Part shown: in pieces, positions 1 to 55,459 of the stretch | Position numbering within the stretch: position 1 is the stretch's first letter | Layout of the letters: each line of letters starts with the position of its first letter | Origin: Bacteriovoracaceae bacterium | Lineage (GTDB): Bacteria > Bdellovibrionota > Bacteriovoracia > Bacteriovoracales > Bacteriovoracaceae | DNA: 55,459 nucleotides | Direction of reading: 5' to 3' | Assembly (NCBI GenBank): GCA_947448205.1 | Contig: CANFNL010000002.1 | Location: forward strand, 1-55,459 | Program-made: the position numbers and the translations under genes | The notes under the pieces: generated by a model | Told to the model about the DNA's origin: nothing | Database searches by the model: none | The model's input: only the letters and a program-made list of their open reading frames with translations

Positions 1-1426
1 AAAATGGGAATACCCCTGCCACGTGCTCGAGAAAGACTCCTATAAATCTTTCAAGAGAGCCCAATAAAGCTCTATGAATAACGACAGGACGAACATCATG
101 ACCTTCTTGATTAGTGTATTTTAAATCAAAGCGATCTGGCAGTTGAAAATCGAGTTGAATTGTTCCAAGTTGATGCCATCTGCCAATCGCATCGGCGATT
201 TGAATATCAATTTTTGGTCCATAAAAGGCTCCATCACCTACATTGACGTAATATGTATGACCCGTTTTATCGAGAGCACCTTTAAGAGCTGCTTCGGCCC
301 TATCCCAGGTCGCATCATCACCAGCTTTAGAATCTGGACGCGTAGAAAGCCCAACTTTTATTTGATGAAATCCAAAATGATCATAACAAATAAAAAACAT
401 CTCCATTAGTTTTATAATCTCAGCTTCAATGCCTTCCATCTGGATAAAGATATGTGCATCATCCTGGCAAAAAGATCGCACGCGAGTAAGACCTGCAACT
501 GCTCCAGCGCTCTCATAGCGGTGAAGGCGACCAAAATCAGCGTATCTCATCGGCAAATCGCGATAAGAGTATTTATAATGTTTAAACATCAACATATGAC
601 AAGGACAGTTCATAGGCTTTAGAGCGAACTCTTTTTTATCGACTTGGGAAAAGTACATATTTTCTTTGTAGTGAGCGTAGTGTCCGGAAGTATGCCATAG
701 ATCAGAATCTAAAAGCATTGGAGTAATAACTTCATCATAGCCATACTTGATATAAATTCGTCTCATGAAGGCGACAAGTTCATTGTAAACAGTAGCTCCT
801 TTTGGCATAAAAAAAGGCGAAGCAGGTGCCACTGACTCAAAGTGGAACAATTCTAACTCTTTTCCAAGTTTTCGATGATCGCGCTTTTTAGCTTCTTCTA
901 AAAAGTTGAGATGAACTTCTAGTTGCTTTTTTGTTGTAAATGAAGCCGCATAAATTCTCTGAAGCATTTTATTATTGGAATCTCCTTTCCAATAAGCTCC
1001 AGCGGTATGAAGTAGTTTAAAAAACTTTGGAAGATGACCAGTATTTTCAACGTGAGGTCCTCGACAAAGATCGACGAATTCACCCTGTTGGTAGCAGGAG
1101 ATTTCTTGATCGGCCGGGATATCAGAGACAACCTCAACTTTAAGTGGTTGGTTTTTAGCTTTCCAAAAAGCGATTGATTCATCACGATTAAAAACCATTC
1201 TGGTAATGGGAAGTTTTTCATCGATAATTTCCAGCATAGTTTTTTCAATCAGCGCGAGTTCGTTGTCGCCAATTTTAGCATCGACGTCGATATCGTAATA
1301 AAATCCATTTTCAATGACCGGTCCGATCCCAAATTGTGGATTTTTATCTTTATAGACACGGCTGACAGCTTGGGCCATCAGGTGAGCAGTTGAGTGACGG
1401 ATTGTGTCGAGTTCGTATTTGGCCAT
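1..1426 (-). CDS. thrS: threonyl-tRNA synthetase, 3' end cut by window edge
   Basis: Charges tRNA-Thr with threonine in the cytoplasm. The 475 codons present run off the window at base 1, so the C-terminal anticodon-binding domain is missing only because of the edge. The protein begins almost at the editing-domain motif (RHSTAHLM), continues with CRGPH and AGAYWKGDS, and then the class II catalytic core: MNCPCHM with the zinc-ligand Cys, motif 2 RVRSFCQDDAH, and IHRALLGSLERF near the visible end. The start ATG has a GGAG Shine-Dalgarno and an in-frame TAA directly before it, so no longer N-terminus is possible. The usual ~60-residue N-terminal TGS domain is therefore absent. The gene is divergent from the TPR regulator. 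Confidence 0.96.
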   Translation of the reverse strand, partial: MAKYELDTIRHSTAHLMAQAVSRVYKDKNPQFGIGPVIENGFYYDIDVDAKIGDNELALIEKTMLEIIDEKLPITRMVFNRDESIAFWKAKNQPLKVEVVSDIPADQEISCYQQGEFVDLCRGPHVENTGHLPKFFKLLHTAGAYWKGDSNNKMLQRIYAASFTTKKQLEVHLNFLEEAKKRDHRKLGKELELFHFESVAPASPFFMPKGATVYNELVAFMRRIYIKYGYDEVITPMLLDSDLWHTSGHYAHYKENMYFSQVDKKEFALKPMNCPCHMLMFKHYKYSYRDLPMRYADFGRLHRYESAGAVAGLTRVRSFCQDDAHIFIQMEGIEAEIIKLMEMFFICYDHFGFHQIKVGLSTRPDSKAGDDATWDRAEAALKGALDKTGHTYYVNVGDGAFYGPKIDIQIADAIGRWHQLGTIQLDFQLPDRFDLKYTNQEGHDVRPVVIHRALLGSLERFIGVFLEHVAGVFPF

Positions 1427-1469
1427 TTAAGTCTCCGAAAGGTATGAAATATGAAATTTTTTCAATCAT

Positions 1470-1498
1470 AGAATAGCAGTGAAATCCATACAAATCAA
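1470..1498 (-). promoter_or_regulatory. sigma70-type promoter of thrS
   Basis: Read on the minus strand: TTGATT, a 17-base spacer, then TATTCT. It predicts transcription from about 1463 and a leader of roughly 37 bases before the thrS ATG, too short for a T-box. The assignment rests on consensus match only. Confidence 0.5.
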
Positions 1499-1539
1499 CG
1501 AGTTGAATCTTACTTTTAGAAAAATCTTACATTGTCCTT

Positions 1540-1568
1540 TTGACGCTGAAAATCTAACGTGATATGAC
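1540..1568 (+). promoter_or_regulatory. sigma70-type promoter of the TPR regulator gene
   Basis: TTGACG, a 17-base spacer, then TATGAC. The -10 box covers the upstream in-frame ATG at 1564, so that ATG would not be in the transcript. This supports the start at 1627, which has its own GGAG ribosome binding site. Confidence 0.5.
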
Positions 1569-1626
1569 CTCTGAGCTTTACTTTTTTAATTGTCAAAGTG
1601 GCGTAAAAATTATTGGAGATTCACCT

Positions 1627-2895
1627 ATGGTAACGACTCAAGATTTTGGAATTTCACAAACGCAATCTGTAGGTCACCCGGCCCTAGGACTTTTTCAAGA
1701 TAACGCGACAAAAAATGAATTTGAGATTTCAAGATCTGACATTGGAAGATCGTATTACCAACTGGGAAAAGTCTACTATGATAAGGCTGATTTAGATCGC
1801 GCCGAAGATTCTTTCGTAAAAGCTCTCTCGTATGCCGATCCCATAGTTGATGGATTTTCAATTCTTAAGACATACGGTTTTCTTATCCGACTTGCTAGTG
1901 AAAAACTGGAAGATACTAAAGCTGGAAAATACATTTTTGAAAGTGAAAAATTAACGGATGCTCTCAGCCGAGCACTTCCTAGTTTAACTTCAGAATACTT
2001 TTATAATCTTGGAGTCGTTAAAAATTACGGCGGAAATTTTGAAGATGCTAAAGCTAATTTTGAATTAGCCTACAAAAAATCCACGGAAGAAAATGAACCA
2101 GAACTTTTATCTAAATGCTTACTTTCTTTAGCAACAAATGCTTTTTATAGAAAAGATTTTGATCTCTCCCTTCGCTACTTAGATCAATTAAATGATCTTT
2201 TAAAAATAATAAAAAAATTCTACCTCTCCGGTGCAATGTACACTTATTACGCTAAAATTTTTATTGAACTTAATGAAAATGATAAGGCGCTTAACTATTA
2301 CAAATTAGCTAACGAGTATCTCCAAAGCAAAAAATGCTGGAATCTTTATGGGTATATTCTTTTTGGAAAAGCCATTGCACTTAAAAAAGCTGGAAATTTT
2401 GATGAAGCATTGAGCGTGTTTCACTTGGCGCAAGAATCAATTGATGGTTCTGTTTTTAAACGCCTTAGCCATTTAATTGAAGCTGAAATTGACGATGTTA
2501 ACGATAGTACAGTGGATTTATACCTCGATAGAACAAATAGAAAAATTGTTGAAAGATCCCTTGGATCGATTGATTTCAAACATCGTTTTGTTCTTTTAGA
2601 AATTTTATTCTTGTTATCAAAAAATCCTGGAATTTATTTTGATAAAGAGCAACTTGCAAAAATGATTTGGAAAGATGAATACAATCCTCTTATCCACGAT
2701 AAGTTGATTTATACAAGTGTTTCGAGATTAAGAAAGCTTATTGAACCCACTGATGCTGATTCTAAACGAAAGTATATTATCCGTGGAAAAGATGGATATA
2801 CTTTCAATCCATTGGCCAAAATTCGCTTTCATATGGAAGTGAAAACGAACTCTGAACGCTCAATCGGAAACGTCGATTTAAGCTCTCCTGTTTAA
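1627..2895 (+). CDS. TPR-repeat protein with C-terminal OmpR-type winged helix
   Basis: Probable transcription regulator of 422 residues. The first ~300 residues are helical TPR-like repeats (for example YYQLGKVYYDKADLDRAEDSF and repeated A-x3-Y/F patterns). The last ~100 residues look like a Trans_reg_C winged helix: a hydrophobic LLEILFLL helix, the DKEQLAKMIW segment, the recognition-helix region VSRLRKLI and the wing IIRGKDGYTF. There is no receiver domain or signal peptide, so input is probably protein or ligand binding by the TPRs. The start at 1627 is chosen because GGAG lies 8 bases upstream and the earlier ATG at 1564 sits inside the promoter -10 box. A RimI-like acetyltransferase follows after 7 bases, so the two are probably co-transcribed. 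The target is unknown. Confidence 0.8.
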   Translation: MVTTQDFGISQTQSVGHPALGLFQDNATKNEFEISRSDIGRSYYQLGKVYYDKADLDRAEDSFVKALSYADPIVDGFSILKTYGFLIRLASEKLEDTKAGKYIFESEKLTDALSRALPSLTSEYFYNLGVVKNYGGNFEDAKANFELAYKKSTEENEPELLSKCLLSLATNAFYRKDFDLSLRYLDQLNDLLKIIKKFYLSGAMYTYYAKIFIELNENDKALNYYKLANEYLQSKKCWNLYGYILFGKAIALKKAGNFDEALSVFHLAQESIDGSVFKRLSHLIEAEIDDVNDSTVDLYLDRTNRKIVERSLGSIDFKHRFVLLEILFLLSKNPGIYFDKEQLAKMIWKDEYNPLIHDKLIYTSVSRLRKLIEPTDADSKRKYIIRGKDGYTFNPLAKIRFHMEVKTNSERSIGNVDLSSPV

Positions 2896-2902
2896 TTAAG
2901 TT

Positions 2903-3364
2903 ATGTCTTATACTTTTCTAAATATCGAAGGCCATGGAGCTTATTCTAGCGACATGGCCTTTGTACTTCATGAGATAGATCGCGATTTTTTTCCAACACC
3001 CTGGAGTCTAGATTCTTGGAAATACTTGTTCAATGAGCAGGAGCGTCTTTTGGTGGTAATGAATCTAGACGATGTCACAATTGGCTTTTGCTTATTTGAT
3101 AAAATTATCGATGATTCGTTTGCTCATTTGTTAAAAATTATTATTCATCCTAATTACCGTGGTCAAGGTCTTTCAAAAAAGCTTTTACGCCAAGCTTTAC
3201 TTAACTTGCATATGCGTGGATACAGACATTTCTTCTTAGAGGTTGAGGAGAGTAATTTTGCCGCTCAAAAGCTCTACTCGAGCGAGGGATTTAAAATTAT
3301 TCATCGTAAAAAAGACTTTTATGGAGCGAATCGGGCAGCACTTATTATGACTTTTGACGAATAA
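2903..3364 (+). CDS. rimI: GNAT acetyltransferase, RimI-like
   Basis: A 153-residue acetyl-CoA-dependent N-acetyltransferase. The GNAT motif A is visible as IIHPNYRGQGLSKKLL around residues 78-94, followed by the RimI-typical FLEVEESNFAAQKLYSSEGF and a Tyr-rich DFYG segment near the C-terminus. RimI acetylates the N-terminal Ala of ribosomal protein S18 in Escherichia coli. The motif and length fit that subfamily, but the substrate cannot be proved from sequence. The gene starts 7 bases after the TPR regulator and lacks a clear Shine-Dalgarno, suggesting translational coupling. It is not beside tsaB, the frequent partner elsewhere. Confidence 0.82.
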   Translation: MSYTFLNIEGHGAYSSDMAFVLHEIDRDFFPTPWSLDSWKYLFNEQERLLVVMNLDDVTIGFCLFDKIIDDSFAHLLKIIIHPNYRGQGLSKKLLRQALLNLHMRGYRHFFLEVEESNFAAQKLYSSEGFKIIHRKKDFYGANRAALIMTFDE

Positions 3365-3417
3365 TTCGATTAAATTACGCATAGCTTCTTCTCTAGGCTA
3401 TTTATCTTATAGTTAGT

Positions 3418-3445
3418 TTGCAAATCCCTAAAATTTTGTTATAGT
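3418..3445 (+). promoter_or_regulatory. extended -10 promoter of the rimP-nusA-infB operon
   Basis: TTGCAA, a 16-base spacer, then TATAGT, with TG one base upstream of the -10 (an extended -10). Transcription would begin near 3452 and give a leader of about 130 bases ahead of rimP. The leader contains the hairpin at 3536-3569. Confidence 0.6.
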
Positions 3446-3535
3446 CCAAAATGTAGATACTTTTTAAGCATTTCATAATTGAAGTTTTAATCAGTTTCTA
3501 TCGCCGAGTCTAAAGTATAATTGCGTACGATATAT

Positions 3536-3569
3536 AAGGGTGGATTTTTTAATTCCGCCCTTTTTTTTT
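3536..3569 (+). terminator. intrinsic terminator or attenuator in the rimP leader
   Basis: AAGGGTGGA pairs with TTCCGCCCTT around a T-rich loop (one G-U pair), followed by a run of nine T. It ends 16 bases before the rimP ATG and lies downstream of the operon promoter. It therefore probably acts as a leader attenuator and not only as a terminator for the upstream gene. Confidence 0.7.
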
Positions 3570-3585
3570 ATATAGGGTCTAAAAA

Positions 3586-4119
3586 ATGGTTCTTCGCGGT
3601 CCTCGAAGTGGTTTAGAGTTAAAATATTTTGAGTTATCTTCAAAAATTTTAGCTGAATTAAATTTAGAATTATACGATCTTGAATGGAGTGCTCCATCTG
3701 GAGAGCTTCGTCTCTTTATTATGAATCCCATCACAAAAACAGCACTTATAGATGACTGTGTAAAAGTCGACCGAGCTTTTAATCCTTATATGGAGACCGA
3801 GACTTGGATTCCCGAAAATTTTACACTTGAGGTTTCTTCTCCAGGCTTGTTTAGAAACCTCTCTAGCCTTGAGCATTTTAAAGGTATAGTTGGTCAAGAC
3901 GTTACGTTGGGATTGGTTAAGAAAATAGATGAAACTCTTTATCCTGACTTTCCAAAAGTTCTAAGAAACAATTTAAAAATAAAAGTAAAACTCTTAGATG
4001 TTAATGATGATTCTTTAACTATCGACGCTCGTGGAGTCGTCGTTGAAGTTCCGTTTACACAAATAAAAAAAGCAAATTTAGAAACTGATATTAATAAATA
4101 CCAAGCACAAAAAGAATAA
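3586..4119 (+). CDS. rimP: ribosome maturation factor RimP
   Basis: A 177-residue protein needed for 30S subunit maturation. The family signature is clear: the N-terminal alpha/beta region LNLELYDLEW, the central DCVKVDRAFNPYMETE segment and the FTLEVSSPGLFRNL motif (family consensus LEVSSPGLDRPL), then an SH3-like C-terminal half ending near PFTQIKKANLE. Length is only slightly above the usual ~150-170. It is the first gene of the classic rimP-nusA-infB-rbfA-truB order, with 14 bases to nusA. The start ATG follows a weak AGGG and sits immediately after the leader hairpin. Confidence 0.95.
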   Translation: MVLRGPRSGLELKYFELSSKILAELNLELYDLEWSAPSGELRLFIMNPITKTALIDDCVKVDRAFNPYMETETWIPENFTLEVSSPGLFRNLSSLEHFKGIVGQDVTLGLVKKIDETLYPDFPKVLRNNLKIKVKLLDVNDDSLTIDARGVVVEVPFTQIKKANLETDINKYQAQKE

Positions 4120-4133
4120 GCAGGCAGGTTGAA

Positions 4134-5540
4134 ATGAATTTCTCAGAATTAGGAAGAATGATTGAAACGTTAGGAAAAGATCGCGGGATCGACAAAAGAG
4201 TTGTTGTTAAAGCTATTGAGCAAGCTTTTTTGGTTACAGCTAGAAAAAAATATGGAATCCAAGGAGAGTACGAAACTAGATATAACGATGCTGAAGATGA
4301 AATTGAGATTTATCAATATAAAAATGTCGTTGAAAGTGTAAAAGACCCAATTATTGAAATCACTATTAATGAAGCTAGAAATTTAGATGGTGATGTGGAA
4401 GTCGGCGATCAATTAGGGATTCGAATTGAAAACCCAAATTTTACCAGAGTAGATGTACAGACAGCTCGTCAAATTATTTTTCAAAAGGTAAGAGATGCTG
4501 AAAGAGAGATCTTATTTTCTGATTTTAAACACAGAGAAGGAGAGCTGGTTACAGGGATAGCGAGAAGATATGAACGCGGAAACGTTATTGTCGATCTGGG
4601 AAAATCAGATGCGATATTGTCGAGAAAAGAATTAATTCCTGGGGAAAACTTTAAAACTGGCGACAGAATTCAAGCTTACCTATCTGAAGTTGTCATGACA
4701 AACAGAGGGCCTGAAATTCGACTTTCTAGAACATCTCCTATGTATCTTGTAAAATTATTTGAAGTTGAAGTTCCAGAAATATTGGATGGAAATATTGAAA
4801 TTAAATCAGCTGCAAGAGAGCCGGGGCAACGTGCTAAAATCGCTGTTTATACTAGCGATAAAGAAATTGATCCAGTAGGTGCTTGTGTTGGTATGAAAGG
4901 ATCTCGCGTTCAAAATGTAGTTAATGAACTTCAAGGTGAAAAAATTGATATCGTTCGATGGAACTCAGATATTGAAATTTTTTCCAGAGCTGCACTCGCT
5001 CCCTCTGAAATTTCAAACATCCAAGTTGATTATAATAATCATTCAATGGATGTTGTTGTGGAAGAAGATCAATTATCTTTGGCCATTGGAAGAAGAGGGC
5101 AAAATGTTCGTTTGGCTGCCATGTTGACTGGATTTAAAATCAACATTATTTCTAAAACTAAATTACAAGAAAAAATTAAAAAAGCTGTTGAGAATTTGGT
5201 TCAAATCGCAACAGTTTCTGATGCTCGTGCTCAAATGCTAGTCCAAAATGGAATTATGTCTGTTGGAGATTTATCGGCCATGGACCCAGCTACTTTAGCT
5301 GGAATTATTCATGGATCTGAAACAGATGCTGAAACAATTATCAAAGATACTCATAAAGCAATTGAAGATGGATTAGTTAGCCTTGATGATGATCAAGAAG
5401 AATTGGTTTCTGCTTCAGCCGTTCCAGCCTATAGAGGTCTCCTCGATAAACATAAAGAAGACAAAGGCGATGGAAAAGATAAATTCTCTGATGCTGAAAG
5501 ACGCTTAAGAGAAGAGCTTGCTGCTTTTAAATTGAAGTAA
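4134..5540 (+). CDS. nusA: transcription termination/antitermination factor NusA
   Basis: Binds RNA polymerase and nascent RNA and modulates pausing, termination and antitermination. In the 468 residues the N-terminal polymerase-binding domain spans about 1-130, an S1 domain about 132-200 (GELVTGIARRYERGNVIVDLG), KH1 about 230-280 (DPVGACVGMKGSRVQNV) and KH2 about 295-345 (LAIGRRGQNVRLAA). A single helix-hairpin-helix-like repeat near 355-400 and a charged tail follow. It is second in the translation operon, 21 bases before infB. NusA is known in some bacteria to act on its own operon leader, which makes the hairpin upstream of rimP relevant. Confidence 0.97.
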   Translation: MNFSELGRMIETLGKDRGIDKRVVVKAIEQAFLVTARKKYGIQGEYETRYNDAEDEIEIYQYKNVVESVKDPIIEITINEARNLDGDVEVGDQLGIRIENPNFTRVDVQTARQIIFQKVRDAEREILFSDFKHREGELVTGIARRYERGNVIVDLGKSDAILSRKELIPGENFKTGDRIQAYLSEVVMTNRGPEIRLSRTSPMYLVKLFEVEVPEILDGNIEIKSAAREPGQRAKIAVYTSDKEIDPVGACVGMKGSRVQNVVNELQGEKIDIVRWNSDIEIFSRAALAPSEISNIQVDYNNHSMDVVVEEDQLSLAIGRRGQNVRLAAMLTGFKINIISKTKLQEKIKKAVENLVQIATVSDARAQMLVQNGIMSVGDLSAMDPATLAGIIHGSETDAETIIKDTHKAIEDGLVSLDDDQEELVSASAVPAYRGLLDKHKEDKGDGKDKFSDAERRLREELAAFKLK

Positions 5541-5561
5541 AAAATGTAAACGGAGTTAATA

Positions 5562-8456
5562 ATGCCTAAAAAAGTTTTTGAACTGGCAAAGGAATTGGAG
5601 ATAGGGCCACTTGATTTGGTCGAATCTTTAAAAACGAAAGGTTTTAATGTGAGAAATCACATGGCAGAACTTTCTGATGAAGATGTATCTAAATTTCTCT
5701 CAGCGCTAAAAAAAGATAAAGAAGATACTGATTCTCACGCTGGAGACGTAAAAAAGAAAGTCGTGAGAAAAAAAGTTGTTACAGCTGATACAAAAACAGT
5801 TGAAAAGAAAACTGTTGAGAAAAAAGCAGTTGAGAAAAAAATCAGTGATAAAAAAGCTGAAAATCTTGAAGTTGCTTCTGATAGTGAGACTTCGGGAACT
5901 GTAAAAAAGAGAGCGACTGTCATTCGTCGTAAAACAGATGAAAGAGACTCTCATGAAGAAGAAGGCGAAGAGTATCAGTCTTTTTCTGGCATTGATGAAG
6001 ATCATCATTTTGAAGAGCCTCAAATTAATGAAGAAGGCGATGAAGAAGTTTTTTCTGAAGATATTTCAGAAGCCTCTACAACCCAGCCTCGAGCTCAGAC
6101 TTCTCCAAGCAGTGGATTGCGTGTTGTCTCAAAGCCCGTAGTGAAACAAACAGAAACCAAACCAGAAGTGGTCGTTGAGGTGAGAAAAGCCGGTGCAACT
6201 GCTCCACTTGATAAAAAATCAGCGATGGATCGACCACACCGCTTTACTCCAGTTTATACACCTTCTAAAGATCCAAATTTCAAAGAATCACAAGAAGCTA
6301 AGGCTCGCGAAGAAGCACTACGTAATCGTCCAACGACAGTAGCTCCTAAATCAGCGGCAAATGCACTTCAAACTGAAGAGGAAATAGATAGCAAAAAACG
6401 TTTTGACGAAGAAGAAAATAAAAAACGCATGGGGGGTCTTGCTTCTTTGATGACTGGAAAAAAAGTCATCGCGAGTAAAGCGCAGGCCATTACAATGTCT
6501 CGTGCTGAAGAAGAATTAAGATCGTACACTACCTTAAGTGGTACGGGGCGACCTATTTATTCTCAAATTATGAGAAAAAAGGATTATGTAGGACCTACTC
6601 AGCAAACTGAAAGGACAGAAGTTAAAGAATCAAAACGAGTTGTTCAAATTCACAAAGGGGTGGAACTCGGTGAACTTGCTAAAAAATTAAGTTTGAAATT
6701 TAAAGACTTAGTTGATGAATGTTTACAACTTAATCTTTTGATTAAAGAGAGTGATTATGTTGGGCCGCACTTAGCGGCGGATATTTGCTCAATCTTTGGA
6801 TACAGAGTAGAAGATAAAGCATTCAATGAAGATAAAATTATTGGAAAAGCTGTTATTTCAGAAGCTGAAAAAAGTAAACTTCCAATACGTCCACCTGTTG
6901 TTGCAATCATGGGTCACGTCGACCATGGTAAAACAACACTCTTAGATTCAATAAGAAAAGCAAAAGTTGCCTCTGGCGAAGCCGGTGGAATCACTCAACA
7001 TATAGGGGCTTACTCAGTTAATGTTGAAGGTGGAAAACAAGTGACTTTCTTAGATACTCCTGGGCACGCGGCTTTTGCGGCCATGAGACAACGTGGAGCT
7101 CACGCAACTGATATCGTTGTCCTTGTTGTTGCAGCTGACGATGGAGTTATGCCTCAGACAAAAGAATCTATTAAGTATTGTGAAAATGCTGGTGTGCCAA
7201 TTATTATCGCAGTCAATAAAATGGATAAACCTGGTGTAAATCCAGATAACGTAAAAAGAGAACTTACTGATTTGAACTTGATGCCGGAAGAGTGGGGCGG
7301 ACAAACTCAATATGTTCATGTCTCCGCTCTAAAAGGACAGGGCATTGATGAATTATTAGAAGCCATTTTATTGCAAGCGGAAATTCTTGATTTAAGAGCA
7401 AACCCTAAAGCTTCAGTCGAAGGGGTAGTTATTGAATCTAAAATTGAGCCAGGAAGAGGGCCTATAGCCACTCTATTAATTCAAAATGGTACTCTTCAAA
7501 AAGGTGACTACCTCGTTGTTGGTGAAACTTTTGGGCGTGCAAGATCTCTTACTGATCATTTAGGTGAACAATTAAATAACGCTGGACCATCGACACCTGT
7601 TCAAGTCCTAGGATTAGAGGGAACTCCAGCTCCTGGAGATAGACTCAATATTGTAAAGAGTGAAAGAGAAGCTAAAAAGATTGCAGAAAATAGAATTCAA
7701 GAAAGAAAATTATTAAGTGCTGCTCCTGAAAAGAAAAAAGTTTCTCTTGAAGACTTCTTTGCTAATGCTTCTAAAGAAGGTGAGGAACAAAAATTCCTAA
7801 ATCTTATTATACGCTCTGATGTTCAAGGTTCATACGAAGCCATTAAGTCGGCCCTTGAGACTCTTGGCAATGCCGAAGTAGCTGTTAAAGTTATTGCTGG
7901 TGGTGTTGGGCCAATAACTGATTCAGATGTCCAAATGGGTGCAACTTCAGGTGGATTCGTTATCGGATTTAATATGAGACCAGTCACTTCTGCTCGTAAA
8001 ATGGCAGAAGATAAAGGTGTTGATATTAAAAATTATTCAGTTATTTATGAACTTATCAATGACGTAAAATTAGCTCTTGAAGGCTTACTTATTCCAGAAT
8101 TTGTTGAAGAATTTATCGGTAGAGCTGAAGTGCGTGAAGTTTTCAATATTCCTAAGGCCGGTGTTATCGCAGGTTCTTATGTTATCGACGGAAAAATTGC
8201 TCAGGGTTGCAATATCAGACTGCTTAGAAATGGAAAAATCATGCATGATGGTAAGCTCTCTTCTCTCAAGCGATTTAAAGACGACGTTAAAGAAGTTAAA
8301 AATGGTTATGAGTGTGGTATTTCTCTGGAAGGGTACTCGGATATTAAACAGGCCGATATTTTTGAAGCTTATATGATGATTCAGAAAAAAAGAACTCTCG
8401 AAGACGTTGCTGGAATGACATCATCTGGCTCTAAAGAAGTTCGTAGTACTCTATAA
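5562..8456 (+). CDS. infB: translation initiation factor IF-2
   Basis: GTPase that places initiator tRNA on the 30S subunit. The 964-residue protein has an IF2 N-terminal domain (about 1-50), a long low-complexity Lys/Glu/Ala region (about 60-330), a second small IF2-N domain (about 370-425), and the G domain with G1 GHVDHGKTT near residue 451, DTPGHAAF near 497 and NKMDKPG near 550. The C-terminal beta-barrel and C1/C2 domains complete the protein. The Shine-Dalgarno GGAG lies 7 bases before ATG. The linker contains tandem VEKKTVEKKAVEKK repeats, typical of the variable IF2 linker. It is followed by rbfA after 7 bases. Confidence 0.98.
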   Translation: MPKKVFELAKELEIGPLDLVESLKTKGFNVRNHMAELSDEDVSKFLSALKKDKEDTDSHAGDVKKKVVRKKVVTADTKTVEKKTVEKKAVEKKISDKKAENLEVASDSETSGTVKKRATVIRRKTDERDSHEEEGEEYQSFSGIDEDHHFEEPQINEEGDEEVFSEDISEASTTQPRAQTSPSSGLRVVSKPVVKQTETKPEVVVEVRKAGATAPLDKKSAMDRPHRFTPVYTPSKDPNFKESQEAKAREEALRNRPTTVAPKSAANALQTEEEIDSKKRFDEEENKKRMGGLASLMTGKKVIASKAQAITMSRAEEELRSYTTLSGTGRPIYSQIMRKKDYVGPTQQTERTEVKESKRVVQIHKGVELGELAKKLSLKFKDLVDECLQLNLLIKESDYVGPHLAADICSIFGYRVEDKAFNEDKIIGKAVISEAEKSKLPIRPPVVAIMGHVDHGKTTLLDSIRKAKVASGEAGGITQHIGAYSVNVEGGKQVTFLDTPGHAAFAAMRQRGAHATDIVVLVVAADDGVMPQTKESIKYCENAGVPIIIAVNKMDKPGVNPDNVKRELTDLNLMPEEWGGQTQYVHVSALKGQGIDELLEAILLQAEILDLRANPKASVEGVVIESKIEPGRGPIATLLIQNGTLQKGDYLVVGETFGRARSLTDHLGEQLNNAGPSTPVQVLGLEGTPAPGDRLNIVKSEREAKKIAENRIQERKLLSAAPEKKKVSLEDFFANASKEGEEQKFLNLIIRSDVQGSYEAIKSALETLGNAEVAVKVIAGGVGPITDSDVQMGATSGGFVIGFNMRPVTSARKMAEDKGVDIKNYSVIYELINDVKLALEGLLIPEFVEEFIGRAEVREVFNIPKAGVIAGSYVIDGKIAQGCNIRLLRNGKIMHDGKLSSLKRFKDDVKEVKNGYECGISLEGYSDIKQADIFEAYMMIQKKRTLEDVAGMTSSGSKEVRSTL

Positions 8457-8463
8457 GAAATAT

Positions 8464-8817
8464 ATGGCAAAAAGAATTGCATTTAAAAAAGAAAAATATG
8501 AAGAAAGACTGTTAAATGAAATTAACAGTCTACTTCGCACCTCGATTAGTGACTCTCGCTTAGCTCGCGTAAGTATTACAAAAGTTGAACTCTCTCCAGA
8601 CTTTGGTTATGCAACTATTTCTTGGGATACTTTTGACTCTCATACTAGAGGTGACGCAAAGGCTGCCATCGAAGCAGCGGCCGGTCGGATTCGTTCTGAG
8701 CTTGCTAAAGTTTTAGAAGTCAGACATGTTCCAAGTTTGAGCTTTGTTTACGACAATCAATTTGAAGAAGAAAAAAAGATCATGGATCTTATAAAGCGCG
8801 ATCAAGATCGCGAATAA
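8464..8817 (+). CDS. rbfA: ribosome-binding factor A
   Basis: A 117-residue KH-fold protein that helps mature the 16S rRNA 5' end. Family features are the N-terminal helix with LLNEINSLLRTSISD, the strand ARVSITKVELSPDFGYATISW and the C-terminal VRHVPSLSFVYDNQFEEEKKI. Length matches the family. It sits between infB and truB, 7 and 9 bases away, in the conserved operon, with a weak ribosome binding site consistent with coupled translation. Confidence 0.93.
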   Translation: MAKRIAFKKEKYEERLLNEINSLLRTSISDSRLARVSITKVELSPDFGYATISWDTFDSHTRGDAKAAIEAAAGRIRSELAKVLEVRHVPSLSFVYDNQFEEEKKIMDLIKRDQDRE

Positions 8818-8826
8818 TTCCTACTT

Positions 8827-9792
8827 ATGGATATTGACTATCAAAAAATCCCTCTAGTATTTAATGTATGCAAGCCAGTGGGGATGTCCTCTTTTGATGT
8901 CGTTCACCATTTTAAAAAAAATCTCAATTTTAATTTTGGTAAAATTGGTCATTTTGGAACTCTTGACCCTTTTGCTGAGGGCGTATTACTCATAGGAATT
9001 CAAGGAGCGCAAAAACTCAATGATTATGTCCATGAGCTTCTCCCTAAAACTTATAGGGCGAAGGGAGTTTTTGGTGGAAAAACCATAACGGGAGATCTTA
9101 CCTCGCCGGTTACAATCACCAAAGATATCGCATTGGAATGGCAAAATAAAACTAAAGAAGAACTAGAGATTTTTTTAGGTAAAAATTTCTTAGGAGAATA
9201 CTGGCAAAGACCACATAGTGTTTCGGCAACAAAGTTTGAAGGAAAGCGACTTTATCAACACGCACTTTCAGGTCGAATCATTGAAAAAGATAAAGTAAAA
9301 AGACAAATATTTGCCTTTGAAATTTTAAATTTTAATTATCCTTACTTAGATTTTGTTGTCAGTGTCTCTTCTGGAACTTATGTACGAAGTCTTTTTGAAG
9401 AAATAGCCTCGCTTTTTAACGGCGTGGGTGCCTTAAGTGAGCTCGAAAGATTGGCCATAGGTGCATTGGGAGTTGATGAGTCTCTTGCTCAAACAGCCTG
9501 GCCTAAAAAAGATGATTTGAGTTTTCCCTTGGCGAAATGGGGAATTCCACTCAATCGTGTCTTAGAATTCAATCATGTCTATATGGGACATAATTTGACT
9601 AAGCGCTATCTCAAAGGTCAGCGTATTCCACTGGCAGATTTAGAAGTTAAGTCCAGTTCACAACTTATTTGTTCGGAGAATTACGTCTGGGTTTTCAATG
9701 AGGACGGCACACTTTTGGGTTTAGGCAAACCTGTGGGAACTTCACTTCATGCAATTTTTAATCTAAAGCTTTCTATTTCACTTTTTTCCTAA
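8827..9792 (+). CDS. truB: tRNA pseudouridine(55) synthase TruB
   Basis: Isomerises U55 in the T-loop of tRNAs. The catalytic Asp lies in HFGTLDPFAEGVLLIG (family GTLDPxAxGVL). Also present are KTYRAKGVFGGKTITGD, QRPHSVSATKFEGKRLY and VSSGTYVRSLFEEIA. At 321 residues it includes a C-terminal PUA-like extension. It is last in the rimP operon; no intrinsic terminator is evident in the 74 bases after it. Confidence 0.95.
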   Translation: MDIDYQKIPLVFNVCKPVGMSSFDVVHHFKKNLNFNFGKIGHFGTLDPFAEGVLLIGIQGAQKLNDYVHELLPKTYRAKGVFGGKTITGDLTSPVTITKDIALEWQNKTKEELEIFLGKNFLGEYWQRPHSVSATKFEGKRLYQHALSGRIIEKDKVKRQIFAFEILNFNYPYLDFVVSVSSGTYVRSLFEEIASLFNGVGALSELERLAIGALGVDESLAQTAWPKKDDLSFPLAKWGIPLNRVLEFNHVYMGHNLTKRYLKGQRIPLADLEVKSSSQLICSENYVWVFNEDGTLLGLGKPVGTSLHAIFNLKLSISLFS

Positions 9793-9866
9793 ACATCTTA
9801 ATTTCTTATGCTAAAATAAAGGACAATATTTGATAATTTGGCTCTTTTTTTTGTTGAGGAGTTTTT

Positions 9867-10715
9867 GTGAATACGACCTTTATTGCCATGGCCGTGGCGA
9901 TGTTGCTGGGAATTGGACTTTTAGTTGGGATAGGGGCTCTAAGTCTATTATCTGGAGCTTTAAATTTTTTATTCGTTAAACCTAAGATTGAAATTCTAAA
10001 AAGTCAGTTTGGAGAAACGGGTTTTGCTTTTAGTTTTTTTTGGGATCAAAATGCAGAACCTGTTCGCTTTGATAGATTAAAGATTCATTTATTCAACCCT
10101 TTCGGAACTCCTGCTCAATTAGAAATAACTCGTGAATTTGATGGTTCTGAAAATGATTTCGCTCGCGATTTAGATCTTGGTAATTTTATGAAAGATATCA
10201 AGAATGCGAAAGGTTTAGAAAATGCGACAATTGAAATTGAAGTTGCCTCTTCAAAAGACTCGGTTACTCATTTAATGACTATGAAGGGATCTGCTTTTAA
10301 GGAAAAACTTGCCAAAGCTTCAGTGTCGGCCTTAGAAGTTAGCGAAAAACTTATAACCCCAAAAGAGAAGCCAAGATTTGAAATTCCAGAAAGAAGTTTT
10401 ATCTCCCCTCCGCTACCAAGATCGGCCAAAGCTTTAAAACTTGCAACGAATCCAGAATTTGCTGGTCAGTTTGCTGGAGCTGGAGCTGGAGCTGAAGCAG
10501 TTGCGGCCGTTGCTAATTTTGCTGTTTCAAAAGTTTGGATCGAGCCTGGTTGCATTGTCTGTGATGCTTGCGAGGGAATTTTTCCTGAAGTTTTCGAAGT
10601 TACCGACTCAACTTGTCTTATAAGAGCTAATGCTCCCTTAAATGATGGTCTAAAAATTTTAGAGGCTGCAGAGGCTTGTCCTGTTGAAGTTATAAAGTTT
10701 ACAAAAGCTAGTTAA
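9867..10715 (+). CDS. membrane-anchored protein with C-terminal [4Fe-4S] ferredoxin domain
   Basis: A GTG start 5 bases after GAGGAG gives 282 residues. Residues about 5-33 form one hydrophobic segment, so the rest is probably anchored to the inner membrane. Residues about 35-210 are an unrecognised domain with an Ala/Gly-rich stretch near 205-220. The last ~60 residues form a small ferredoxin: the Cys residues of GCIVCDACEGIFPEVF (C-x2-C-x2-C) and a later ACPVEVI supply four ligands for a single [4Fe-4S] cluster. Such domains shuttle electrons, but the redox partner is unknown. The gene lies alone between the translation operon and an MCP. Confidence 0.75.
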   Translation: MNTTFIAMAVAMLLGIGLLVGIGALSLLSGALNFLFVKPKIEILKSQFGETGFAFSFFWDQNAEPVRFDRLKIHLFNPFGTPAQLEITREFDGSENDFARDLDLGNFMKDIKNAKGLENATIEIEVASSKDSVTHLMTMKGSAFKEKLAKASVSALEVSEKLITPKEKPRFEIPERSFISPPLPRSAKALKLATNPEFAGQFAGAGAGAEAVAAVANFAVSKVWIEPGCIVCDACEGIFPEVFEVTDSTCLIRANAPLNDGLKILEAAEACPVEVIKFTKAS

Positions 10716-10751
10716 TCTTAAAAACTTTGTATTTCATTAAAATAGAGTATG

Positions 10752-10774
10752 AAGCCTACAATTTATGTAGGCTT
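10752..10774 (+). terminator. perfect stem-loop after the ferredoxin gene
   Basis: AAGCCTACA and TGTAGGCTT form a perfect 9-bp stem with a 5-base loop. The U tract is short (TT only), so this is a terminator-like hairpin or transcript-stabilising element, not a canonical intrinsic terminator. Confidence 0.45.
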
Positions 10775-10892
10775 GATAGGTAATTAGCCGAGCTTTTTCA
10801 TCTTCCATCAAGAGTGCAAACTTTAGATATTATTGATTAATTACTAACTTAGTAATACCGATAATATTTATAAAAATCCTTAGGAGTTTGCA

Positions 10893-12725
10893 GTGTTATC
10901 TAAATTACATTTAAAATACAGAATTTTTCTCAGCTTCTTCTTTGTCTCTCTCTTTTTACTTTTAGTTGGGGGATTAGGTTACATCAATTTACTAAAAGTG
11001 ATTGAAAGTTATAACCATGTCGCAGACATTAATTTACCCAATTTAGAGAAAATGACTGATATGCGCGAGAGTGTGCGAATTATAAAATCTGAGATAAATT
11101 TTATTTTAGGCTTCTCGAAGGGTCATGAAGAAGATGCAAAAGTTTCTTTATCATTAATAGAAGCACAAATGAAACATTATGAAGTTGCTGACAAAAGCTA
11201 TAACGATATTCCTTTTGTTGAAGGAGAAGCCGAAATTTATAATAAAGTTAATGAGCAATGGAAAATATTTAAAGCAAAAACAGATAATTTACTTGAAGCA
11301 TTTAAAAAATCAGGGCCAACTCAAGCCGTCCTCGAGCAATACTTTAATGGGTATGCTCAATCAGCAGAGCTTTATTTTAAATCTATGGAGGCGCTTATGG
11401 CGTTCCAAAATTCTGAAGCCATTAAATGGGCTAGGCAATCAGATAAAATAGCTGATCGATCAAATGACATTTCGCTTGTGGTAACTTTAGTTGGATTTCT
11501 TATCAGTATTATCATTGCAACATTTATGGCGAAATCTCTGACAAGACACTTAACTTTTGTCATTAGTGAGCTAGATCAATCTACTCCTCAACTTACAGAA
11601 TCAGCTACTACCTTGAGCTCATTGAGTAATCAATTATCATCAAGCTCAAGTGATCAAGCCTCTGCAGTACAAGAAACCGCCTCAAGTCTTGAAGAAATAT
11701 CTGCGATGATTAGAAAAAATACAGATAATGCTAATCATGCTAAATCTTCCACAATTGCCAGTCTTCAGTCTGTGAAAAATGGCCAAAAATCAGTTTCGAA
11801 TATGCTATTAGCAATGGATGAAATTAATCAGAATAATGACTCTTTTAATGAATTTATGGAAAAAAATAATAACGAATTAAAGGAAATGGTAAGAGTAATC
11901 ACTAATATTTCTGAGAAGACCAAAGTTATTAACGATATTGTATTTCAAACAAAACTTCTCTCCTTCAACGCTTCAGTAGAAGCAGCTAGAGCTGGAGAGC
12001 AAGGAAAAGGATTTGCTGTTGTGGCCGAAGAAGTTGGAAATTTAGCCACTATGAGTGGTAATGCTGCCACTGAGATAAAGGGATTATTAGAAGAGAGTAT
12101 TGTTAAGGTGAACGAAATAGTATCTTTGACTAAAGCTCAAGTTGAAAAACTTTTTAATGATGGTAAAGAAAAAATTCAAACTGGGGTTGCAAAGGCAAAA
12201 GAGTGCGATTTTGCCTTAACAGAGATTAGCAATTCTGTTTCGACTGTTGAGTCATTAGTTTCTGAAGTGGCCCTTGCATCTACTGAACAGTCTGTTGGAA
12301 TTGATGAGGTTAATAAAGCAATGGGACAAATTGATGAAGTGATGAATCAAAACGCAATTGGTTCTAAAAGTGTTTCGAGTAGTGCCAATCAAGTGATGAA
12401 TTTATCTAATATAATAAAAATGAATTCTGAAAAGTTATTAGTTTTACTCAATGGAAGAGCGAAGTCTCAAGCGATAAAATCAAGACAGCTTAGTGATAAA
12501 AAGAAAGTAATCATTCAAGAAGAAAAGGCAAAAGAAAAAATTTTGCCAAATAAATTAGATTCATCCAAAGTTATTACAAATTCCAAGCTTAAGTCAGATA
12601 ATAAAGTAAATACTTTTATTGCCCCATCTTCATTGCCAATGTCTCCTATGGCCATAAATGCCAAGAGAAAACATTCAGATATTCAACTTCCTAGTGCAGA
12701 TGACTCTCGTTTTGAGGATGTATAA
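10893..12725 (+). CDS. methyl-accepting chemotaxis protein
   Basis: A GTG start 6 bases after TAGGAG gives a 610-residue transmembrane chemoreceptor. TM1 is about residues 10-32 and TM2 about 193-215. The ~160 residues between look like a four-helix-bundle sensor. The cytoplasmic signalling hairpin tip is conserved ([23 protein letters not shown]), so coupling to CheW/CheA is expected. A standard HAMP domain is not recognisable after TM2: the chain goes almost directly into the Ser/Glu-rich methylation coiled coil. A ~90-residue basic, proline-containing tail follows. No che genes are nearby, so this is a stand-alone receptor whose ligand cannot be predicted. Confidence 0.92.
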
Positions 12726-12734
12726 TTAGATAAT

Positions 12735-13421
12735 TTAGTTTTTAAATGATTCTATCAGGCCTGAGGTAAAGAGTTTTTTAAAAGCTACTTCATTTTCCTT
12801 CCAAATCGAATCGAGGGTTATTGACTCCGTTAGTACAGGACATTCGAACGTTAAAACCGGAGAGTTTAAAACTTGAGGGCCATATTCTCCCAAAGAGCCA
12901 GGAGTGGGATGAGTCAGAAAATCGGCTTCAATTGGATAGTTATTAAAGCTAGCCAAAAATTCGGCCACTTCTTTACAAGCACCATTATAATTAATTACTG
13001 GGTACCATGAGTGAAAACTTAAAATAAATCGCGGTGGATATTTTCCAAATAAAGAGACGAGGTATTGATTTTCCGGTTCAGATAATGGCTTTACTCCAGG
13101 AAAATACTTAGCTTCTCGCGCCTGTGATGACCATTGTTTTGATGGTAGATTGCGGTTTAAGTCTACTCCATTTCCATTAACTCTAGATTTAAGATTGAAT
13201 CCATCGACATTAACAATTGGAACAATAATCATAGGAAGTTCGACTTCATTTGTTGAAGAGAGCCACTCAAAAATTTTTTGGGCCAGGTAAGCCCCTTCAA
13301 CTTCATCTCCATGCACACCTCCTAAAATGTAATTATATTTTGGTGCATTTAGTTCAGATTTATAAGCACGAATGATATGATTTTTTACACTTGAACCAGA
13401 TGTGAGTTCTACAAATTTCAT
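12735..13421 (-). CDS. M14-family zinc peptidase, murein peptide amidase-like
   Basis: Probable zinc carboxypeptidase of 228 residues. The zinc-site motif HGDEVEG (H-x2-E) follows ILGGV near residue 37, the third ligand His is in LSFHSW, the substrate-binding NGVDLNRNLP is clear, and the catalytic Glu is in LTFECP. This pattern resembles MpaA and other peptidases acting on murein peptides, and is also found in the succinylglutamate desuccinylase group. No signal peptide is visible, so a cytoplasmic role in recycling is likely. The ATG follows AAGGA by 6 bases. The gene is convergent with the MCP and 18 bases downstream of the pterin enzyme gene. Confidence 0.78.
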   Translation of the reverse strand: MKFVELTSGSSVKNHIIRAYKSELNAPKYNYILGGVHGDEVEGAYLAQKIFEWLSSTNEVELPMIIVPIVNVDGFNLKSRVNGNGVDLNRNLPSKQWSSQAREAKYFPGVKPLSEPENQYLVSLFGKYPPRFILSFHSWYPVINYNGACKEVAEFLASFNNYPIEADFLTHPTPGSLGEYGPQVLNSPVLTFECPVLTESITLDSIWKENEVAFKKLFTSGLIESFKN

Positions 13422-13439
13422 TTTTATTTCCTTAGAAAA

Positions 13440-13934
13440 TTATTCTTGTGTTAAGACAAATATAGCTGATTGACCGATAGTCTCTTCAACTTCAACTTCC
13501 AACTCTTTGAACTCGAAGTTGAAACGGGACTTAACAAGATCTCTTATTTGATAGGCCATATAGGCTGCAATTCTCTCTACTGATGTATTTTCAATGGGAA
13601 GCACTAGAACATCAGTTTGGGGAATACTAAAAAAACTTTCATCCTGAGTTGTGAAAAGATAATTTTTTTCGATCTCTTGAATTTTTAAATGTGGATTATT
13701 TTTTGGAATAAGTAATTTGTGATCAAGAGAGTCGCAAATTTCCCTTACAATGGGTTTTATATCTAAAAAATCAAAAACCATATCATCATCTAGATCTAGA
13801 GCGTTTCCTTTTACTTGAAGGCGGTAATTATGCCCATGTAAGGGTTCGCGCGTGCCGTCTTTAAAAAGCATAAAATGCGAAGATGCAAAATTAAAATATT
13901 GTTTGTAAACGCGAATAGAGTAGGCTTTCTTCAT
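13440..13934 (-). CDS. 6-pyruvoyl-tetrahydropterin synthase family protein, PTPS-III-like
   Basis: Pterin-pathway enzyme of the QueD/PTPS fold, 164 residues from the ATG (a TTG two codons upstream is possible). Zinc ligands are the His of ASSHF and the two His of LHGHNY. Downstream are DFLDIKPIV and SLDHKLL (catalytic Asp-His), and ENTSVERIA. The Cys that starts C-x3-HGH in QueD is Arg here; instead Glu lies three residues before HGH (REPLHGH). That is the PTPS-III pattern, whose members make 6-hydroxymethyl-dihydropterin and can replace FolB in folate synthesis. The role is therefore more likely folate than queuosine. It is divergent from rnhA. Confidence 0.82.
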   Translation of the reverse strand: MKKAYSIRVYKQYFNFASSHFMLFKDGTREPLHGHNYRLQVKGNALDLDDDMVFDFLDIKPIVREICDSLDHKLLIPKNNPHLKIQEIEKNYLFTTQDESFFSIPQTDVLVLPIENTSVERIAAYMAYQIRDLVKSRFNFEFKELEVEVEETIGQSAIFVLTQE

Positions 13935-13992
13935 GCACAAAGTTCTAACATAAGTGCTTTAAAAAGAACAATGATTCCGCTAGTATTTGCAT

Positions 13993-14652
13993 ATGAGAAA
14001 ATCAGAATATCAAAAAATTATTAAAAAATTACGCGCTCTTTTTCCAGATGATCAAACTGCGCTTGCTGCTCTAGATCTCCTTAGTACAAAAGGAGATTCT
14101 TTGCCAGAGTCCGAATCTAGCTCTATTGAACTGCAAAATGATCATTTCCCTCTGCCAGATGAAATGATTGGAAAAAAAGCAGGTTTTGCTGTTTTCGCCG
14201 ATGGTGCTTGTAGGGGAAATCCAGGGCCTGGAGCCTGGGCCACAATGATACAGGACCATAACGCTGAAATCATCCTAAAGTCCTCGGGGGTTGATGTACC
14301 AACGACCAATAATAAGATGGAACTTGAAGGTGTTATTCGAGGTCTTAAGGGCTTAATTGAAAAATGGGTTGAAGAAGGAATATCAGATCGCGAGAGTCCG
14401 GTATTTATTTATAGTGATTCGAAATATGTAGTAGAAGGAATCGAAAAATGGGTTCCTGGTTGGAAAGGACGCGGTTGGAAGAAAGCCGACAATAAAGAAC
14501 CTGAGAATTTACTCTTATGGAAAGAGTTAGATCAATTGCGACAAAATTTTAATACCATTTCCTTTTTATGGGTCAAGGGACATGCCGGCCATCCTCAAAA
14601 TGAACTATGTGACAGGATGGCAAATCTAGCATTAGATGAAGCGGGTTTTTGA
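13993..14652 (+). CDS. rnhA: ribonuclease HI with N-terminal extension
   Basis: Cleaves RNA in RNA-DNA hybrids. The RNase H fold occupies about residues 60-219: FADGACRGNPGPGAW (first Asp), NNKMELEG (Glu), YSDSKYVVEGI (Asp) and HAGHPQNELCDRMAN (His and last Asp), so all four catalytic acids are present. The W-rich handle region (WVPGWKGRGWKK) marks the bacterial HI type. The ~60 residues before the catalytic domain are an extra helical segment of unknown role, not the usual hybrid-binding domain as far as can be seen. ATG at 13993 is preferred over a TTG two codons earlier. Confidence 0.93.
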   Translation: MRKSEYQKIIKKLRALFPDDQTALAALDLLSTKGDSLPESESSSIELQNDHFPLPDEMIGKKAGFAVFADGACRGNPGPGAWATMIQDHNAEIILKSSGVDVPTTNNKMELEGVIRGLKGLIEKWVEEGISDRESPVFIYSDSKYVVEGIEKWVPGWKGRGWKKADNKEPENLLLWKELDQLRQNFNTISFLWVKGHAGHPQNELCDRMANLALDEAGF

Positions 14653-14783
14653 GATCCATTTTTGAAATGATTTGCTAAAATCGTTCTCATATTAGAATTG
14701 CTAACTTGATCTTTCTAATCTTCGGCATTAACGTATTAGATATATAATTTTTTCACCATAAACTTACAAAGGAATGCAAAGGT

Positions 14784-15500
14784 ATGAAAAAGAATGTTTT
14801 AACAAGTTTGGTTGTTTTTTCATTAGTAGGCTTGACGGCAGTTAGCTGCTCAAAGAATAAAGATCCAAAAACCGAAGAAGAAAAAACTTTTTATTCAATC
14901 GGTACAATGTTTGGTTCTCGCCTTAGTCAACTTCAAATGACAGACGCAGAAATCGACTCGCTAGCTAGTGGGTTGAGAGACTCAGCTAAAGGTGAAAAGC
15001 AAAAGGTTGATCCTATGGCTTACCAACAAAAAATTCAAGATATGTTTAAATCGCGTATGGAAAAACAATCTGTGGACGTTAAGAAAAAAGGAGCTGAATT
15101 CCTTGATAAGTTCATTAAAGATGGTGGTACTAAAACTGCTTCTGGTTTAGCATACAAGCATATTGTTGTTGGAACTGGTGCAACTCCAAAAGAAACTGAT
15201 GTGGTAAAGGTTCACTACCACGGTACTTTAACTGATGGGACAGTATTTGATTCATCTGTTGAAAGAGGAAAAGAGGTTTCTTTCCCATTAAATAGAGTTA
15301 TCAAAGGATGGACTGAAGGTGTGCAGTTGATGAAAGTTGGTGGCAAGACTAAATTTGTTATCCCTTCTGATCTGGCTTATGGCGATGCAGGTGCACCTCC
15401 AAAAATACGCGGTGGAGAGACTTTAGTGTTTGAAGTTCAACTTTTAGGAATTGAAGCAGCTCCAGCGGCTTCAGCTCAAGCTCCAGCTCACAAAAAATAG
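14784..15500 (+). CDS. FKBP-type peptidyl-prolyl isomerase lipoprotein (FkpA/Mip-like)
   Basis: Exported proline isomerase of 238 residues. It has a lipoprotein signal peptide with lipobox AVSC at Cys 22, an N-terminal dimerisation helix region (about 30-110, FYSIGTMFGSRLSQL typical of FkpA/Mip) and a C-terminal FKBP domain with VKVHYHGTLTDGTVFDSS, VIKGWTEGVQLMKVGGK and AYGDAG. An Ala/Pro tail ends the protein. It probably folds envelope proteins in the periplasm. The gene is monocistronic, with a strong terminator directly after it. The -10-like TATAAT at 14743 has no good -35. Confidence 0.93.
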   Translation: MKKNVLTSLVVFSLVGLTAVSCSKNKDPKTEEEKTFYSIGTMFGSRLSQLQMTDAEIDSLASGLRDSAKGEKQKVDPMAYQQKIQDMFKSRMEKQSVDVKKKGAEFLDKFIKDGGTKTASGLAYKHIVVGTGATPKETDVVKVHYHGTLTDGTVFDSSVERGKEVSFPLNRVIKGWTEGVQLMKVGGKTKFVIPSDLAYGDAGAPPKIRGGETLVFEVQLLGIEAAPAASAQAPAHKK

Positions 15501-15520
15501 TTTTTAAAGATTAAAAAATA

Positions 15521-15553
15521 AATAACCCAAGGCTTTTGCCTTGGGTTATTTTT
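15521..15553 (+). terminator. intrinsic terminator after the FKBP gene
   Basis: A perfect 13-bp stem (AATAACCCAAGGC with GCCTTGGGTTATT) closes a TTTT loop and is followed by more T. It begins 21 bases after the FKBP stop codon. This is the strongest intrinsic terminator in the window. Confidence 0.93.
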
Positions 15554-15651
15554 CTTCATTGAATCCATTGCCTGGTTATATTCAAAAAACTCAAGAATTG
15601 AGGTTTGAAATAGTCTGTGAAGAAGCTTCAAATTATGATATTATTTCTGAC

Positions 15652-16290
15652 ATGAAAAAATTAATTTTATTTTTAATTTTAATTTTAATTATCTTTTTAT
15701 CCACTAAAGGCTATCCCCAAACAAATCGTAATGGCAGTGGAGGCATGGATCGTCAAATTCAAGAAATCTTAAAGGCCCGGGAGGAAATGATTAAGTCGCT
15801 GATGAATGATTCAGCTTTTGATAATTTTGATTCGCATTTTGAAGACATGATAAGAAAATTCCAGCAAGATAGTTTTGGTGGAATGCCGGGAATGGACGAA
15901 GCAATGGCCATTGGTGAATACGATTGGCGAGAGACAGATACCCATCAAATATTTGTGTTAAAAGTAAAACAGCTAAAAAATAAACCGCTTGATATAAAAA
16001 TTGAAAAAGGGCTAATTAAATTAAAAGGTGATGTCGAATCAGTTTCTGAAGATTCATCAAATAAAGTAAAGAGTACTTCCAAAGTTCATTTTGAGCGACA
16101 ATTCTCAATTCCTGAAGGGCTCGATCAAAGCAATCCTCAATTCGAAAATATCGACGGTGAACTCTTAATAAAATTTAAAAAACTCACAAATTCAAAAAGC
16201 CAATCAAAGCCCCCTATAAGGGCACTCCCTAAAAAGCAGCAAGATCAGCGACTTCCCTTAGGTCGAGAATCAGATGATTTAACAATTTAA
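15652..16290 (+). CDS. exported Hsp20/alpha-crystallin-like protein
   Basis: A 212-residue protein with an N-terminal hydrophobic signal (MKKLILFLILILIIF) and a probable cleavage after GYPQ. Residues about 85-175 resemble an alpha-crystallin domain: FVLKVKQLKNKPLDIKIEKGLIKLKG, then HFERQFSIPEGLD and DGELLIKFKK (compare the Hsp20 patterns RxFxLP and DGVLxIxxPK). Small heat-shock proteins are normally cytosolic, so a secreted version is unusual. The C-terminus is basic and Pro/Gln-rich. ATG at 15652 is chosen because it starts the signal peptide and clears the upstream terminator; no strong Shine-Dalgarno is visible. Confidence 0.7.
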   Translation: MKKLILFLILILIIFLSTKGYPQTNRNGSGGMDRQIQEILKAREEMIKSLMNDSAFDNFDSHFEDMIRKFQQDSFGGMPGMDEAMAIGEYDWRETDTHQIFVLKVKQLKNKPLDIKIEKGLIKLKGDVESVSEDSSNKVKSTSKVHFERQFSIPEGLDQSNPQFENIDGELLIKFKKLTNSKSQSKPPIRALPKKQQDQRLPLGRESDDLTI

Positions 16291-16372
16291 AATCCGATTA
16301 AAGTTTTTTAGTCAAATACCGAAAGATTCAATAAGGACAAATATATTTTGGCCAAGTTATTGAGAGGTATTT

Positions 16373-16897
16373 ATTAAATTTCAAGTAGTGACATTATTTA
16401 TATTTGCTTTCAACTTCAGCGCCATGGCACTTGAGGAGAGTTATAATAAAGACAAAACTCTGGATATTCCATACCGTGAGCAAGCAGTTATTATTAGTAA
16501 AGATGGCTTTTATCCTAATCGGCTGATTGTTTTCAAAGGGGAAAAGGTCAGATTTTTTGTTACGGCGGTGGGAGTTGAGAGTGCTTGTTTTAATATTCCC
16601 GATAAAAATGTTTACGCCACTGCAACTCCTCAAAAGATTGTGGAGAGTGAAGCTTTTTTTGATAAGGTTGGAGTTTTTCAATTTAATTGTCCCAATAATA
16701 CCTATACTGGAAGAGTTATGGTTTTAGAGAAAGCCTCCGATAAAGAAGAGAGTGCTAGACGTGGATTGGCCTCGGATGCAGTAAAGATTTGGAAACCCAA
16801 AGAAACTCCAAGCGAGTGGGTTCAAATCAAGCGAGAGGAGCTTAAAAATCTAAAAGGCATGGGTGATGTTATGGATTTAGATAATAAGGAAGATTAA
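16373..16897 (+). CDS. exported cupredoxin-like protein, probable ATT start
   Basis: A 174-residue protein if started at ATT 16373. That start lies 5 bases after GAGAGG and gives a proper signal peptide (MKFQVVTLFIFAFNFSAMA). The alternative GTG at 16388 has no ribosome binding site and loses the positive N-region. The body (about 30-130) is a cupredoxin-type beta-sandwich: GFYPNRLIVFKGEKVRFFV and VGVFQFNCPNNTYTGRVMVL. Cys and Met ligand-like residues remain, but the usual copper-binding His residues are missing, so copper binding is doubtful. The stop is 5 bases before the CpaF gene, so the two form an operon. Confidence 0.68.
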   Translation: MKFQVVTLFIFAFNFSAMALEESYNKDKTLDIPYREQAVIISKDGFYPNRLIVFKGEKVRFFVTAVGVESACFNIPDKNVYATATPQKIVESEAFFDKVGVFQFNCPNNTYTGRVMVLEKASDKEESARRGLASDAVKIWKPKETPSEWVQIKREELKNLKGMGDVMDLDNKED

Positions 16898-16902
16898 AAA
16901 AT

Positions 16903-18045
16903 ATGTCAGTCTTCAGCGATGCCATTGATCAATTTTTGTACCCTATAAAAGAGCATCTTGAAGATGTTGGTGTTTCTGAAATTATGATCAACGGTCCCAA
17001 AGAAATATTTGTAGAAAAAAAAGGTTTAGTTTATAAAACAACTTCAGAATTTCATAATGAAGAAGCTCTTATTTCAGCGATGAGAGCAATCGCTCAGTCT
17101 GTTGGTCGCAGAATTGATAAAGACAATCCAAGACTCGATGCGAGGCTTCCCGATGGTTCCCGTATTCATGTCGTACTTCCACCAATGGCCAAAAATGGAA
17201 CGACTGTTGCCATTAGAAAATTTTCCAAAGAAAAATTAGGGTTAAACGACCTCATTACTTTTGGTTCTCTTTCTAAAGATGCAGCACGTTTTTTGGATAT
17301 TTGTATTTATTTGGGAAAAAATATTATCGTCTCAGGTGGTACAGGATCAGGTAAGACGACTATGCTTAATGTTTTAGGTTCTCGTATTCCTAAAACTCAG
17401 AGATTAATTATTATTGAAGATGCGGCAGAACTTCAAGTTAAGGCCGAGCATGTAGTTAATTTTGAAACTAGAAAAGCAGATTCAGAGCGAGGAGTGACTG
17501 AAGTGACTATTCGCGATTTGGTCATCTCTGCCATGAGACTTCGTCCAGATAGAATTATAGTAGGGGAAGTTCGCGGTGAAGAAGCCCTCGATCTTATTCA
17601 AGTCATGAACACCGGTCACGATGGCTCAATGGGTACAGTTCACGCCAATAATCCAGTTGATGCGTGTACTCGACTTGAAACACTTTGTTTAATGGGCGAT
17701 ACAAAAATTCCTCCCGATGCCGTTAGGAAAATGGTTGGATCGGCCATGCAGATAGTCGTTCAGTGCTCTCGTTATCACGATGGAGGAAGAAGAACTTCAC
17801 ATGTTTCAGAAATTTTAGGTCTTGATGCCAGAGGCAATTATATTTCAAGAGATATTTTTCGTTGGGTTCAAACGGGAAAAGATCCAGATACTGGAAAGTA
17901 TATCGGTGAAATGGTTGCTTGTAATTATGTGCCCACTTTTTTTGAAGATATTATAGTTAATAAGCTTCCTTTTCCTAAAAGTAGTTTTTTAGCGCCTGAG
18001 TGGTACAACCAAAAAATAAGAGGTGATAAAGGCGAGGCAGCTTAA
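16903..18045 (+). CDS. cpaF: CpaF/TadA-type secretion ATPase
   Basis: A 380-residue hexameric ATPase of the type II/IV secretion superfamily, tad subfamily. Walker A is GGTGSGKTT near residue 145, the Asp box IIIEDAAEL follows, Walker B is IIVGEVRGEEALD, and the His box is GTVHANNP. The N-terminal domain contains the family motif VSEIMINGPKEIFVE, followed by DARLPDGSRIHVVLPP. Such ATPases drive Tad/Flp pilus assembly. No other tad/cpa genes lie nearby; the only partner is the upstream cupredoxin-like gene. It may serve a remote pilus or another machine. Confidence 0.9.
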   Translation: MSVFSDAIDQFLYPIKEHLEDVGVSEIMINGPKEIFVEKKGLVYKTTSEFHNEEALISAMRAIAQSVGRRIDKDNPRLDARLPDGSRIHVVLPPMAKNGTTVAIRKFSKEKLGLNDLITFGSLSKDAARFLDICIYLGKNIIVSGGTGSGKTTMLNVLGSRIPKTQRLIIIEDAAELQVKAEHVVNFETRKADSERGVTEVTIRDLVISAMRLRPDRIIVGEVRGEEALDLIQVMNTGHDGSMGTVHANNPVDACTRLETLCLMGDTKIPPDAVRKMVGSAMQIVVQCSRYHDGGRRTSHVSEILGLDARGNYISRDIFRWVQTGKDPDTGKYIGEMVACNYVPTFFEDIIVNKLPFPKSSFLAPEWYNQKIRGDKGEAA

Positions 18046-18048
18046 GAG

Positions 18049-18297
18049 TTAGAACTCGATATCAATGCCTTCTGGACCAATCTCACAACTAATTTCTTCA
18101 GCTTCTTCTTTTCTTGCTTCAGCTACAATATTTTTTAGATCTTCAATTGAAATTTCTGGGTCGAGATCAAAATCAAGAGAAATTGCATTGATAAGATTAT
18201 GCATGACTTCGTAATCGCGTAAGGTTTTGTACTGATCGATCTTTACTTTGAGAGTGTAAGTATGATCTTTAGCATCTTGAACAACATCTAATTTCAC
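18049..18297 (-). CDS. small acidic hypothetical protein
   Basis: An 82-residue protein from a GTG start preceded by GGAGGG. Not recognised. It is acidic, with an alpha/beta pattern and no signal peptide or membrane segment, so it is probably cytosolic. It starts with a beta-rich KVKIDQYK region, followed by the amphipathic segment IEDLKNIVAEARKEEAEE. It is convergent with cpaF (3 bases apart) and lies downstream of two exported proteins on the same strand. Confidence 0.65.
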   Translation of the reverse strand: MKLDVVQDAKDHTYTLKVKIDQYKTLRDYEVMHNLINAISLDFDLDPEISIEDLKNIVAEARKEEAEEISCEIGPEGIDIEF

Positions 18298-18323
18298 AGA
18301 CCCTCCATGGCCTAATTAATTTT

Positions 18324-18620
18324 TTATTCAGTGATATCTTTTATTTCCATTTTAGGTATCGTTGCAACAATCTTAGCTTTCTTTTCATCTTTTTTTAATA
18401 ATTCAAGTTTTGCCTTAAGTTCGCCGTAGCGTGGATGAGATTTTTGCATTTTATAGACAGCTGCTTGTCGAAAAAATTGCACAACTATTTCATTGTCTTC
18501 GTCTTTTATATTTTTAATTTTATCTGAAAAAGTATCGGTAATTTCATTTTTCATTCGAGTCTCAGCTATTATGTTTGACGAGATTAGCAGAGCAATTAAA
18601 ACTAAAAATATTTTTTTCAT
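18324..18620 (-). CDS. small exported hypothetical protein
   Basis: A 98-residue protein with a clear signal peptide (MKKIFLVLIALLISSNIIAE, cleavage after IIAE or nearby). The mature part is highly charged and helical, rich in Lys, Asp and Glu (DKIKNIKDEDNEIV, KLELLKKDEKKAK). Not recognised. It lies 28 bases downstream of the protein-glutaminase-like gene on the same strand, so co-transcription and a functional link are possible. Confidence 0.62.
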   Translation of the reverse strand: MKKIFLVLIALLISSNIIAETRMKNEITDTFSDKIKNIKDEDNEIVVQFFRQAAVYKMQKSHPRYGELKAKLELLKKDEKKAKIVATIPKMEIKDITE

Positions 18621-18647
18621 TTAATAATTCCTTATTTATTTAATTAT

Positions 18648-19388
18648 TTATAATTTTTTCTTTATTGATTCATTGTACATTGCCAATGCACGAGAATATT
18701 CTTTGTTTGTTTTATTCATATCTTCAATTGTTTCTTCAGTATAATCGGAGAGATTAGCTAATCGATCATCTGGTTCATAAGCAAAGCGGTTAGTGAAATA
18801 CTCTCTTGCCATTTTCGCCTTTGGCTTAGCCAGCATTTTAGCTTTCCAAGCTTCGAATGTTACAGGCTTATCAAAGAGTGAAGGATCAAAAATATAAGGA
18901 GTAATTGTATTACCTTTTTTAATCATCAATACTGGTGCTACCAGATAGCTCCAGCCAACTTCACCAAATTTTGTATCGACATACAACTGGCCTTCAACAA
19001 AAGCTTTTCCGGCAATAATGCCTTTGTCTCCTAAGAGTCTTGCCATTTTGTGGGCCCTAGCATAACAGCCTTCCATTGGGTATCCAAAGGGGATATCATC
19101 TCGGCTTACTATTTCTTTGAATAATTTATTTGCTTCTTCTTCACTAATCACAGAGAGCTCGATTTTTTTATCATTATCCTTTGAATAGAGGCTGTAAGAT
19201 TTTTGGTTCTGAATTGTTTGGGCACATGTTGCACATCCACCTTTGTAGTCTACTGTTCCAGCTGCAGAAACAGCAGAACCAAGTTGTTTAAGGCTATTAG
19301 TAAGCACATCAGTGTCACTGGCCATTAATTTATTTGGCGAAAGAAAATTACATAAAAAAATTAGGATCAGAAAAATTCTATGCTGCAT
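18648..19388 (-). CDS. secreted protein-glutaminase-like protein lacking the catalytic His
   Basis: An exported protein of 246 residues with an N-terminal hydrophobic signal. The family is recognised from the protein-glutaminase (protein deamidase) signature. PMEGCYARAHKMARLL holds the nucleophile Cys (residue ~108), and GWSYLVAP and FDPSLF align with the region of the catalytic His and Asp. In characterised enzymes the motif reads WSYHVA; here His is Leu (codon CTG, residue ~149), while Cys and Asp are kept. It may be an inactive binding protein or use another residue. A CATC pair lies after the signal peptide. GTG at 19394 is an alternative start. Confidence 0.72.
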   Translation of the reverse strand: MQHRIFLILIFLCNFLSPNKLMASDTDVLTNSLKQLGSAVSAAGTVDYKGGCATCAQTIQNQKSYSLYSKDNDKKIELSVISEEEANKLFKEIVSRDDIPFGYPMEGCYARAHKMARLLGDKGIIAGKAFVEGQLYVDTKFGEVGWSYLVAPVLMIKKGNTITPYIFDPSLFDKPVTFEAWKAKMLAKPKAKMAREYFTNRFAYEPDDRLANLSDYTEETIEDMNKTNKEYSRALAMYNESIKKKL

Positions 19389-19498
19389 ATACACCTAAAC
19401 TTGTTTTTAAGACATCATACTAAAATTGTAATTCAGTTTTAATATTCTAAAACTATGAATTTTATTCCTATCGATTTATTTTTTTATTAGTTGATTGA

Positions 19499-20179
19499 AT
19501 GAGTTTGTTTTGTCAGAATAAACTAATGTCACTTCGCCAAGATAAAGCAGACTATATTATCAAAAGATTAGAAGAGCTCTATCCGCAGACTCCTATTCCT
19601 TTGGATCATAAGGATCCTTATACCCTTTTAATTGCTGTCTTGCTTTCTGCCCAATGCACGGATGAGCGGGTCAATAAGATAACTCCCTTGCTTTTTAAAA
19701 AGGCTGATTCGCCAAATAAAATGATTAAATTAACTCCAATTGAAATTGAAGCCATCATAAAGCCTTGCGGGCTTTCTCCAAAAAAATCTAAGGCCATCTA
19801 TGAGCTCTCCCATATTTTAATTGATAAATTTCAAGGACTAGTTCCGGCAAGTTTTGAAGAGCTGGAGTCGCTTCCTGGAGTTGGACATAAAACGGCCTCC
19901 GTTGTGATGGCCCAAAGCTTTAATGTTCCGGCATTTCCTGTAGATACTCATATCCATCGTTTGGCGCAAAGATGGGGATTAACTAACGGCAAAAATGTCG
20001 AACAAACGGAAGCCGATTTAAAAAAGATTTTTCCTAAAGAAAAATGGAATAAGTTGCATTTACAAATAATTTTTTATGGAAGGGAATTTTGTTCTGCACG
20101 TGGGTGTGATGGGCTTCAATGCGAAATATGCTCGGCTTTTAATATATTGCGAAAATCGCCCGTGCTAACTAAAAAATAA
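19499..20179 (+). CDS. nth: endonuclease III (DNA glycosylase/AP lyase)
   Basis: Base-excision repair enzyme that removes oxidised pyrimidines. The HhH motif with catalytic Lys is LPGVGHKTASVV and the catalytic Asp is in FPVDTHIHRL. The N-terminal LLIAVLLSAQCTDERVN is typical. The C-terminal Cys cluster is atypical: C-x4-C-x4-C-x2-C (CSARGC, then CEIC) and no Cys at the end of the usual C-x6-C-x2-C-x5-C pattern, so the iron-sulphur cluster may be altered or absent. ATG at 19526 (MSLRQDKADY) matches the family length better than 19499; neither has a good Shine-Dalgarno. The 3' end overlaps the convergent gene by 11 bases. Confidence 0.92.
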   Translation: MSLFCQNKLMSLRQDKADYIIKRLEELYPQTPIPLDHKDPYTLLIAVLLSAQCTDERVNKITPLLFKKADSPNKMIKLTPIEIEAIIKPCGLSPKKSKAIYELSHILIDKFQGLVPASFEELESLPGVGHKTASVVMAQSFNVPAFPVDTHIHRLAQRWGLTNGKNVEQTEADLKKIFPKEKWNKLHLQIIFYGREFCSARGCDGLQCEICSAFNILRKSPVLTKK

Positions 20180-20936
20180 ATTTAATTCCTTGAGTATGAA
20201 CTGATAAAATTTTAGTTAATTCATCTAATAATTCTCTTTTTCTAAAATTAAAATCACCTTGAAGCGCAGCTTTTTTACTGTTTCCCAAATCTCCATCTTT
20301 ATCGTTATAAACCTTGATGCGAAGTTTTCCATTTGAAAGCAGCTCAAACTGGCAGTCAATATTAAATGTTATAAAGCGTATTTCATGGTGATTGCTTTTG
20401 GAGTTATGTCCAAAAAAAAGGAGGCTTTGAAACAGAAGATCTTTGTCAGTTAAACTTTTAATAATGGCTTTTTCCAAAATTAAAAAACTTGACTTGATCC
20501 ATTCGAGCGCTTTATCTTCATTAGAGACCTCTAATGGCGAAAACTGAATTTCTCCTAAATTCTTGCTCAGCTCATTTTGAAAATAAGTTAATTCTAAGTC
20601 CAAGGCGGCATCAACTAAAGCATTAAATTTGACTAGTTTTGTAAGGTATAGGCTAGGGTTGAGTACACCTGAAGCCATTAAGTTTTGGTTTCTAAAGATT
20701 TGAATAAAATGGCCTTCACTCATTTCGGCAGATTTAAAGCTGTAAGCTTCACTGGCAGTCAAAAAATCCAGCTCTTTTGTCAAAAAACTTTGCCGAATCG
20801 TATTTTTATTAAGAGCAATGCTCACCCAGTGAGGTGTATTTAAATCGGTGTGTTGAAAAAAATTTTCTAAATTATGCTCTAAACTCTTTAAGCCCCCAAA
20901 TAATTTAATGCTTAAAAAGTTTTTTAAATGCAACAT
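20169..20936 (-). CDS. hypothetical protein
   Basis: A 255-residue protein. ATG at 20936 is chosen because TTGAGG lies 6 bases upstream. Not recognised. There is no signal peptide or transmembrane segment. The middle is helical and Leu-rich (ALVDAALDLELTYF), and the C-terminal part has beta character (IRFITFNIDCQFELL, KLRIKVYNDKDGDLG). It is divergent from murI and convergent with nth, whose end it overlaps by 11 bases. Codon use looks like that of its neighbours. Confidence 0.65.
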   Translation of the reverse strand: MLHLKNFLSIKLFGGLKSLEHNLENFFQHTDLNTPHWVSIALNKNTIRQSFLTKELDFLTASEAYSFKSAEMSEGHFIQIFRNQNLMASGVLNPSLYLTKLVKFNALVDAALDLELTYFQNELSKNLGEIQFSPLEVSNEDKALEWIKSSFLILEKAIIKSLTDKDLLFQSLLFFGHNSKSNHHEIRFITFNIDCQFELLSNGKLRIKVYNDKDGDLGNSKKAALQGDFNFRKRELLDELTKILSVHTQGIKFIF

Positions 20937-20995
20937 TTTATTCCTCAACTTAGCTCTTAACTTTAATTAGAACTTTGATTAAGATATTGCCTTAT

Positions 20996-21820
20996 ATGAT
21001 TAATACTGACAAAAAAATTAATGAAAAAAAAATAGGTCTCTTTGATTCTGGGATTGGGGGCTATAGTGTGTTGGCAGAACTCTTCAAGACCCTGCCATCT
21101 GCCCACTATTTTTATGTTAGTGATGATGCTTTTGCGCCCTACGGACCAAAATCCGATGACTTTATTACTGAAAGATCCTTCATTATTGCTCAAGCACTCA
21201 AAGAACAAAATGTCGAGCTTATCGTTGTGGCATGTAATACGGCCACTGCCGCAAGTATTGACAGACTCAGAGTTAAATTTCCCGATATGACTTTTGTTGG
21301 GGTAGAGCCTTATCTCAACGCTTATTATAAAATTCCTGTTGGCCTAACACCGGCCCAAAAAAAGATGATGGTTTTAACAACGGAGTCCACTGGGAAATCA
21401 GAGCGCTTTAAAAGACTTAAAGAGCGACTTGATCCCGATTCTCAAATAGATCATTATGGCCTAGTTAATTTAGCCAAACTTATAGAAGACTTTTATTACT
21501 CCCCTAATGATCGTGAGCAATTTTATAAGAGTTTAGAAGAGGAATTAGCTTTTTTAAAACCTCATCGTTACTCTTTTGCCATTTTAGGTTGTACTCATTA
21601 TCCCTTGATCAGAAAAAAAATTGAGAAGATTCTCAATTTAAAAACTATTTCTCCCGATGCTCATATTGCTCAGAGAGTCCTGGCCTTAAGTGGTGGGGAT
21701 GAGGCCATTAACCAAAATCTGATACCAGATTTTTATAACTTTTTTTCGACAAAAAATAATATTTGGATAAAAAAATATCGTGCTTCCCTTTTGGGACCTT
21801 TCAAGGAAATTAAATTATGA
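20996..21820 (+). CDS. murI: glutamate racemase
   Basis: Makes D-glutamate for peptidoglycan. The 274-residue protein has the N-terminal [14 protein letters not shown], the first catalytic Cys in VVACNTATA and the second in LGCTHYPLI, with [11 protein letters not shown] between them. Length fits the family. ATG at 20996 starts just ahead of the conserved domain; a TTG seven codons earlier is less likely. The stop codon overlaps the enolase start (ATGA), so murI and eno are translationally coupled. Confidence 0.95.
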
Positions 21821-23097
21821 CAAAGATTAGAAAAATTCTTGCCCGTCAAATCCTGGATTCTCGTGGAAATCCAACAATTGAAGTTGATGTGTGGACTGAA
21901 GCCAATAACTTAGGAAGGGCTGCCGTTCCTTCTGGAGCCTCAACTGGTTCTAAGGAAGCGCTTGAGCTTAGAGATGGCGACAAAACATATTATATGGGAA
22001 AATCAGTATTAAAGGCCGTTGCTAATGTAAATGAAATTATTGCTCCAAAACTTTTAGGTCTGGAAGTCAGCGAGCAAAAAACTATCGATCAATTAATGCT
22101 AGAGCTCGATGGAACTGAAAATAAGGCTAAGCTTGGAGCTAATGCTATTTTAGGAGTGTCTATGGCCGCCTGTCGAGCAGGTGCACTCGACGCTAATAAA
22201 AGTCTGGTCAATTATTTATTTGAAAATCTTAAGGCCCCAAATGCTGCTAAAAAACTGATTATGCCTACGCCTTTAATGAATATTATAAATGGCGGGGCTC
22301 ACGCTTCTAATAATCTTGATATTCAAGAATTTATGATCGTTCCGCATCTTAAAAAATCTTTTTCTGAAAATCTTCGGGCCGGAGTCGAAGTTTTTCATTC
22401 GCTTAAAAAAGTACTTCATGAAGCCCATTACTCGACCAATGTTGGCGATGAAGGAGGCTTTGCTCCCGATTTAAAATCGCACGAAGAAGCTATTGAGCTT
22501 ATTTTAAAGGCCATTACTGATTCTGGATATACTCCAGGTGTTGATATTTCTCTATCTCTTGATGCGGCTGCTTCAGAATTCTATAAAGATGGCAAATATA
22601 ATATTCAAGGAAAAAGCTTAACTACTGCAGATATGATTAAATACTATTCAGAAATTTGTGCCAAGTATCCGATATATTCTATAGAAGATGGGCTAGATGA
22701 GGGAGATCATCTTGGTTGGATTGAACTCACAAAAGCACTTGGCTCAAAAATAGTTTTAGTTGGCGATGATTTATTTGTCACCAATAAAAAGATTTTTGAA
22801 GCGGGAATAAAGGCCGGCGAAGCCAATGCTATTTTAGTTAAAGTTAATCAGATTGGAACTTTGACTGAAACTTTTGAGGCGATGGAGTTGGGATTTAATA
22901 ATCATTATAGAGCTATTATTTCTCATCGCTCAGGAGAAACAGGGGATTCGTTTATTGCTGATTTGGCAGTAGCAACTGGAGCTGGTCATATAAAAACAGG
23001 TTCAGCAAGTAGATCTGATCGCATGGAAAAATATAATCAACTTCTTCGCATTGAAGAAGAACTAGGGTCTAAAGCTGTTTACTTGCCCGTAAAATAG
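21817..23097 (+). CDS. eno: enolase
   Basis: Converts 2-phosphoglycerate to phosphoenolpyruvate in glycolysis. The 426 residues match the family length. Motifs: [17 protein letters not shown] at the start, [31 protein letters not shown], magnesium ligands in [19 protein letters not shown] and [10 protein letters not shown], the catalytic Lys in [10 protein letters not shown], and [17 protein letters not shown]. All catalytic residues seem intact. It overlaps murI by 4 bases. No terminator with a U tract is evident after it. Confidence 0.98.
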
Positions 23098-23110
23098 GGT
23101 GAGAGAAGCA

Positions 23111-23145
23111 ATCAGGCCTAAGTAGAATAGAGACGAGGGCCTGAT
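23111..23145 (+). promoter_or_regulatory. inverted repeat that could sequester the next start codon
   Basis: ATCAGGCC and GGCCTGAT form a perfect 8-bp stem with a 19-base loop. The 3' arm covers part of the GAGGG ribosome binding site and the first two bases of the ATG of the histidine-kinase-like gene. This could be a translational switch or simply the tail hairpin of eno. Confidence 0.4.
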
Positions 23146-23896
23146 GTTTTGGCTAAAAAATAATGAATCATCAAAAAATGTATCAGAAGAAGTTGAAAAA
23201 AAAGAACAACTTTTTTTTCACGACCTCATCAATCAAACCCATGGACTTATTCTTTTTTTAACTCATAGGAAAAAAAGTAGACAAAAGATTTCTATTGAAG
23301 AAATTGAATTGCTCGAACATGAAATTAGAACTCTTCAAAGTATTATAAAAGATCATTTTAATTTGAAACATAAAAACCTTGCCTCCTCCTATGATTTTGT
23401 AACTTTTTCTGCAGCTGAGACAATCCTTCATAATCTAATTAATATGTATTTTCCTAAGGAATCAGTACAAACATTTATTTATTTAAAAGGTGAGATAAGC
23501 GAAGTTAATAGTCTTAATAATCGAAAAAAAATAGAAATTTATTACCCTTCGTTTTATCGAATTATGAATAATCTTATAAAAAATATGGCCGAAGCAAAAA
23601 CGAGCGAAGTAATTTTTATTTTTACCTACACTAATAATGAATTAGAGATTGAAACCAGAAATAAGATTAATTCCAAAAGCAATATACAAAACATTGCCGA
23701 CAATTTATCTCGGATAATTTTAGACGAAGTAGCTTCACAAGGCAAAAACCTAGGACTTGGATTAGAATCTATCCATTTTCAAGCAGAAAGTTGCGGTGGT
23801 CGATTTGAGTTTGAAATATGCAACGATGTATGGATTAATCGGATCTTTCTTCCTCAAGAGAAATCTGTAAAAACTTTCGCGAAAAAAGCCGCATAA
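23144..23896 (+). CDS. small sensorless histidine-kinase-like protein
   Basis: A 250-residue soluble protein with no sensor domain or membrane segment. The start resembles a DHp/H-box helix (FFHDLINQTHG near residue 25) followed by a second helix. The C-terminal ~130 residues resemble a HATPase_c fold: N-box RIMNNLIKNMAEA and G-box LGLGLESIHFQAESCGGRF. The D-box is degenerate (IETRNKINS instead of DNGxG), so ATP binding is uncertain. It could be a phosphotransferase like ChpT/Spo0B or a GHKL-type kinase. It follows eno, with a hairpin over its start region. No receiver gene is adjacent. Confidence 0.65.
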   Translation: MFWLKNNESSKNVSEEVEKKEQLFFHDLINQTHGLILFLTHRKKSRQKISIEEIELLEHEIRTLQSIIKDHFNLKHKNLASSYDFVTFSAAETILHNLINMYFPKESVQTFIYLKGEISEVNSLNNRKKIEIYYPSFYRIMNNLIKNMAEAKTSEVIFIFTYTNNELEIETRNKINSKSNIQNIADNLSRIILDEVASQGKNLGLGLESIHFQAESCGGRFEFEICNDVWINRIFLPQEKSVKTFAKKAA

Positions 23897-23968
23897 ATAT
23901 ATTACTTGTCACCAGTTTAGAATCTTCTTAAGCTATTAGTTAAGATAAATTTTAAACAGGAGTAGAAC

Positions 23969-24571
23969 TTGGAATTTTTTATCGGACTAACCTTTGATAC
24001 CAGCTCTATTCATCATACTAAAATTGAAAGTTTTAGAAAGCGCTTCGACCCCAAGCATCAAAAAGGGGATCAGCTTCAGTTGACTCTTATGCCATCTTTT
24101 AGTATCGATTTTGCAAAAAATGAAGATTTTTCTAACTTCACTGAAGAGCTCTCTGATCTTTTAGATAGTCATCTAATCGGTTTAGATGAAGTCTCTCAAA
24201 TTGAATTTAATGGGATTACATTTTCTATGGGGAAAAAAGGATTACTGGCGCTCACTCCAATTATTTCTCCAGATTTACTTCATTGCCAAGAATCCTTATT
24301 TTATTTTTTAAAAGAATCCGGAGCACGTTTTAAAAAATCAAAAAGTGCCTTTAATCCGCTACTTCCGATAGGACGATTTGATTATCCAGATTTATTAGAA
24401 AGTGCTATTGAAACTGCAAAAATTGAGTTTTCAAATCCTTTTGTAATGAATGGGTTATCCTTCGTGCTCTTTGAAAAAAGCCCACAACAGTGGCTTGCAA
24501 GGACTAATCTTTATGATTTCGATTCTCGAGATCATTTTTTTTTCGTGAACCAATTATGTCAAAACTTCTAA
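23969..24571 (+). CDS. 2H-phosphoesterase-like protein without the H-x-T motifs
   Basis: A 200-residue protein from a TTG start placed 6-7 bases after CAGGAG. The layout resembles the LigT/2'-5' RNA ligase (2H phosphoesterase) superfamily: FIGLTFDTSS, FRKRFDPKH, then LQLTLMPSF where the family has HxTLxPPF, and later NPLLPIGRF where the family has PHxTLGRF. Both catalytic His residues are replaced, so the fold may survive without the phosphoesterase activity. The call is by pattern only. It overlaps the next gene by 16 bases, suggesting coupled expression with the outer-membrane barrel. Confidence 0.55.
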   Translation: MEFFIGLTFDTSSIHHTKIESFRKRFDPKHQKGDQLQLTLMPSFSIDFAKNEDFSNFTEELSDLLDSHLIGLDEVSQIEFNGITFSMGKKGLLALTPIISPDLLHCQESLFYFLKESGARFKKSKSAFNPLLPIGRFDYPDLLESAIETAKIEFSNPFVMNGLSFVLFEKSPQQWLARTNLYDFDSRDHFFFVNQLCQNF

Positions 24572-25722
24572 AACTTTTATTAATTTCTTTTTATCTTTTA
24601 TCAAACCATAGTGCACAAGCTAAATCGGCTTACCGTGGTGGCGCCGAAATATTAAACGTGAAAGCCTATAGTTTAGATGCCACTGCTTCTCATTTTTCAA
24701 CAACAAGTCTTTTTGATGAGAGTGGAATTGTGAAGCAATTAAATCCTGGCGACGAATTTAAAATGATTGAAACTGATTTTAAACTCTCTTATGGCTTGGC
24801 TTCAAATATAGAAACTTCATTATTTTTCAAATGGCGAAGTATCAAAGCCATCAATTTTAAAGCTTCTGCAAATAATAATGGTCCCGAGTCAGCAGGTTTT
24901 GAAGCTAAATATGCTCTTAATCCCATAGGGAAGATTAGATATGCTGCGGGAGTTTTTTATCGTCAAACTTTATATAAAAATAGTGTTTATGATACACAAT
25001 CAGCAGTTCCGACTAATGTGATCATTCGAGGAGATGATGGAACTGAGTATGGGATGGGTCTATTTGCTACTTATAATAATCAATCGTTAAAATTGGACGG
25101 AAGCCTTACTTATGTTTCACCTCCAAATGATCTAAGTTCGGAAGTTCACTATAAAGCAGAGATTCATTATCTATTTACTAATTTAGCTCTGCTCGGTGGA
25201 GTGGATGGTATTTATTCGCTAAATCGTAATCAACTCGATCAAAAGCCTTTAATGGCCCGAGGTCCTAGCAATATTTTCAATTCACTAAATAGGCAATTTA
25301 TGGCGCCTTATGCAGGCATTAATTATAGCTTTGATAAATGGCTTATAAGGCTCAAAGGGGCAAGTGTTGTCTCTGGAAAATCAACTGATAAAGCAAATAT
25401 TTTTTCTTTGGGGTTATCTTGGAACTTAGAAGGAATCACTCCCGAGTCTGTAAAAATAGATTCATTTAAGGAGTATCATATTGAAGGCTCAGTCCTAAAG
25501 GTTTCTGCTCGAGGCAATTACTTAAAGATTGATCAAGGCGTCTCGAGCGATGTTGAAAAAGGGATGAAGTTTGATATCTATCAGACAGATTATTTTGGCG
25601 GCAATGAGCTCGTTGGATCTGGAATCATCTATGATGTTGGATTAGATTGGGCGGTGATTAAGCTGTCGAAAAAATATAAAGAAATCGAGGTTAAACCTGG
25701 TTTTGCCGCTCGAGGGTATTAG
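24556..25722 (+). CDS. probable outer-membrane beta-barrel protein with C-terminal SH3-like domain
   Basis: A 388-residue protein with a signal peptide (MSKLLKLLLISFYLL, cleavage after AQA). The middle (about 60-295) shows alternating short amphipathic strands with aromatic ends (FKLSYGLASNIETSLFF, KIRYAAGVFYRQTLY, YAGINYSFDKWLIRLKG), typical of an outer-membrane barrel. The last ~70 residues form a separate beta-rich domain (VSSDVEKGMKFDIYQ, GSGIIYDVGLDWAVIKLS) that resembles the C-terminal domain of FlgT-like proteins. The exact family is not recognised. It overlaps the 2H-like gene. Confidence 0.6.
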   Translation: MSKLLKLLLISFYLLSNHSAQAKSAYRGGAEILNVKAYSLDATASHFSTTSLFDESGIVKQLNPGDEFKMIETDFKLSYGLASNIETSLFFKWRSIKAINFKASANNNGPESAGFEAKYALNPIGKIRYAAGVFYRQTLYKNSVYDTQSAVPTNVIIRGDDGTEYGMGLFATYNNQSLKLDGSLTYVSPPNDLSSEVHYKAEIHYLFTNLALLGGVDGIYSLNRNQLDQKPLMARGPSNIFNSLNRQFMAPYAGINYSFDKWLIRLKGASVVSGKSTDKANIFSLGLSWNLEGITPESVKIDSFKEYHIEGSVLKVSARGNYLKIDQGVSSDVEKGMKFDIYQTDYFGGNELVGSGIIYDVGLDWAVIKLSKKYKEIEVKPGFAARGY

Positions 25723-25723
25723 T

Positions 25724-25752
25724 TTCTTGTTTGGTAAAAATAAAGCTATAAT
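25724..25752 (+). promoter_or_regulatory. possible promoter of the tail-anchored envelope protein gene
   Basis: A TATAAT at 25747 has TTCTTG 17 bases upstream. The -10 is perfect and the -35 is poor. It lies just after the barrel gene and about 50 bases before the next ATG. Confidence 0.35.
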
Positions 25753-25802
25753 GTAGTATTATAACAACTAGATAAACCTTATTAAAAAGATGTGAGAGAC
25801 TC

Positions 25803-26534
25803 ATGCAAAGTTTAAAGTTCATTTTTTTTTCTCTATTATTTTCTCTGTGTTTGTCGAGTTTAGTCCATGCAAAAACTTTCTCTAGTCAATTTTCAGAATT
25901 TGAACTTCCAACTGGTTGGGATTGCGCTCTTGAAGGTGCAGAGTGGGTTTGTCAAAGTGATGATAAAGATCGCAAGAAAGAAGCAATTATAATTTTAGCG
26001 GCAAAGTATAGAGGCGAGCAAGACTCCCTTGATCAATACCAAGCCTATTTAAAGCAACCAAAAAGTTTTAGCCTTCCAGGTGGAAAAACTCAAATTTCAG
26101 AAGCTAAAGCTGTAAGTGTTAGAACAATTAATAATCAACGTTGGGTTGATGCTCTTCATTTAGCCTCGGAAGTTCCAGGTTTTTACACACGCTACTTAGC
26201 AACTGTAAAAGATAATCTTGGAATTGCCGTTACTTTTTCTGTTGCTAAAGATCACTACGATGCCTACCAAGATATATTTGAAAAGGTTATTGCAACTCTA
26301 AAAGTTTTTGACCAAAAAGCTAGTGAGAATGGAAAATGGGTATCTAAAAAGGGTGGGGAAGAAACTCTCGATAGTACAGTTCAGATAAATGACAATACTG
26401 TCAATCAAGATATTTCTAAGCAGAAAAAAGATAAAGGCGGAGCTGATGCAGCTGGAAATGAGTCTATTCTGCTTTTAGTCGCTCTTCTTGCTGTCGCATT
26501 TATTATTTTTAAGTTAAAGAAAAAAAAGAAATAG
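25803..26534 (+). CDS. exported protein with C-terminal membrane anchor
   Basis: A 243-residue protein with a signal peptide (MQSLKFIFFSLLFSLCLSSL, cleavage after VHA). Residues about 30-185 form a globular domain with two Cys (WDCALEGAEWVCQ) that could form a disulphide. A charged, flexible linker and a C-terminal hydrophobic helix (ILLLVALLAVAFIIF) end in a run of six Lys around the stop, so the domain is held on the outer face of the inner membrane. The function is not recognised. Ribosome binding site GAGAG. It is convergent with the next gene. Confidence 0.62.
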   Translation: MQSLKFIFFSLLFSLCLSSLVHAKTFSSQFSEFELPTGWDCALEGAEWVCQSDDKDRKKEAIIILAAKYRGEQDSLDQYQAYLKQPKSFSLPGGKTQISEAKAVSVRTINNQRWVDALHLASEVPGFYTRYLATVKDNLGIAVTFSVAKDHYDAYQDIFEKVIATLKVFDQKASENGKWVSKKGGEETLDSTVQINDNTVNQDISKQKKDKGGADAAGNESILLLVALLAVAFIIFKLKKKKK

Positions 26535-26553
26535 TCTGAAATAAATTTTTCTT

Positions 26554-26883
26554 TTAAAGAATATTTAATTTTTTACGGTTTGATTCAGCATATCTTTCTT
26601 CTTGCTTACCTTGAACTTCTTCAGCCGAATCTACATTTTTCCAGCTAGTTTCTTCTGGTGAATTATAGACTACTTCTTTGTGATAAAATAGTTGATCTGG
26701 TAGATAAGGTGAGTTTGTAGCGTTTGTTATTGGAGTTTCACTTCTTGCTTTTTCATCATTAGCAATGCTTGCTTCATTCTTTATGGCCTGAAGTTCCCGA
26801 ACAACCTCAGATGAACTTGCAGTATTCTTAGCTTGATAGAAATTTCTTAAAAAATTTATTCGGGTTATGCCATCTGAACTCAT
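26554..26883 (-). CDS. hypothetical protein
   Basis: A 109-residue hydrophilic protein with no signal peptide, probably largely disordered (rich in Glu, Ser, Asn). Not recognised. An AAGG sits 4 bases before the ATG. It is downstream of the MenE-MenH gene on the opposite side of a 25-base gap from its stop, on the same strand, so it could be the last gene of that transcript. Confidence 0.5.
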   Translation of the reverse strand: MSSDGITRINFLRNFYQAKNTASSSEVVRELQAIKNEASIANDEKARSETPITNATNSPYLPDQLFYHKEVVYNSPEETSWKNVDSAEEVQGKQEERYAESNRKKLNIL

Positions 26884-26908
26884 ATGGCCTTATCGGCAAA
26901 TATGAAAT

Positions 26909-29005
26909 TTACTTGAGTAAAATGCTCATTGTTTCTGCAATTTCAGTGGGATGCGTTTTGTGAGGATTATGGGAAGCCTTTTTAATTTCAAAAATTTCAA
27001 TATGCGCTTTTGATATTGAGTTCAAATTCTCTCGGGCCAGTTTTTTATATTTAAGATCTTCTTCTCCATAAAAATAATGAATGGGAAAATGGAGTGCTCG
27101 AAGTTTATCTCTGTTTTCAGTTAACAGTGGAAGGCAGGCTTGGGAGAGAAAATTTTGTGAATCTCGCCATTCAACTAATTGATGTTGGGATTTTTTTAGG
27201 CAATGTTCTTCAAATTCATGACTACTTCTATAACGATCAAAAATTGAATTTTTATACCAATTATGTATAAAATTTAAGATGGTATCTTGATTATATCCAT
27301 CAAAAATTTTTAAATCATTTATTATTCTGTTTTCTTTTTCTTCACTACTATTTAAGCCTAGTCCAGCAGATTCAAGGGTGAGACTTTGCACTGAAAAAAG
27401 ATAGTTAAGAGCAAGGTGTAACGCCACTCGCCCCCCCATTGAATAGCCATAGAGATGAGGGGATTTATCAAAAAGAGAAATAAACTCAGAGAGTTTTTTA
27501 AATAAATCTGGTGTCGATGAAAAATTTTTAATTCGTGTCTCACCATGACCTGGAAGATCTAGAAAAAGAAGTGAGTAGCGGTTCTTTATTTTTTCAGTAA
27601 TCTCTTCAAGATCTCCTTTGTTTCCTAAAAAGCCATGAAATAAAACAAGTGTAGGAGCATTTTTGATTTGATAGTAATTGTATGAAAAGATTGATTTCAA
27701 ATAGTATTCTTTTGCTTGAATTTTCAATTCACTTCTTTTAATTTTTACTCCAAATGTCTGCATAAAAGTTGTTTCAAAAAAGTATTTAGGTACGTGATGA
27801 GGATGTAGCTTCTCTTTTAAAAAAGCTTTTAGATCATCAGTTGATAGGCTTTCATTGTTATTTATTTCAAAAAATAGACAGCCGGCTTCTCCCCAAAATT
27901 CATCTTCCAAAGAAGTTAGGTATGCCTCTTTTATTTTTGGATGTAATTTTACAGTCTCTTCAATTGAGAGTGGATTTATATTTTCTCCGCCACTTATAAA
28001 AATTAAATCAGCTCGATGATCAAATTGTAATAATCCCTCTTGATTGATAAATCCCTTATCTGAAGTTTTAAACCAGCCATCGATTAAGTTCTGACTATGG
28101 GGAGAAAATATTTTATTTTGAAAATATCCTAAACTTAATACTTCACCTTTTGTGAGAATAAATCCATCACGATCTATCTTAATTTGGCGATAAGGTAGAG
28201 CAGTTCCATTAATCATGACAAGCGATGTTGTCTCAGTCATGCCATAAGTTTCAAAAAGGGAAATATTATTAATTTTTGCTACCTCTGCTAAATCAGCTGG
28301 TAAGCAAGCTCCACCTATTAAAGTAGCTTTACTCTTTTTTAAATGCTGAATTTTGTCTGCCTCTCTAAGCCATCGCCTTAATTGCGATGGGACTAATGAA
28401 ATAAAATCAATTTGATCTGCTAAGGAAGTTGTTATTCTACCACCAGTTAAAAAGGCCCTCCACATAATCATTAATCCCCCGATATGATGATGTGGAAGAT
28501 TCATATAGGAGCAATCAAAAGAAGTTTGCTTAAAAAAATCGGAAAAGCCTTTGGCAGAATAAAAAATATTTGAAAAGGACAAGGCCACTCCTTTTGGATA
28601 TGAACTCGATCCTGATGTAAATAAAATCGTAGAACATTCACTAGAATTAACAAGTGGAAAAACTGATAATGGATCATTACTATGTTTGAAGTGTTGATCA
28701 TCAATAACGTAATTATATGCTACTTGGTTTTTTAAAATTTCAAGCGCACTTAATGTTTCTTTTGATGAAATGATCACGGCTATTTTATTATTCAATAAGC
28801 ACGCTAAGTGTGCTACGAAGTTTAGGTATGGGGATTCAAACTTAAGAGCAATAAGTTTTTCCTCATTATAATGACACTCGAGAAGTTTAGAAAAAAAATG
28901 AACGTCAATTGATAAGTCGTGATAAGATTTATCATCAAAAAATCGGGCTGAATTAAAATGATTAAAGTGGGATTTTAGATCGAGAAGTGTATTTGATTCT
29001 TTCAT
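26909..29005 (-). CDS. MenE-MenH fusion: O-succinylbenzoate-CoA ligase plus SHCHC synthase
   Basis: A bifunctional menaquinone-biosynthesis protein of 698 residues. Residues 1-~425 are a compact acyl-CoA ligase with the MenE style: P-loop ILFTSGSSSYPKGVAL, ISLVPSQLRRWL, ETYGMTETTSLV, GWFKTSDKG, ISGGENINP and a C-terminal GVKIKRSELK with the catalytic Lys. Residues ~440-698 are an alpha/beta hydrolase matching MenH: LFHGFLGNKGD, LDLPGHGET, YGYSMGGRVAL (nucleophile Ser), YFYGEEDLKYKKLA (Asp) and ASHNPH (His). MenH and MenE act two steps apart, with MenC between, so the fusion is unusual. ATG at 29005 is preferred over TTG at 29017. It lies 15 bases after dinB. Confidence 0.88.
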   Translation of the reverse strand: MKESNTLLDLKSHFNHFNSARFFDDKSYHDLSIDVHFFSKLLECHYNEEKLIALKFESPYLNFVAHLACLLNNKIAVIISSKETLSALEILKNQVAYNYVIDDQHFKHSNDPLSVFPLVNSSECSTILFTSGSSSYPKGVALSFSNIFYSAKGFSDFFKQTSFDCSYMNLPHHHIGGLMIMWRAFLTGGRITTSLADQIDFISLVPSQLRRWLREADKIQHLKKSKATLIGGACLPADLAEVAKINNISLFETYGMTETTSLVMINGTALPYRQIKIDRDGFILTKGEVLSLGYFQNKIFSPHSQNLIDGWFKTSDKGFINQEGLLQFDHRADLIFISGGENINPLSIEETVKLHPKIKEAYLTSLEDEFWGEAGCLFFEINNNESLSTDDLKAFLKEKLHPHHVPKYFFETTFMQTFGVKIKRSELKIQAKEYYLKSIFSYNYYQIKNAPTLVLFHGFLGNKGDLEEITEKIKNRYSLLFLDLPGHGETRIKNFSSTPDLFKKLSEFISLFDKSPHLYGYSMGGRVALHLALNYLFSVQSLTLESAGLGLNSSEEKENRIINDLKIFDGYNQDTILNFIHNWYKNSIFDRYRSSHEFEEHCLKKSQHQLVEWRDSQNFLSQACLPLLTENRDKLRALHFPIHYFYGEEDLKYKKLARENLNSISKAHIEIFEIKKASHNPHKTHPTEIAETMSILLK

Positions 29006-29020
29006 AAAAGCATCCAAGCA

Positions 29021-30115
29021 TCAGGCACAAAAAGGAAGCAGGCTTAATTGAATTGGGCAATCGTCTTCGCTATTTTTAAATCTTACTCCAAGTCCAATTA
29101 AGCGTACAGCGTTTCCTTTTTTTTGTAAGCAGTGTGATAAAAGGCGATGAAATTTTTCGGAATTAATGCTCAATTCCCATGCACTCGTTAAATCTGACCC
29201 CAAAGTCTCTTCGCATGAAGTTTTAGTGAAATCATTGAATTTTACTTTGATGAAAATTTTTTTTATTGTTTTCAATCCCTCATCGTCAAAATGGGACTGG
29301 AGTCTTGAAGTCAATTCCTGATAAAGCTCTTGTAATTCTAATTGTAATATATTTTCTTCACAGATATCTTTGGTAAAGGTCGTTTCAACACTTAGAGATT
29401 TTCTCTCCCAAAAACCCTGGACTTCTCTTTCATCAATTCCCATTGAGAAAAGTCTAAGATCATTTCCAAATTTACCAAAAAAATTATTAAGAATTTCTTG
29501 TGGAATTTTTCTTAAGTCATCACAGGTTAGAATTTTTAAAGACTGAAGGATTTCATTGCCCTTAGGACCAATTCCTGGAATCATTTTAACAGGGAGAACT
29601 TTTATAAAGTTATCTACATTGGCCGGAGTAATGACAAAGAGACCGTTTGGTTTTTTCCAATCGCTAGCAATTTTAGCTAAAAATTTGTTTGGCGCCACTC
29701 CCACTGAAGCAGTTAAGCCTGTTCTTTCAAAAATCTCCTGCTTAATCTCAAAGGCCATGGCAGTAGCATTATAAGTATCGCTTACGTCTAAATAAGCTTC
29801 ATCCATTGAGACAGACTCTACAAGATTTGAGTAGCGTGCAAAAATTGAATTGATTATTTCAGAGGCTTCTGAGTATTTTCTAAAATTAGGATAAATGACT
29901 ATCAGATTTGGACAAAGTTTAAGGGCGTAATCTGTAGGCATGGCCGATTTTACACCAAATTTTCGTGCAATATAATTACTGGTACAAAGGACTCCTCTTG
30001 TTCCAGGAAGCCCACCCACGGCCAATGGAACATTTTTTAGTGATGGGTTGTCCCTCATTTCAACTTGTGCAAAAAAACAATCCATATCAACATGAATAAT
30101 TTTTTTCATTTTCAT
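29021..30115 (-). CDS. dinB: DNA polymerase IV
   Basis: Error-prone Y-family polymerase for translesion synthesis. The 364 residues contain the catalytic IHVDMDCFFAQVE, the SVSMDEAYLDVS acidic pair, KFLAKIASDWKKPNG, the HhH region PVKMIPGIGPKG, and a C-terminal clamp-binding motif QLSLLPF. It starts 5 bases after the lexA stop and is presumably repressed with it; a MenE-MenH gene follows in the same direction. Confidence 0.96.
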   Translation of the reverse strand: MKMKKIIHVDMDCFFAQVEMRDNPSLKNVPLAVGGLPGTRGVLCTSNYIARKFGVKSAMPTDYALKLCPNLIVIYPNFRKYSEASEIINSIFARYSNLVESVSMDEAYLDVSDTYNATAMAFEIKQEIFERTGLTASVGVAPNKFLAKIASDWKKPNGLFVITPANVDNFIKVLPVKMIPGIGPKGNEILQSLKILTCDDLRKIPQEILNNFFGKFGNDLRLFSMGIDEREVQGFWERKSLSVETTFTKDICEENILQLELQELYQELTSRLQSHFDDEGLKTIKKIFIKVKFNDFTKTSCEETLGSDLTSAWELSINSEKFHRLLSHCLQKKGNAVRLIGLGVRFKNSEDDCPIQLSLLPFCA

Positions 30116-30120
30116 GCTGA

Positions 30121-30747
30121 TTAACTGTACGAGCGTAATAGTCCAACGAGTGTGCCAACAATTTTAAAATCTGAAATACCCTCATCAATAACAATGGGAG
30201 AGTAGTTTTTATTTGAGGGTAGAAGTTCGAGTCTTTTTTTATTTTGCAAAGAAAGGGTTTTAACTGTTGCTTCACCTTCTATGACCGCTACAACAATTTG
30301 ACCATTCCTGGCCTCTTTAGTTGATCTACAGACAATGACATCACCTTCTAGGATTCCAGCTTCAATCATCGAGTCACCTTTTACGGTGAGAGCAAAATAG
30401 CGAAAACCACCTTTTAGAAAATGTCGTGGTACAGCTATAGTTGTTGTAGGATTTTCGATGGCCTCAATTGGATTTCCGGCCGCCACCAATCCCAAAAGTG
30501 GAATTTGATCTGAATCTTCAACTTCGTGAGCTTTTTGTTGGGTTTTTATTTCTACGCCTCGGCGCTGGTTCCAGTGACTCTCTAACAAACCTTCTTTATT
30601 TAAATATTGTAGGTATTTTTGAACTGAACCAAGTGACTTTAATCCGAAATGCTCTTTGATTTCATTCTGAGTCGGGGGGTGACCGTGGTGATCATGATAA
30701 GCCAATAAATAATCGTAAACTTCTTTTTGTTTTTTTGTAAGTGCCAT
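30121..30747 (-). CDS. lexA: SOS repressor LexA
   Basis: A 208-residue repressor with self-cleaving protease domain. The N-terminal winged helix includes LTKKQKEVYDYLL, GHPPTQNEIKEHFG and LKSLGSVQKYLQYL. The cleavage site is the Ala90-Gly91 bond in LVAAGNP, and the catalytic dyad is Ser126 (GDSMIEAG) and Lys163 (EATVKTL). All expected residues are present. The gene heads a lexA-dinB unit. No Shine-Dalgarno is visible upstream of the ATG, and the predicted transcription start falls on or near the ATG itself, suggesting a leaderless message. A candidate operator lies in the promoter spacer. Confidence 0.97.
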   Translation of the reverse strand: MALTKKQKEVYDYLLAYHDHHGHPPTQNEIKEHFGLKSLGSVQKYLQYLNKEGLLESHWNQRRGVEIKTQQKAHEVEDSDQIPLLGLVAAGNPIEAIENPTTTIAVPRHFLKGGFRYFALTVKGDSMIEAGILEGDVIVCRSTKEARNGQIVVAVIEGEATVKTLSLQNKKRLELLPSNKNYSPIVIDEGISDFKIVGTLVGLLRSYS

Positions 30748-30753
30748 ATAATA

Positions 30754-30782
30754 AGGTTAAGCGTAGTATTTGCGTAAGTCAA
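30754..30782 (-). promoter_or_regulatory. lexA promoter with direct-repeat operator candidate
   Basis: On the minus strand: TTGACT, a 17-base spacer, then TAACCT. The spacer contains a direct repeat, TACGC-N6-TACGC (GCGTA at 30761-30765 and 30772-30776 on the plus strand). Repressor binding there would block polymerase. The repeat is direct, not palindromic like the Escherichia coli box or the TTAC-N3-GTAA site I recall from memory for Bdellovibrio. Confidence 0.55.
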
Positions 30783-30795
30783 CAGGAAGTGTGAA

Positions 30796-31650
30796 TTATT
30801 TTTTAATGAGGGCGCTAGCGAAATGTTTCGAATTGTGAGCGAGCTGTTTCATGTAGGGTTCTATGTCGCTTTGAAGCTCACTGGGAAGTTCGTTATATTC
30901 GATTATATGTTCGACCGGGACGTAGCGAAATGTAAAATTTATTCTTCTTGTCTCAAAGTCAGTGAGATTTAAATCAAAGACTGTTTTATTTTTATTTTCT
31001 ACCCGTTGAACCCTATGAAAGGCTCGCTCTTTAAAGAGCTCTCCTCCAAATATTTGTAGTGAAGAATCATCAAGCCATTGCTCAAAGAGGACGTTGTTTG
31101 TTAGTGATTTTTTTCCCATCACAAATTGAAAAAAAGCCCTCTCGCCAAGTGAGAGAGAGGCAACTGGGCCTAATTCAAAATCTTTGTGATCTCCCACTCT
31201 TGCCGTGTCTTCTTTTTTTTTCGTAATTGGATCAATAGAAGTCCCATAAAAATTTATCAAGCAAGTATTAAGCGTCCAGGATTTTGGAATATCTTTTGGT
31301 TTAAATTGTGTTTTTGTCAGACCTTCGATCAGCTTTAAGAGCCGCTTCAAAACTGGTGGATAGTCTTCAGCTTTTATGCAGCGATTATGAATGCCTTTTG
31401 GAGGATGATAATAATTGAGACAGGCAAATTGCCAATTTCCAAGCCAGTACACTGGTCTTAAAAGCTTTCTTTGCACGTCTTCAGGAGGGGGAGGATTGTG
31501 TTCAGAATAGCGCCATTCCCATATTGGATGAAGTGTCTTAAGCCAAGATAAAATTTCTTCTCTATCTGCTTTTTTGACAAAAGTAGGATGATAGAAAAGT
31601 CCCTCTCTTCTTATGATTTCCTTCTTAGTTTTTTTTGGTTTAATCGTCAT
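30796..31650 (-). CDS. AlkB-like 2-oxoglutarate/Fe(II) dioxygenase
   Basis: Probable oxidative demethylase for alkylated nucleic acid, 284 residues. The double-stranded beta-helix motifs are present: LINFYG, the iron ligands His155 and Asp157 in GDHKDFE, SLSLGERAFFQF, FGGELF, the third ligand His212 in AFHRVQRV, and RRINFTFRYV with the 2-oxoglutarate-binding Arg. Homology to AlkB is clear from the order and spacing, although the substrate (DNA, RNA or protein) is open. It lies upstream of lexA on the same strand, 48 bases away, so it sits within a DNA-repair neighbourhood but has no own LexA-type repeat that I could see. Confidence 0.82.
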   Translation of the reverse strand: MTIKPKKTKKEIIRREGLFYHPTFVKKADREEILSWLKTLHPIWEWRYSEHNPPPPEDVQRKLLRPVYWLGNWQFACLNYYHPPKGIHNRCIKAEDYPPVLKRLLKLIEGLTKTQFKPKDIPKSWTLNTCLINFYGTSIDPITKKKEDTARVGDHKDFELGPVASLSLGERAFFQFVMGKKSLTNNVLFEQWLDDSSLQIFGGELFKERAFHRVQRVENKNKTVFDLNLTDFETRRINFTFRYVPVEHIIEYNELPSELQSDIEPYMKQLAHNSKHFASALIKK

Positions 31651-31777
31651 GCAGTTAATTTAAAGGCTTTCAAATTTAATGGAAATTAGCATGTAATTAT
31701 TACCGCTATTGTTACAGTTTTCTTAAAGCAATGATACAAGCTTCTTGAAAACACCGACTCCATAGGAGAATTTTATT

Positions 31778-32722
31778 ATGAAGATTCAAAATGTCGCGAA
31801 ATTTACTCTCAGTACTCTTTTGGCACTTCAGCTTCTTAATGCCCAGGCCGCAACTACAAAGGCATTAGATAAACCAAGTAAAAAATTTATAACGGTTTTG
31901 AAAACTAAGAATAGAGAGGATCTTAAAGATCCGTATTTTCAATTAAAAGCAGTCAGGGTGAGACAATTAACTGATGAAGAAGCGCTAGAGTTTGATGACA
32001 CTGATGATTCAATAAATATTGAAAATAAGAGTTTTGTTGGTCCAAATATCCCCAACATCCCCAAAATCCCCAACATACCACCAGTTCCACCTGCGGTAAC
32101 TCCTGCTGCTCCAACTACTCCAGCTCCAACTACTCCAGCTAGTTCGAGTACAACTTCTACAAATACAACAGCGACCCCCGGGACAGATCCGGTGTCAACG
32201 GGCATTTTTGATTCAGTCATTATGGTTGTAGATAAATTAATTGCAGTTGGACAAAAAATTCTTCCAGCAATCAAAGAGGGAAGAGCTGTTGTAACAAATA
32301 ATTCTATGGCAGCTGTATCAGTTCTGCCTAGATCAGTTGCTCAAGATCCAGTTCTTCATGATATGGGGGGATGGTCTATTCCAGTTACAAAGCATTATAA
32401 GATTTCTTATGAGAATGGTCTTGGATCAGAAGTTATCTCTTTTGTTTACAGCGTCTCTTTTCAATATGGAGGATCTGTCGATGGAAAGGGGAAGTATTTG
32501 GCCGGCATTAGAGCATCGGCGAGAAATATCACAATTTCTTGGGGGTTTGATCTAGATGCTTCATCTCAATTAATTCAGATTTCAAACGTTGGAACTCAAA
32601 AAGACGTTATTGCAGGAGCAACTCTTGAGATGACCTACACTGTGAAGAATTGGACAAAAACAATTACTAATTCGGTTTCTTTCCATGTCACGGGTGATGG
32701 AAGATTATTTAAACTAGATTAG
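31778..32722 (+). CDS. secreted protein with Pro/Thr-rich linker
   Basis: A 314-residue exported protein with a signal peptide (MKIQNVAKFTLSTLLALQLL, cleavage after NAQA). A charged N-terminal part (about 25-88) is followed by a low-complexity linker of NIP/KIP repeats and Pro-Thr-Ala-Ser (about 89-140), then a C-terminal beta-rich domain (about 145-314, with EVISFVYSVSFQYGGSVDGKG and ARNITISWGF). Function not recognised; the layout suggests a surface or periplasmic binding protein. The ribosome binding site is AGGAG, 8 bases before ATG. A good terminator follows at 32816. Confidence 0.68.
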   Translation: MKIQNVAKFTLSTLLALQLLNAQAATTKALDKPSKKFITVLKTKNREDLKDPYFQLKAVRVRQLTDEEALEFDDTDDSINIENKSFVGPNIPNIPKIPNIPPVPPAVTPAAPTTPAPTTPASSSTTSTNTTATPGTDPVSTGIFDSVIMVVDKLIAVGQKILPAIKEGRAVVTNNSMAAVSVLPRSVAQDPVLHDMGGWSIPVTKHYKISYENGLGSEVISFVYSVSFQYGGSVDGKGKYLAGIRASARNITISWGFDLDASSQLIQISNVGTQKDVIAGATLEMTYTVKNWTKTITNSVSFHVTGDGRLFKLD

Positions 32723-32815
32723 ATTTTACATTATACTTTTATAAAAAGCCCAATTTTTATCTGTACCCCCAAAAAGTGGTCAGGTTAATTAAGGCCAAGC
32801 AAGTTAAGATTCAAG

Positions 32816-32848
32816 ATGCCTCCGATATAAGCTCGGGGGCATTTTTTT
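32816..32848 (+). terminator. intrinsic terminator after the secreted protein gene
   Basis: ATGCCTCCGA pairs with TCGGGGGCAT (one T-G pair) around a 7-base loop, followed by seven T. It terminates plus-strand transcription from the gene ending at 32722. Confidence 0.88.
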
Positions 32849-32900
32849 GAGATCCCACGTTGAGCGAAATATTTTTTTCTTATTCATTTGATTTAATTTT

Positions 32901-32999
32901 TCAGCGTTTTAGTTTAGATCGAAAATAATTTTTTTCAAAAAAATTAGCATCAAAACCATGAGAAATGAAAATCTCATCAGCACTGATAGGACCTTTATT
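32901..32999 (-). other. in-frame open stretch after the amidase stop codon
   Basis: The amidase TAA at 33000-33002 is followed in the same frame by 32 sense codons and then TGA. The predicted residues look protein-like (GPISADEIF, HGFDANFF, basic end SKLKR). In DNA this AT-rich a stop-free run of that length is not common. It may be the original C-terminus cut off by a nonsense change, a readthrough product, or chance. Confidence 0.4.
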
Positions 33000-34388
33000 T
33001 TATTTATAATTTTCAATAAAATCCAATACACCATCTTTTATTGAATTAACTACCAATGCTAAGCGATTTGAAAAAAAATATTTATTACCATTAATCGTCA
33101 TTGATTGATCATTTTGTAAAAGCGAATAAAATTCTGTGTAATTATTATAATACAGACATTCTAGATAGCTTACCGGATGTGGTTTTAGTTTTCTTAACAG
33201 TAAAAGATTTCTTGCTTGAACTCCTGGTGAAATATTTTGAGAATTTCCAGATCTACTCTTCTCAAGGGGAAGCCCTAACTGGATGTGAAGTTGATTAACG
33301 ACAGATTGACTTAGCTCTACCGAATCATTCCAAGATTGGGAATCTAGTAAGTGTACTCCAAATTGTTTCCGATCATCTCTGCTGGCGAATTCATTTTTAC
33401 TGAAGCCTCCAATGACAAATGCTTTAGTTTTATTAATGTTTTTGAGGTTTATTCCATTTGGATAATCCATTGAGGTCTCAGTGTCTAAATGGATTATGAG
33501 CGTAATATCTGGAGAGAATTTATTTATGGCCATGACCCTTGCCTTCAGGTCTTCATCTAACATGAAGTATTGCCAACGCATTTGCTCAGAAAATATTCTT
33601 TGATATTTTTCATGAGAGGTAAAGGCATTATAGAGATCCCAATCATTTTTAAAATTTGATGAGATTAACAATTGGAACCATTTTTCTAGACTGGATTCTC
33701 GAAAAAAATTAAGTGCATTAGTTTTGATTTCAAAATTTTTATATGCAACATCTGTTACAGGTAAAAAATCTCTTCGTGTTATGAAAGTTTCAGCGCCTAG
33801 TTTTCTAAATTCTTCTTCAAGCTTTAGTGCAATCTGCAACGTTAAAATCCCTTCACTTAATTGATTGCCATAATTGTCTCTGACGAAATTACCAGATTCT
33901 TCATCCCAAAAGTTTCCACCCATGTGGCCGGGGTCGAGTGCAATTTTTAGTCCGCTTAGTTGTTTATTTAATAAGTTATGTTTTGCTTTTAATAATCTAT
34001 CCCGAAAAGAATTTTTTATTAAAGTTGTATTGCTTTGATCAATGAGTCGAACATAATAGTCTAGCACTTGCTTTGATCCTTTATCTTGATAAGCGTTTAA
34101 TAGTTGGTCGTGACCATTAGTGAAGCTAAAAAAATAACTAAATGTATTGTCTAAATCAAAATAAATAAGTCTTGATGTTATTTGCTTTTTTGAAGCAATA
34201 CCCTGAAATTCAGAAAAAAAAGCTTGTGAATCAATTTCTTGTGGAACATCGAAGTGGGTTAGAATATTTTGCTGCAACTTGAATACTTCTTCAGGAGTAA
34301 TTGCTCCGCTTTTTTTTGTAAAAAAAATTACAAAAATTAAAAAAATAAGACAGAGATACTGGCGAGTTTGGATGATTTTTTGAAGCAT
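33000..34388 (-). CDS. N-acetylmuramoyl-L-alanine amidase (Amidase_3)
   Basis: A zinc amidase that cleaves the peptide stem from peptidoglycan, 462 residues. A hydrophobic N-terminus (about 10-25) directs export. After ~145 residues of unknown helical domain comes the catalytic domain: LDPGHMGGNF with zinc ligand His155, SEGILTLQIA with Glu179, VTDVAYK following the TRRDFLP strand, ITLIIHLDTE with the third ligand His, and YLECLYYNN where the catalytic Glu is expected. The catalytic domain carries a long insertion (about 205-310) compared with AmiC-type enzymes. It may act in remodelling own or prey wall. An in-frame stretch of 32 codons follows the stop. Confidence 0.82.
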   Translation of the reverse strand: MLQKIIQTRQYLCLIFLIFVIFFTKKSGAITPEEVFKLQQNILTHFDVPQEIDSQAFFSEFQGIASKKQITSRLIYFDLDNTFSYFFSFTNGHDQLLNAYQDKGSKQVLDYYVRLIDQSNTTLIKNSFRDRLLKAKHNLLNKQLSGLKIALDPGHMGGNFWDEESGNFVRDNYGNQLSEGILTLQIALKLEEEFRKLGAETFITRRDFLPVTDVAYKNFEIKTNALNFFRESSLEKWFQLLISSNFKNDWDLYNAFTSHEKYQRIFSEQMRWQYFMLDEDLKARVMAINKFSPDITLIIHLDTETSMDYPNGINLKNINKTKAFVIGGFSKNEFASRDDRKQFGVHLLDSQSWNDSVELSQSVVNQLHIQLGLPLEKSRSGNSQNISPGVQARNLLLLRKLKPHPVSYLECLYYNNYTEFYSLLQNDQSMTINGNKYFFSNRLALVVNSIKDGVLDFIENYK

Positions 34389-34430
34389 ATATATTGCTTC
34401 CTCTGTTTTTTTAAAGATTCATTTTACCCG

Positions 34431-34499
34431 CTACTTCAGATTCAGGCATTTTTTGAGATCTCTCTTTTGTTCCACATTTTTTTTAATTTCCGTTGTCAT
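34431..34499 (-). other. possible 22-codon sORF upstream of the amidase gene
   Basis: An ATG 6 bases after GAGG opens a hydrophilic 22-codon frame ending in TAG. It contains a run of six A; one extra A there would extend it by another 12 codons (MPESEVAGKMNL) to TAA at 34411. It may be a leader peptide, a frameshifted remnant or chance. It starts about 110 bases before the amidase ATG. Confidence 0.25.
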
Positions 34500-34511
34500 A
34501 CTTAACCTCTT

Positions 34512-34534
34512 GGTAAATTTACCTTAATGGTAAA
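34512..34534. repeat. GGTAAA/TTTACC palindrome cluster in the divergent region
   Basis: A perfect 12-bp palindrome, GGTAAATTTACC, is followed after TTAAT by a further GGTAAA. Sited between the divergent amidase/sORF and csbD, it could be a repressor operator. No regulator is assigned. Confidence 0.35.
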
Positions 34535-34550
34535 AGTCTTATAAGCAAGG

Positions 34551-34577
34551 ATAGGGCCACTTTCTTTATGGCCCTAT
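34551..34577 (+). other. perfect 9-bp stem-loop in the csbD upstream region
   Basis: ATAGGGCCA and TGGCCCTAT pair around a 9-base loop. There is no immediate U tract, though an AT-rich run ending in six T follows 10 bases later. It could be a leader structure of the csbD transcript or a weak bidirectional terminator. Confidence 0.4.
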
Positions 34578-34644
34578 AGTTGCAAATATTTTTTAGATAT
34601 TGAATCTAAGGCACAAGGAATTTATTCAAAAGAAAGGAGGGGTT

Positions 34645-34860
34645 ATGACAGCAAATCAAAATCTGGCAAAAGGTAAATGGCTCGAGATCAAAGGTGATTT
34701 GCAAAAGATGTGGGGCAAGTTGACTGATGATGAACTGGAAGAGTCTAAAGGCGATATAAAAAAAATTGCGGGACTAATTCAGCAACGATATGGCGATACA
34801 CAAATGGCTTTCACAGAGAAACTCTCAAGCATATTTAAAAAGTATGGAAATGATAAATAG
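34645..34860 (+). CDS. CsbD family stress protein
   Basis: A 71-residue hydrophilic helical protein of the CsbD family, whose members accumulate under general stress; the biochemical role is unknown. The family pattern is visible as KWLEIKGDLQKMWGKLTDDELEESKGD followed by LIQQRYG (only short motifs cited: GKLTDDEL, QRYG). ATG at 34645 is chosen because a near-perfect AAGGAGG lies 5 bases upstream; an in-frame TTG at 34600 is much weaker. It is the first of three small genes with strong ribosome binding sites that look like one stress operon. Confidence 0.85.
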   Translation: MTANQNLAKGKWLEIKGDLQKMWGKLTDDELEESKGDIKKIAGLIQQRYGDTQMAFTEKLSSIFKKYGNDK

Positions 34861-34888
34861 CAGCCTTTATCTTACTTAGGAGGTCTTT

Positions 34889-35068
34889 ATGATTCGAGCA
34901 GCAATAGCTTTTTTTATTTTAGGGCTTGTCGCATTTTTATTTGGCGCAAATAATATAGCGGGTGTTTCATTGGAAATTGGTCGATTACTTCTCATTGTTT
35001 TTGTGATTATTGCAGTTATTGCCTTTGTTGCCTCACTTACAACTGGCAAATCTACAAAACTTCCCTAA
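34889..35068 (+). CDS. DUF1328-family small membrane protein
   Basis: A 59-residue protein with a perfect AGGAGG 5 bases before ATG. Two hydrophobic helices (AIAFFILGLVAFLFG and LLLIVFVIIAVIAFVASL) flank a NNIAGVSLEIGR loop, matching the YtjA/DUF1328 family (pattern GIAGxxxxIAxxLF). It should be an inner-membrane protein. In many bacteria genes of this type occur beside csbD and other general stress genes, and that is the arrangement here, 28 bases after csbD. The stop is TAA at 35066-35068. Confidence 0.82.
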   Translation: MIRAAIAFFILGLVAFLFGANNIAGVSLEIGRLLLIVFVIIAVIAFVASLTTGKSTKLP

Positions 35069-35096
35069 TTATTGAAATTATTTTATGGAGTTATTT

Positions 35097-35411
35097 ATGA
35101 AAATTATTTTATATTGCCTCTTGATGATGAGTTATTTTGATAAACCATTACTGGCGGTGGAAGCGTCCAACTCTGATAAAGAATCAGAGAGCAATATTAC
35201 TTCTAGTACCAAAAAAGTTTTGCGCAAAGTTGGCAGGAAAGCTCGAGATGAGAGCTGTGAATGGACAGAAGATAAAATGAAGTGTAAAAAAGAGCAAGCT
35301 GAGCATCGGCAGGCAAACTTAAATGATAAAATCGATAGCAAAAAAAGAAAAATGGAGCAGGCAAAAAAAGAATACGAAGAAGCTGTTAATGAAAAAGTAA
35401 TAAACAAGTAG
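35097..35411 (+). CDS. small exported charged protein
   Basis: A 104-residue protein. ATG at 35097 is preferred to 35085 because GGAG lies 7 bases upstream and the N-terminus then begins MKIILYCLLMMSYF, a signal peptide. The mature part is highly charged and helical, with two Cys (SCEWTEDKMKCKK) and a Lys/Glu-rich coiled-coil-like end. Not recognised. It is third in the csbD-DUF1328 cluster, with strong ribosome binding sites on all three, which suggests a shared envelope-stress role. Confidence 0.6.
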   Translation: MKIILYCLLMMSYFDKPLLAVEASNSDKESESNITSSTKKVLRKVGRKARDESCEWTEDKMKCKKEQAEHRQANLNDKIDSKKRKMEQAKKEYEEAVNEKVINK

Positions 35412-35418
35412 ATTTGTT

Positions 35419-36243
35419 TTGAGCATTTTCTTTTTTAATGATTTTGTGAGAAGAATTATTCAATTAATTCTTCTCTTGTTTTTTCTTTTTTTTTATAGTT
35501 TTTATGCTTTTGGTGAAGAGAATATTGTTGAGAATAAAAGTAGTTCTTTTTTTAGAGTGAATGAAAACGAAAAATTTTCCACTTATCAGCCTACCTATTT
35601 TATTTTTGGTAAAGATGACATAAAAATCCAAATAAGCTTTAAGTACCGAATGGCAAAATCAATTCCATTTTTTTTTGGATTCACCCAAAAGATGTTTTGG
35701 AATATTTATGATGGATCTAAACCATTCAAGGATATTAACTATCTTCCCGAAACTTTCTATCGCTTTTTGGATAGAAAAAATAATGCATTCAGAACTCTCG
35801 ATATGGGATACATGCACACCTCGAATGGGAAAAAAGATTCTGATTCAAGGTCTTTTGATCGTATTTTTATAAGATCTAATTACCTTACTAAATTCAATCG
35901 CCATAATCTAGATTTAGACTTGATGATTTTTAATATCTACAACCATGAATTGACTAACTATAATATTCGAAAGCATATGGGATTCTGGGATTTTAAATTA
36001 TATATGACAAATGTCATTGTCCATAATCTACAAAATCTAGATCTTGAGTTTCGTTTATTTGGTGGGGAGAAAATTGTAGACTTGAAAAATGGAGCTTATC
36101 AAATAGGACTCATTTATAATTTGGAATCAGTTAATATGAATCCGGCCTTATATTTACAATTTTATGAAGGCTACTGCGAAAATTTACTTACATACTCAAT
36201 TAAACATTCTCAATTGAGATTTGGATTTCTTCTTACTTATTAA
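35419..36243 (+). CDS. pldA: outer-membrane phospholipase A (OMPLA) with Asp in place of Asn
   Basis: An outer-membrane phospholipase of 274 residues. The hydrophobic N-terminus is a signal peptide; a GTG at 35446 (MRRIIQLILLL) would give a more typical one than the TTG at 35419. The active site is GYMHTSNG, with His133 and Ser135, then DSRSFDRIF. In Escherichia coli OMPLA the third residue is Asn156 in SRSWNRLY; here it is Asp147, giving a classical Ser-His-Asp triad. The end, GYCENLLTYSI and LRFGFLLTY, matches the last strands of the barrel. It degrades phospholipids in the outer leaflet. It overlaps the convergent esterase gene by 4 bases. Confidence 0.82.
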   Translation: MSIFFFNDFVRRIIQLILLLFFLFFYSFYAFGEENIVENKSSSFFRVNENEKFSTYQPTYFIFGKDDIKIQISFKYRMAKSIPFFFGFTQKMFWNIYDGSKPFKDINYLPETFYRFLDRKNNAFRTLDMGYMHTSNGKKDSDSRSFDRIFIRSNYLTKFNRHNLDLDLMIFNIYNHELTNYNIRKHMGFWDFKLYMTNVIVHNLQNLDLEFRLFGGEKIVDLKNGAYQIGLIYNLESVNMNPALYLQFYEGYCENLLTYSIKHSQLRFGFLLTY

Positions 36244-37244
36244 AGGCCAAATCTTTTAAAGAAATTAATAATTAATCCAGTAGCATCCGGTCCTTTAGGA
36301 TCATTATATAAAAGACCTGCAACTCCGCCACTCCAATTGTGACCTAGAGTATTAATCATATATCGTTCTATGATGACTTCATCATTTTGGTTAGTTGTAG
36401 TGTAAAGGTTGTATCCATAAGTTTCAGAATCTGGAACATCGATAACATTTTTTGATTTGATAACAGAATTATTCTTAGACCCATCATCTAAAAGATCATT
36501 AAAGGCCATGAATTCATTTTCAATTTGAAAAGCGTGAACTGGACTCATAAGTGGTGAGTTCATCCCATGAAAAATAATAATCGGCATTTTACTAGGTCTA
36601 TCGATACCTGAATAAATAGAACAATTATAACCTGCTCGTGCTGCAACAGTTGCCGGAACACTTGCTCCATTGAGAACAACTTCAGCAAAATCTAAACCTG
36701 TATAGGTAGCCAGGTATTGAGATCCATCGTGAGAGCCAAGGGCCCTAAATTTTTCAGGAAAACAATTTCCTAAAATGCTTGCCATTGAAGCACCAGCACT
36801 CATGCCAGCCGCATAGACACGTGTTGAGTCAGCGTTATAATTTTTTAGTACTTCATCGACCATTTCTACAATAACTTTTGGCTCTCCCGCGCGTGTATTA
36901 TTGGCTGGCAAAACCCAGTTCCAACACTTAAATGGGTTATAAGCAATATTTTGTTCAGGTAATAAAACAATAAACTTCTCTTTGTCGGCCCAATTTGTTA
37001 TGCGCGATCCTTTTGCAAAATCTTCAGCAGATTGCTCGCAACCGTGAAGCATAACTACAAGAGCAGGTTTTTTTTCATTAGGAAGCTCTGCAGGTAAATA
37101 GACTTTATAATTTCTAATTCCGTAAATGCCGCTGTTTTGGCCTGATACCCAGGTCCCTGCATGGACTGGTGAGCTTATGATAAAGGCTAAAGAGAAAAGT
37201 GCCATGAGCACTGTGTTTGTAGATTTATAAGATGATTTCATCAA
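36240..37244 (-). CDS. secreted PHB-depolymerase-type esterase
   Basis: An exported alpha/beta hydrolase of 334 residues with a signal peptide (cleavage after VHA). It belongs to the Esterase_phd/LpqC-like group: VVMLHGCEQSAEDFAKGS (oxyanion region), VYAAGMSAGASMA with the nucleophile Ser in G-x-S-x-G, PIIIFHGMNSPL, and LGHNWSGG with the catalytic His. Members cleave poly(3-hydroxybutyrate), feruloyl or other esters, so the substrate is open. In a predator it could attack prey storage polymer, which is inference only. It is convergent with pldA. Confidence 0.82.
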   Translation of the reverse strand: MMKSSYKSTNTVLMALFSLAFIISSPVHAGTWVSGQNSGIYGIRNYKVYLPAELPNEKKPALVVMLHGCEQSAEDFAKGSRITNWADKEKFIVLLPEQNIAYNPFKCWNWVLPANNTRAGEPKVIVEMVDEVLKNYNADSTRVYAAGMSAGASMASILGNCFPEKFRALGSHDGSQYLATYTGLDFAEVVLNGASVPATVAARAGYNCSIYSGIDRPSKMPIIIFHGMNSPLMSPVHAFQIENEFMAFNDLLDDGSKNNSVIKSKNVIDVPDSETYGYNLYTTTNQNDEVIIERYMINTLGHNWSGGVAGLLYNDPKGPDATGLIINFFKRFGL

Positions 37245-37385
37245 GGGTTGACTCCAAAATTTGGTTCTTTGAAATTTTGCCGATACTAAAAGATTTTATT
37301 CGATAGGTCGAGCTTGATGCAACAGTTAAGTTAGATGAAAGGAAAAGTAAGTTTTTTTAAATCTTAACTCATGGCCACTCTTACC

Positions 37386-37420
37386 TTGACAGGATCTAAA
37401 TTTTCCTTGAATTTTTGACA
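37386..37420 (+). promoter_or_regulatory. paired TTGACA boxes upstream of the KASIII operon
   Basis: Two perfect TTGACA hexamers at 37386 and 37415 lie ahead of the first operon gene. Neither has a good -10 at 17 bases (GAATTT for the first; the second would overlap the ribosome binding site). The first is the better -35 candidate. Confidence 0.3.
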
Positions 37421-37443
37421 AAAAATTGTTTAAGAAGGTGATA

Positions 37444-38259
37444 ATGCAGATACAAACTCTCGCACTAGAATTTGGGCAGCTAGTCTATTATAGAACAGGT
37501 CCAGTCGGTGCTCCGGCGCTTTTGGGTCTCTCGGGATTTGGTTGTAATCATTACAATTACATTGATCTTTTGCCTGAGTTATCCAAGAGTTTTCAAATTA
37601 TTCTTATAGATAATCGGGGGATGGGAAAATCGGGAAAAACCAAGGCTGAATACTCCCTAAAAGATGTTGCTAGCGATGCTCTTGCAGTCATTGATGATTG
37701 TAAGATCGATAAATTTGGCCTGATGGGAATAAGTATGGGGGGCTTTATTGCCCAGGAATTAGTTGCGCTAGCTCCCCAGCGAGTATCAGCTCTGGCTTTA
37801 ATGTGCACCCTTTCAAGCGGTCCTGATTTTATTCATCCGGTAAGTATTACTGAGGAAGGACTTCGTCAATTTAACACTCTTGATGTGGCCATGCGGGCAG
37901 AGTTTTCAACAATGGCGACAGTGCATCCAGAACTTAAAGAAAAATTTCCTGAGACTTATAAGCGCATTGTAAATTTACGGATCGACAATATTCCAGACCT
38001 CGAAGAGACTATTAGACAAAATACTGCAGCTGTAAATTTTATTAATGCTCCCTTTGATCTCTCAATTGTTACATGTCCAACACTTGCCATGGCCGGTGCT
38101 GAGGATCGATTTGTTAATCCAGAAAATATAAAAGCCTTTGCAAAAAATATTAAAAAAACTCAGACCGCTCTCATTCCAGAATCAGATCATTTCTTTTTTT
38201 TAGAAAAACCAGTTGAAGTGGCAGAGAATTTACACCGCTTTTTTAAGGAAGTATTATGA
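37444..38259 (+). CDS. alpha/beta hydrolase (KASIII operon, gene 1)
   Basis: A 271-residue soluble hydrolase. Core motifs: LSGFGCNHYNY (oxyanion loop in place of HG), IDNRGMGKSG, LMGISMGGFIAQE with nucleophile Ser (G-x-S-x-G), AGAEDRFVNPE with the acid and ESDHFFFLEKP with the catalytic His. No signal peptide. It resembles esterase/thioesterase-like hydrolases. ATG at 37444 follows AAGAAGGTG by a few bases; a TTG six codons upstream is less likely. Its stop overlaps the start of the KASIII gene (ATGA), so the two are translationally coupled. Confidence 0.82.
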   Translation: MQIQTLALEFGQLVYYRTGPVGAPALLGLSGFGCNHYNYIDLLPELSKSFQIILIDNRGMGKSGKTKAEYSLKDVASDALAVIDDCKIDKFGLMGISMGGFIAQELVALAPQRVSALALMCTLSSGPDFIHPVSITEEGLRQFNTLDVAMRAEFSTMATVHPELKEKFPETYKRIVNLRIDNIPDLEETIRQNTAAVNFINAPFDLSIVTCPTLAMAGAEDRFVNPENIKAFAKNIKKTQTALIPESDHFFFLEKPVEVAENLHRFFKEVL

Positions 38260-39284
38260 GTTCAATTGTTTTAAAAAAAGCTGCTGTCTGGTTGCCGGAT
38301 GGCTTTGAAGACTCAGCTTTTATATCTGCTCAAACCGGCGTTCCTGAAAAAGTTGTTCGTGAAAAAATGGGTATCGTTAGAAAATGTCGAGCTAGCAGTG
38401 ATACTCACCCTGGCGACATGGCGGTTTTAGCTGCTAAAAAAGTTCTAAAAAATATTGATCCATTATCTGTCGATATGGTGATTTGGACGGGCTCTGAATA
38501 CAAAGATTATATTGTTTGGACTGCTGGAATTTATGTTCAGAGAGAATTAGGTTTAAAGAATGCCCACGCTTTTGATATTTCTGCTCGTTGTGGAAACAAA
38601 ATTTTAGGATTGCATTTAGCTAAATCATTAATGATGACTAATCCAAATTTAAAAAGAGTTCTTCTTTGTGGAGGTCACCGCACAGGAGATTTAGTCAATT
38701 ATAAAGATCCAGGCGCTAGATTTTTAAATAATCTCTCCGATGGCGCCTCAGCAATGCTGCTTGAAAGAGGTGAGAACAATCCGCTTTTAGAATCTTCCAT
38801 AATTACTGACGGTGACTTTACTCACGATGTTCTTGTTCCAGCTGGCGGAACGAGAAATCCAACTCGCAATCATCCAGATGTTTCATTGAGCTATTTACAG
38901 GTTCCAGATATTGAAGGCATGCGCGTGAGATTAGAGCAGAGATCGATTCAAAACTTTTTAAAAGTTATTCGCGAGGCAAGTTCGAAATCAATGGATAAAC
39001 CCATAGATTATTTAGCACTTCTTCATATGAAAAAATCGGCTCACGATTCAATTTTGTCACCACTTGAACTTCAGCAAAATCAGTCGATTTATCTTGATCA
39101 TTACGGGCATTTCGGGGCACCTGATCAAGTACTCTCTCTTGGCTTAGCAGAAAAAAGAGGTTTGCTTAAAAAGGGAGATCACCTCACTTTTGCCTCCGCC
39201 GGAATAGGTTATATGTGGTCGGCAATGAGCATGCGTTGGGATGAAAATACGTTTGATACTGATGAATTAGTTGATTTAGGTTAA
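38256..39284 (+). CDS. KASIII-like 3-oxoacyl synthase, Cys-His-His active site
   Basis: A 342-residue thiolase-fold enzyme of the FabH group. The nucleophile Cys112 is in SARCGNK (FabH has Cys112 in AACSGF), and His257 is in LALLHMKKS. The Asn of the FabH triad (YGNTSAAS) is replaced: the motif reads YGHFGAPDQ with His285. The GDGA-like loop reads LSDGASAMLL. The substitutions argue against the fatty-acid-initiation FabH and for a specialised condensing enzyme. It shares its operon with a reductase, two hydrolases and an acyl-CoA ligase, so acyl chains are probably condensed here. It overlaps gene 1 by 4 bases. Confidence 0.85.
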   Translation: MSSIVLKKAAVWLPDGFEDSAFISAQTGVPEKVVREKMGIVRKCRASSDTHPGDMAVLAAKKVLKNIDPLSVDMVIWTGSEYKDYIVWTAGIYVQRELGLKNAHAFDISARCGNKILGLHLAKSLMMTNPNLKRVLLCGGHRTGDLVNYKDPGARFLNNLSDGASAMLLERGENNPLLESSIITDGDFTHDVLVPAGGTRNPTRNHPDVSLSYLQVPDIEGMRVRLEQRSIQNFLKVIREASSKSMDKPIDYLALLHMKKSAHDSILSPLELQQNQSIYLDHYGHFGAPDQVLSLGLAEKRGLLKKGDHLTFASAGIGYMWSAMSMRWDENTFDTDELVDLG

Positions 39285-39304
39285 TATTTTTTTGGGGGAA
39301 ATTT

Positions 39305-40036
39305 ATGAAGGGTCTAACAAACAAAAGAGTTTTTATTACTGGTGCTGCGAGTGGAATTGGCAGAGCAACTGCAGAGAGATTTTATGCAGAAGGAGCCGAG
39401 CTAGTTTTAATCGATATGCCAACTCTAGAGCTTGCTGAACTCAGTGCTCTTTTTCCTAACCGAATGTCTTACATCCAGGGTGATGTGACAAAAGCAGAGA
39501 CCCTATCATTAGTTAAAGCAGAAATCGATAAAGGGATCGATGTCATAGTAAATAATGCTGGGATTACTCGCGATGCAACCCTTTTAAAAATGACTGATGA
39601 TCAATGGGATTCGGTGATAGCTGTTAACTTGACTGCCATTTTTAAGCTTTCGCGCATGGCCGCTGAAAAAATGAAAGCCGCTGGAAAGGGTGGAGTCATT
39701 CTTAATGCAGCTTCTGTCGTTGCTCATTACGGAAACTTTGGTCAAACCAATTACTCTGCTACTAAAGCAGGTGTTATAGCGATGACTAAAACTATGGCAA
39801 AAGAATTAGGTAAAGATAAAATCAGAGTCAATGCTATTGCTCCAGGCTTTATCGCCACGCCAATGGTTCAAAAAATGCCAGAAAAAGTTTTAGCGATGAT
39901 GGAAGATAAAGCCTCACTAAAAAGATTAGGACAGCCCTCTGATATCGCAGCAGCCTATGCCTTTTTAGCAAGTGAAGATGCTGCTTATATCACTGGAACT
40001 TGCTTAAATGTCGATGGCGGTACCATATTAGGCTAA
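39305..40036 (+). CDS. FabG-like short-chain dehydrogenase/reductase
   Basis: A 243-residue classical SDR. The Rossmann motif is ITGAASGIGRA (TGxxxGxG). The structural NNAGITRD follows, the catalytic Ser is in NAASVVAHYG, and the YSATKAG motif holds Tyr and Lys. VNAIAPGFIATPM and the C-terminal VDGG match 3-oxoacyl reductases of the FabG type. It probably reduces the 3-keto product of the neighbouring condensing enzyme using NAD(P)H. A strong GGGGG site precedes its ATG. Its 3' end overlaps the next hydrolase gene. Confidence 0.88.
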   Translation: MKGLTNKRVFITGAASGIGRATAERFYAEGAELVLIDMPTLELAELSALFPNRMSYIQGDVTKAETLSLVKAEIDKGIDVIVNNAGITRDATLLKMTDDQWDSVIAVNLTAIFKLSRMAAEKMKAAGKGGVILNAASVVAHYGNFGQTNYSATKAGVIAMTKTMAKELGKDKIRVNAIAPGFIATPMVQKMPEKVLAMMEDKASLKRLGQPSDIAAAYAFLASEDAAYITGTCLNVDGGTILG

Positions 40037-40806
40037 AACTTAATTTTCTCATCGAAGGCATTAAAAAACGCGAGAGTGATCCCACTCTCGTTTTAGTTAA
40101 TGGGCTCTTTGCTGATCTCACTTCTTATGACTTAAGTTGTGTTTTTTTGCGAGAGCATTTTAGCATTCTTCGCTATGATTGCCGCGGACAGGGTGGATCT
40201 CCAAAGCCAGAGAGCATTTATTCACTTGAAGACCATGTCTTAGATTTAAAAAATTTATTGGAAGAAATCAATATTGATAATATAATTCTTCTGGGCTTAT
40301 CCAATGGGGGAAGAATTGCAATGGAGTTCTCCATTCGCTTTCCTAAAATGGTAAAGGCTTTAGTGGCACTAGATACTTATGATGAAGCTACTCCAATGCT
40401 TGCTGCAAAACTTAATTCATGGAAAGTTGCTCATGAAATAGGTGGCCCACTTCATCGTTTTGATGTGGCCACTCCATGGATATGGGGTGAAGAATTTTTT
40501 AATCATAAGAATGAACTTATTTTAAGTTATCGGGAAAAAGCAAGTGGGCTGAAGTCTCATGTTGTCAAAGGTCTTATTGAGGGAGCTTTGGAATCTTTTA
40601 TTGATCTCACTAAACTGGAAGTACAAACTTTACTGGTCGTGGGGAAAGAAGATTTGCTGACACCTGTTTTTAATCATGAAAAGATGATTGCTAAAATTAG
40701 AAACGGAAAATTATTAATTGTTGAAGGCGGACATGCCTCTGTCTTAGAACGACCTAATATTATGGAAAAAAATATATTGCCTTGGTTGATGGAAGTTTTG
40801 AAATGA
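40000..40806 (+). CDS. alpha/beta hydrolase (KASIII operon, gene 4)
   Basis: A second alpha/beta hydrolase, 268 residues from TTG 40000 or about 259 from a non-canonical ATT at 40027. No ATG or GTG exists ahead of the conserved region; the ATT gives a natural N-terminus (IRLKLNFLIEG) and follows GGCGG by 6 bases. Motifs: VNGLFADLTSYD, YDCRGQGGS, LLGLSNGGRIAME with nucleophile Ser, VVGKEDLLTP and EGGHASVLERP with catalytic His. It could be a thioesterase that releases the product. It overlaps the SDR and the ligase genes, so its translation is coupled to both. Confidence 0.78.
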   Translation: MLKCRWRYHIRLKLNFLIEGIKKRESDPTLVLVNGLFADLTSYDLSCVFLREHFSILRYDCRGQGGSPKPESIYSLEDHVLDLKNLLEEINIDNIILLGLSNGGRIAMEFSIRFPKMVKALVALDTYDEATPMLAAKLNSWKVAHEIGGPLHRFDVATPWIWGEEFFNHKNELILSYREKASGLKSHVVKGLIEGALESFIDLTKLEVQTLLVVGKEDLLTPVFNHEKMIAKIRNGKLLIVEGGHASVLERPNIMEKNILPWLMEVLK

Positions 40807-42275
40807 AAAATAATTGGATAAGTTTCTTAGAAGAAAATGCCCTTAAATTCAAAGATAAAACAGCTCTTATTGAACAAGCGACTAATCGTCGTTTAAGTTA
40901 TTATGATTTAAATAATGAAGTAGATTTACTTGCGGCAATTCTAGAAGATAATGGGGTTGGCTATGGCGATGCGATTGCTTTTTTAAATTCTACTAATTGC
41001 TTGCTTCATGTCACGTTAATGCTTGCCTGTGCTAAAATTGGTGCTTTATTTGTTCCACTTAATTTTAGGCTCTCTCAATCTGAAATTGAAGATGTTATTA
41101 CAAGACTCTCACCAAAGCTATACCTTGGAGTAGGTCCAAAAATTTTAAATATTGCAACTCAATACCTTGATACATCGCTAATTGATTTGAATCAAAAAAG
41201 ATTGCCTAAATCAATTCATAAATCGCAATTGCAAGATACTATTTTGATGCTCTTTACTTCTGGCTCCACTGGAATTCCCAAAGGTGTGATGTTTCATGGT
41301 GAGATGCTTTTATCTAATCAGCGAGAAACATGTCTTGGGTGGGGTTTAACTAGCGACGATGTGACTCTAGTTGAGACTCCATTCTTTCATACTGGTGGTT
41401 ATAATGTTTTATTATTGCCATTGCTTTTTTTAGGTGGAACATCAATTTTAGCCCGAAGTTTTGATGCAGATAATGTCTTCAACATGATCGAACAAGAAAA
41501 TGTTTCTGTTTATTTTGCTGTACCGACAATGTTTCAAATGCTTTTGGAAAAATCTCGTTTTCATGAATGCAATTTCCAATCTATTCGCTTTTTTATATCA
41601 GGTGGTGCTGCCTGTTCAATTCAAATGATCGAAGAATTCCAAAAAAAGAATTTAGTTTTTAAGCAAGGATTTGGTCTTACCGAAGTAGGCCCAAATTGTT
41701 TTTTACTTGATGAAAAATTTGCATTAACCAAAGCTGGATCAATTGGTCGTCCAATGCCTCATTCAAAAGTCAGAGTCGTCGATCTTGATGGCAATGATGT
41801 CTTACTTAATCAACCTGGAGAACTTTTGTTGTCTGGGCGCCATGTATGCCTTGGCTATTATAAAAATCCAAAAGCCTTTAGTGATTGTTTTAGGGATGGC
41901 TATTTTCATACGGGAGATTTAGTTCGTTTTGATGAAGATGGGTTTTATTATGTCGTTGGTCGAATAAAAGATATGTATATTTCCGGAGGAGAAAACGTTT
42001 TTCCTGGTGAAGTAGAAAAACAAATTACAGAACATCACGATATTTCTGAGGCCGTAGTCGTTGCTGTCTCTTCGCCTAAATGGGGAGAAGTTGGTTATGC
42101 TTTTTTAAAAACAGAAGCCAATATAAGTATTGAGGTTTTGAGGGAATTTTTAAATACGAGACTCTCTCGTTATAAGCATCCTCATTTTGTTAAGTGTCTT
42201 AAAGAATTGCCTCTTCTACCAAATGGCAAAGTTGATCGAAAAAAACTTAAAGCCCTGGCATTAGAGTTATTATAA
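40803..42275 (+). CDS. AMP-dependent acyl-CoA synthetase
   Basis: A 490-residue adenylate-forming ligase. The P-loop is LFTSGSTGIPKGVMF, the adenine motif is GFGLTEVGPN, and then YFHTGDLVRFDEDG, GRIKDMYISGGENVFP and LLPNGKVDRKKLK with the catalytic Lys. It looks like a functional fatty/carboxylic-acid CoA ligase (FadD/MACS type); chain length cannot be predicted. As the last gene of the operon it most likely activates the starter acid for the KASIII-like enzyme. ATG at 40803 overlaps the previous stop (ATGA). Confidence 0.9.
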   Translation: MKNNWISFLEENALKFKDKTALIEQATNRRLSYYDLNNEVDLLAAILEDNGVGYGDAIAFLNSTNCLLHVTLMLACAKIGALFVPLNFRLSQSEIEDVITRLSPKLYLGVGPKILNIATQYLDTSLIDLNQKRLPKSIHKSQLQDTILMLFTSGSTGIPKGVMFHGEMLLSNQRETCLGWGLTSDDVTLVETPFFHTGGYNVLLLPLLFLGGTSILARSFDADNVFNMIEQENVSVYFAVPTMFQMLLEKSRFHECNFQSIRFFISGGAACSIQMIEEFQKKNLVFKQGFGLTEVGPNCFLLDEKFALTKAGSIGRPMPHSKVRVVDLDGNDVLLNQPGELLLSGRHVCLGYYKNPKAFSDCFRDGYFHTGDLVRFDEDGFYYVVGRIKDMYISGGENVFPGEVEKQITEHHDISEAVVVAVSSPKWGEVGYAFLKTEANISIEVLREFLNTRLSRYKHPHFVKCLKELPLLPNGKVDRKKLKALALELL

Positions 42276-42407
42276 TTATTTTTTGTAATTACTCTTAACT
42301 CTCACGCGTACTTTTTGTCTGGATTTTTCAATTTCGGTGTTTGAGACAAAAATCATCAATACAATACATGCACTAAAAGCAAGAGAGGTTAGGTCTAGAA
42401 AATTCAT
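42276..42407 (-). CDS. small membrane protein, 43 residues
   Basis: A 43-codon frame on the minus strand with AAGGA 6-7 bases before ATG. It predicts a hydrophobic helix (SLAFSACIVLMIFVS) followed by a basic tail rich in Lys and Arg (QKVRVRVK), a topology typical of single-pass small membrane proteins. It ends one base after the stop of the convergent ligase gene. Not recognised. The remaining ~200 bases to the next gene hold only a promoter and two GAGTAAAT direct repeats 24 bases apart (42475 and 42499). Confidence 0.5.
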   Translation of the reverse strand: MNFLDLTSLAFSACIVLMIFVSNTEIEKSRQKVRVRVKSNYKK

Positions 42408-42542
42408 ACATAATCCTTGATTCGTCATTAACTATTTTCTATCGAGCTTTAAAGTAAGTCGACAATTTCTTATCGGAGTAAATCTTTTTTTCTTTACCCG
42501 AGTAAATTAATTAGGCTTAGATAGTAAATAAGCACACTTTTA

Positions 42543-42571
42543 GTGACTGATTTCTTCTTTAACTCTATAAT
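42543..42571 (+). promoter_or_regulatory. sigma70-type promoter of the 42608 gene
   Basis: GTGACT, a 17-base spacer, then a perfect TATAAT. It lies about 37 bases before the ATG, which has GGAG 8 bases upstream. Confidence 0.5.
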
Positions 42572-42607
42572 AGGTCATTATTTAAACTTGCATATTGGAG
42601 ACTCACT

Positions 42608-44014
42608 ATGGGCCAATCACCTCGACAAAAAGCCTTGGAGATTAACCTCAATCCTAATATTTATGGAACATTTGCAGAAATTGGGGCAGGACAAGAAGTA
42701 GCTCGGCATTTTTTTAGGGCCGGTGGGGCCGCAGGGACTATAGCCAAAAGTATTTCTGCCTACGATATGACGATGTCTGATGCAATTTATGGAAAAGAAT
42801 CATCTGGAAGATATGTATGTGAAGATCGATTACAAAAAATGCTCGATACTGAATACGACATACTTATAGATAGGCTTACAAATATCCGTCACAAAGAGAC
42901 AACTTTTTTTGCTTATGCCGATACTGTGGCGGCTAAATCTTATAAGGGAACAGGCGAAAATCACGGTTGGATCGGAATAAAATTTCAACATAAGCCTAAA
43001 GCTAAACCTTCCCAGGCCATAATTCATATTACGATGCTCGATGCTGAAAATATTCAGCAACAAGAAGCTATAGGCCTATTAGGGGCAAATCTAATTTATG
43101 CTGTTTATCACGACGTACTAGATCGCGAAAATTTTATTTCTGGCTTAATGGATGGGCTTACGACTGCTCGAGTAAAAATAGATATGATTCGCGTCTCTGG
43201 AGAAGCCTTTAAAGGGGTTGATTCAAAATTACTTTGTTTAGAATTAGTTAAAATGAAATTATGCGAAGCTGTTATTTTTGATGTCGATGGTGAAGTCCTT
43301 CAGGCTTCAGATGTTCTATACAAAAAAAATGTTTTAGTGGTTCGAGGTGGTTATCGTCCACCTACTAATTTAAGTTTAGATATGTTGGAGTGTGGATTAA
43401 GAAAATTTATCAATTCACTTGAGCCTGCTGAAAAAGACAATGTTATTGTGATACCAGAAATTAGTATGTCTCAATTGCTCGATCGCGGAATTGTGGACAA
43501 CGAAGATTTTTTAGCTCGGGTCGATCTTTTATCTGCCCTCGGGCAAAAGGTACTCATTTCAAACTCAGATTCCTACAGTGACTTGAATCTTTTTTTCACA
43601 AAGTATGCAAAAAAAAATATTGCCTTTGTTTTGGCCTCATACAATCTTGAAGAAATCCTCAATCAAAGCAAATATGATGGATTAAAATTTGGTCTTATTG
43701 GATCATTGGGAACTCTTTTCGAACCACATACAAAGTTGTATATTTATCCAGCTTGCGACGATCAGACTCATGAAATAAAAACCATTGAGACAATGAACGT
43801 TGCGGCTGAACTTTCTTTTTTATTGCTCTACCTAATTGAGAATCATTTTATCGAAGATATAACTGACTACAATCCCGAAGTTGTATCTATTTGGTCTAGA
43901 AAAGTTTTAAAGATGATTCAAGATGGGGCGATTGGTTGGGAGAAGTTTGTTCCTTTATCTGTAGCAAAAACTGTAAAAACGAAATGTCTTTTTGGAGCAA
44001 AGTGCGATTTATGA
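42608..44014 (+). CDS. conserved protein of unknown function, widespread family
   Basis: A 468-residue cytosolic protein without signal peptide or membrane segment. The N-terminus is very conserved in a family found in many phyla (NPNIYGTFAEIGAGQEVARHFF, GGAAGTIAKSISAYDM, and DTVAAKSY). I recall database entries calling relatives TonB-dependent receptor or nicotinate-nucleotide adenylyltransferase. Neither fits: there is no barrel, plug or nucleotidyltransferase HxGH motif. No function is assigned here. It has its own promoter and overlaps the S1/P1 nuclease start by 4 bases, so the two are co-translated. Confidence 0.75.
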   Translation: MGQSPRQKALEINLNPNIYGTFAEIGAGQEVARHFFRAGGAAGTIAKSISAYDMTMSDAIYGKESSGRYVCEDRLQKMLDTEYDILIDRLTNIRHKETTFFAYADTVAAKSYKGTGENHGWIGIKFQHKPKAKPSQAIIHITMLDAENIQQQEAIGLLGANLIYAVYHDVLDRENFISGLMDGLTTARVKIDMIRVSGEAFKGVDSKLLCLELVKMKLCEAVIFDVDGEVLQASDVLYKKNVLVVRGGYRPPTNLSLDMLECGLRKFINSLEPAEKDNVIVIPEISMSQLLDRGIVDNEDFLARVDLLSALGQKVLISNSDSYSDLNLFFTKYAKKNIAFVLASYNLEEILNQSKYDGLKFGLIGSLGTLFEPHTKLYIYPACDDQTHEIKTIETMNVAAELSFLLLYLIENHFIEDITDYNPEVVSIWSRKVLKMIQDGAIGWEKFVPLSVAKTVKTKCLFGAKCDL

Positions 44015-44841
44015 AAAAATTATTATTGTCTTTTTTTTTGATTCTCTCCTATTCACCATTGGCCTTCTCTTGGGGAAAAACTGGTCATAGAATCGTAGGC
44101 GAAATTGCTCAACGAAACTTGGACCCTAATGCGCTTAAGGCCATTAAAGAGCTTGCTGGTGATGATGATCTCTCTCGCCTTTCAACTTGGCCTGATGATA
44201 TAAGATCAGATCCAAAGATGGGATATACTTCTCCTTGGCATTACGTGAGTATTCCCACAGGAAAATCATACTTTGATCAAAAAAGAAATAAAGAAGGCGA
44301 TGTTATTGAAGCCCTCTTTCGATTTGAAGATACACTTCGAGACTCTAAAGAGAGTAAAGACCATAAATTAGATGCACTTCGATTTTTAATACATATGATG
44401 GGAGATCTTCACCAACCGCTACATGTAGGTCTTGCCGAAGACCGTGGGGGAAATTCCATCAGAGTAAAATGGTTTAAAACTGAAACAAATTTACACAGTA
44501 TTTGGGATGAAGAATTAGTTGATTTTGAAAAATTATCTTTTACAGAATATTCAAATTATCTAAACCATTTTTCAAACGAAAATAAAAAAGATTGGGAAAA
44601 AGGGACGTTTATGGATTGGGCGAAAGAATCTCAAGAACTTAGGCCCAAAGTATATGACCTTAATATCGGAGAGAGCTTAAGTTTGAGTTACGAGTATAAT
44701 TATAAAGTAAAACCAATCGTAGAACTAAGACTTAAGCAAGCTGGTATAAGGTTGGCTTATGTTTTAAACAAAATATTTAATAAAGAAAATTTAAATAATG
44801 GCGAAATTGAATTAAGAAAAAAGATTAAAGAAAATATTTAG
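44011..44841 (+). CDS. S1/P1-type zinc nuclease, exported
   Basis: A 276-residue exported nuclease of the S1/P1 family. The signal peptide (MKKLLLSFFLILSY, cleavage before Trp) leaves a mature N-terminus starting WGKTGHRIVGEIA, where the terminal Trp and His are zinc ligands. Also present are STWPDDIR, SPWHYVSIP, HMMGDLHQPLHVG, and HSIWDEELVD, so all the cluster-binding positions (W, H, D, H, H, D, H, H, D type) appear kept. Such enzymes cut single-stranded DNA and RNA. In a predatory lineage a role in prey nucleic-acid breakdown is plausible. ATG 44011 overlaps the preceding stop. Confidence 0.88.
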   Translation: MKKLLLSFFLILSYSPLAFSWGKTGHRIVGEIAQRNLDPNALKAIKELAGDDDLSRLSTWPDDIRSDPKMGYTSPWHYVSIPTGKSYFDQKRNKEGDVIEALFRFEDTLRDSKESKDHKLDALRFLIHMMGDLHQPLHVGLAEDRGGNSIRVKWFKTETNLHSIWDEELVDFEKLSFTEYSNYLNHFSNENKKDWEKGTFMDWAKESQELRPKVYDLNIGESLSLSYEYNYKVKPIVELRLKQAGIRLAYVLNKIFNKENLNNGEIELRKKIKENI

Positions 44842-44854
44842 GGAATTACTTCTT

Positions 44855-45262
44855 ATGGCCTTTGATAAAAAAATTCAACGAGATGTACTTATTATTGATG
44901 ATGATAGAGGAATTTGTGAAATTCTCACTGAGTATTGTCACAACTTAGGCTGTTTTAAAAATATCGTTCTAGCCTATGATGGTATTACTGCCACTCAAAA
45001 ATTACGCAATCAAAAATTTTCACTCATTCTACTTGATATGAATATGCCCAAAAAATCTGGTCTTGATCTTTTGGGTGAATTTGAACCTGGGCACCTCAAT
45101 ACCAAATCAAGTGTGCTTATAGTCTCTGGAACTCTAGAAAAAGAAATCATTTCAAAAGTTTTGGAAAAAGGTGTGAAAACCTTTTTGGTCAAACCCTTTG
45201 ATGAAGCTATCTTTCAAGAACGAGTTTTGAAAATTCTTGCCAATCACACTCCCAAATCTTGA
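44855..45262 (+). CDS. single-domain response regulator
   Basis: A 135-residue stand-alone receiver (CheY-like) domain. The acidic pair is in LIIDDDRG, the phospho-acceptor Asp in LILLDMNMPKKSG, the Thr/Ser switch in LIVSGTLE and the Lys in TFLVKPFDEA. There is no output domain, so it should act through protein binding. It lies between the S1/P1 nuclease and the ClpB-like gene. The only kinase-like protein in the window is the remote one at 23144. Confidence 0.92.
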   Translation: MAFDKKIQRDVLIIDDDRGICEILTEYCHNLGCFKNIVLAYDGITATQKLRNQKFSLILLDMNMPKKSGLDLLGEFEPGHLNTKSSVLIVSGTLEKEIISKVLEKGVKTFLVKPFDEAIFQERVLKILANHTPKS

Positions 45263-45332
45263 CATAATCCAATTCAATACCATCTTTTTATGAGTAAATG
45301 ATTAGCAGCGTTTATTATAAGGAGATATATTT

Positions 45333-47705
45333 ATGAATAAATTTGACTCCATCGTAGAGGGCTCCATTTCAATAGCTCAAGGTGAAGCTCACAAAAGAAA
45401 GCATACAGAAATCTGTCCTGAGCATTTAATTTTTGGACTAATCGCCAATCCTCAGTCTTATTCATCTCGTGCACTAAAGAAATACTCAAAGGATTTAGAT
45501 AAGCTTTTAGATCTTATTGCTTCTGTGAAATCTAAAATGGAGATAGACCAGTTGCGAGCTTCATCTAAACTTTCTGAATGGCTAACTTATGCTTCGTCAC
45601 ACGCTATTCAAAATGGCCGATCGGAAATCAGTGAAAAAGATTTACTAAAATACTTGGCCCAAATCATTCCTCAGTTTAAAGTCGACTATAATACTCTCTC
45701 AGCTGAAAACGCTGATGAAGTCCTTGAAAAACCAAATTATCTCATCAACCTAAATGAACTTGCTGAAAGCGGAAAACTCGATCCAGTCATTGGACGTTCA
45801 AAAGAAATTCGTGCTGTGATGGAAATCTTAGGGAGGCGAGGAAAAAATAATCCTGTGCTCGTTGGTCCAGCAGGTGTTGGGAAGACAGCTATTGTAGAAG
45901 GACTGGCCCTCGCGATTGTTAAGGGAAAAGTTCCAGATGTACTAGAGGGCAAAATTGTCTACTCGTTGGAGATGGGATCTTTAATGGCCGGAACTAAATA
46001 CCGTGGTGAATTTGAAGAGCGACTTCAAACACTCTTGAAATTTATCAAAGCTCAGCAAGGTCAGGCGGTATTATTTATTGATGAGCTTCATCAGCTAGTT
46101 GGAGCTGGGCGAACTGATGGTGCTATGGATGCGGCCAACTTGCTAAAGCCTGCTCTGGCCCGTGGAGAGCTCCATTGTATTGGGGCCACAACACCAGAGG
46201 AATATCAAAAATATATACTAAATGATTCTGCCCTAGATCGTCGATTTAGATCGGTTCCTGTCGATGAGCCGACAAAAGAAGATGCGATTGAGATACTTAT
46301 GGGAATAAGAGAAAAAATGGAGATCCATCATGGAATTAAAATTTCTGACGACGCTATCTACAATGCTGTCTTTTTATCTACTCAGTATATTACTGATAAA
46401 AATCTCCCCGATAAAGCAATCGATCTTATCGACGAAGCTTCATCAGCTTTAAAACTTTCTGCTGAAGCAATGCCGGCCAATCTGGTGGAGCTGGAAGCAG
46501 AAATTAGAACTAAGAAAATCTATTCGAAATCCCAAGCAAAAAATAGTGATATAGAAAATGAGATTCAAGAATTAGAAAAAGAATTTACCATTGAGAAAAC
46601 AAAATGGGAAAAAGATGTCTTTAGCTTAAAACAAGTTTCAGAAATCAAGCATCAACTCGAGCGCTATAAGTTTGAATTGGAACAGGCTCAAAGAACACAA
46701 GATTATGAGGCGGCTTCTAAATTAAAGTACTCAATAATTCCTGAGTTAGAACAAAAAATAGAATCCTCACCACTGGATTGGGTTTTGTCAACAAAAGATA
46801 TTGCAAGTGTGATTTCTAGACAAAAAGGTATTCCAATCGAAAAAATTTTAAAATCTAAGCAGGAAAATATTTTAGGATTAGAAGATTTTTTAAATGGACG
46901 TGTTTTTGGGCAAGCCAATCCTCTTCATGAAATAGCTGAAGTTTTGGTGACTGCCCATGCAGGATTAAGTGACCCCTCCAGACCATTAGGATCGTTTTTA
47001 TTGAAAGGTCCCTCTGGTGTTGGGAAAACAGAAACGGCAAAAGCTCTTGCTGAATTTCTCTTTGGCACAGAAGATAATCTTATTCGTTTTGACCTTTCAG
47101 AATTTTCTGAAAAGCACTCTGTTTCAAAACTTATTGGTGCACCAGCTGGTTATGTCGGCTATGAAGAAGGTGGTGTGCTTACAGAGGCCATAAGAAGAAA
47201 GCCATACGCTGTTTTACTTTTTGACGAAGTAGAAAAAGCACACCGAGATTTTTCCGATATTTTATTGCAGATTTTAGACGATGGAAGATTAACTGACAAT
47301 AAAGGTAGGACTATAGATTTCAAAAATACTATAATTCTCATCACTACGAACTCTCAACATATCGAAGAAGACTTTAAACCAGAAGTCTTAGGAAGACTTG
47401 ATAGTATCTTAAGTTACAAGGCCCTCGATCAGTCAATTATGAAAAATCTTATTGATAAACAGGTTTTAATGCTCAATCAGAGATTAGAAGCAAAAAATCT
47501 ACATATTGTCCTTGATGAAGAATGCTATTTTGAAATTGGCAAGCGCGGCTACGATCCTCGCTTTGGAGCAAGACCTTTGCAATCTGTTTTTGGTCAGATG
47601 ATTACAAGGCCCCTTTCGCGTAAAATTTTATCTGGTGATTTGCAATCTGGAGAGCTGATTGCTCATTGGACTGCAGATCAAAATAGTCATGTAATGTTTC
47701 AGTAA
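45333..47705 (+). CDS. clpB: ClpB-like Hsp100 AAA+ protein
   Basis: A 790-residue double AAA+ unfoldase. Clp N-domain about 1-130; AAA1 with Walker [10 protein letters not shown] and Walker [10 protein letters not shown] coiled-coil insert about 385-490 resembles the ClpB M-domain ([25 protein letters not shown]). AAA2 has [12 protein letters not shown], Walker [11 protein letters not shown], and ARPL near the end. The stretch before the [10 protein letters not shown] segment is about 35 residues shorter than in ClpC/ClpA and lacks an IGF/IGL ClpP-binding loop, so it should be a disaggregase and not a protease partner. It may be a paralogue of a canonical ClpB. AAGGAG precedes the ATG. Confidence 0.85.
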
Positions 47706-47726
47706 ATGATATTAAATTAATTCTCA

Positions 47727-47757
47727 AAGTAGCACTGACTTGATCTCAGTGCTACTT
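47727..47757 (+). terminator. perfect 12-bp stem-loop after the ClpB-like gene
   Basis: AAGTAGCACTGA pairs perfectly with TCAGTGCTACTT around a 7-base loop. The sequence after it (ATGTTAATG) has no strong U tract, so it is a terminator-like or stabilising hairpin. Confidence 0.55.
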
Positions 47758-47797
47758 ATGTTAATGTTAAAAGAAAATAGATTATATGGAGATGTTG

Positions 47798-48145
47798 ATG
47801 TCTGAAACTATCCGCTTGATGGCAGGTGAATATCTTATGCGTGAAGGGGAAGCCAGTACTGAAATGTATTATCTTCAATCGGGTACTCTCGCCGTTTTTA
47901 AAAGAAAAGGCGATGCAGAACATCAGATTGGAAGCATAATGACTGGGGAATTAGTTGGTGAAATGTCTTTTTTAGACCAGCAGCCCCGTTCGGCAACAGT
48001 GAAGGCGATGACTGATGCAATACTTATTCAAGTTCCTCTAGAGAAATTTGAGTCGACAATGGCAGGAATGCCCAAATGGTTTAGTGCACTTCTGCACACT
48101 CTCACGGAGCGTTTGAGAAAAGCCGATGCCCGCATTAGGATTTGA
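47798..48145 (+). CDS. lone cyclic-nucleotide-binding domain protein
   Basis: A 115-residue protein consisting only of a cNMP-binding beta-roll. The phosphate-binding cassette is GELVGEMSFLDQQPRSATVKA (key residues Gly-Glu and Arg in PRSATV). The last helix (LLHTLTERLRKADARIR) is the usual C-helix; no HTH or kinase domain follows. It may act as a cyclic-nucleotide sensor that binds a partner. ATG at 47798 is chosen because GGAG lies 6 bases upstream; an ATG at 47786 overlaps that site. Confidence 0.85.
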   Translation: MSETIRLMAGEYLMREGEASTEMYYLQSGTLAVFKRKGDAEHQIGSIMTGELVGEMSFLDQQPRSATVKAMTDAILIQVPLEKFESTMAGMPKWFSALLHTLTERLRKADARIRI

Positions 48146-48158
48146 TTAAATAGACAGC

Positions 48159-48752
48159 TTATTTAATTAAAGTTGGATTTAGACTAATGTTGAAATCACT
48201 TTCAATTTTATTTTTTACATCATTGGAGAAAAAATTATTTTCAACAGATAAATGAGTTAGGGATTTTATATCTTTTAAAAAGGGTGGTAGCTTCTTTAAT
48301 TTGTTTGAATCGAGATTAAGTCTACTCAACTCTTTTAAGTAATAAAATTGGTTAGGGATTTCAGTGAGGAGATTATGACTAAGATCCAGAGTTTGAAGTT
48401 TATGGAATGCTGGAATTGTTTTTTCAACTGAGCTTAATTGGTTTCTGCTCAAAATAAGTGTTTTTAATTTTGATTTAATTGCTAAATCAGGCAGATATGA
48501 AATTTGATTATTTTTTAAATTAAGATAAATGAGCTCTGGTAATTGAAAAACTTCTTTGGGAATTTGTGTAATTTTAGTTGAAACAATACTTAGAGATTTA
48601 AGTTTTTTTAATACGCAAATATCTTCAGGAAAATATGTAATTTTGCCGCCAATAATTTCAAGGCTAGTCACATCCCATACATTTAAGACTTCAATTGGAA
48701 AACGATCTTCATTTTTATCAAGTTTTAGGACAATCTTTTTTTCATGCCACAT
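48159..48752 (-). CDS. small leucine-rich-repeat protein
   Basis: A 197-residue protein of about six leucine-rich repeats spaced by 22-24 residues (LKSLSIVSTKITQIP, LIYLNLKNNQISYLP, LKTLILSRNQLSSV, LQTLDLSHNLLTEIP, LSRLNLDSNKLKKLP, LTHLSVENNFF). There is no signal peptide, so it is cytosolic and probably mediates protein binding. It starts with MWHEKKIVLKLDKNE. It is the last gene of a minus-strand run with panD, 3 bases after that stop. Confidence 0.82.
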   Translation of the reverse strand: MWHEKKIVLKLDKNEDRFPIEVLNVWDVTSLEIIGGKITYFPEDICVLKKLKSLSIVSTKITQIPKEVFQLPELIYLNLKNNQISYLPDLAIKSKLKTLILSRNQLSSVEKTIPAFHKLQTLDLSHNLLTEIPNQFYYLKELSRLNLDSNKLKKLPPFLKDIKSLTHLSVENNFFSNDVKNKIESDFNISLNPTLIK

Positions 48753-48755
48753 ATA

Positions 48756-49100
48756 TTACAAATCCTGAACGTACTTATTGTGTGAGTCTACTAATATGCA
48801 TTTAGGTTTTATAAGTCTATCAGACAAAGCGTAGCTGAAAATAATAACTTCATCACCTTTTTTAATTAAATGAGCAGCTGCTCCGTTCATGCAAATCAAA
48901 CCAGAGCCTCTAGGACCTGAGATAACATAAGTCTCAAGTCGATTACCACTAGTATTGCTGACAACCGTAACTTTTTGTCCAGGCCATAAATCGATGCGAT
49001 CCAGTAGATCTTGGTCAATAGTGATACTTCCAATATAAGAAATATCAGCTTCAGTTATAGTAGCCTTATGTATTTTACTTTGGAGTATCTCTCTTAACAT
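48756..49100 (-). CDS. panD: aspartate 1-decarboxylase
   Basis: Makes beta-alanine for pantothenate from aspartate. A 114-residue pyruvoyl enzyme made as a proenzyme that cleaves itself at Gly-Ser in YIGSITID (around residue 25). LREILQSKIHKATIT at the N-terminus, NGAAAHLIKKGDEVII and DRLIKPKCILVD complete the family pattern. The length is slightly short of the 126-residue Escherichia coli enzyme. It follows serB by 11 bases. Confidence 0.95.
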   Translation of the reverse strand: MLREILQSKIHKATITEADISYIGSITIDQDLLDRIDLWPGQKVTVVSNTSGNRLETYVISGPRGSGLICMNGAAAHLIKKGDEVIIFSYALSDRLIKPKCILVDSHNKYVQDL

Positions 49101-49111
49101 AATAAATCCTT

Positions 49112-50311
49112 CTAGTGATTAGCGGGGCCGGGAATACCTAAAAAATAAAGAATGGAAGTCATAGGCCCATGACTTAAATGCTGTTGAGCTTGTCTTCGAA
49201 CGACATCTTTAGCATGGAAAGCAATTCCCAATCCGGCGGTTGCTAGCATTGGTAAATCATTGGCTCCATCTCCAATGGCCACAACTTGCTCGAGTGAAAT
49301 ATTTTCTTGCTGAGCGATGAGTTTTACAAGAATCGCTTTCTGATTAGCATTGACTATTGTTCCAGTAACATTTCCAGTGAGGAGTCCTTTGGAGATTTCT
49401 AATTCGTTGGCAAAAGAGTAATCAAGTCCTAGCTTAGCTTTTAAGGCATCTGCAAAAAAATTAAAACCACCTGAAATTAGCGCTACTTTATATCCAAGGC
49501 TTTTTATCGTTTTGATGAACTCTTCCACTCCTTGAGTAAGGGGAAGTTTATCCAGAATATCTTGCATGCGTGAGACTTCTAAACCTTTTAATTTTGAAAC
49601 ACGAAGTTTTAGTGATTCATCAAAATCGATTTCACCATTCATCGCTCTATGGGTAATTGTGCGTACTTCTTCACCTACACCACACAGTTCAGCCAACTCA
49701 TCAATGACTTCAGTCTGAATAAGCGTAGAGTCCATATCAAAAACAATTAATCTTTTATTTCTTCTAAAAACATTATCTTTTAAAAAGGCTACATCGATTT
49801 TATGTTTTGTGGAGACTCTCATCAAATCTTCCTTTAACATTTTTGTTTCTAAATTTTTTGGAATTGAAGTAGAGACTTCCATTGATGAAAATTCGCGAGG
49901 AGACACTTTATCGATTCGTTCAATGTTTATTTTAAAATTTGCAAGAATAAGGGCCAGGTCGGCAATAAAACTAGCCGTCACAGTAGTAGGAGAGACACAT
50001 GTGACGATAAATTTCTCGCCATCCATTTCAGGTGTACTGATTTGTTTTTCGACAACTTTGTAACTGAGGGTTAATCCCATAAGATTGGCTTCAAATAATA
50101 AATCTTTTAAAACATTTCCATTTGAATTTTGATCATCAGGTTGGATACCCAAAACAAAACTTAAGGAGAGTAGGCCATGAGTAACAGCTTGGCCCATATC
50201 TAAAATCTCTACAGTGTATTCGCTGATAATTTTCATTAGGCGAGCTGTTATTCCAGGACGATCGGGACCAGAGACAGTAACTAAAATGATTTTTCCACTT
50301 AAACTATTCAA
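49112..50311 (-). CDS. serB: phosphoserine phosphatase with two N-terminal ACT domains
   Basis: The last step of serine synthesis. The 399-residue protein has an ACT-like domain at about 1-90 (VTVSGPDRPGITARLM), a second regulatory segment about 95-190, and a HAD-family catalytic domain from about 200. The nucleophile is in FDMDSTLIQTEVIDELAE, motif II in VALISGGFNFFADA and motif III in VAIGDGANDLPML. The two ACT domains suggest feedback control by an amino acid. Its start overlaps the pgsA stop by 8 bases. Confidence 0.93.
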   Translation of the reverse strand: MNSLSGKIILVTVSGPDRPGITARLMKIISEYTVEILDMGQAVTHGLLSLSFVLGIQPDDQNSNGNVLKDLLFEANLMGLTLSYKVVEKQISTPEMDGEKFIVTCVSPTTVTASFIADLALILANFKINIERIDKVSPREFSSMEVSTSIPKNLETKMLKEDLMRVSTKHKIDVAFLKDNVFRRNKRLIVFDMDSTLIQTEVIDELAELCGVGEEVRTITHRAMNGEIDFDESLKLRVSKLKGLEVSRMQDILDKLPLTQGVEEFIKTIKSLGYKVALISGGFNFFADALKAKLGLDYSFANELEISKGLLTGNVTGTIVNANQKAILVKLIAQQENISLEQVVAIGDGANDLPMLATAGLGIAFHAKDVVRRQAQQHLSHGPMTSILYFLGIPGPANH

Positions 50312-50984
50312 GATTAATCCTTTGTGCTTTGGCTTCTTTTTTCTTTTTTTTAATTTCTTTTCTAATTTTTTTTATTTTACTTATTAATCCCACTGAATAC
50401 TCCAATGCCGAATAAAGGGAGAATAAAGTGGCTAAATAAATGGCAATTGTCCCTAAAAGTGGCATGTTGATTCCAAAGGGAATATCATTGGCCATCAAAA
50501 AAGGAATCCCCACCATCTGGCTAGCAGTTTTCCATTTACCTAAAGCTCCTACCGGAACACTCAAGCCTTTTTCAATCGCTAATAATCTAAGGGCAGTAAT
50601 ATACATTTCTCTTAAAACTAACACTAGAACAATGAGAACGTGTACTCGGTTAAGCGCCAAGAGCATAATGAGAGAGGAGATGACTAAAAATTTATCGGCG
50701 ATTGGATCAAGAAAAGAGCCAAAGACTGTAACAATATTTTTCTTGCGAGCAATGAATCCATCAAAAAAATCTGTCACAGATGCTGCTACGAAAGTCCAGG
50801 CCGCTATATAATTGAGCAATTTTGTATGTTTTATAACCCAAGCAAGTTGAGTGAGTGTAAAAAAAAGTGAAAGTAAAATGATCGGAATTAATATCACCCG
50901 AAGCATCGTTAAACGATTGGGTAAATTGTCGATCTCCCACTCGTTTGGATGGTGGGTTCGCGGTACATTTTGCTCAAGATCCAT
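50304..50984 (-). CDS. pgsA: CDP-diacylglycerol-glycerol-3-phosphate 3-phosphatidyltransferase
   Basis: Makes phosphatidylglycerophosphate in the inner membrane. A 226-residue CDP-alcohol phosphotransferase with the motif D-G-x2-A-R-x8-G-x3-D-x3-D seen in FFDGFIARKKNIVTVFGSFLDPIADK. Several transmembrane helices, the N-terminal NLPNRLTMLRVILIP and a Lys-rich C-terminal tail match the family. It overlaps serB by 8 bases. A Gly-free AAAAAGG lies before the ATG. Confidence 0.94.
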   Translation of the reverse strand: MDLEQNVPRTHHPNEWEIDNLPNRLTMLRVILIPIILLSLFFTLTQLAWVIKHTKLLNYIAAWTFVAASVTDFFDGFIARKKNIVTVFGSFLDPIADKFLVISSLIMLLALNRVHVLIVLVLVLREMYITALRLLAIEKGLSVPVGALGKWKTASQMVGIPFLMANDIPFGINMPLLGTIAIYLATLFSLYSALEYSVGLISKIKKIRKEIKKKKKEAKAQRINLE

Positions 50985-51067
50985 TTTTTTCCTTTTTATA
51001 TATAATTGAACTCTATTTTAACCTAATAGATGAAAGCTTTCAAAAAAATTATTAAAGAGGAGAATCT

Positions 51068-51811
51068 ATGGAAAGGCACCTTAGTTTAATCAAAACTGAT
51101 TATCAGGAATTAGAGAAAAGAGTTTTTCCACGATTTCCCTTCGGTTTTATGATTTTTAAAGAAGAGTCAAAAGATATAAGTATTGAAGCGTCTTCAAAAA
51201 AAATTTTTGAAGTTAAAGATATCTCGCTTTCAGGAATGCAAATGTCAGTCAAAGATGGCACTCATAACTATATAGCTGGCTCTAATATTCTAGGAAACCT
51301 CCAATGGAGAGGCTTAAGTGTGCAGGTTAAAGGAAAAATCCAATGGGTGAGAGAAGCGAGCATTGGGATGTCTTTTGATTCTAGTATTAGTTTTGAAGAG
51401 AAAATGAGAAATTTTCTTTCTTTTGAAAATATTGTTTCGCATATTAAACCACTTCATAAAAATGATCTAACTCAAGATTTACCCAATAATTTGAAATATT
51501 GGCTCAAGGCCGATGGGGTGTTAGAAATATTTGTTTGGGAGCATGTTTCAAGTGGCATTTCACGCTTTCAAATCCTGATGATGGAGCATTTTATTGAGTG
51601 GGAAGAAGGAGTTGGCCTTCGCACTGGACGCATTATGACTCAAAGAGATTTAGACACTCCACTTTCGCTCGAAGATGAATTTGTTTTTCAAATTGATGAA
51701 GGCGCCGTGGAGTTAAAAGTGGAGATGGCTTTAGGCGTTGTTAAAAAAATTAATATCGATCACTTGCCCCTGGAAGCGCGTGAATTTTTAGTTTACAAGC
51801 TCGGTGGATAA
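51068..51811 (+). CDS. PilZ-domain c-di-GMP-binding protein
   Basis: A 247-residue cytosolic protein. Residues about 15-120 form a PilZ domain: the RVFPRFPFG (R-x3-R) and DISLSGMQM (D/N-x-S-x2-G) motifs and a following beta-barrel. It should bind cyclic di-GMP. The C-terminal ~120 residues are an unrecognised domain with beta and helix, including WLKADGVLEIFVWEH and LEDEFVFQIDEGAVELK. The ribosome binding site is AGAGGAG. A diguanylate cyclase is not in the window. Confidence 0.85.
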   Translation: MERHLSLIKTDYQELEKRVFPRFPFGFMIFKEESKDISIEASSKKIFEVKDISLSGMQMSVKDGTHNYIAGSNILGNLQWRGLSVQVKGKIQWVREASIGMSFDSSISFEEKMRNFLSFENIVSHIKPLHKNDLTQDLPNNLKYWLKADGVLEIFVWEHVSSGISRFQILMMEHFIEWEEGVGLRTGRIMTQRDLDTPLSLEDEFVFQIDEGAVELKVEMALGVVKKINIDHLPLEAREFLVYKLGG

Positions 51812-51814
51812 AAC

Positions 51815-51843
51815 TTAACAGTTGAATTAATCCCTTCTATAAT
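51815..51843 (+). promoter_or_regulatory. sigma70-type promoter of glpX
   Basis: TTAACA, a 17-base spacer and a perfect TATAAT, about 40 bases before the glpX ATG. It is one of the best consensus promoters in the window. Confidence 0.65.
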
Positions 51844-51884
51844 TGCTTCATCTTACTTTTTTTTATTTTTAGGGAGATATTACG

Positions 51885-52838
51885 ATGAACCGCAACCTCG
51901 CACTAGAATTCGTTCGCGTTACAGAAATGGCCGCAATAGCTTCTGCTCGCCTTATGGGACGAGGAGACGAAAAAGCAGCTGATCAAGCCGCTGTAGATGC
52001 GATGCGGGCGATGCTCGATTCTGTCGAATGCGATGCCACGGTGGTTATAGGCGAAGGCGAAAGAGATGAAGCGCCCATGCTTTATATTGGAGAAAAAGTT
52101 GGAATGGGCAGAGGAGCTGAATTAGAAATTGCTCTCGATCCCTTAGAGGGGACAACTGTTTGTGCTACTGGTGGATACAATTCTATTTCTGTTATGGCCA
52201 TTGCTGAGAAGGGAAACTTTCTTCACGCCCCAGATACTTATATGTTAAAAATTGCCTGTGGACCTGAAGGCCGAGGCTTAATAGACATTAATGAGTCTCC
52301 AAAAGAAAATTTACGAAGACTGGCCGACGCTAAAAAATGTCGTATTGCCGATTTAACGGCAGTCATTCTTGATCGTCCTAGACATAAAGAGCTTATTCAA
52401 GAAGTCCGCGATGCAGGTGCTCGTATTCAGCTTATAGGTGACGGTGATGTTGCAGCCTCAATTGCTTGTTGTAGTCCCAATTCCGGTGTTGATATTCTCT
52501 TTGGTATCGGTGGAGCTCCTGAGGGAGTTATTTCCGCTGCAGCTCTTCGTTGTATGGGAGGAGATTTTCAAGGAATTCTCAAACCTAGAAATGACGTAGA
52601 AATTGCTCGAGCTAAAAAAATGGGTGTGAGTGATATCAAAAAAGTTTTTAAAATTGATGACCTTGCCAAAGGCAATGTGATGTTTGTAGCAACAGGCGTG
52701 ACATCTGGAAATTTCTTAAAAGGTGTTCAATTTAAAGCCTGGGGCGCAATCACTCATTCCATTGTGATGAGATCATCTTCGGGAACAGTTCGGCATATTG
52801 AAGCTGAACATAGATTTGATACAAAGCCACGTTACTAA
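51885..52838 (+). CDS. glpX: fructose-1,6-bisphosphatase, class II
   Basis: Hydrolyses fructose-1,6-bisphosphate in gluconeogenesis. The 317 residues carry the GlpX family signatures: MNRNLALEFVRVTEMAAI at the start, VVIGEGERDEAPMLYIGE with metal ligands, DPLEGTTVCA, GDGDVAASIA, and FGIGGAPEGV. Class I FBPase is not in the window. AGGGAG lies before the ATG. The 3' end is followed by the SRPBCC gene 69 bases on. Confidence 0.96.
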   Translation: MNRNLALEFVRVTEMAAIASARLMGRGDEKAADQAAVDAMRAMLDSVECDATVVIGEGERDEAPMLYIGEKVGMGRGAELEIALDPLEGTTVCATGGYNSISVMAIAEKGNFLHAPDTYMLKIACGPEGRGLIDINESPKENLRRLADAKKCRIADLTAVILDRPRHKELIQEVRDAGARIQLIGDGDVAASIACCSPNSGVDILFGIGGAPEGVISAAALRCMGGDFQGILKPRNDVEIARAKKMGVSDIKKVFKIDDLAKGNVMFVATGVTSGNFLKGVQFKAWGAITHSIVMRSSSGTVRHIEAEHRFDTKPRY

Positions 52839-52907
52839 TTTGAAATGCTTAAATTTATTTTTTTACTATTATTGAGTTTCATAACATATTTTAAGGGAGA
52901 AATTTGT

Positions 52908-53330
52908 ATGGCCAGCGCAGAAAGAACTGAAGTTGTCGACGTTGAAATTAATAAACTTTATGATGTTATAACTGACTATAGTAAGTACCCCGATTTTGTC
53001 GAAGGCGTAAGTGCTATAAAAGTTCTCTCTCAAAACGATACTGCTGCCAAAGTTGAATACTCTCTTAATATGATCAAAAGTTTTAAATATATAATTAATA
53101 TTAAGCAGGAAAAACCAACTCATATTTCTTGGACATTAGACTCTGGAGATCTTTTTAAGAAAAATAATGGTAGCTGGAAACTTAAAGATTTAGGAAATGG
53201 TAAAACAGAAGTGACATATTCTTTAGAAATTGATTTTAAAATGTTTGCCCCAAGTTCTGTTTTAAGCGCTTTGACCAGTAAAAATTTACCAATCATGATG
53301 GAGTCGTTTTTTAAACGAGCTAAAAAATAA
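52908..53330 (+). CDS. SRPBCC (polyketide cyclase/START-like) family protein
   Basis: A 140-residue START-fold protein. It begins MASAERTEVVDVEINKLYDVITDYSKYPDF, whose key residues (ITDYSKYP) match the SRPBCC group. The start at 52908 is chosen because AAGGGAG lies 8 bases upstream; the longer form from 52845 would add a hydrophobic segment that looks accidental. It should bind a hydrophobic ligand in its cavity, the identity of which is unknown. It heads a run with a small conserved protein and yggS. Confidence 0.8.
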   Translation: MASAERTEVVDVEINKLYDVITDYSKYPDFVEGVSAIKVLSQNDTAAKVEYSLNMIKSFKYIINIKQEKPTHISWTLDSGDLFKKNNGSWKLKDLGNGKTEVTYSLEIDFKMFAPSSVLSALTSKNLPIMMESFFKRAKK

Positions 53331-53346
53331 AAGATTAAGAGGCATT

Positions 53347-53664
53347 ATGAGCGAAAAAAAAGATTCACCAATTGGAGATATGATTAAGAAGGTAGTCTCA
53401 GTGGGGGTTGGCGCCGCATTCATGACTGAAGAGTCAGTTAAAAAGATTTTAGAAGACTTGCCACTTCCTAAAGATATAATTACTGGCCTTGTTCAAAATG
53501 CCAAAGGTGCTAAAGAAGATTTTACCAACGGTATTAGAGAAGAAATAAAATCGTATTTAACCAAAGTAGATGCATCAAAAATTGCTTCTGATATTTTAGA
53601 CAAGTACGACGTTGAAATTGAAGCAAAGTTTAGATTTAAAAAAAAGCTCAATGAAAAAGACTGA
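53347..53664 (+). CDS. small conserved hypothetical protein
   Basis: A 105-residue protein with short motifs VGVGAAFMTEE and LPLPKDIITGLVQNAKGAK, the layout I recall from a conserved unnamed group in deltaproteobacteria and Bdellovibrionota. The N-terminal part is amphipathic, and a helical section is followed by a basic C-terminus. No enzymatic motif is visible, no signal peptide is present, and phasin-like lipid or granule binding is only a guess. It overlaps the yggS start by 14 bases. Confidence 0.65.
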   Translation: MSEKKDSPIGDMIKKVVSVGVGAAFMTEESVKKILEDLPLPKDIITGLVQNAKGAKEDFTNGIREEIKSYLTKVDASKIASDILDKYDVEIEAKFRFKKKLNEKD

Positions 53665-54346
53665 AATTGCCAAAAATTTAGTGGCCATAAAAAAACAAAT
53701 TAAAAATGCCAATCTCGTTGCTGTCACTAAATATTCTCCTATTGAAGATCTGGTGGCAGCCTACGCTGCCAATCAATTTGATTTTGGTGAAAATCGAGTA
53801 GCAGATTTAAAAGAAAAAGCTGATTACTTTTTTGCCAATAACTTAAAAAAAGTGAAGTGGCATTTTATAGGGCATCTTCAAACAAATAAAGTGCGTGATC
53901 TTTTAAAAATTCCAAATCTTTATGCCATTCATTCAATTGATTCACTTAAGCTTTTAGAAGAAATCATCAAACGTGAACAAGATTTTGTAGGCACTGAGCT
54001 TAAAATTTTTTTTCAAGTTAATACTTCTCACGAAGAAGAAAAATCAGGTTTTGAAAGCGCTGAAGAACTCAATTTAGCTCTTGATTTTCTCTTATCAAGA
54101 TCATCAAGCTCAAAGCTCAAATTTCAAGGCTTAATGACTATGGGGACGATTCGTACGGATGATTTTGCATCAGAAGCCTCTAGATGCTTTAAGGATCTTG
54201 CGGCCATTGCCTTAGGAATCGAGAGGGCGCGAAATCTCAAGTTCAAAGTTGAGCTCTCCATGGGAATGAGCCAAGATTATAAAATTGCCCTCGAGTGTGG
54301 TTCAGACTATATACGCGTGGGTTCTGCTATTTTTACTGCTAACTAA
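53651..54346 (+). CDS. yggS: YggS-family PLP homeostasis protein
   Basis: A 231-residue single-domain PLP-binding protein with an alanine-racemase-like TIM-barrel fold. The PLP Lys is in LVAVTKYSP near residue 27; FGENRVADLKEK, WHFIGHLQTNKV, and the phosphate-binding end LSMGMSQDYKIAL and YIRVGSAIF are conserved. It regulates free pyridoxal phosphate levels, with no catalysis known. ATG at 53651 overlaps the previous gene by 14 bases. It is convergent with purB, 24 bases apart. Confidence 0.93.
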   Translation: MKKTEIAKNLVAIKKQIKNANLVAVTKYSPIEDLVAAYAANQFDFGENRVADLKEKADYFFANNLKKVKWHFIGHLQTNKVRDLLKIPNLYAIHSIDSLKLLEEIIKREQDFVGTELKIFFQVNTSHEEEKSGFESAEELNLALDFLLSRSSSSKLKFQGLMTMGTIRTDDFASEASRCFKDLAAIALGIERARNLKFKVELSMGMSQDYKIALECGSDYIRVGSAIFTAN

Positions 54347-54370
54347 TGACTTGTATTTCAAAACCCTTGA

Positions 54371-55459
54371 TTACAAGACTCGATTAAAAATATGATCCAC
54401 CGATTTTAGATAAATCTCTTTTAATCCTTCTGCTGTGACTTCAGGTAAGTTTAATTCGATTTTTTTATTCATCAAAGCATTTTGGATAAATGATTTGTAT
54501 TTGAGTGGATTAGATTTTGCTTCTAAATCAAAAGAGGCTGCTTGAATAATTGTATATAATTCTTCTCTAGTCATTGATTCACAGTGGGCGATGAGAAAAT
54601 GTAAATAATAACTTGAGAGATAATGAGTATGATTTAAAACCTTTTCTTCAATGATTTTCCAATCAATTTCTAAGAGATTGAGAGTTGATGTGAATCGATC
54701 AAGAGCATAAACGATTATTCCAAAATGATCGGGGAGATAGAGTCTTTCCGCACTTGAATGAGAGATATCTCGTTCATGCCAAAGAATTGAATTTTCCAGA
54801 GCAATGTTAAGGTGTGAACGAAGGAAGCGAGAAAGGCCAGTTAAGTTTTCGCATGCAATAGGATTTTTTTTGTGAGGCATGGTTGATGAGCCTTTTTGAC
54901 CGGCCCGAAATCCTTCGGCAACTTCATTTACGTCTGAGTGGTGAAGATGCCTAATTTCGACTGCAAGTCGTTCAATGGCATTTGCTAAGAGAGAAGTGAT
55001 CGAGATGAGTTTTGCAATTCGATCGCGAGGAATAATCTGGGTAGATACATCCTCAACATTCACTCCTAATTTTTTGGCCACACTCTCTTCAATGTCAGGA
55101 TTTAGTATAGTGTAATTTCCTACAGCGCCCGAGAGCTGAATTGTCAGTTCATTTTTATAAAAGTTCTCTAGTTCCTCTCGTCTTCGCTTGAATTCCACGT
55201 AGTGCCCAAGAAGTTTTTGCCCAAAACTCATTGGCTCTGCATACATTCCGTGTGAGCGACCTAAAGTCATAAGGTCTTTTGTTTCTAAGGCACGCGTTTT
55301 TAGCGCTTCCAAGAATTGATCTAGTGATTTGAAGACTACCTCTAATGATTCCTTTAGTTGTAGACTTAGAGCACTGTCGATTATATCCGAAGAAGTTACT
55401 CCGTAATGAAAGAATTTGCCAATGTCTGCCGGTAGTTGTTCAGTGATAGATGTACAAAA
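54371..55459 (-). CDS. purB: adenylosuccinate lyase, 5' end cut by window edge
   Basis: Cleaves adenylosuccinate and SAICAR in purine synthesis. The frame is open through the right window edge, so 363 codons including the stop are visible and only the N-terminus is missing. Signatures: HYGVTSSDIIDSAL, GRSHGMYAEPMSFG with a catalytic His, and GSSTMPHKKNPIACE with the flexible catalytic Ser loop. WHERDISHSSAER follows, as in the PurB subgroup of the fumarase/aspartase superfamily. The C-terminal domain ends VDHIFNRVL. Confidence 0.95.
   Translation of the reverse strand, partial: FCTSITEQLPADIGKFFHYGVTSSDIIDSALSLQLKESLEVVFKSLDQFLEALKTRALETKDLMTLGRSHGMYAEPMSFGQKLLGHYVEFKRRREELENFYKNELTIQLSGAVGNYTILNPDIEESVAKKLGVNVEDVSTQIIPRDRIAKLISITSLLANAIERLAVEIRHLHHSDVNEVAEGFRAGQKGSSTMPHKKNPIACENLTGLSRFLRSHLNIALENSILWHERDISHSSAERLYLPDHFGIIVYALDRFTSTLNLLEIDWKIIEEKVLNHTHYLSSYYLHFLIAHCESMTREELYTIIQAASFDLEAKSNPLKYKSFIQNALMNKKIELNLPEVTAEGLKEIYLKSVDHIFNRVL

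Follow-up and report, generated by a model that had tools for sequence, protein, structure and literature searches.

A MenE–MenH fusion enzyme behind lexA and dinB in Bacteriovoracales, and its probable place in the SOS regulon

Introduction

Menaquinone (vitamin K2) is an essential respiratory molecule, and in the Men pathway that makes it the MenH step precedes that of MenC, while the MenE step follows it. One open reading frame in the window, the whole 55,459-nucleotide stretch of Bacteriovoracaceae DNA analysed here, appears to join these two non-consecutive enzymes in a single protein, and it does so directly behind the SOS genes lexA and dinB. Why should these two steps be fused, and why at this position? 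An earlier reading made from the letters alone (the sequence-only reading) had proposed the fusion and offered either SOS linkage or operon rearrangement as explanation. Our answer, to which we give a probability of roughly 75%, is that the gene, menEH, encodes a bifunctional enzyme, that it arose from an adjacent gene pair of a men operon and that it now belongs to a LexA-controlled lexA–dinB–menEH unit.

Results

A single frame carries both domains

The features of the locus are listed in Table 1. The frame runs uninterrupted for 698 codons from an ATG at 29005, with an alternative TTG start at 29017, and a short helix separates the MenE domain (residues ∼1-435) from the MenH domain (∼442-698). 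The proposed order of a MenE ligase followed by a MenH hydrolase was confirmed, the motifs FTSGSSSYPKG, TYGMTETTS, GYSMGGR, GEEDLKY and ASHNPH all being found. All three genes are on the same strand, with 5 bases between lexA and dinB and, as had been noted, 15 bases between the end of the dinB frame at 29021 and the ATG of menEH (3 if the TTG is used). No terminator-like sites were found on this strand in the gaps between lexA, dinB and menEH; a single weak match lies within lexA, and such matches are no commoner than by chance. The AlkB-type oxygenase gene next to lexA is possibly another DNA-repair gene of this neighbourhood. Directly 3′ of menEH lies a gene (26554-26883, minus strand) for a 109-residue protein without a Pfam match, conserved in the genus at 45-68% identity.

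Table 1. Features of the menEH locus, in window coordinates
Feature	Position	Strand	Remarks
menEH, fusion of MenE (o-succinylbenzoate-CoA ligase) and MenH (SHCHC synthase), by family	26909..29005	-	698 aa
MenE half, residues 1-439 including linker helix 424-439	27689..29005	-	TIGR01923 ranks first, 1.7e-65; nearest fold B. subtilis MenE 5x8f
MenH half, residues 440-698	26912..27688	-	TIGR03695 first, 7.2e-52; triad S522-D650-H679; 9/10 MenH-invariant residues
dinB, DNA polymerase IV	29021..30115	-	NF002677, 421 bits vs cut-off 256
lexA, SOS repressor	30121..30747	-	TIGR00498, 177 bits vs cut-off 111
Candidate LexA operator, TGACTTACGCAAATACTACGC	30761..30781	-	13 bases 5′ of lexA ATG; overlaps -35-like TTGACT
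AlkB-type 2OG-Fe(II) oxygenase	30796..31650	-	PF13532; adjoins lexA upstream; kept in genus

The fusion is widespread in the order

When relatives were searched for proteins with MenE and MenH in this order, both halves were found in one frame in 39 of the 129 genomes of the order, representing 13 genera, and in 13 of the 14 genomes of the source genus; the fusion is thus not a matter of chance. The named carriers are Bacteriovorax, Bacteriovoracaceae and an Oligoflexia genome, and they include the isolate Bacteriovorax sp. BSW11_IV (L109). An assembly or frameshift error uniting two overlapping genes, which would need only one mistake given the 4-base overlap of the unfused pairs and which could also explain why both states occur within one genus (g45), is refuted at the level of the whole order and has a negligible chance of being correct, in view of the independent assemblies of these 39 genomes, one of them from an isolate, and of the completeness of both halves in a constant order. 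Matches over both halves in Desulfobacterota and Spirochaetes proved to be two overlapping genes, and were rejected as examples of the fusion. Separately, a 759-residue MenE of a MED-G181 proteobacterium (L133:1071-3350), encoded behind menC, has a C-terminal stretch of ∼280 residues without a Pfam match, possibly a further MenE fusion.

Identity of the two halves

In an NCBIfam search with the whole protein, the best model was TIGR01923 (menE) for residues 29-427 (8.7e-65) and TIGR03695 (menH) for residues 450-697 (9.8e-51). The same two models ranked first for the halves taken alone, with 221.6 bits for MenE and 176.3 bits for MenH. These scores lie under the curated cut-offs of 330.15 and 208.55 bits, and on this measure both halves are therefore diverged members of their families; unfused MenE proteins of relatives likewise fall under the TIGR01923 cut-off, at 261.6 and 261.5 bits.

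Among 24 fused proteins, the adenylate-forming ligase residues S131, G132, E258, D316 and R331 are invariant, and the catalytic K421 is kept in 23. By family, the MenE half would be an o-succinylbenzoate (OSB)-CoA ligase and the MenH half an SHCHC synthase, and it is from sequence that we infer both activities. One other ligase of the window (40782-42275), the sole MenE-like protein to outscore menEH on the menE model, was considered as the true MenE and rejected: FadD-type models describe it better (383.5 and 370.6 bits, against 281.6 for menE), and its gene adjoins a ketoacyl-synthase gene. The most plausible MenE of the genome is menEH. The plus-strand region 37426-42275 as a whole encodes two alpha/beta hydrolases, a KASIII-like synthase, an SDR and an acyl-CoA ligase. 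Several genomes of the genus (L057, L059 and L066) have a comparable order.

The assignment of the C-terminal half to MenH was borne out. It groups with MenH, scoring 176 and 135 bits on MenH models against 62.5 bits for BioH, the next non-MenH family. Ten residues are reported to be invariant in MenH (Y85, S86, R90, R124, D128, W147, R168, D210, K212 and H232 in E. coli numbering; PMC3630204), and these were mapped onto menEH through an alignment to the E. coli MenH structure. Nine are present, as Y521, S522, R526, R560, D564, W583, D650, K652 and H679; the tenth, R168, pairs with K604 in a gap-prone stretch, where its conservation is not clear. Across the 24 fused proteins, no variation is seen in the triad, Y521, R526 or W583.

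A search of the genome found no second good MenH, the runner-up scoring 52.6 bits. With the competing ligase better read as a fatty-acid-CoA ligase, the genome shows no separate intact menE and menH, in agreement with the sequence-only reading. The assembly is 89% complete, in 203 contigs, so a second copy of either gene could sit in a gap. Could the C-terminal domain be some other alpha/beta hydrolase, for example an OSB-CoA/DHNA-CoA thioesterase or an editing domain of the A-TE kind? Its attachment to a CoA ligase would suit such a role, and the pairing of an adenylation with a thioesterase fold finds structural matches in termination modules of NRPSs (EntF, SrfA-C). However, the wide lead of the MenH models over the next family, the nine conserved residues and the lack of any other MenH in the genome all argue for MenH; moreover, a carrier domain is absent, and unfused homologues sit in men operons. 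We consider a different hydrolase very improbable.

Structure and pathway

The AlphaFold model of menEH (pLDDT 90, pTM 0.84) places only the helix 424-439 between the two domains. Its top structural matches are MenE structures, with B. subtilis MenE the best. The model fits the ternary-complex structures (5x8f) more closely, with an rmsd of 3.5-4.4, than the AMP-, ATP- and intermediate-bound forms of MenE, for which the rmsd is ∼11. The C-terminal subdomain of these ligases rotates in catalysis, and in the model MenH is joined straight to this rotating subdomain. Any functional weight given to that attachment is speculation.

The remainder of the classical Men pathway was found in the genome. 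A menG–menF–menD–menA cluster, with a polyprenyl synthase gene next to it, lies on a different contig; menB has a location of its own, and there is a menC-like frame for which MenC is the best model (94 bits). The proposed bifunctional protein would act twice: its MenH half would take pyruvate off SEPHCHC to give SHCHC, which a separate MenC would convert to OSB, and its MenE half would then produce OSB-CoA, the substrate for MenB. The view that the fusion joins non-consecutive steps thus agrees with established biochemistry: with MenH before and MenE after MenC, it brackets the MenC step. A complex of MenH, MenC and MenE, though hypothetical, would be a sensible rationale. The fusion is real and conserved; its chemistry is ordinary.

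Origin from a men operon

Gene order in other genomes offers a series of intermediates. Adjacent but separate menE and menH genes, placed at or near the end of a men cluster, are found in Desulfobacterota (Desulfatibacillum alkenivorans, Smithellaceae and others) and Spirochaetes; nearly all of these pairs share a 4-base overlap, and some relatives also have unfused menE–menH with this overlap. Relative G071 retains menG-F-D-A-C-E-H. In G107 the order is menG-F-D-A-C-lexA-menE-menH, which the shorter G108 contig matches from menA onward. In G001, menD-A-C is followed after ∼3 kb by lexA-dinB-menE-menH, and in G056 menC lies ∼5 kb upstream of the same four genes. The presence of lexA or lexA–dinB between menC and menE (G107, G108 and G001) accounts for the odd position of menEH and favours operon rearrangement, one of the two explanations first offered. 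In this series, the lexA(-dinB) SOS module would have come between menC and menE in an old men operon, and the adjacent, overlapping menE–menH pair left behind the module would later have become one frame.

The trees of MenE and MenH do not bear out a single origin of the fusion. They call for 7-8 changes between the fused and the unfused state, at least two of them forced by well-supported branches, as where G120 (fused) stands beside G122 (unfused); the deep branches are weak and long, and fix neither the number nor the direction of changes. On these trees each change may be a fusion or a fission. The latter two genomes belong to one genus and carry fused (L067) and separate (L076) menE and menH away from lexA, an instance of fusion or fission inside a genus.

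A candidate LexA operator of direct-repeat type

The leader of lexA contains a direct repeat, TTGACTTACGC-N5-YTACGC (a base or two of deviation allowed), which stands 5′ of lexA at every one of the 28 loci compared (the window and those of 27 relatives). It is nearly invariant in these leaders and lies ∼13 bases 5′ of the start codon. In its own genome the exact pattern occurs only twice, 5′ of lexA and 5′ of recA (C10:364-384; the recA start was read at a contig end), with a one-mismatch copy 5′ of umuDC (C26:16632-16648). In relatives it also precedes recA, umuD and uvrA. Across the order the repeat was found in 64 of 126 genomes, mostly in 2-3 copies, compared with ∼7 genomes for the reversed control. 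Genes behind the examined sites were lexA, recA, umuD and uvrA, plus a small number that were unrelated or could not be named; identities were read by eye from sequence, and the window lexA by lexA and umuD-type models. In some genomes of the genus, two tandem copies 22 bases apart stand 5′ of recA (L186, L191 and G004:C1:74737-74779).

Given its position before lexA, recA, umuDC and uvrA and the rarity of the reversed control, the TTACGC-N5-TTACGC repeat behaves as a LexA operator, and very probably is one. We also looked for an inverted repeat in the lexA leader; none was common to the genomes, the common element being the direct repeat. Reported LexA operators include TTAC-N3-GTAA in Bdellovibrio bacteriovorus and GTTC-N7-GTTC in Alphaproteobacteria (PMC8565304). 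The candidate resembles both in standing before lexA and recA, and the alphaproteobacterial site in being a direct repeat. However, with its 11-base period it differs in sequence from the alphaproteobacterial site and is not the palindrome of Bdellovibrio. No Bdellovibrio box was found near lexA; the window has one exact copy (55396), and the one-mismatch count does not exceed chance.

Is menEH under SOS control?

The other explanation first offered, SOS linkage, is supported by the candidate operator and by gene order: among 36 loci of relatives with a MenE, lexA lies upstream on the same strand in 27. In the remaining nine no lexA is close by, which means that the fusion does not depend on the SOS link. 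As the repeat is very probably a LexA operator, lexA–dinB–menEH is probably SOS-controlled. We read menEH as the last enzyme gene of this unit, with the operator in the promoter; its expression would rise after DNA damage, and a leaky autoregulated lexA promoter would supply a basal level. Co-transcription, LexA binding and induction by damage are what we infer from this arrangement.

The strongest alternative is that menEH is truly bifunctional but that its place behind lexA–dinB is a fossil of the rearrangement, with transcription from an internal, SOS-independent promoter. Adjacency can be inherited, as the lexA inside the men clusters of G107 and G108 illustrates, nine of the 36 loci lack a nearby lexA, and respiration has a constant need of MenH and MenE, which a promoter within dinB could conceivably meet. 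Against this, the genes are separated by a few bases or often overlap, with no terminator between them, the order lexA-(dinB)-menE is kept in the 27 loci, and promoter-like matches in the region do not exceed those in shuffled sequence. We therefore hold this alternative to be unlikely, though a serious contender, and retain SOS control of the whole unit as the more probable reading.

Discussion

Our literature search covered open papers and returned neither a description of a MenE–MenH fusion nor anything on LexA of Bacteriovorax. Within that literature the enzyme fusion is new, and the putative direct-repeat operator is new in being unlike the reported motifs checked. With classical, separate MenE and MenH, menEH shares domain families, catalytic residues, predicted reactions and the MenE fold, but it is one polypeptide, its halves score under the NCBIfam cut-offs, and it lies in a lexA–dinB unit and not in a men operon.

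Other fusions of Men enzymes are known. PHYLLO of plants and algae (MenF-MenD-MenC-MenH) also includes MenH (PMC2412073, PMC6189191); it has no MenE and unites the first four steps, whereas menEH combines MenE and MenH with a separate MenC between. No PHYLLO-type arrangement was seen in the menEH protein, where only MenE and MenH domains were detected. The MenY–MenI protein (HAD hydrolase and DHNA-CoA thioesterase) is likewise a bacterial fusion of non-adjacent Men steps, although its domains are unrelated to those of menEH and MenY has been proposed to replace MenH (PMC4746308).

More surprising than the chemistry is where the genome's only menE and menH lie, apparently within a core SOS transcription unit. 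A precedent for quinone genes in an SOS regulon exists in ubiEJB of Vibrio cholerae, whose expression, when measured, rose with mitomycin C (PMC5963079); those are other genes in another organism, and for menEH the corresponding induction is a prediction. In E. coli, an SOS-triggered mutable subpopulation depends on ubiquinone (PMC9239211). For Bacteriovoracales, we put at slightly better than even the fuller proposal that the LexA regulon includes the sole menE and menH through a previously unrecorded TTACGC-N5-TTACGC operator, and that DNA damage raises menaquinone synthesis, and hence respiration, together with DinB.

At this locus menaquinone synthesis and the SOS response are physically linked, and the link is conserved across the order; if the proposal is true, a single transcript shared with dinB would hard-wire it. 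The series from an intact men operon, through insertion of lexA and then of lexA–dinB, to fused genes suggests the steps by which metabolic genes were captured by an SOS unit, and the candidate operator would make the SOS regulon of this little-studied predatory order predictable.
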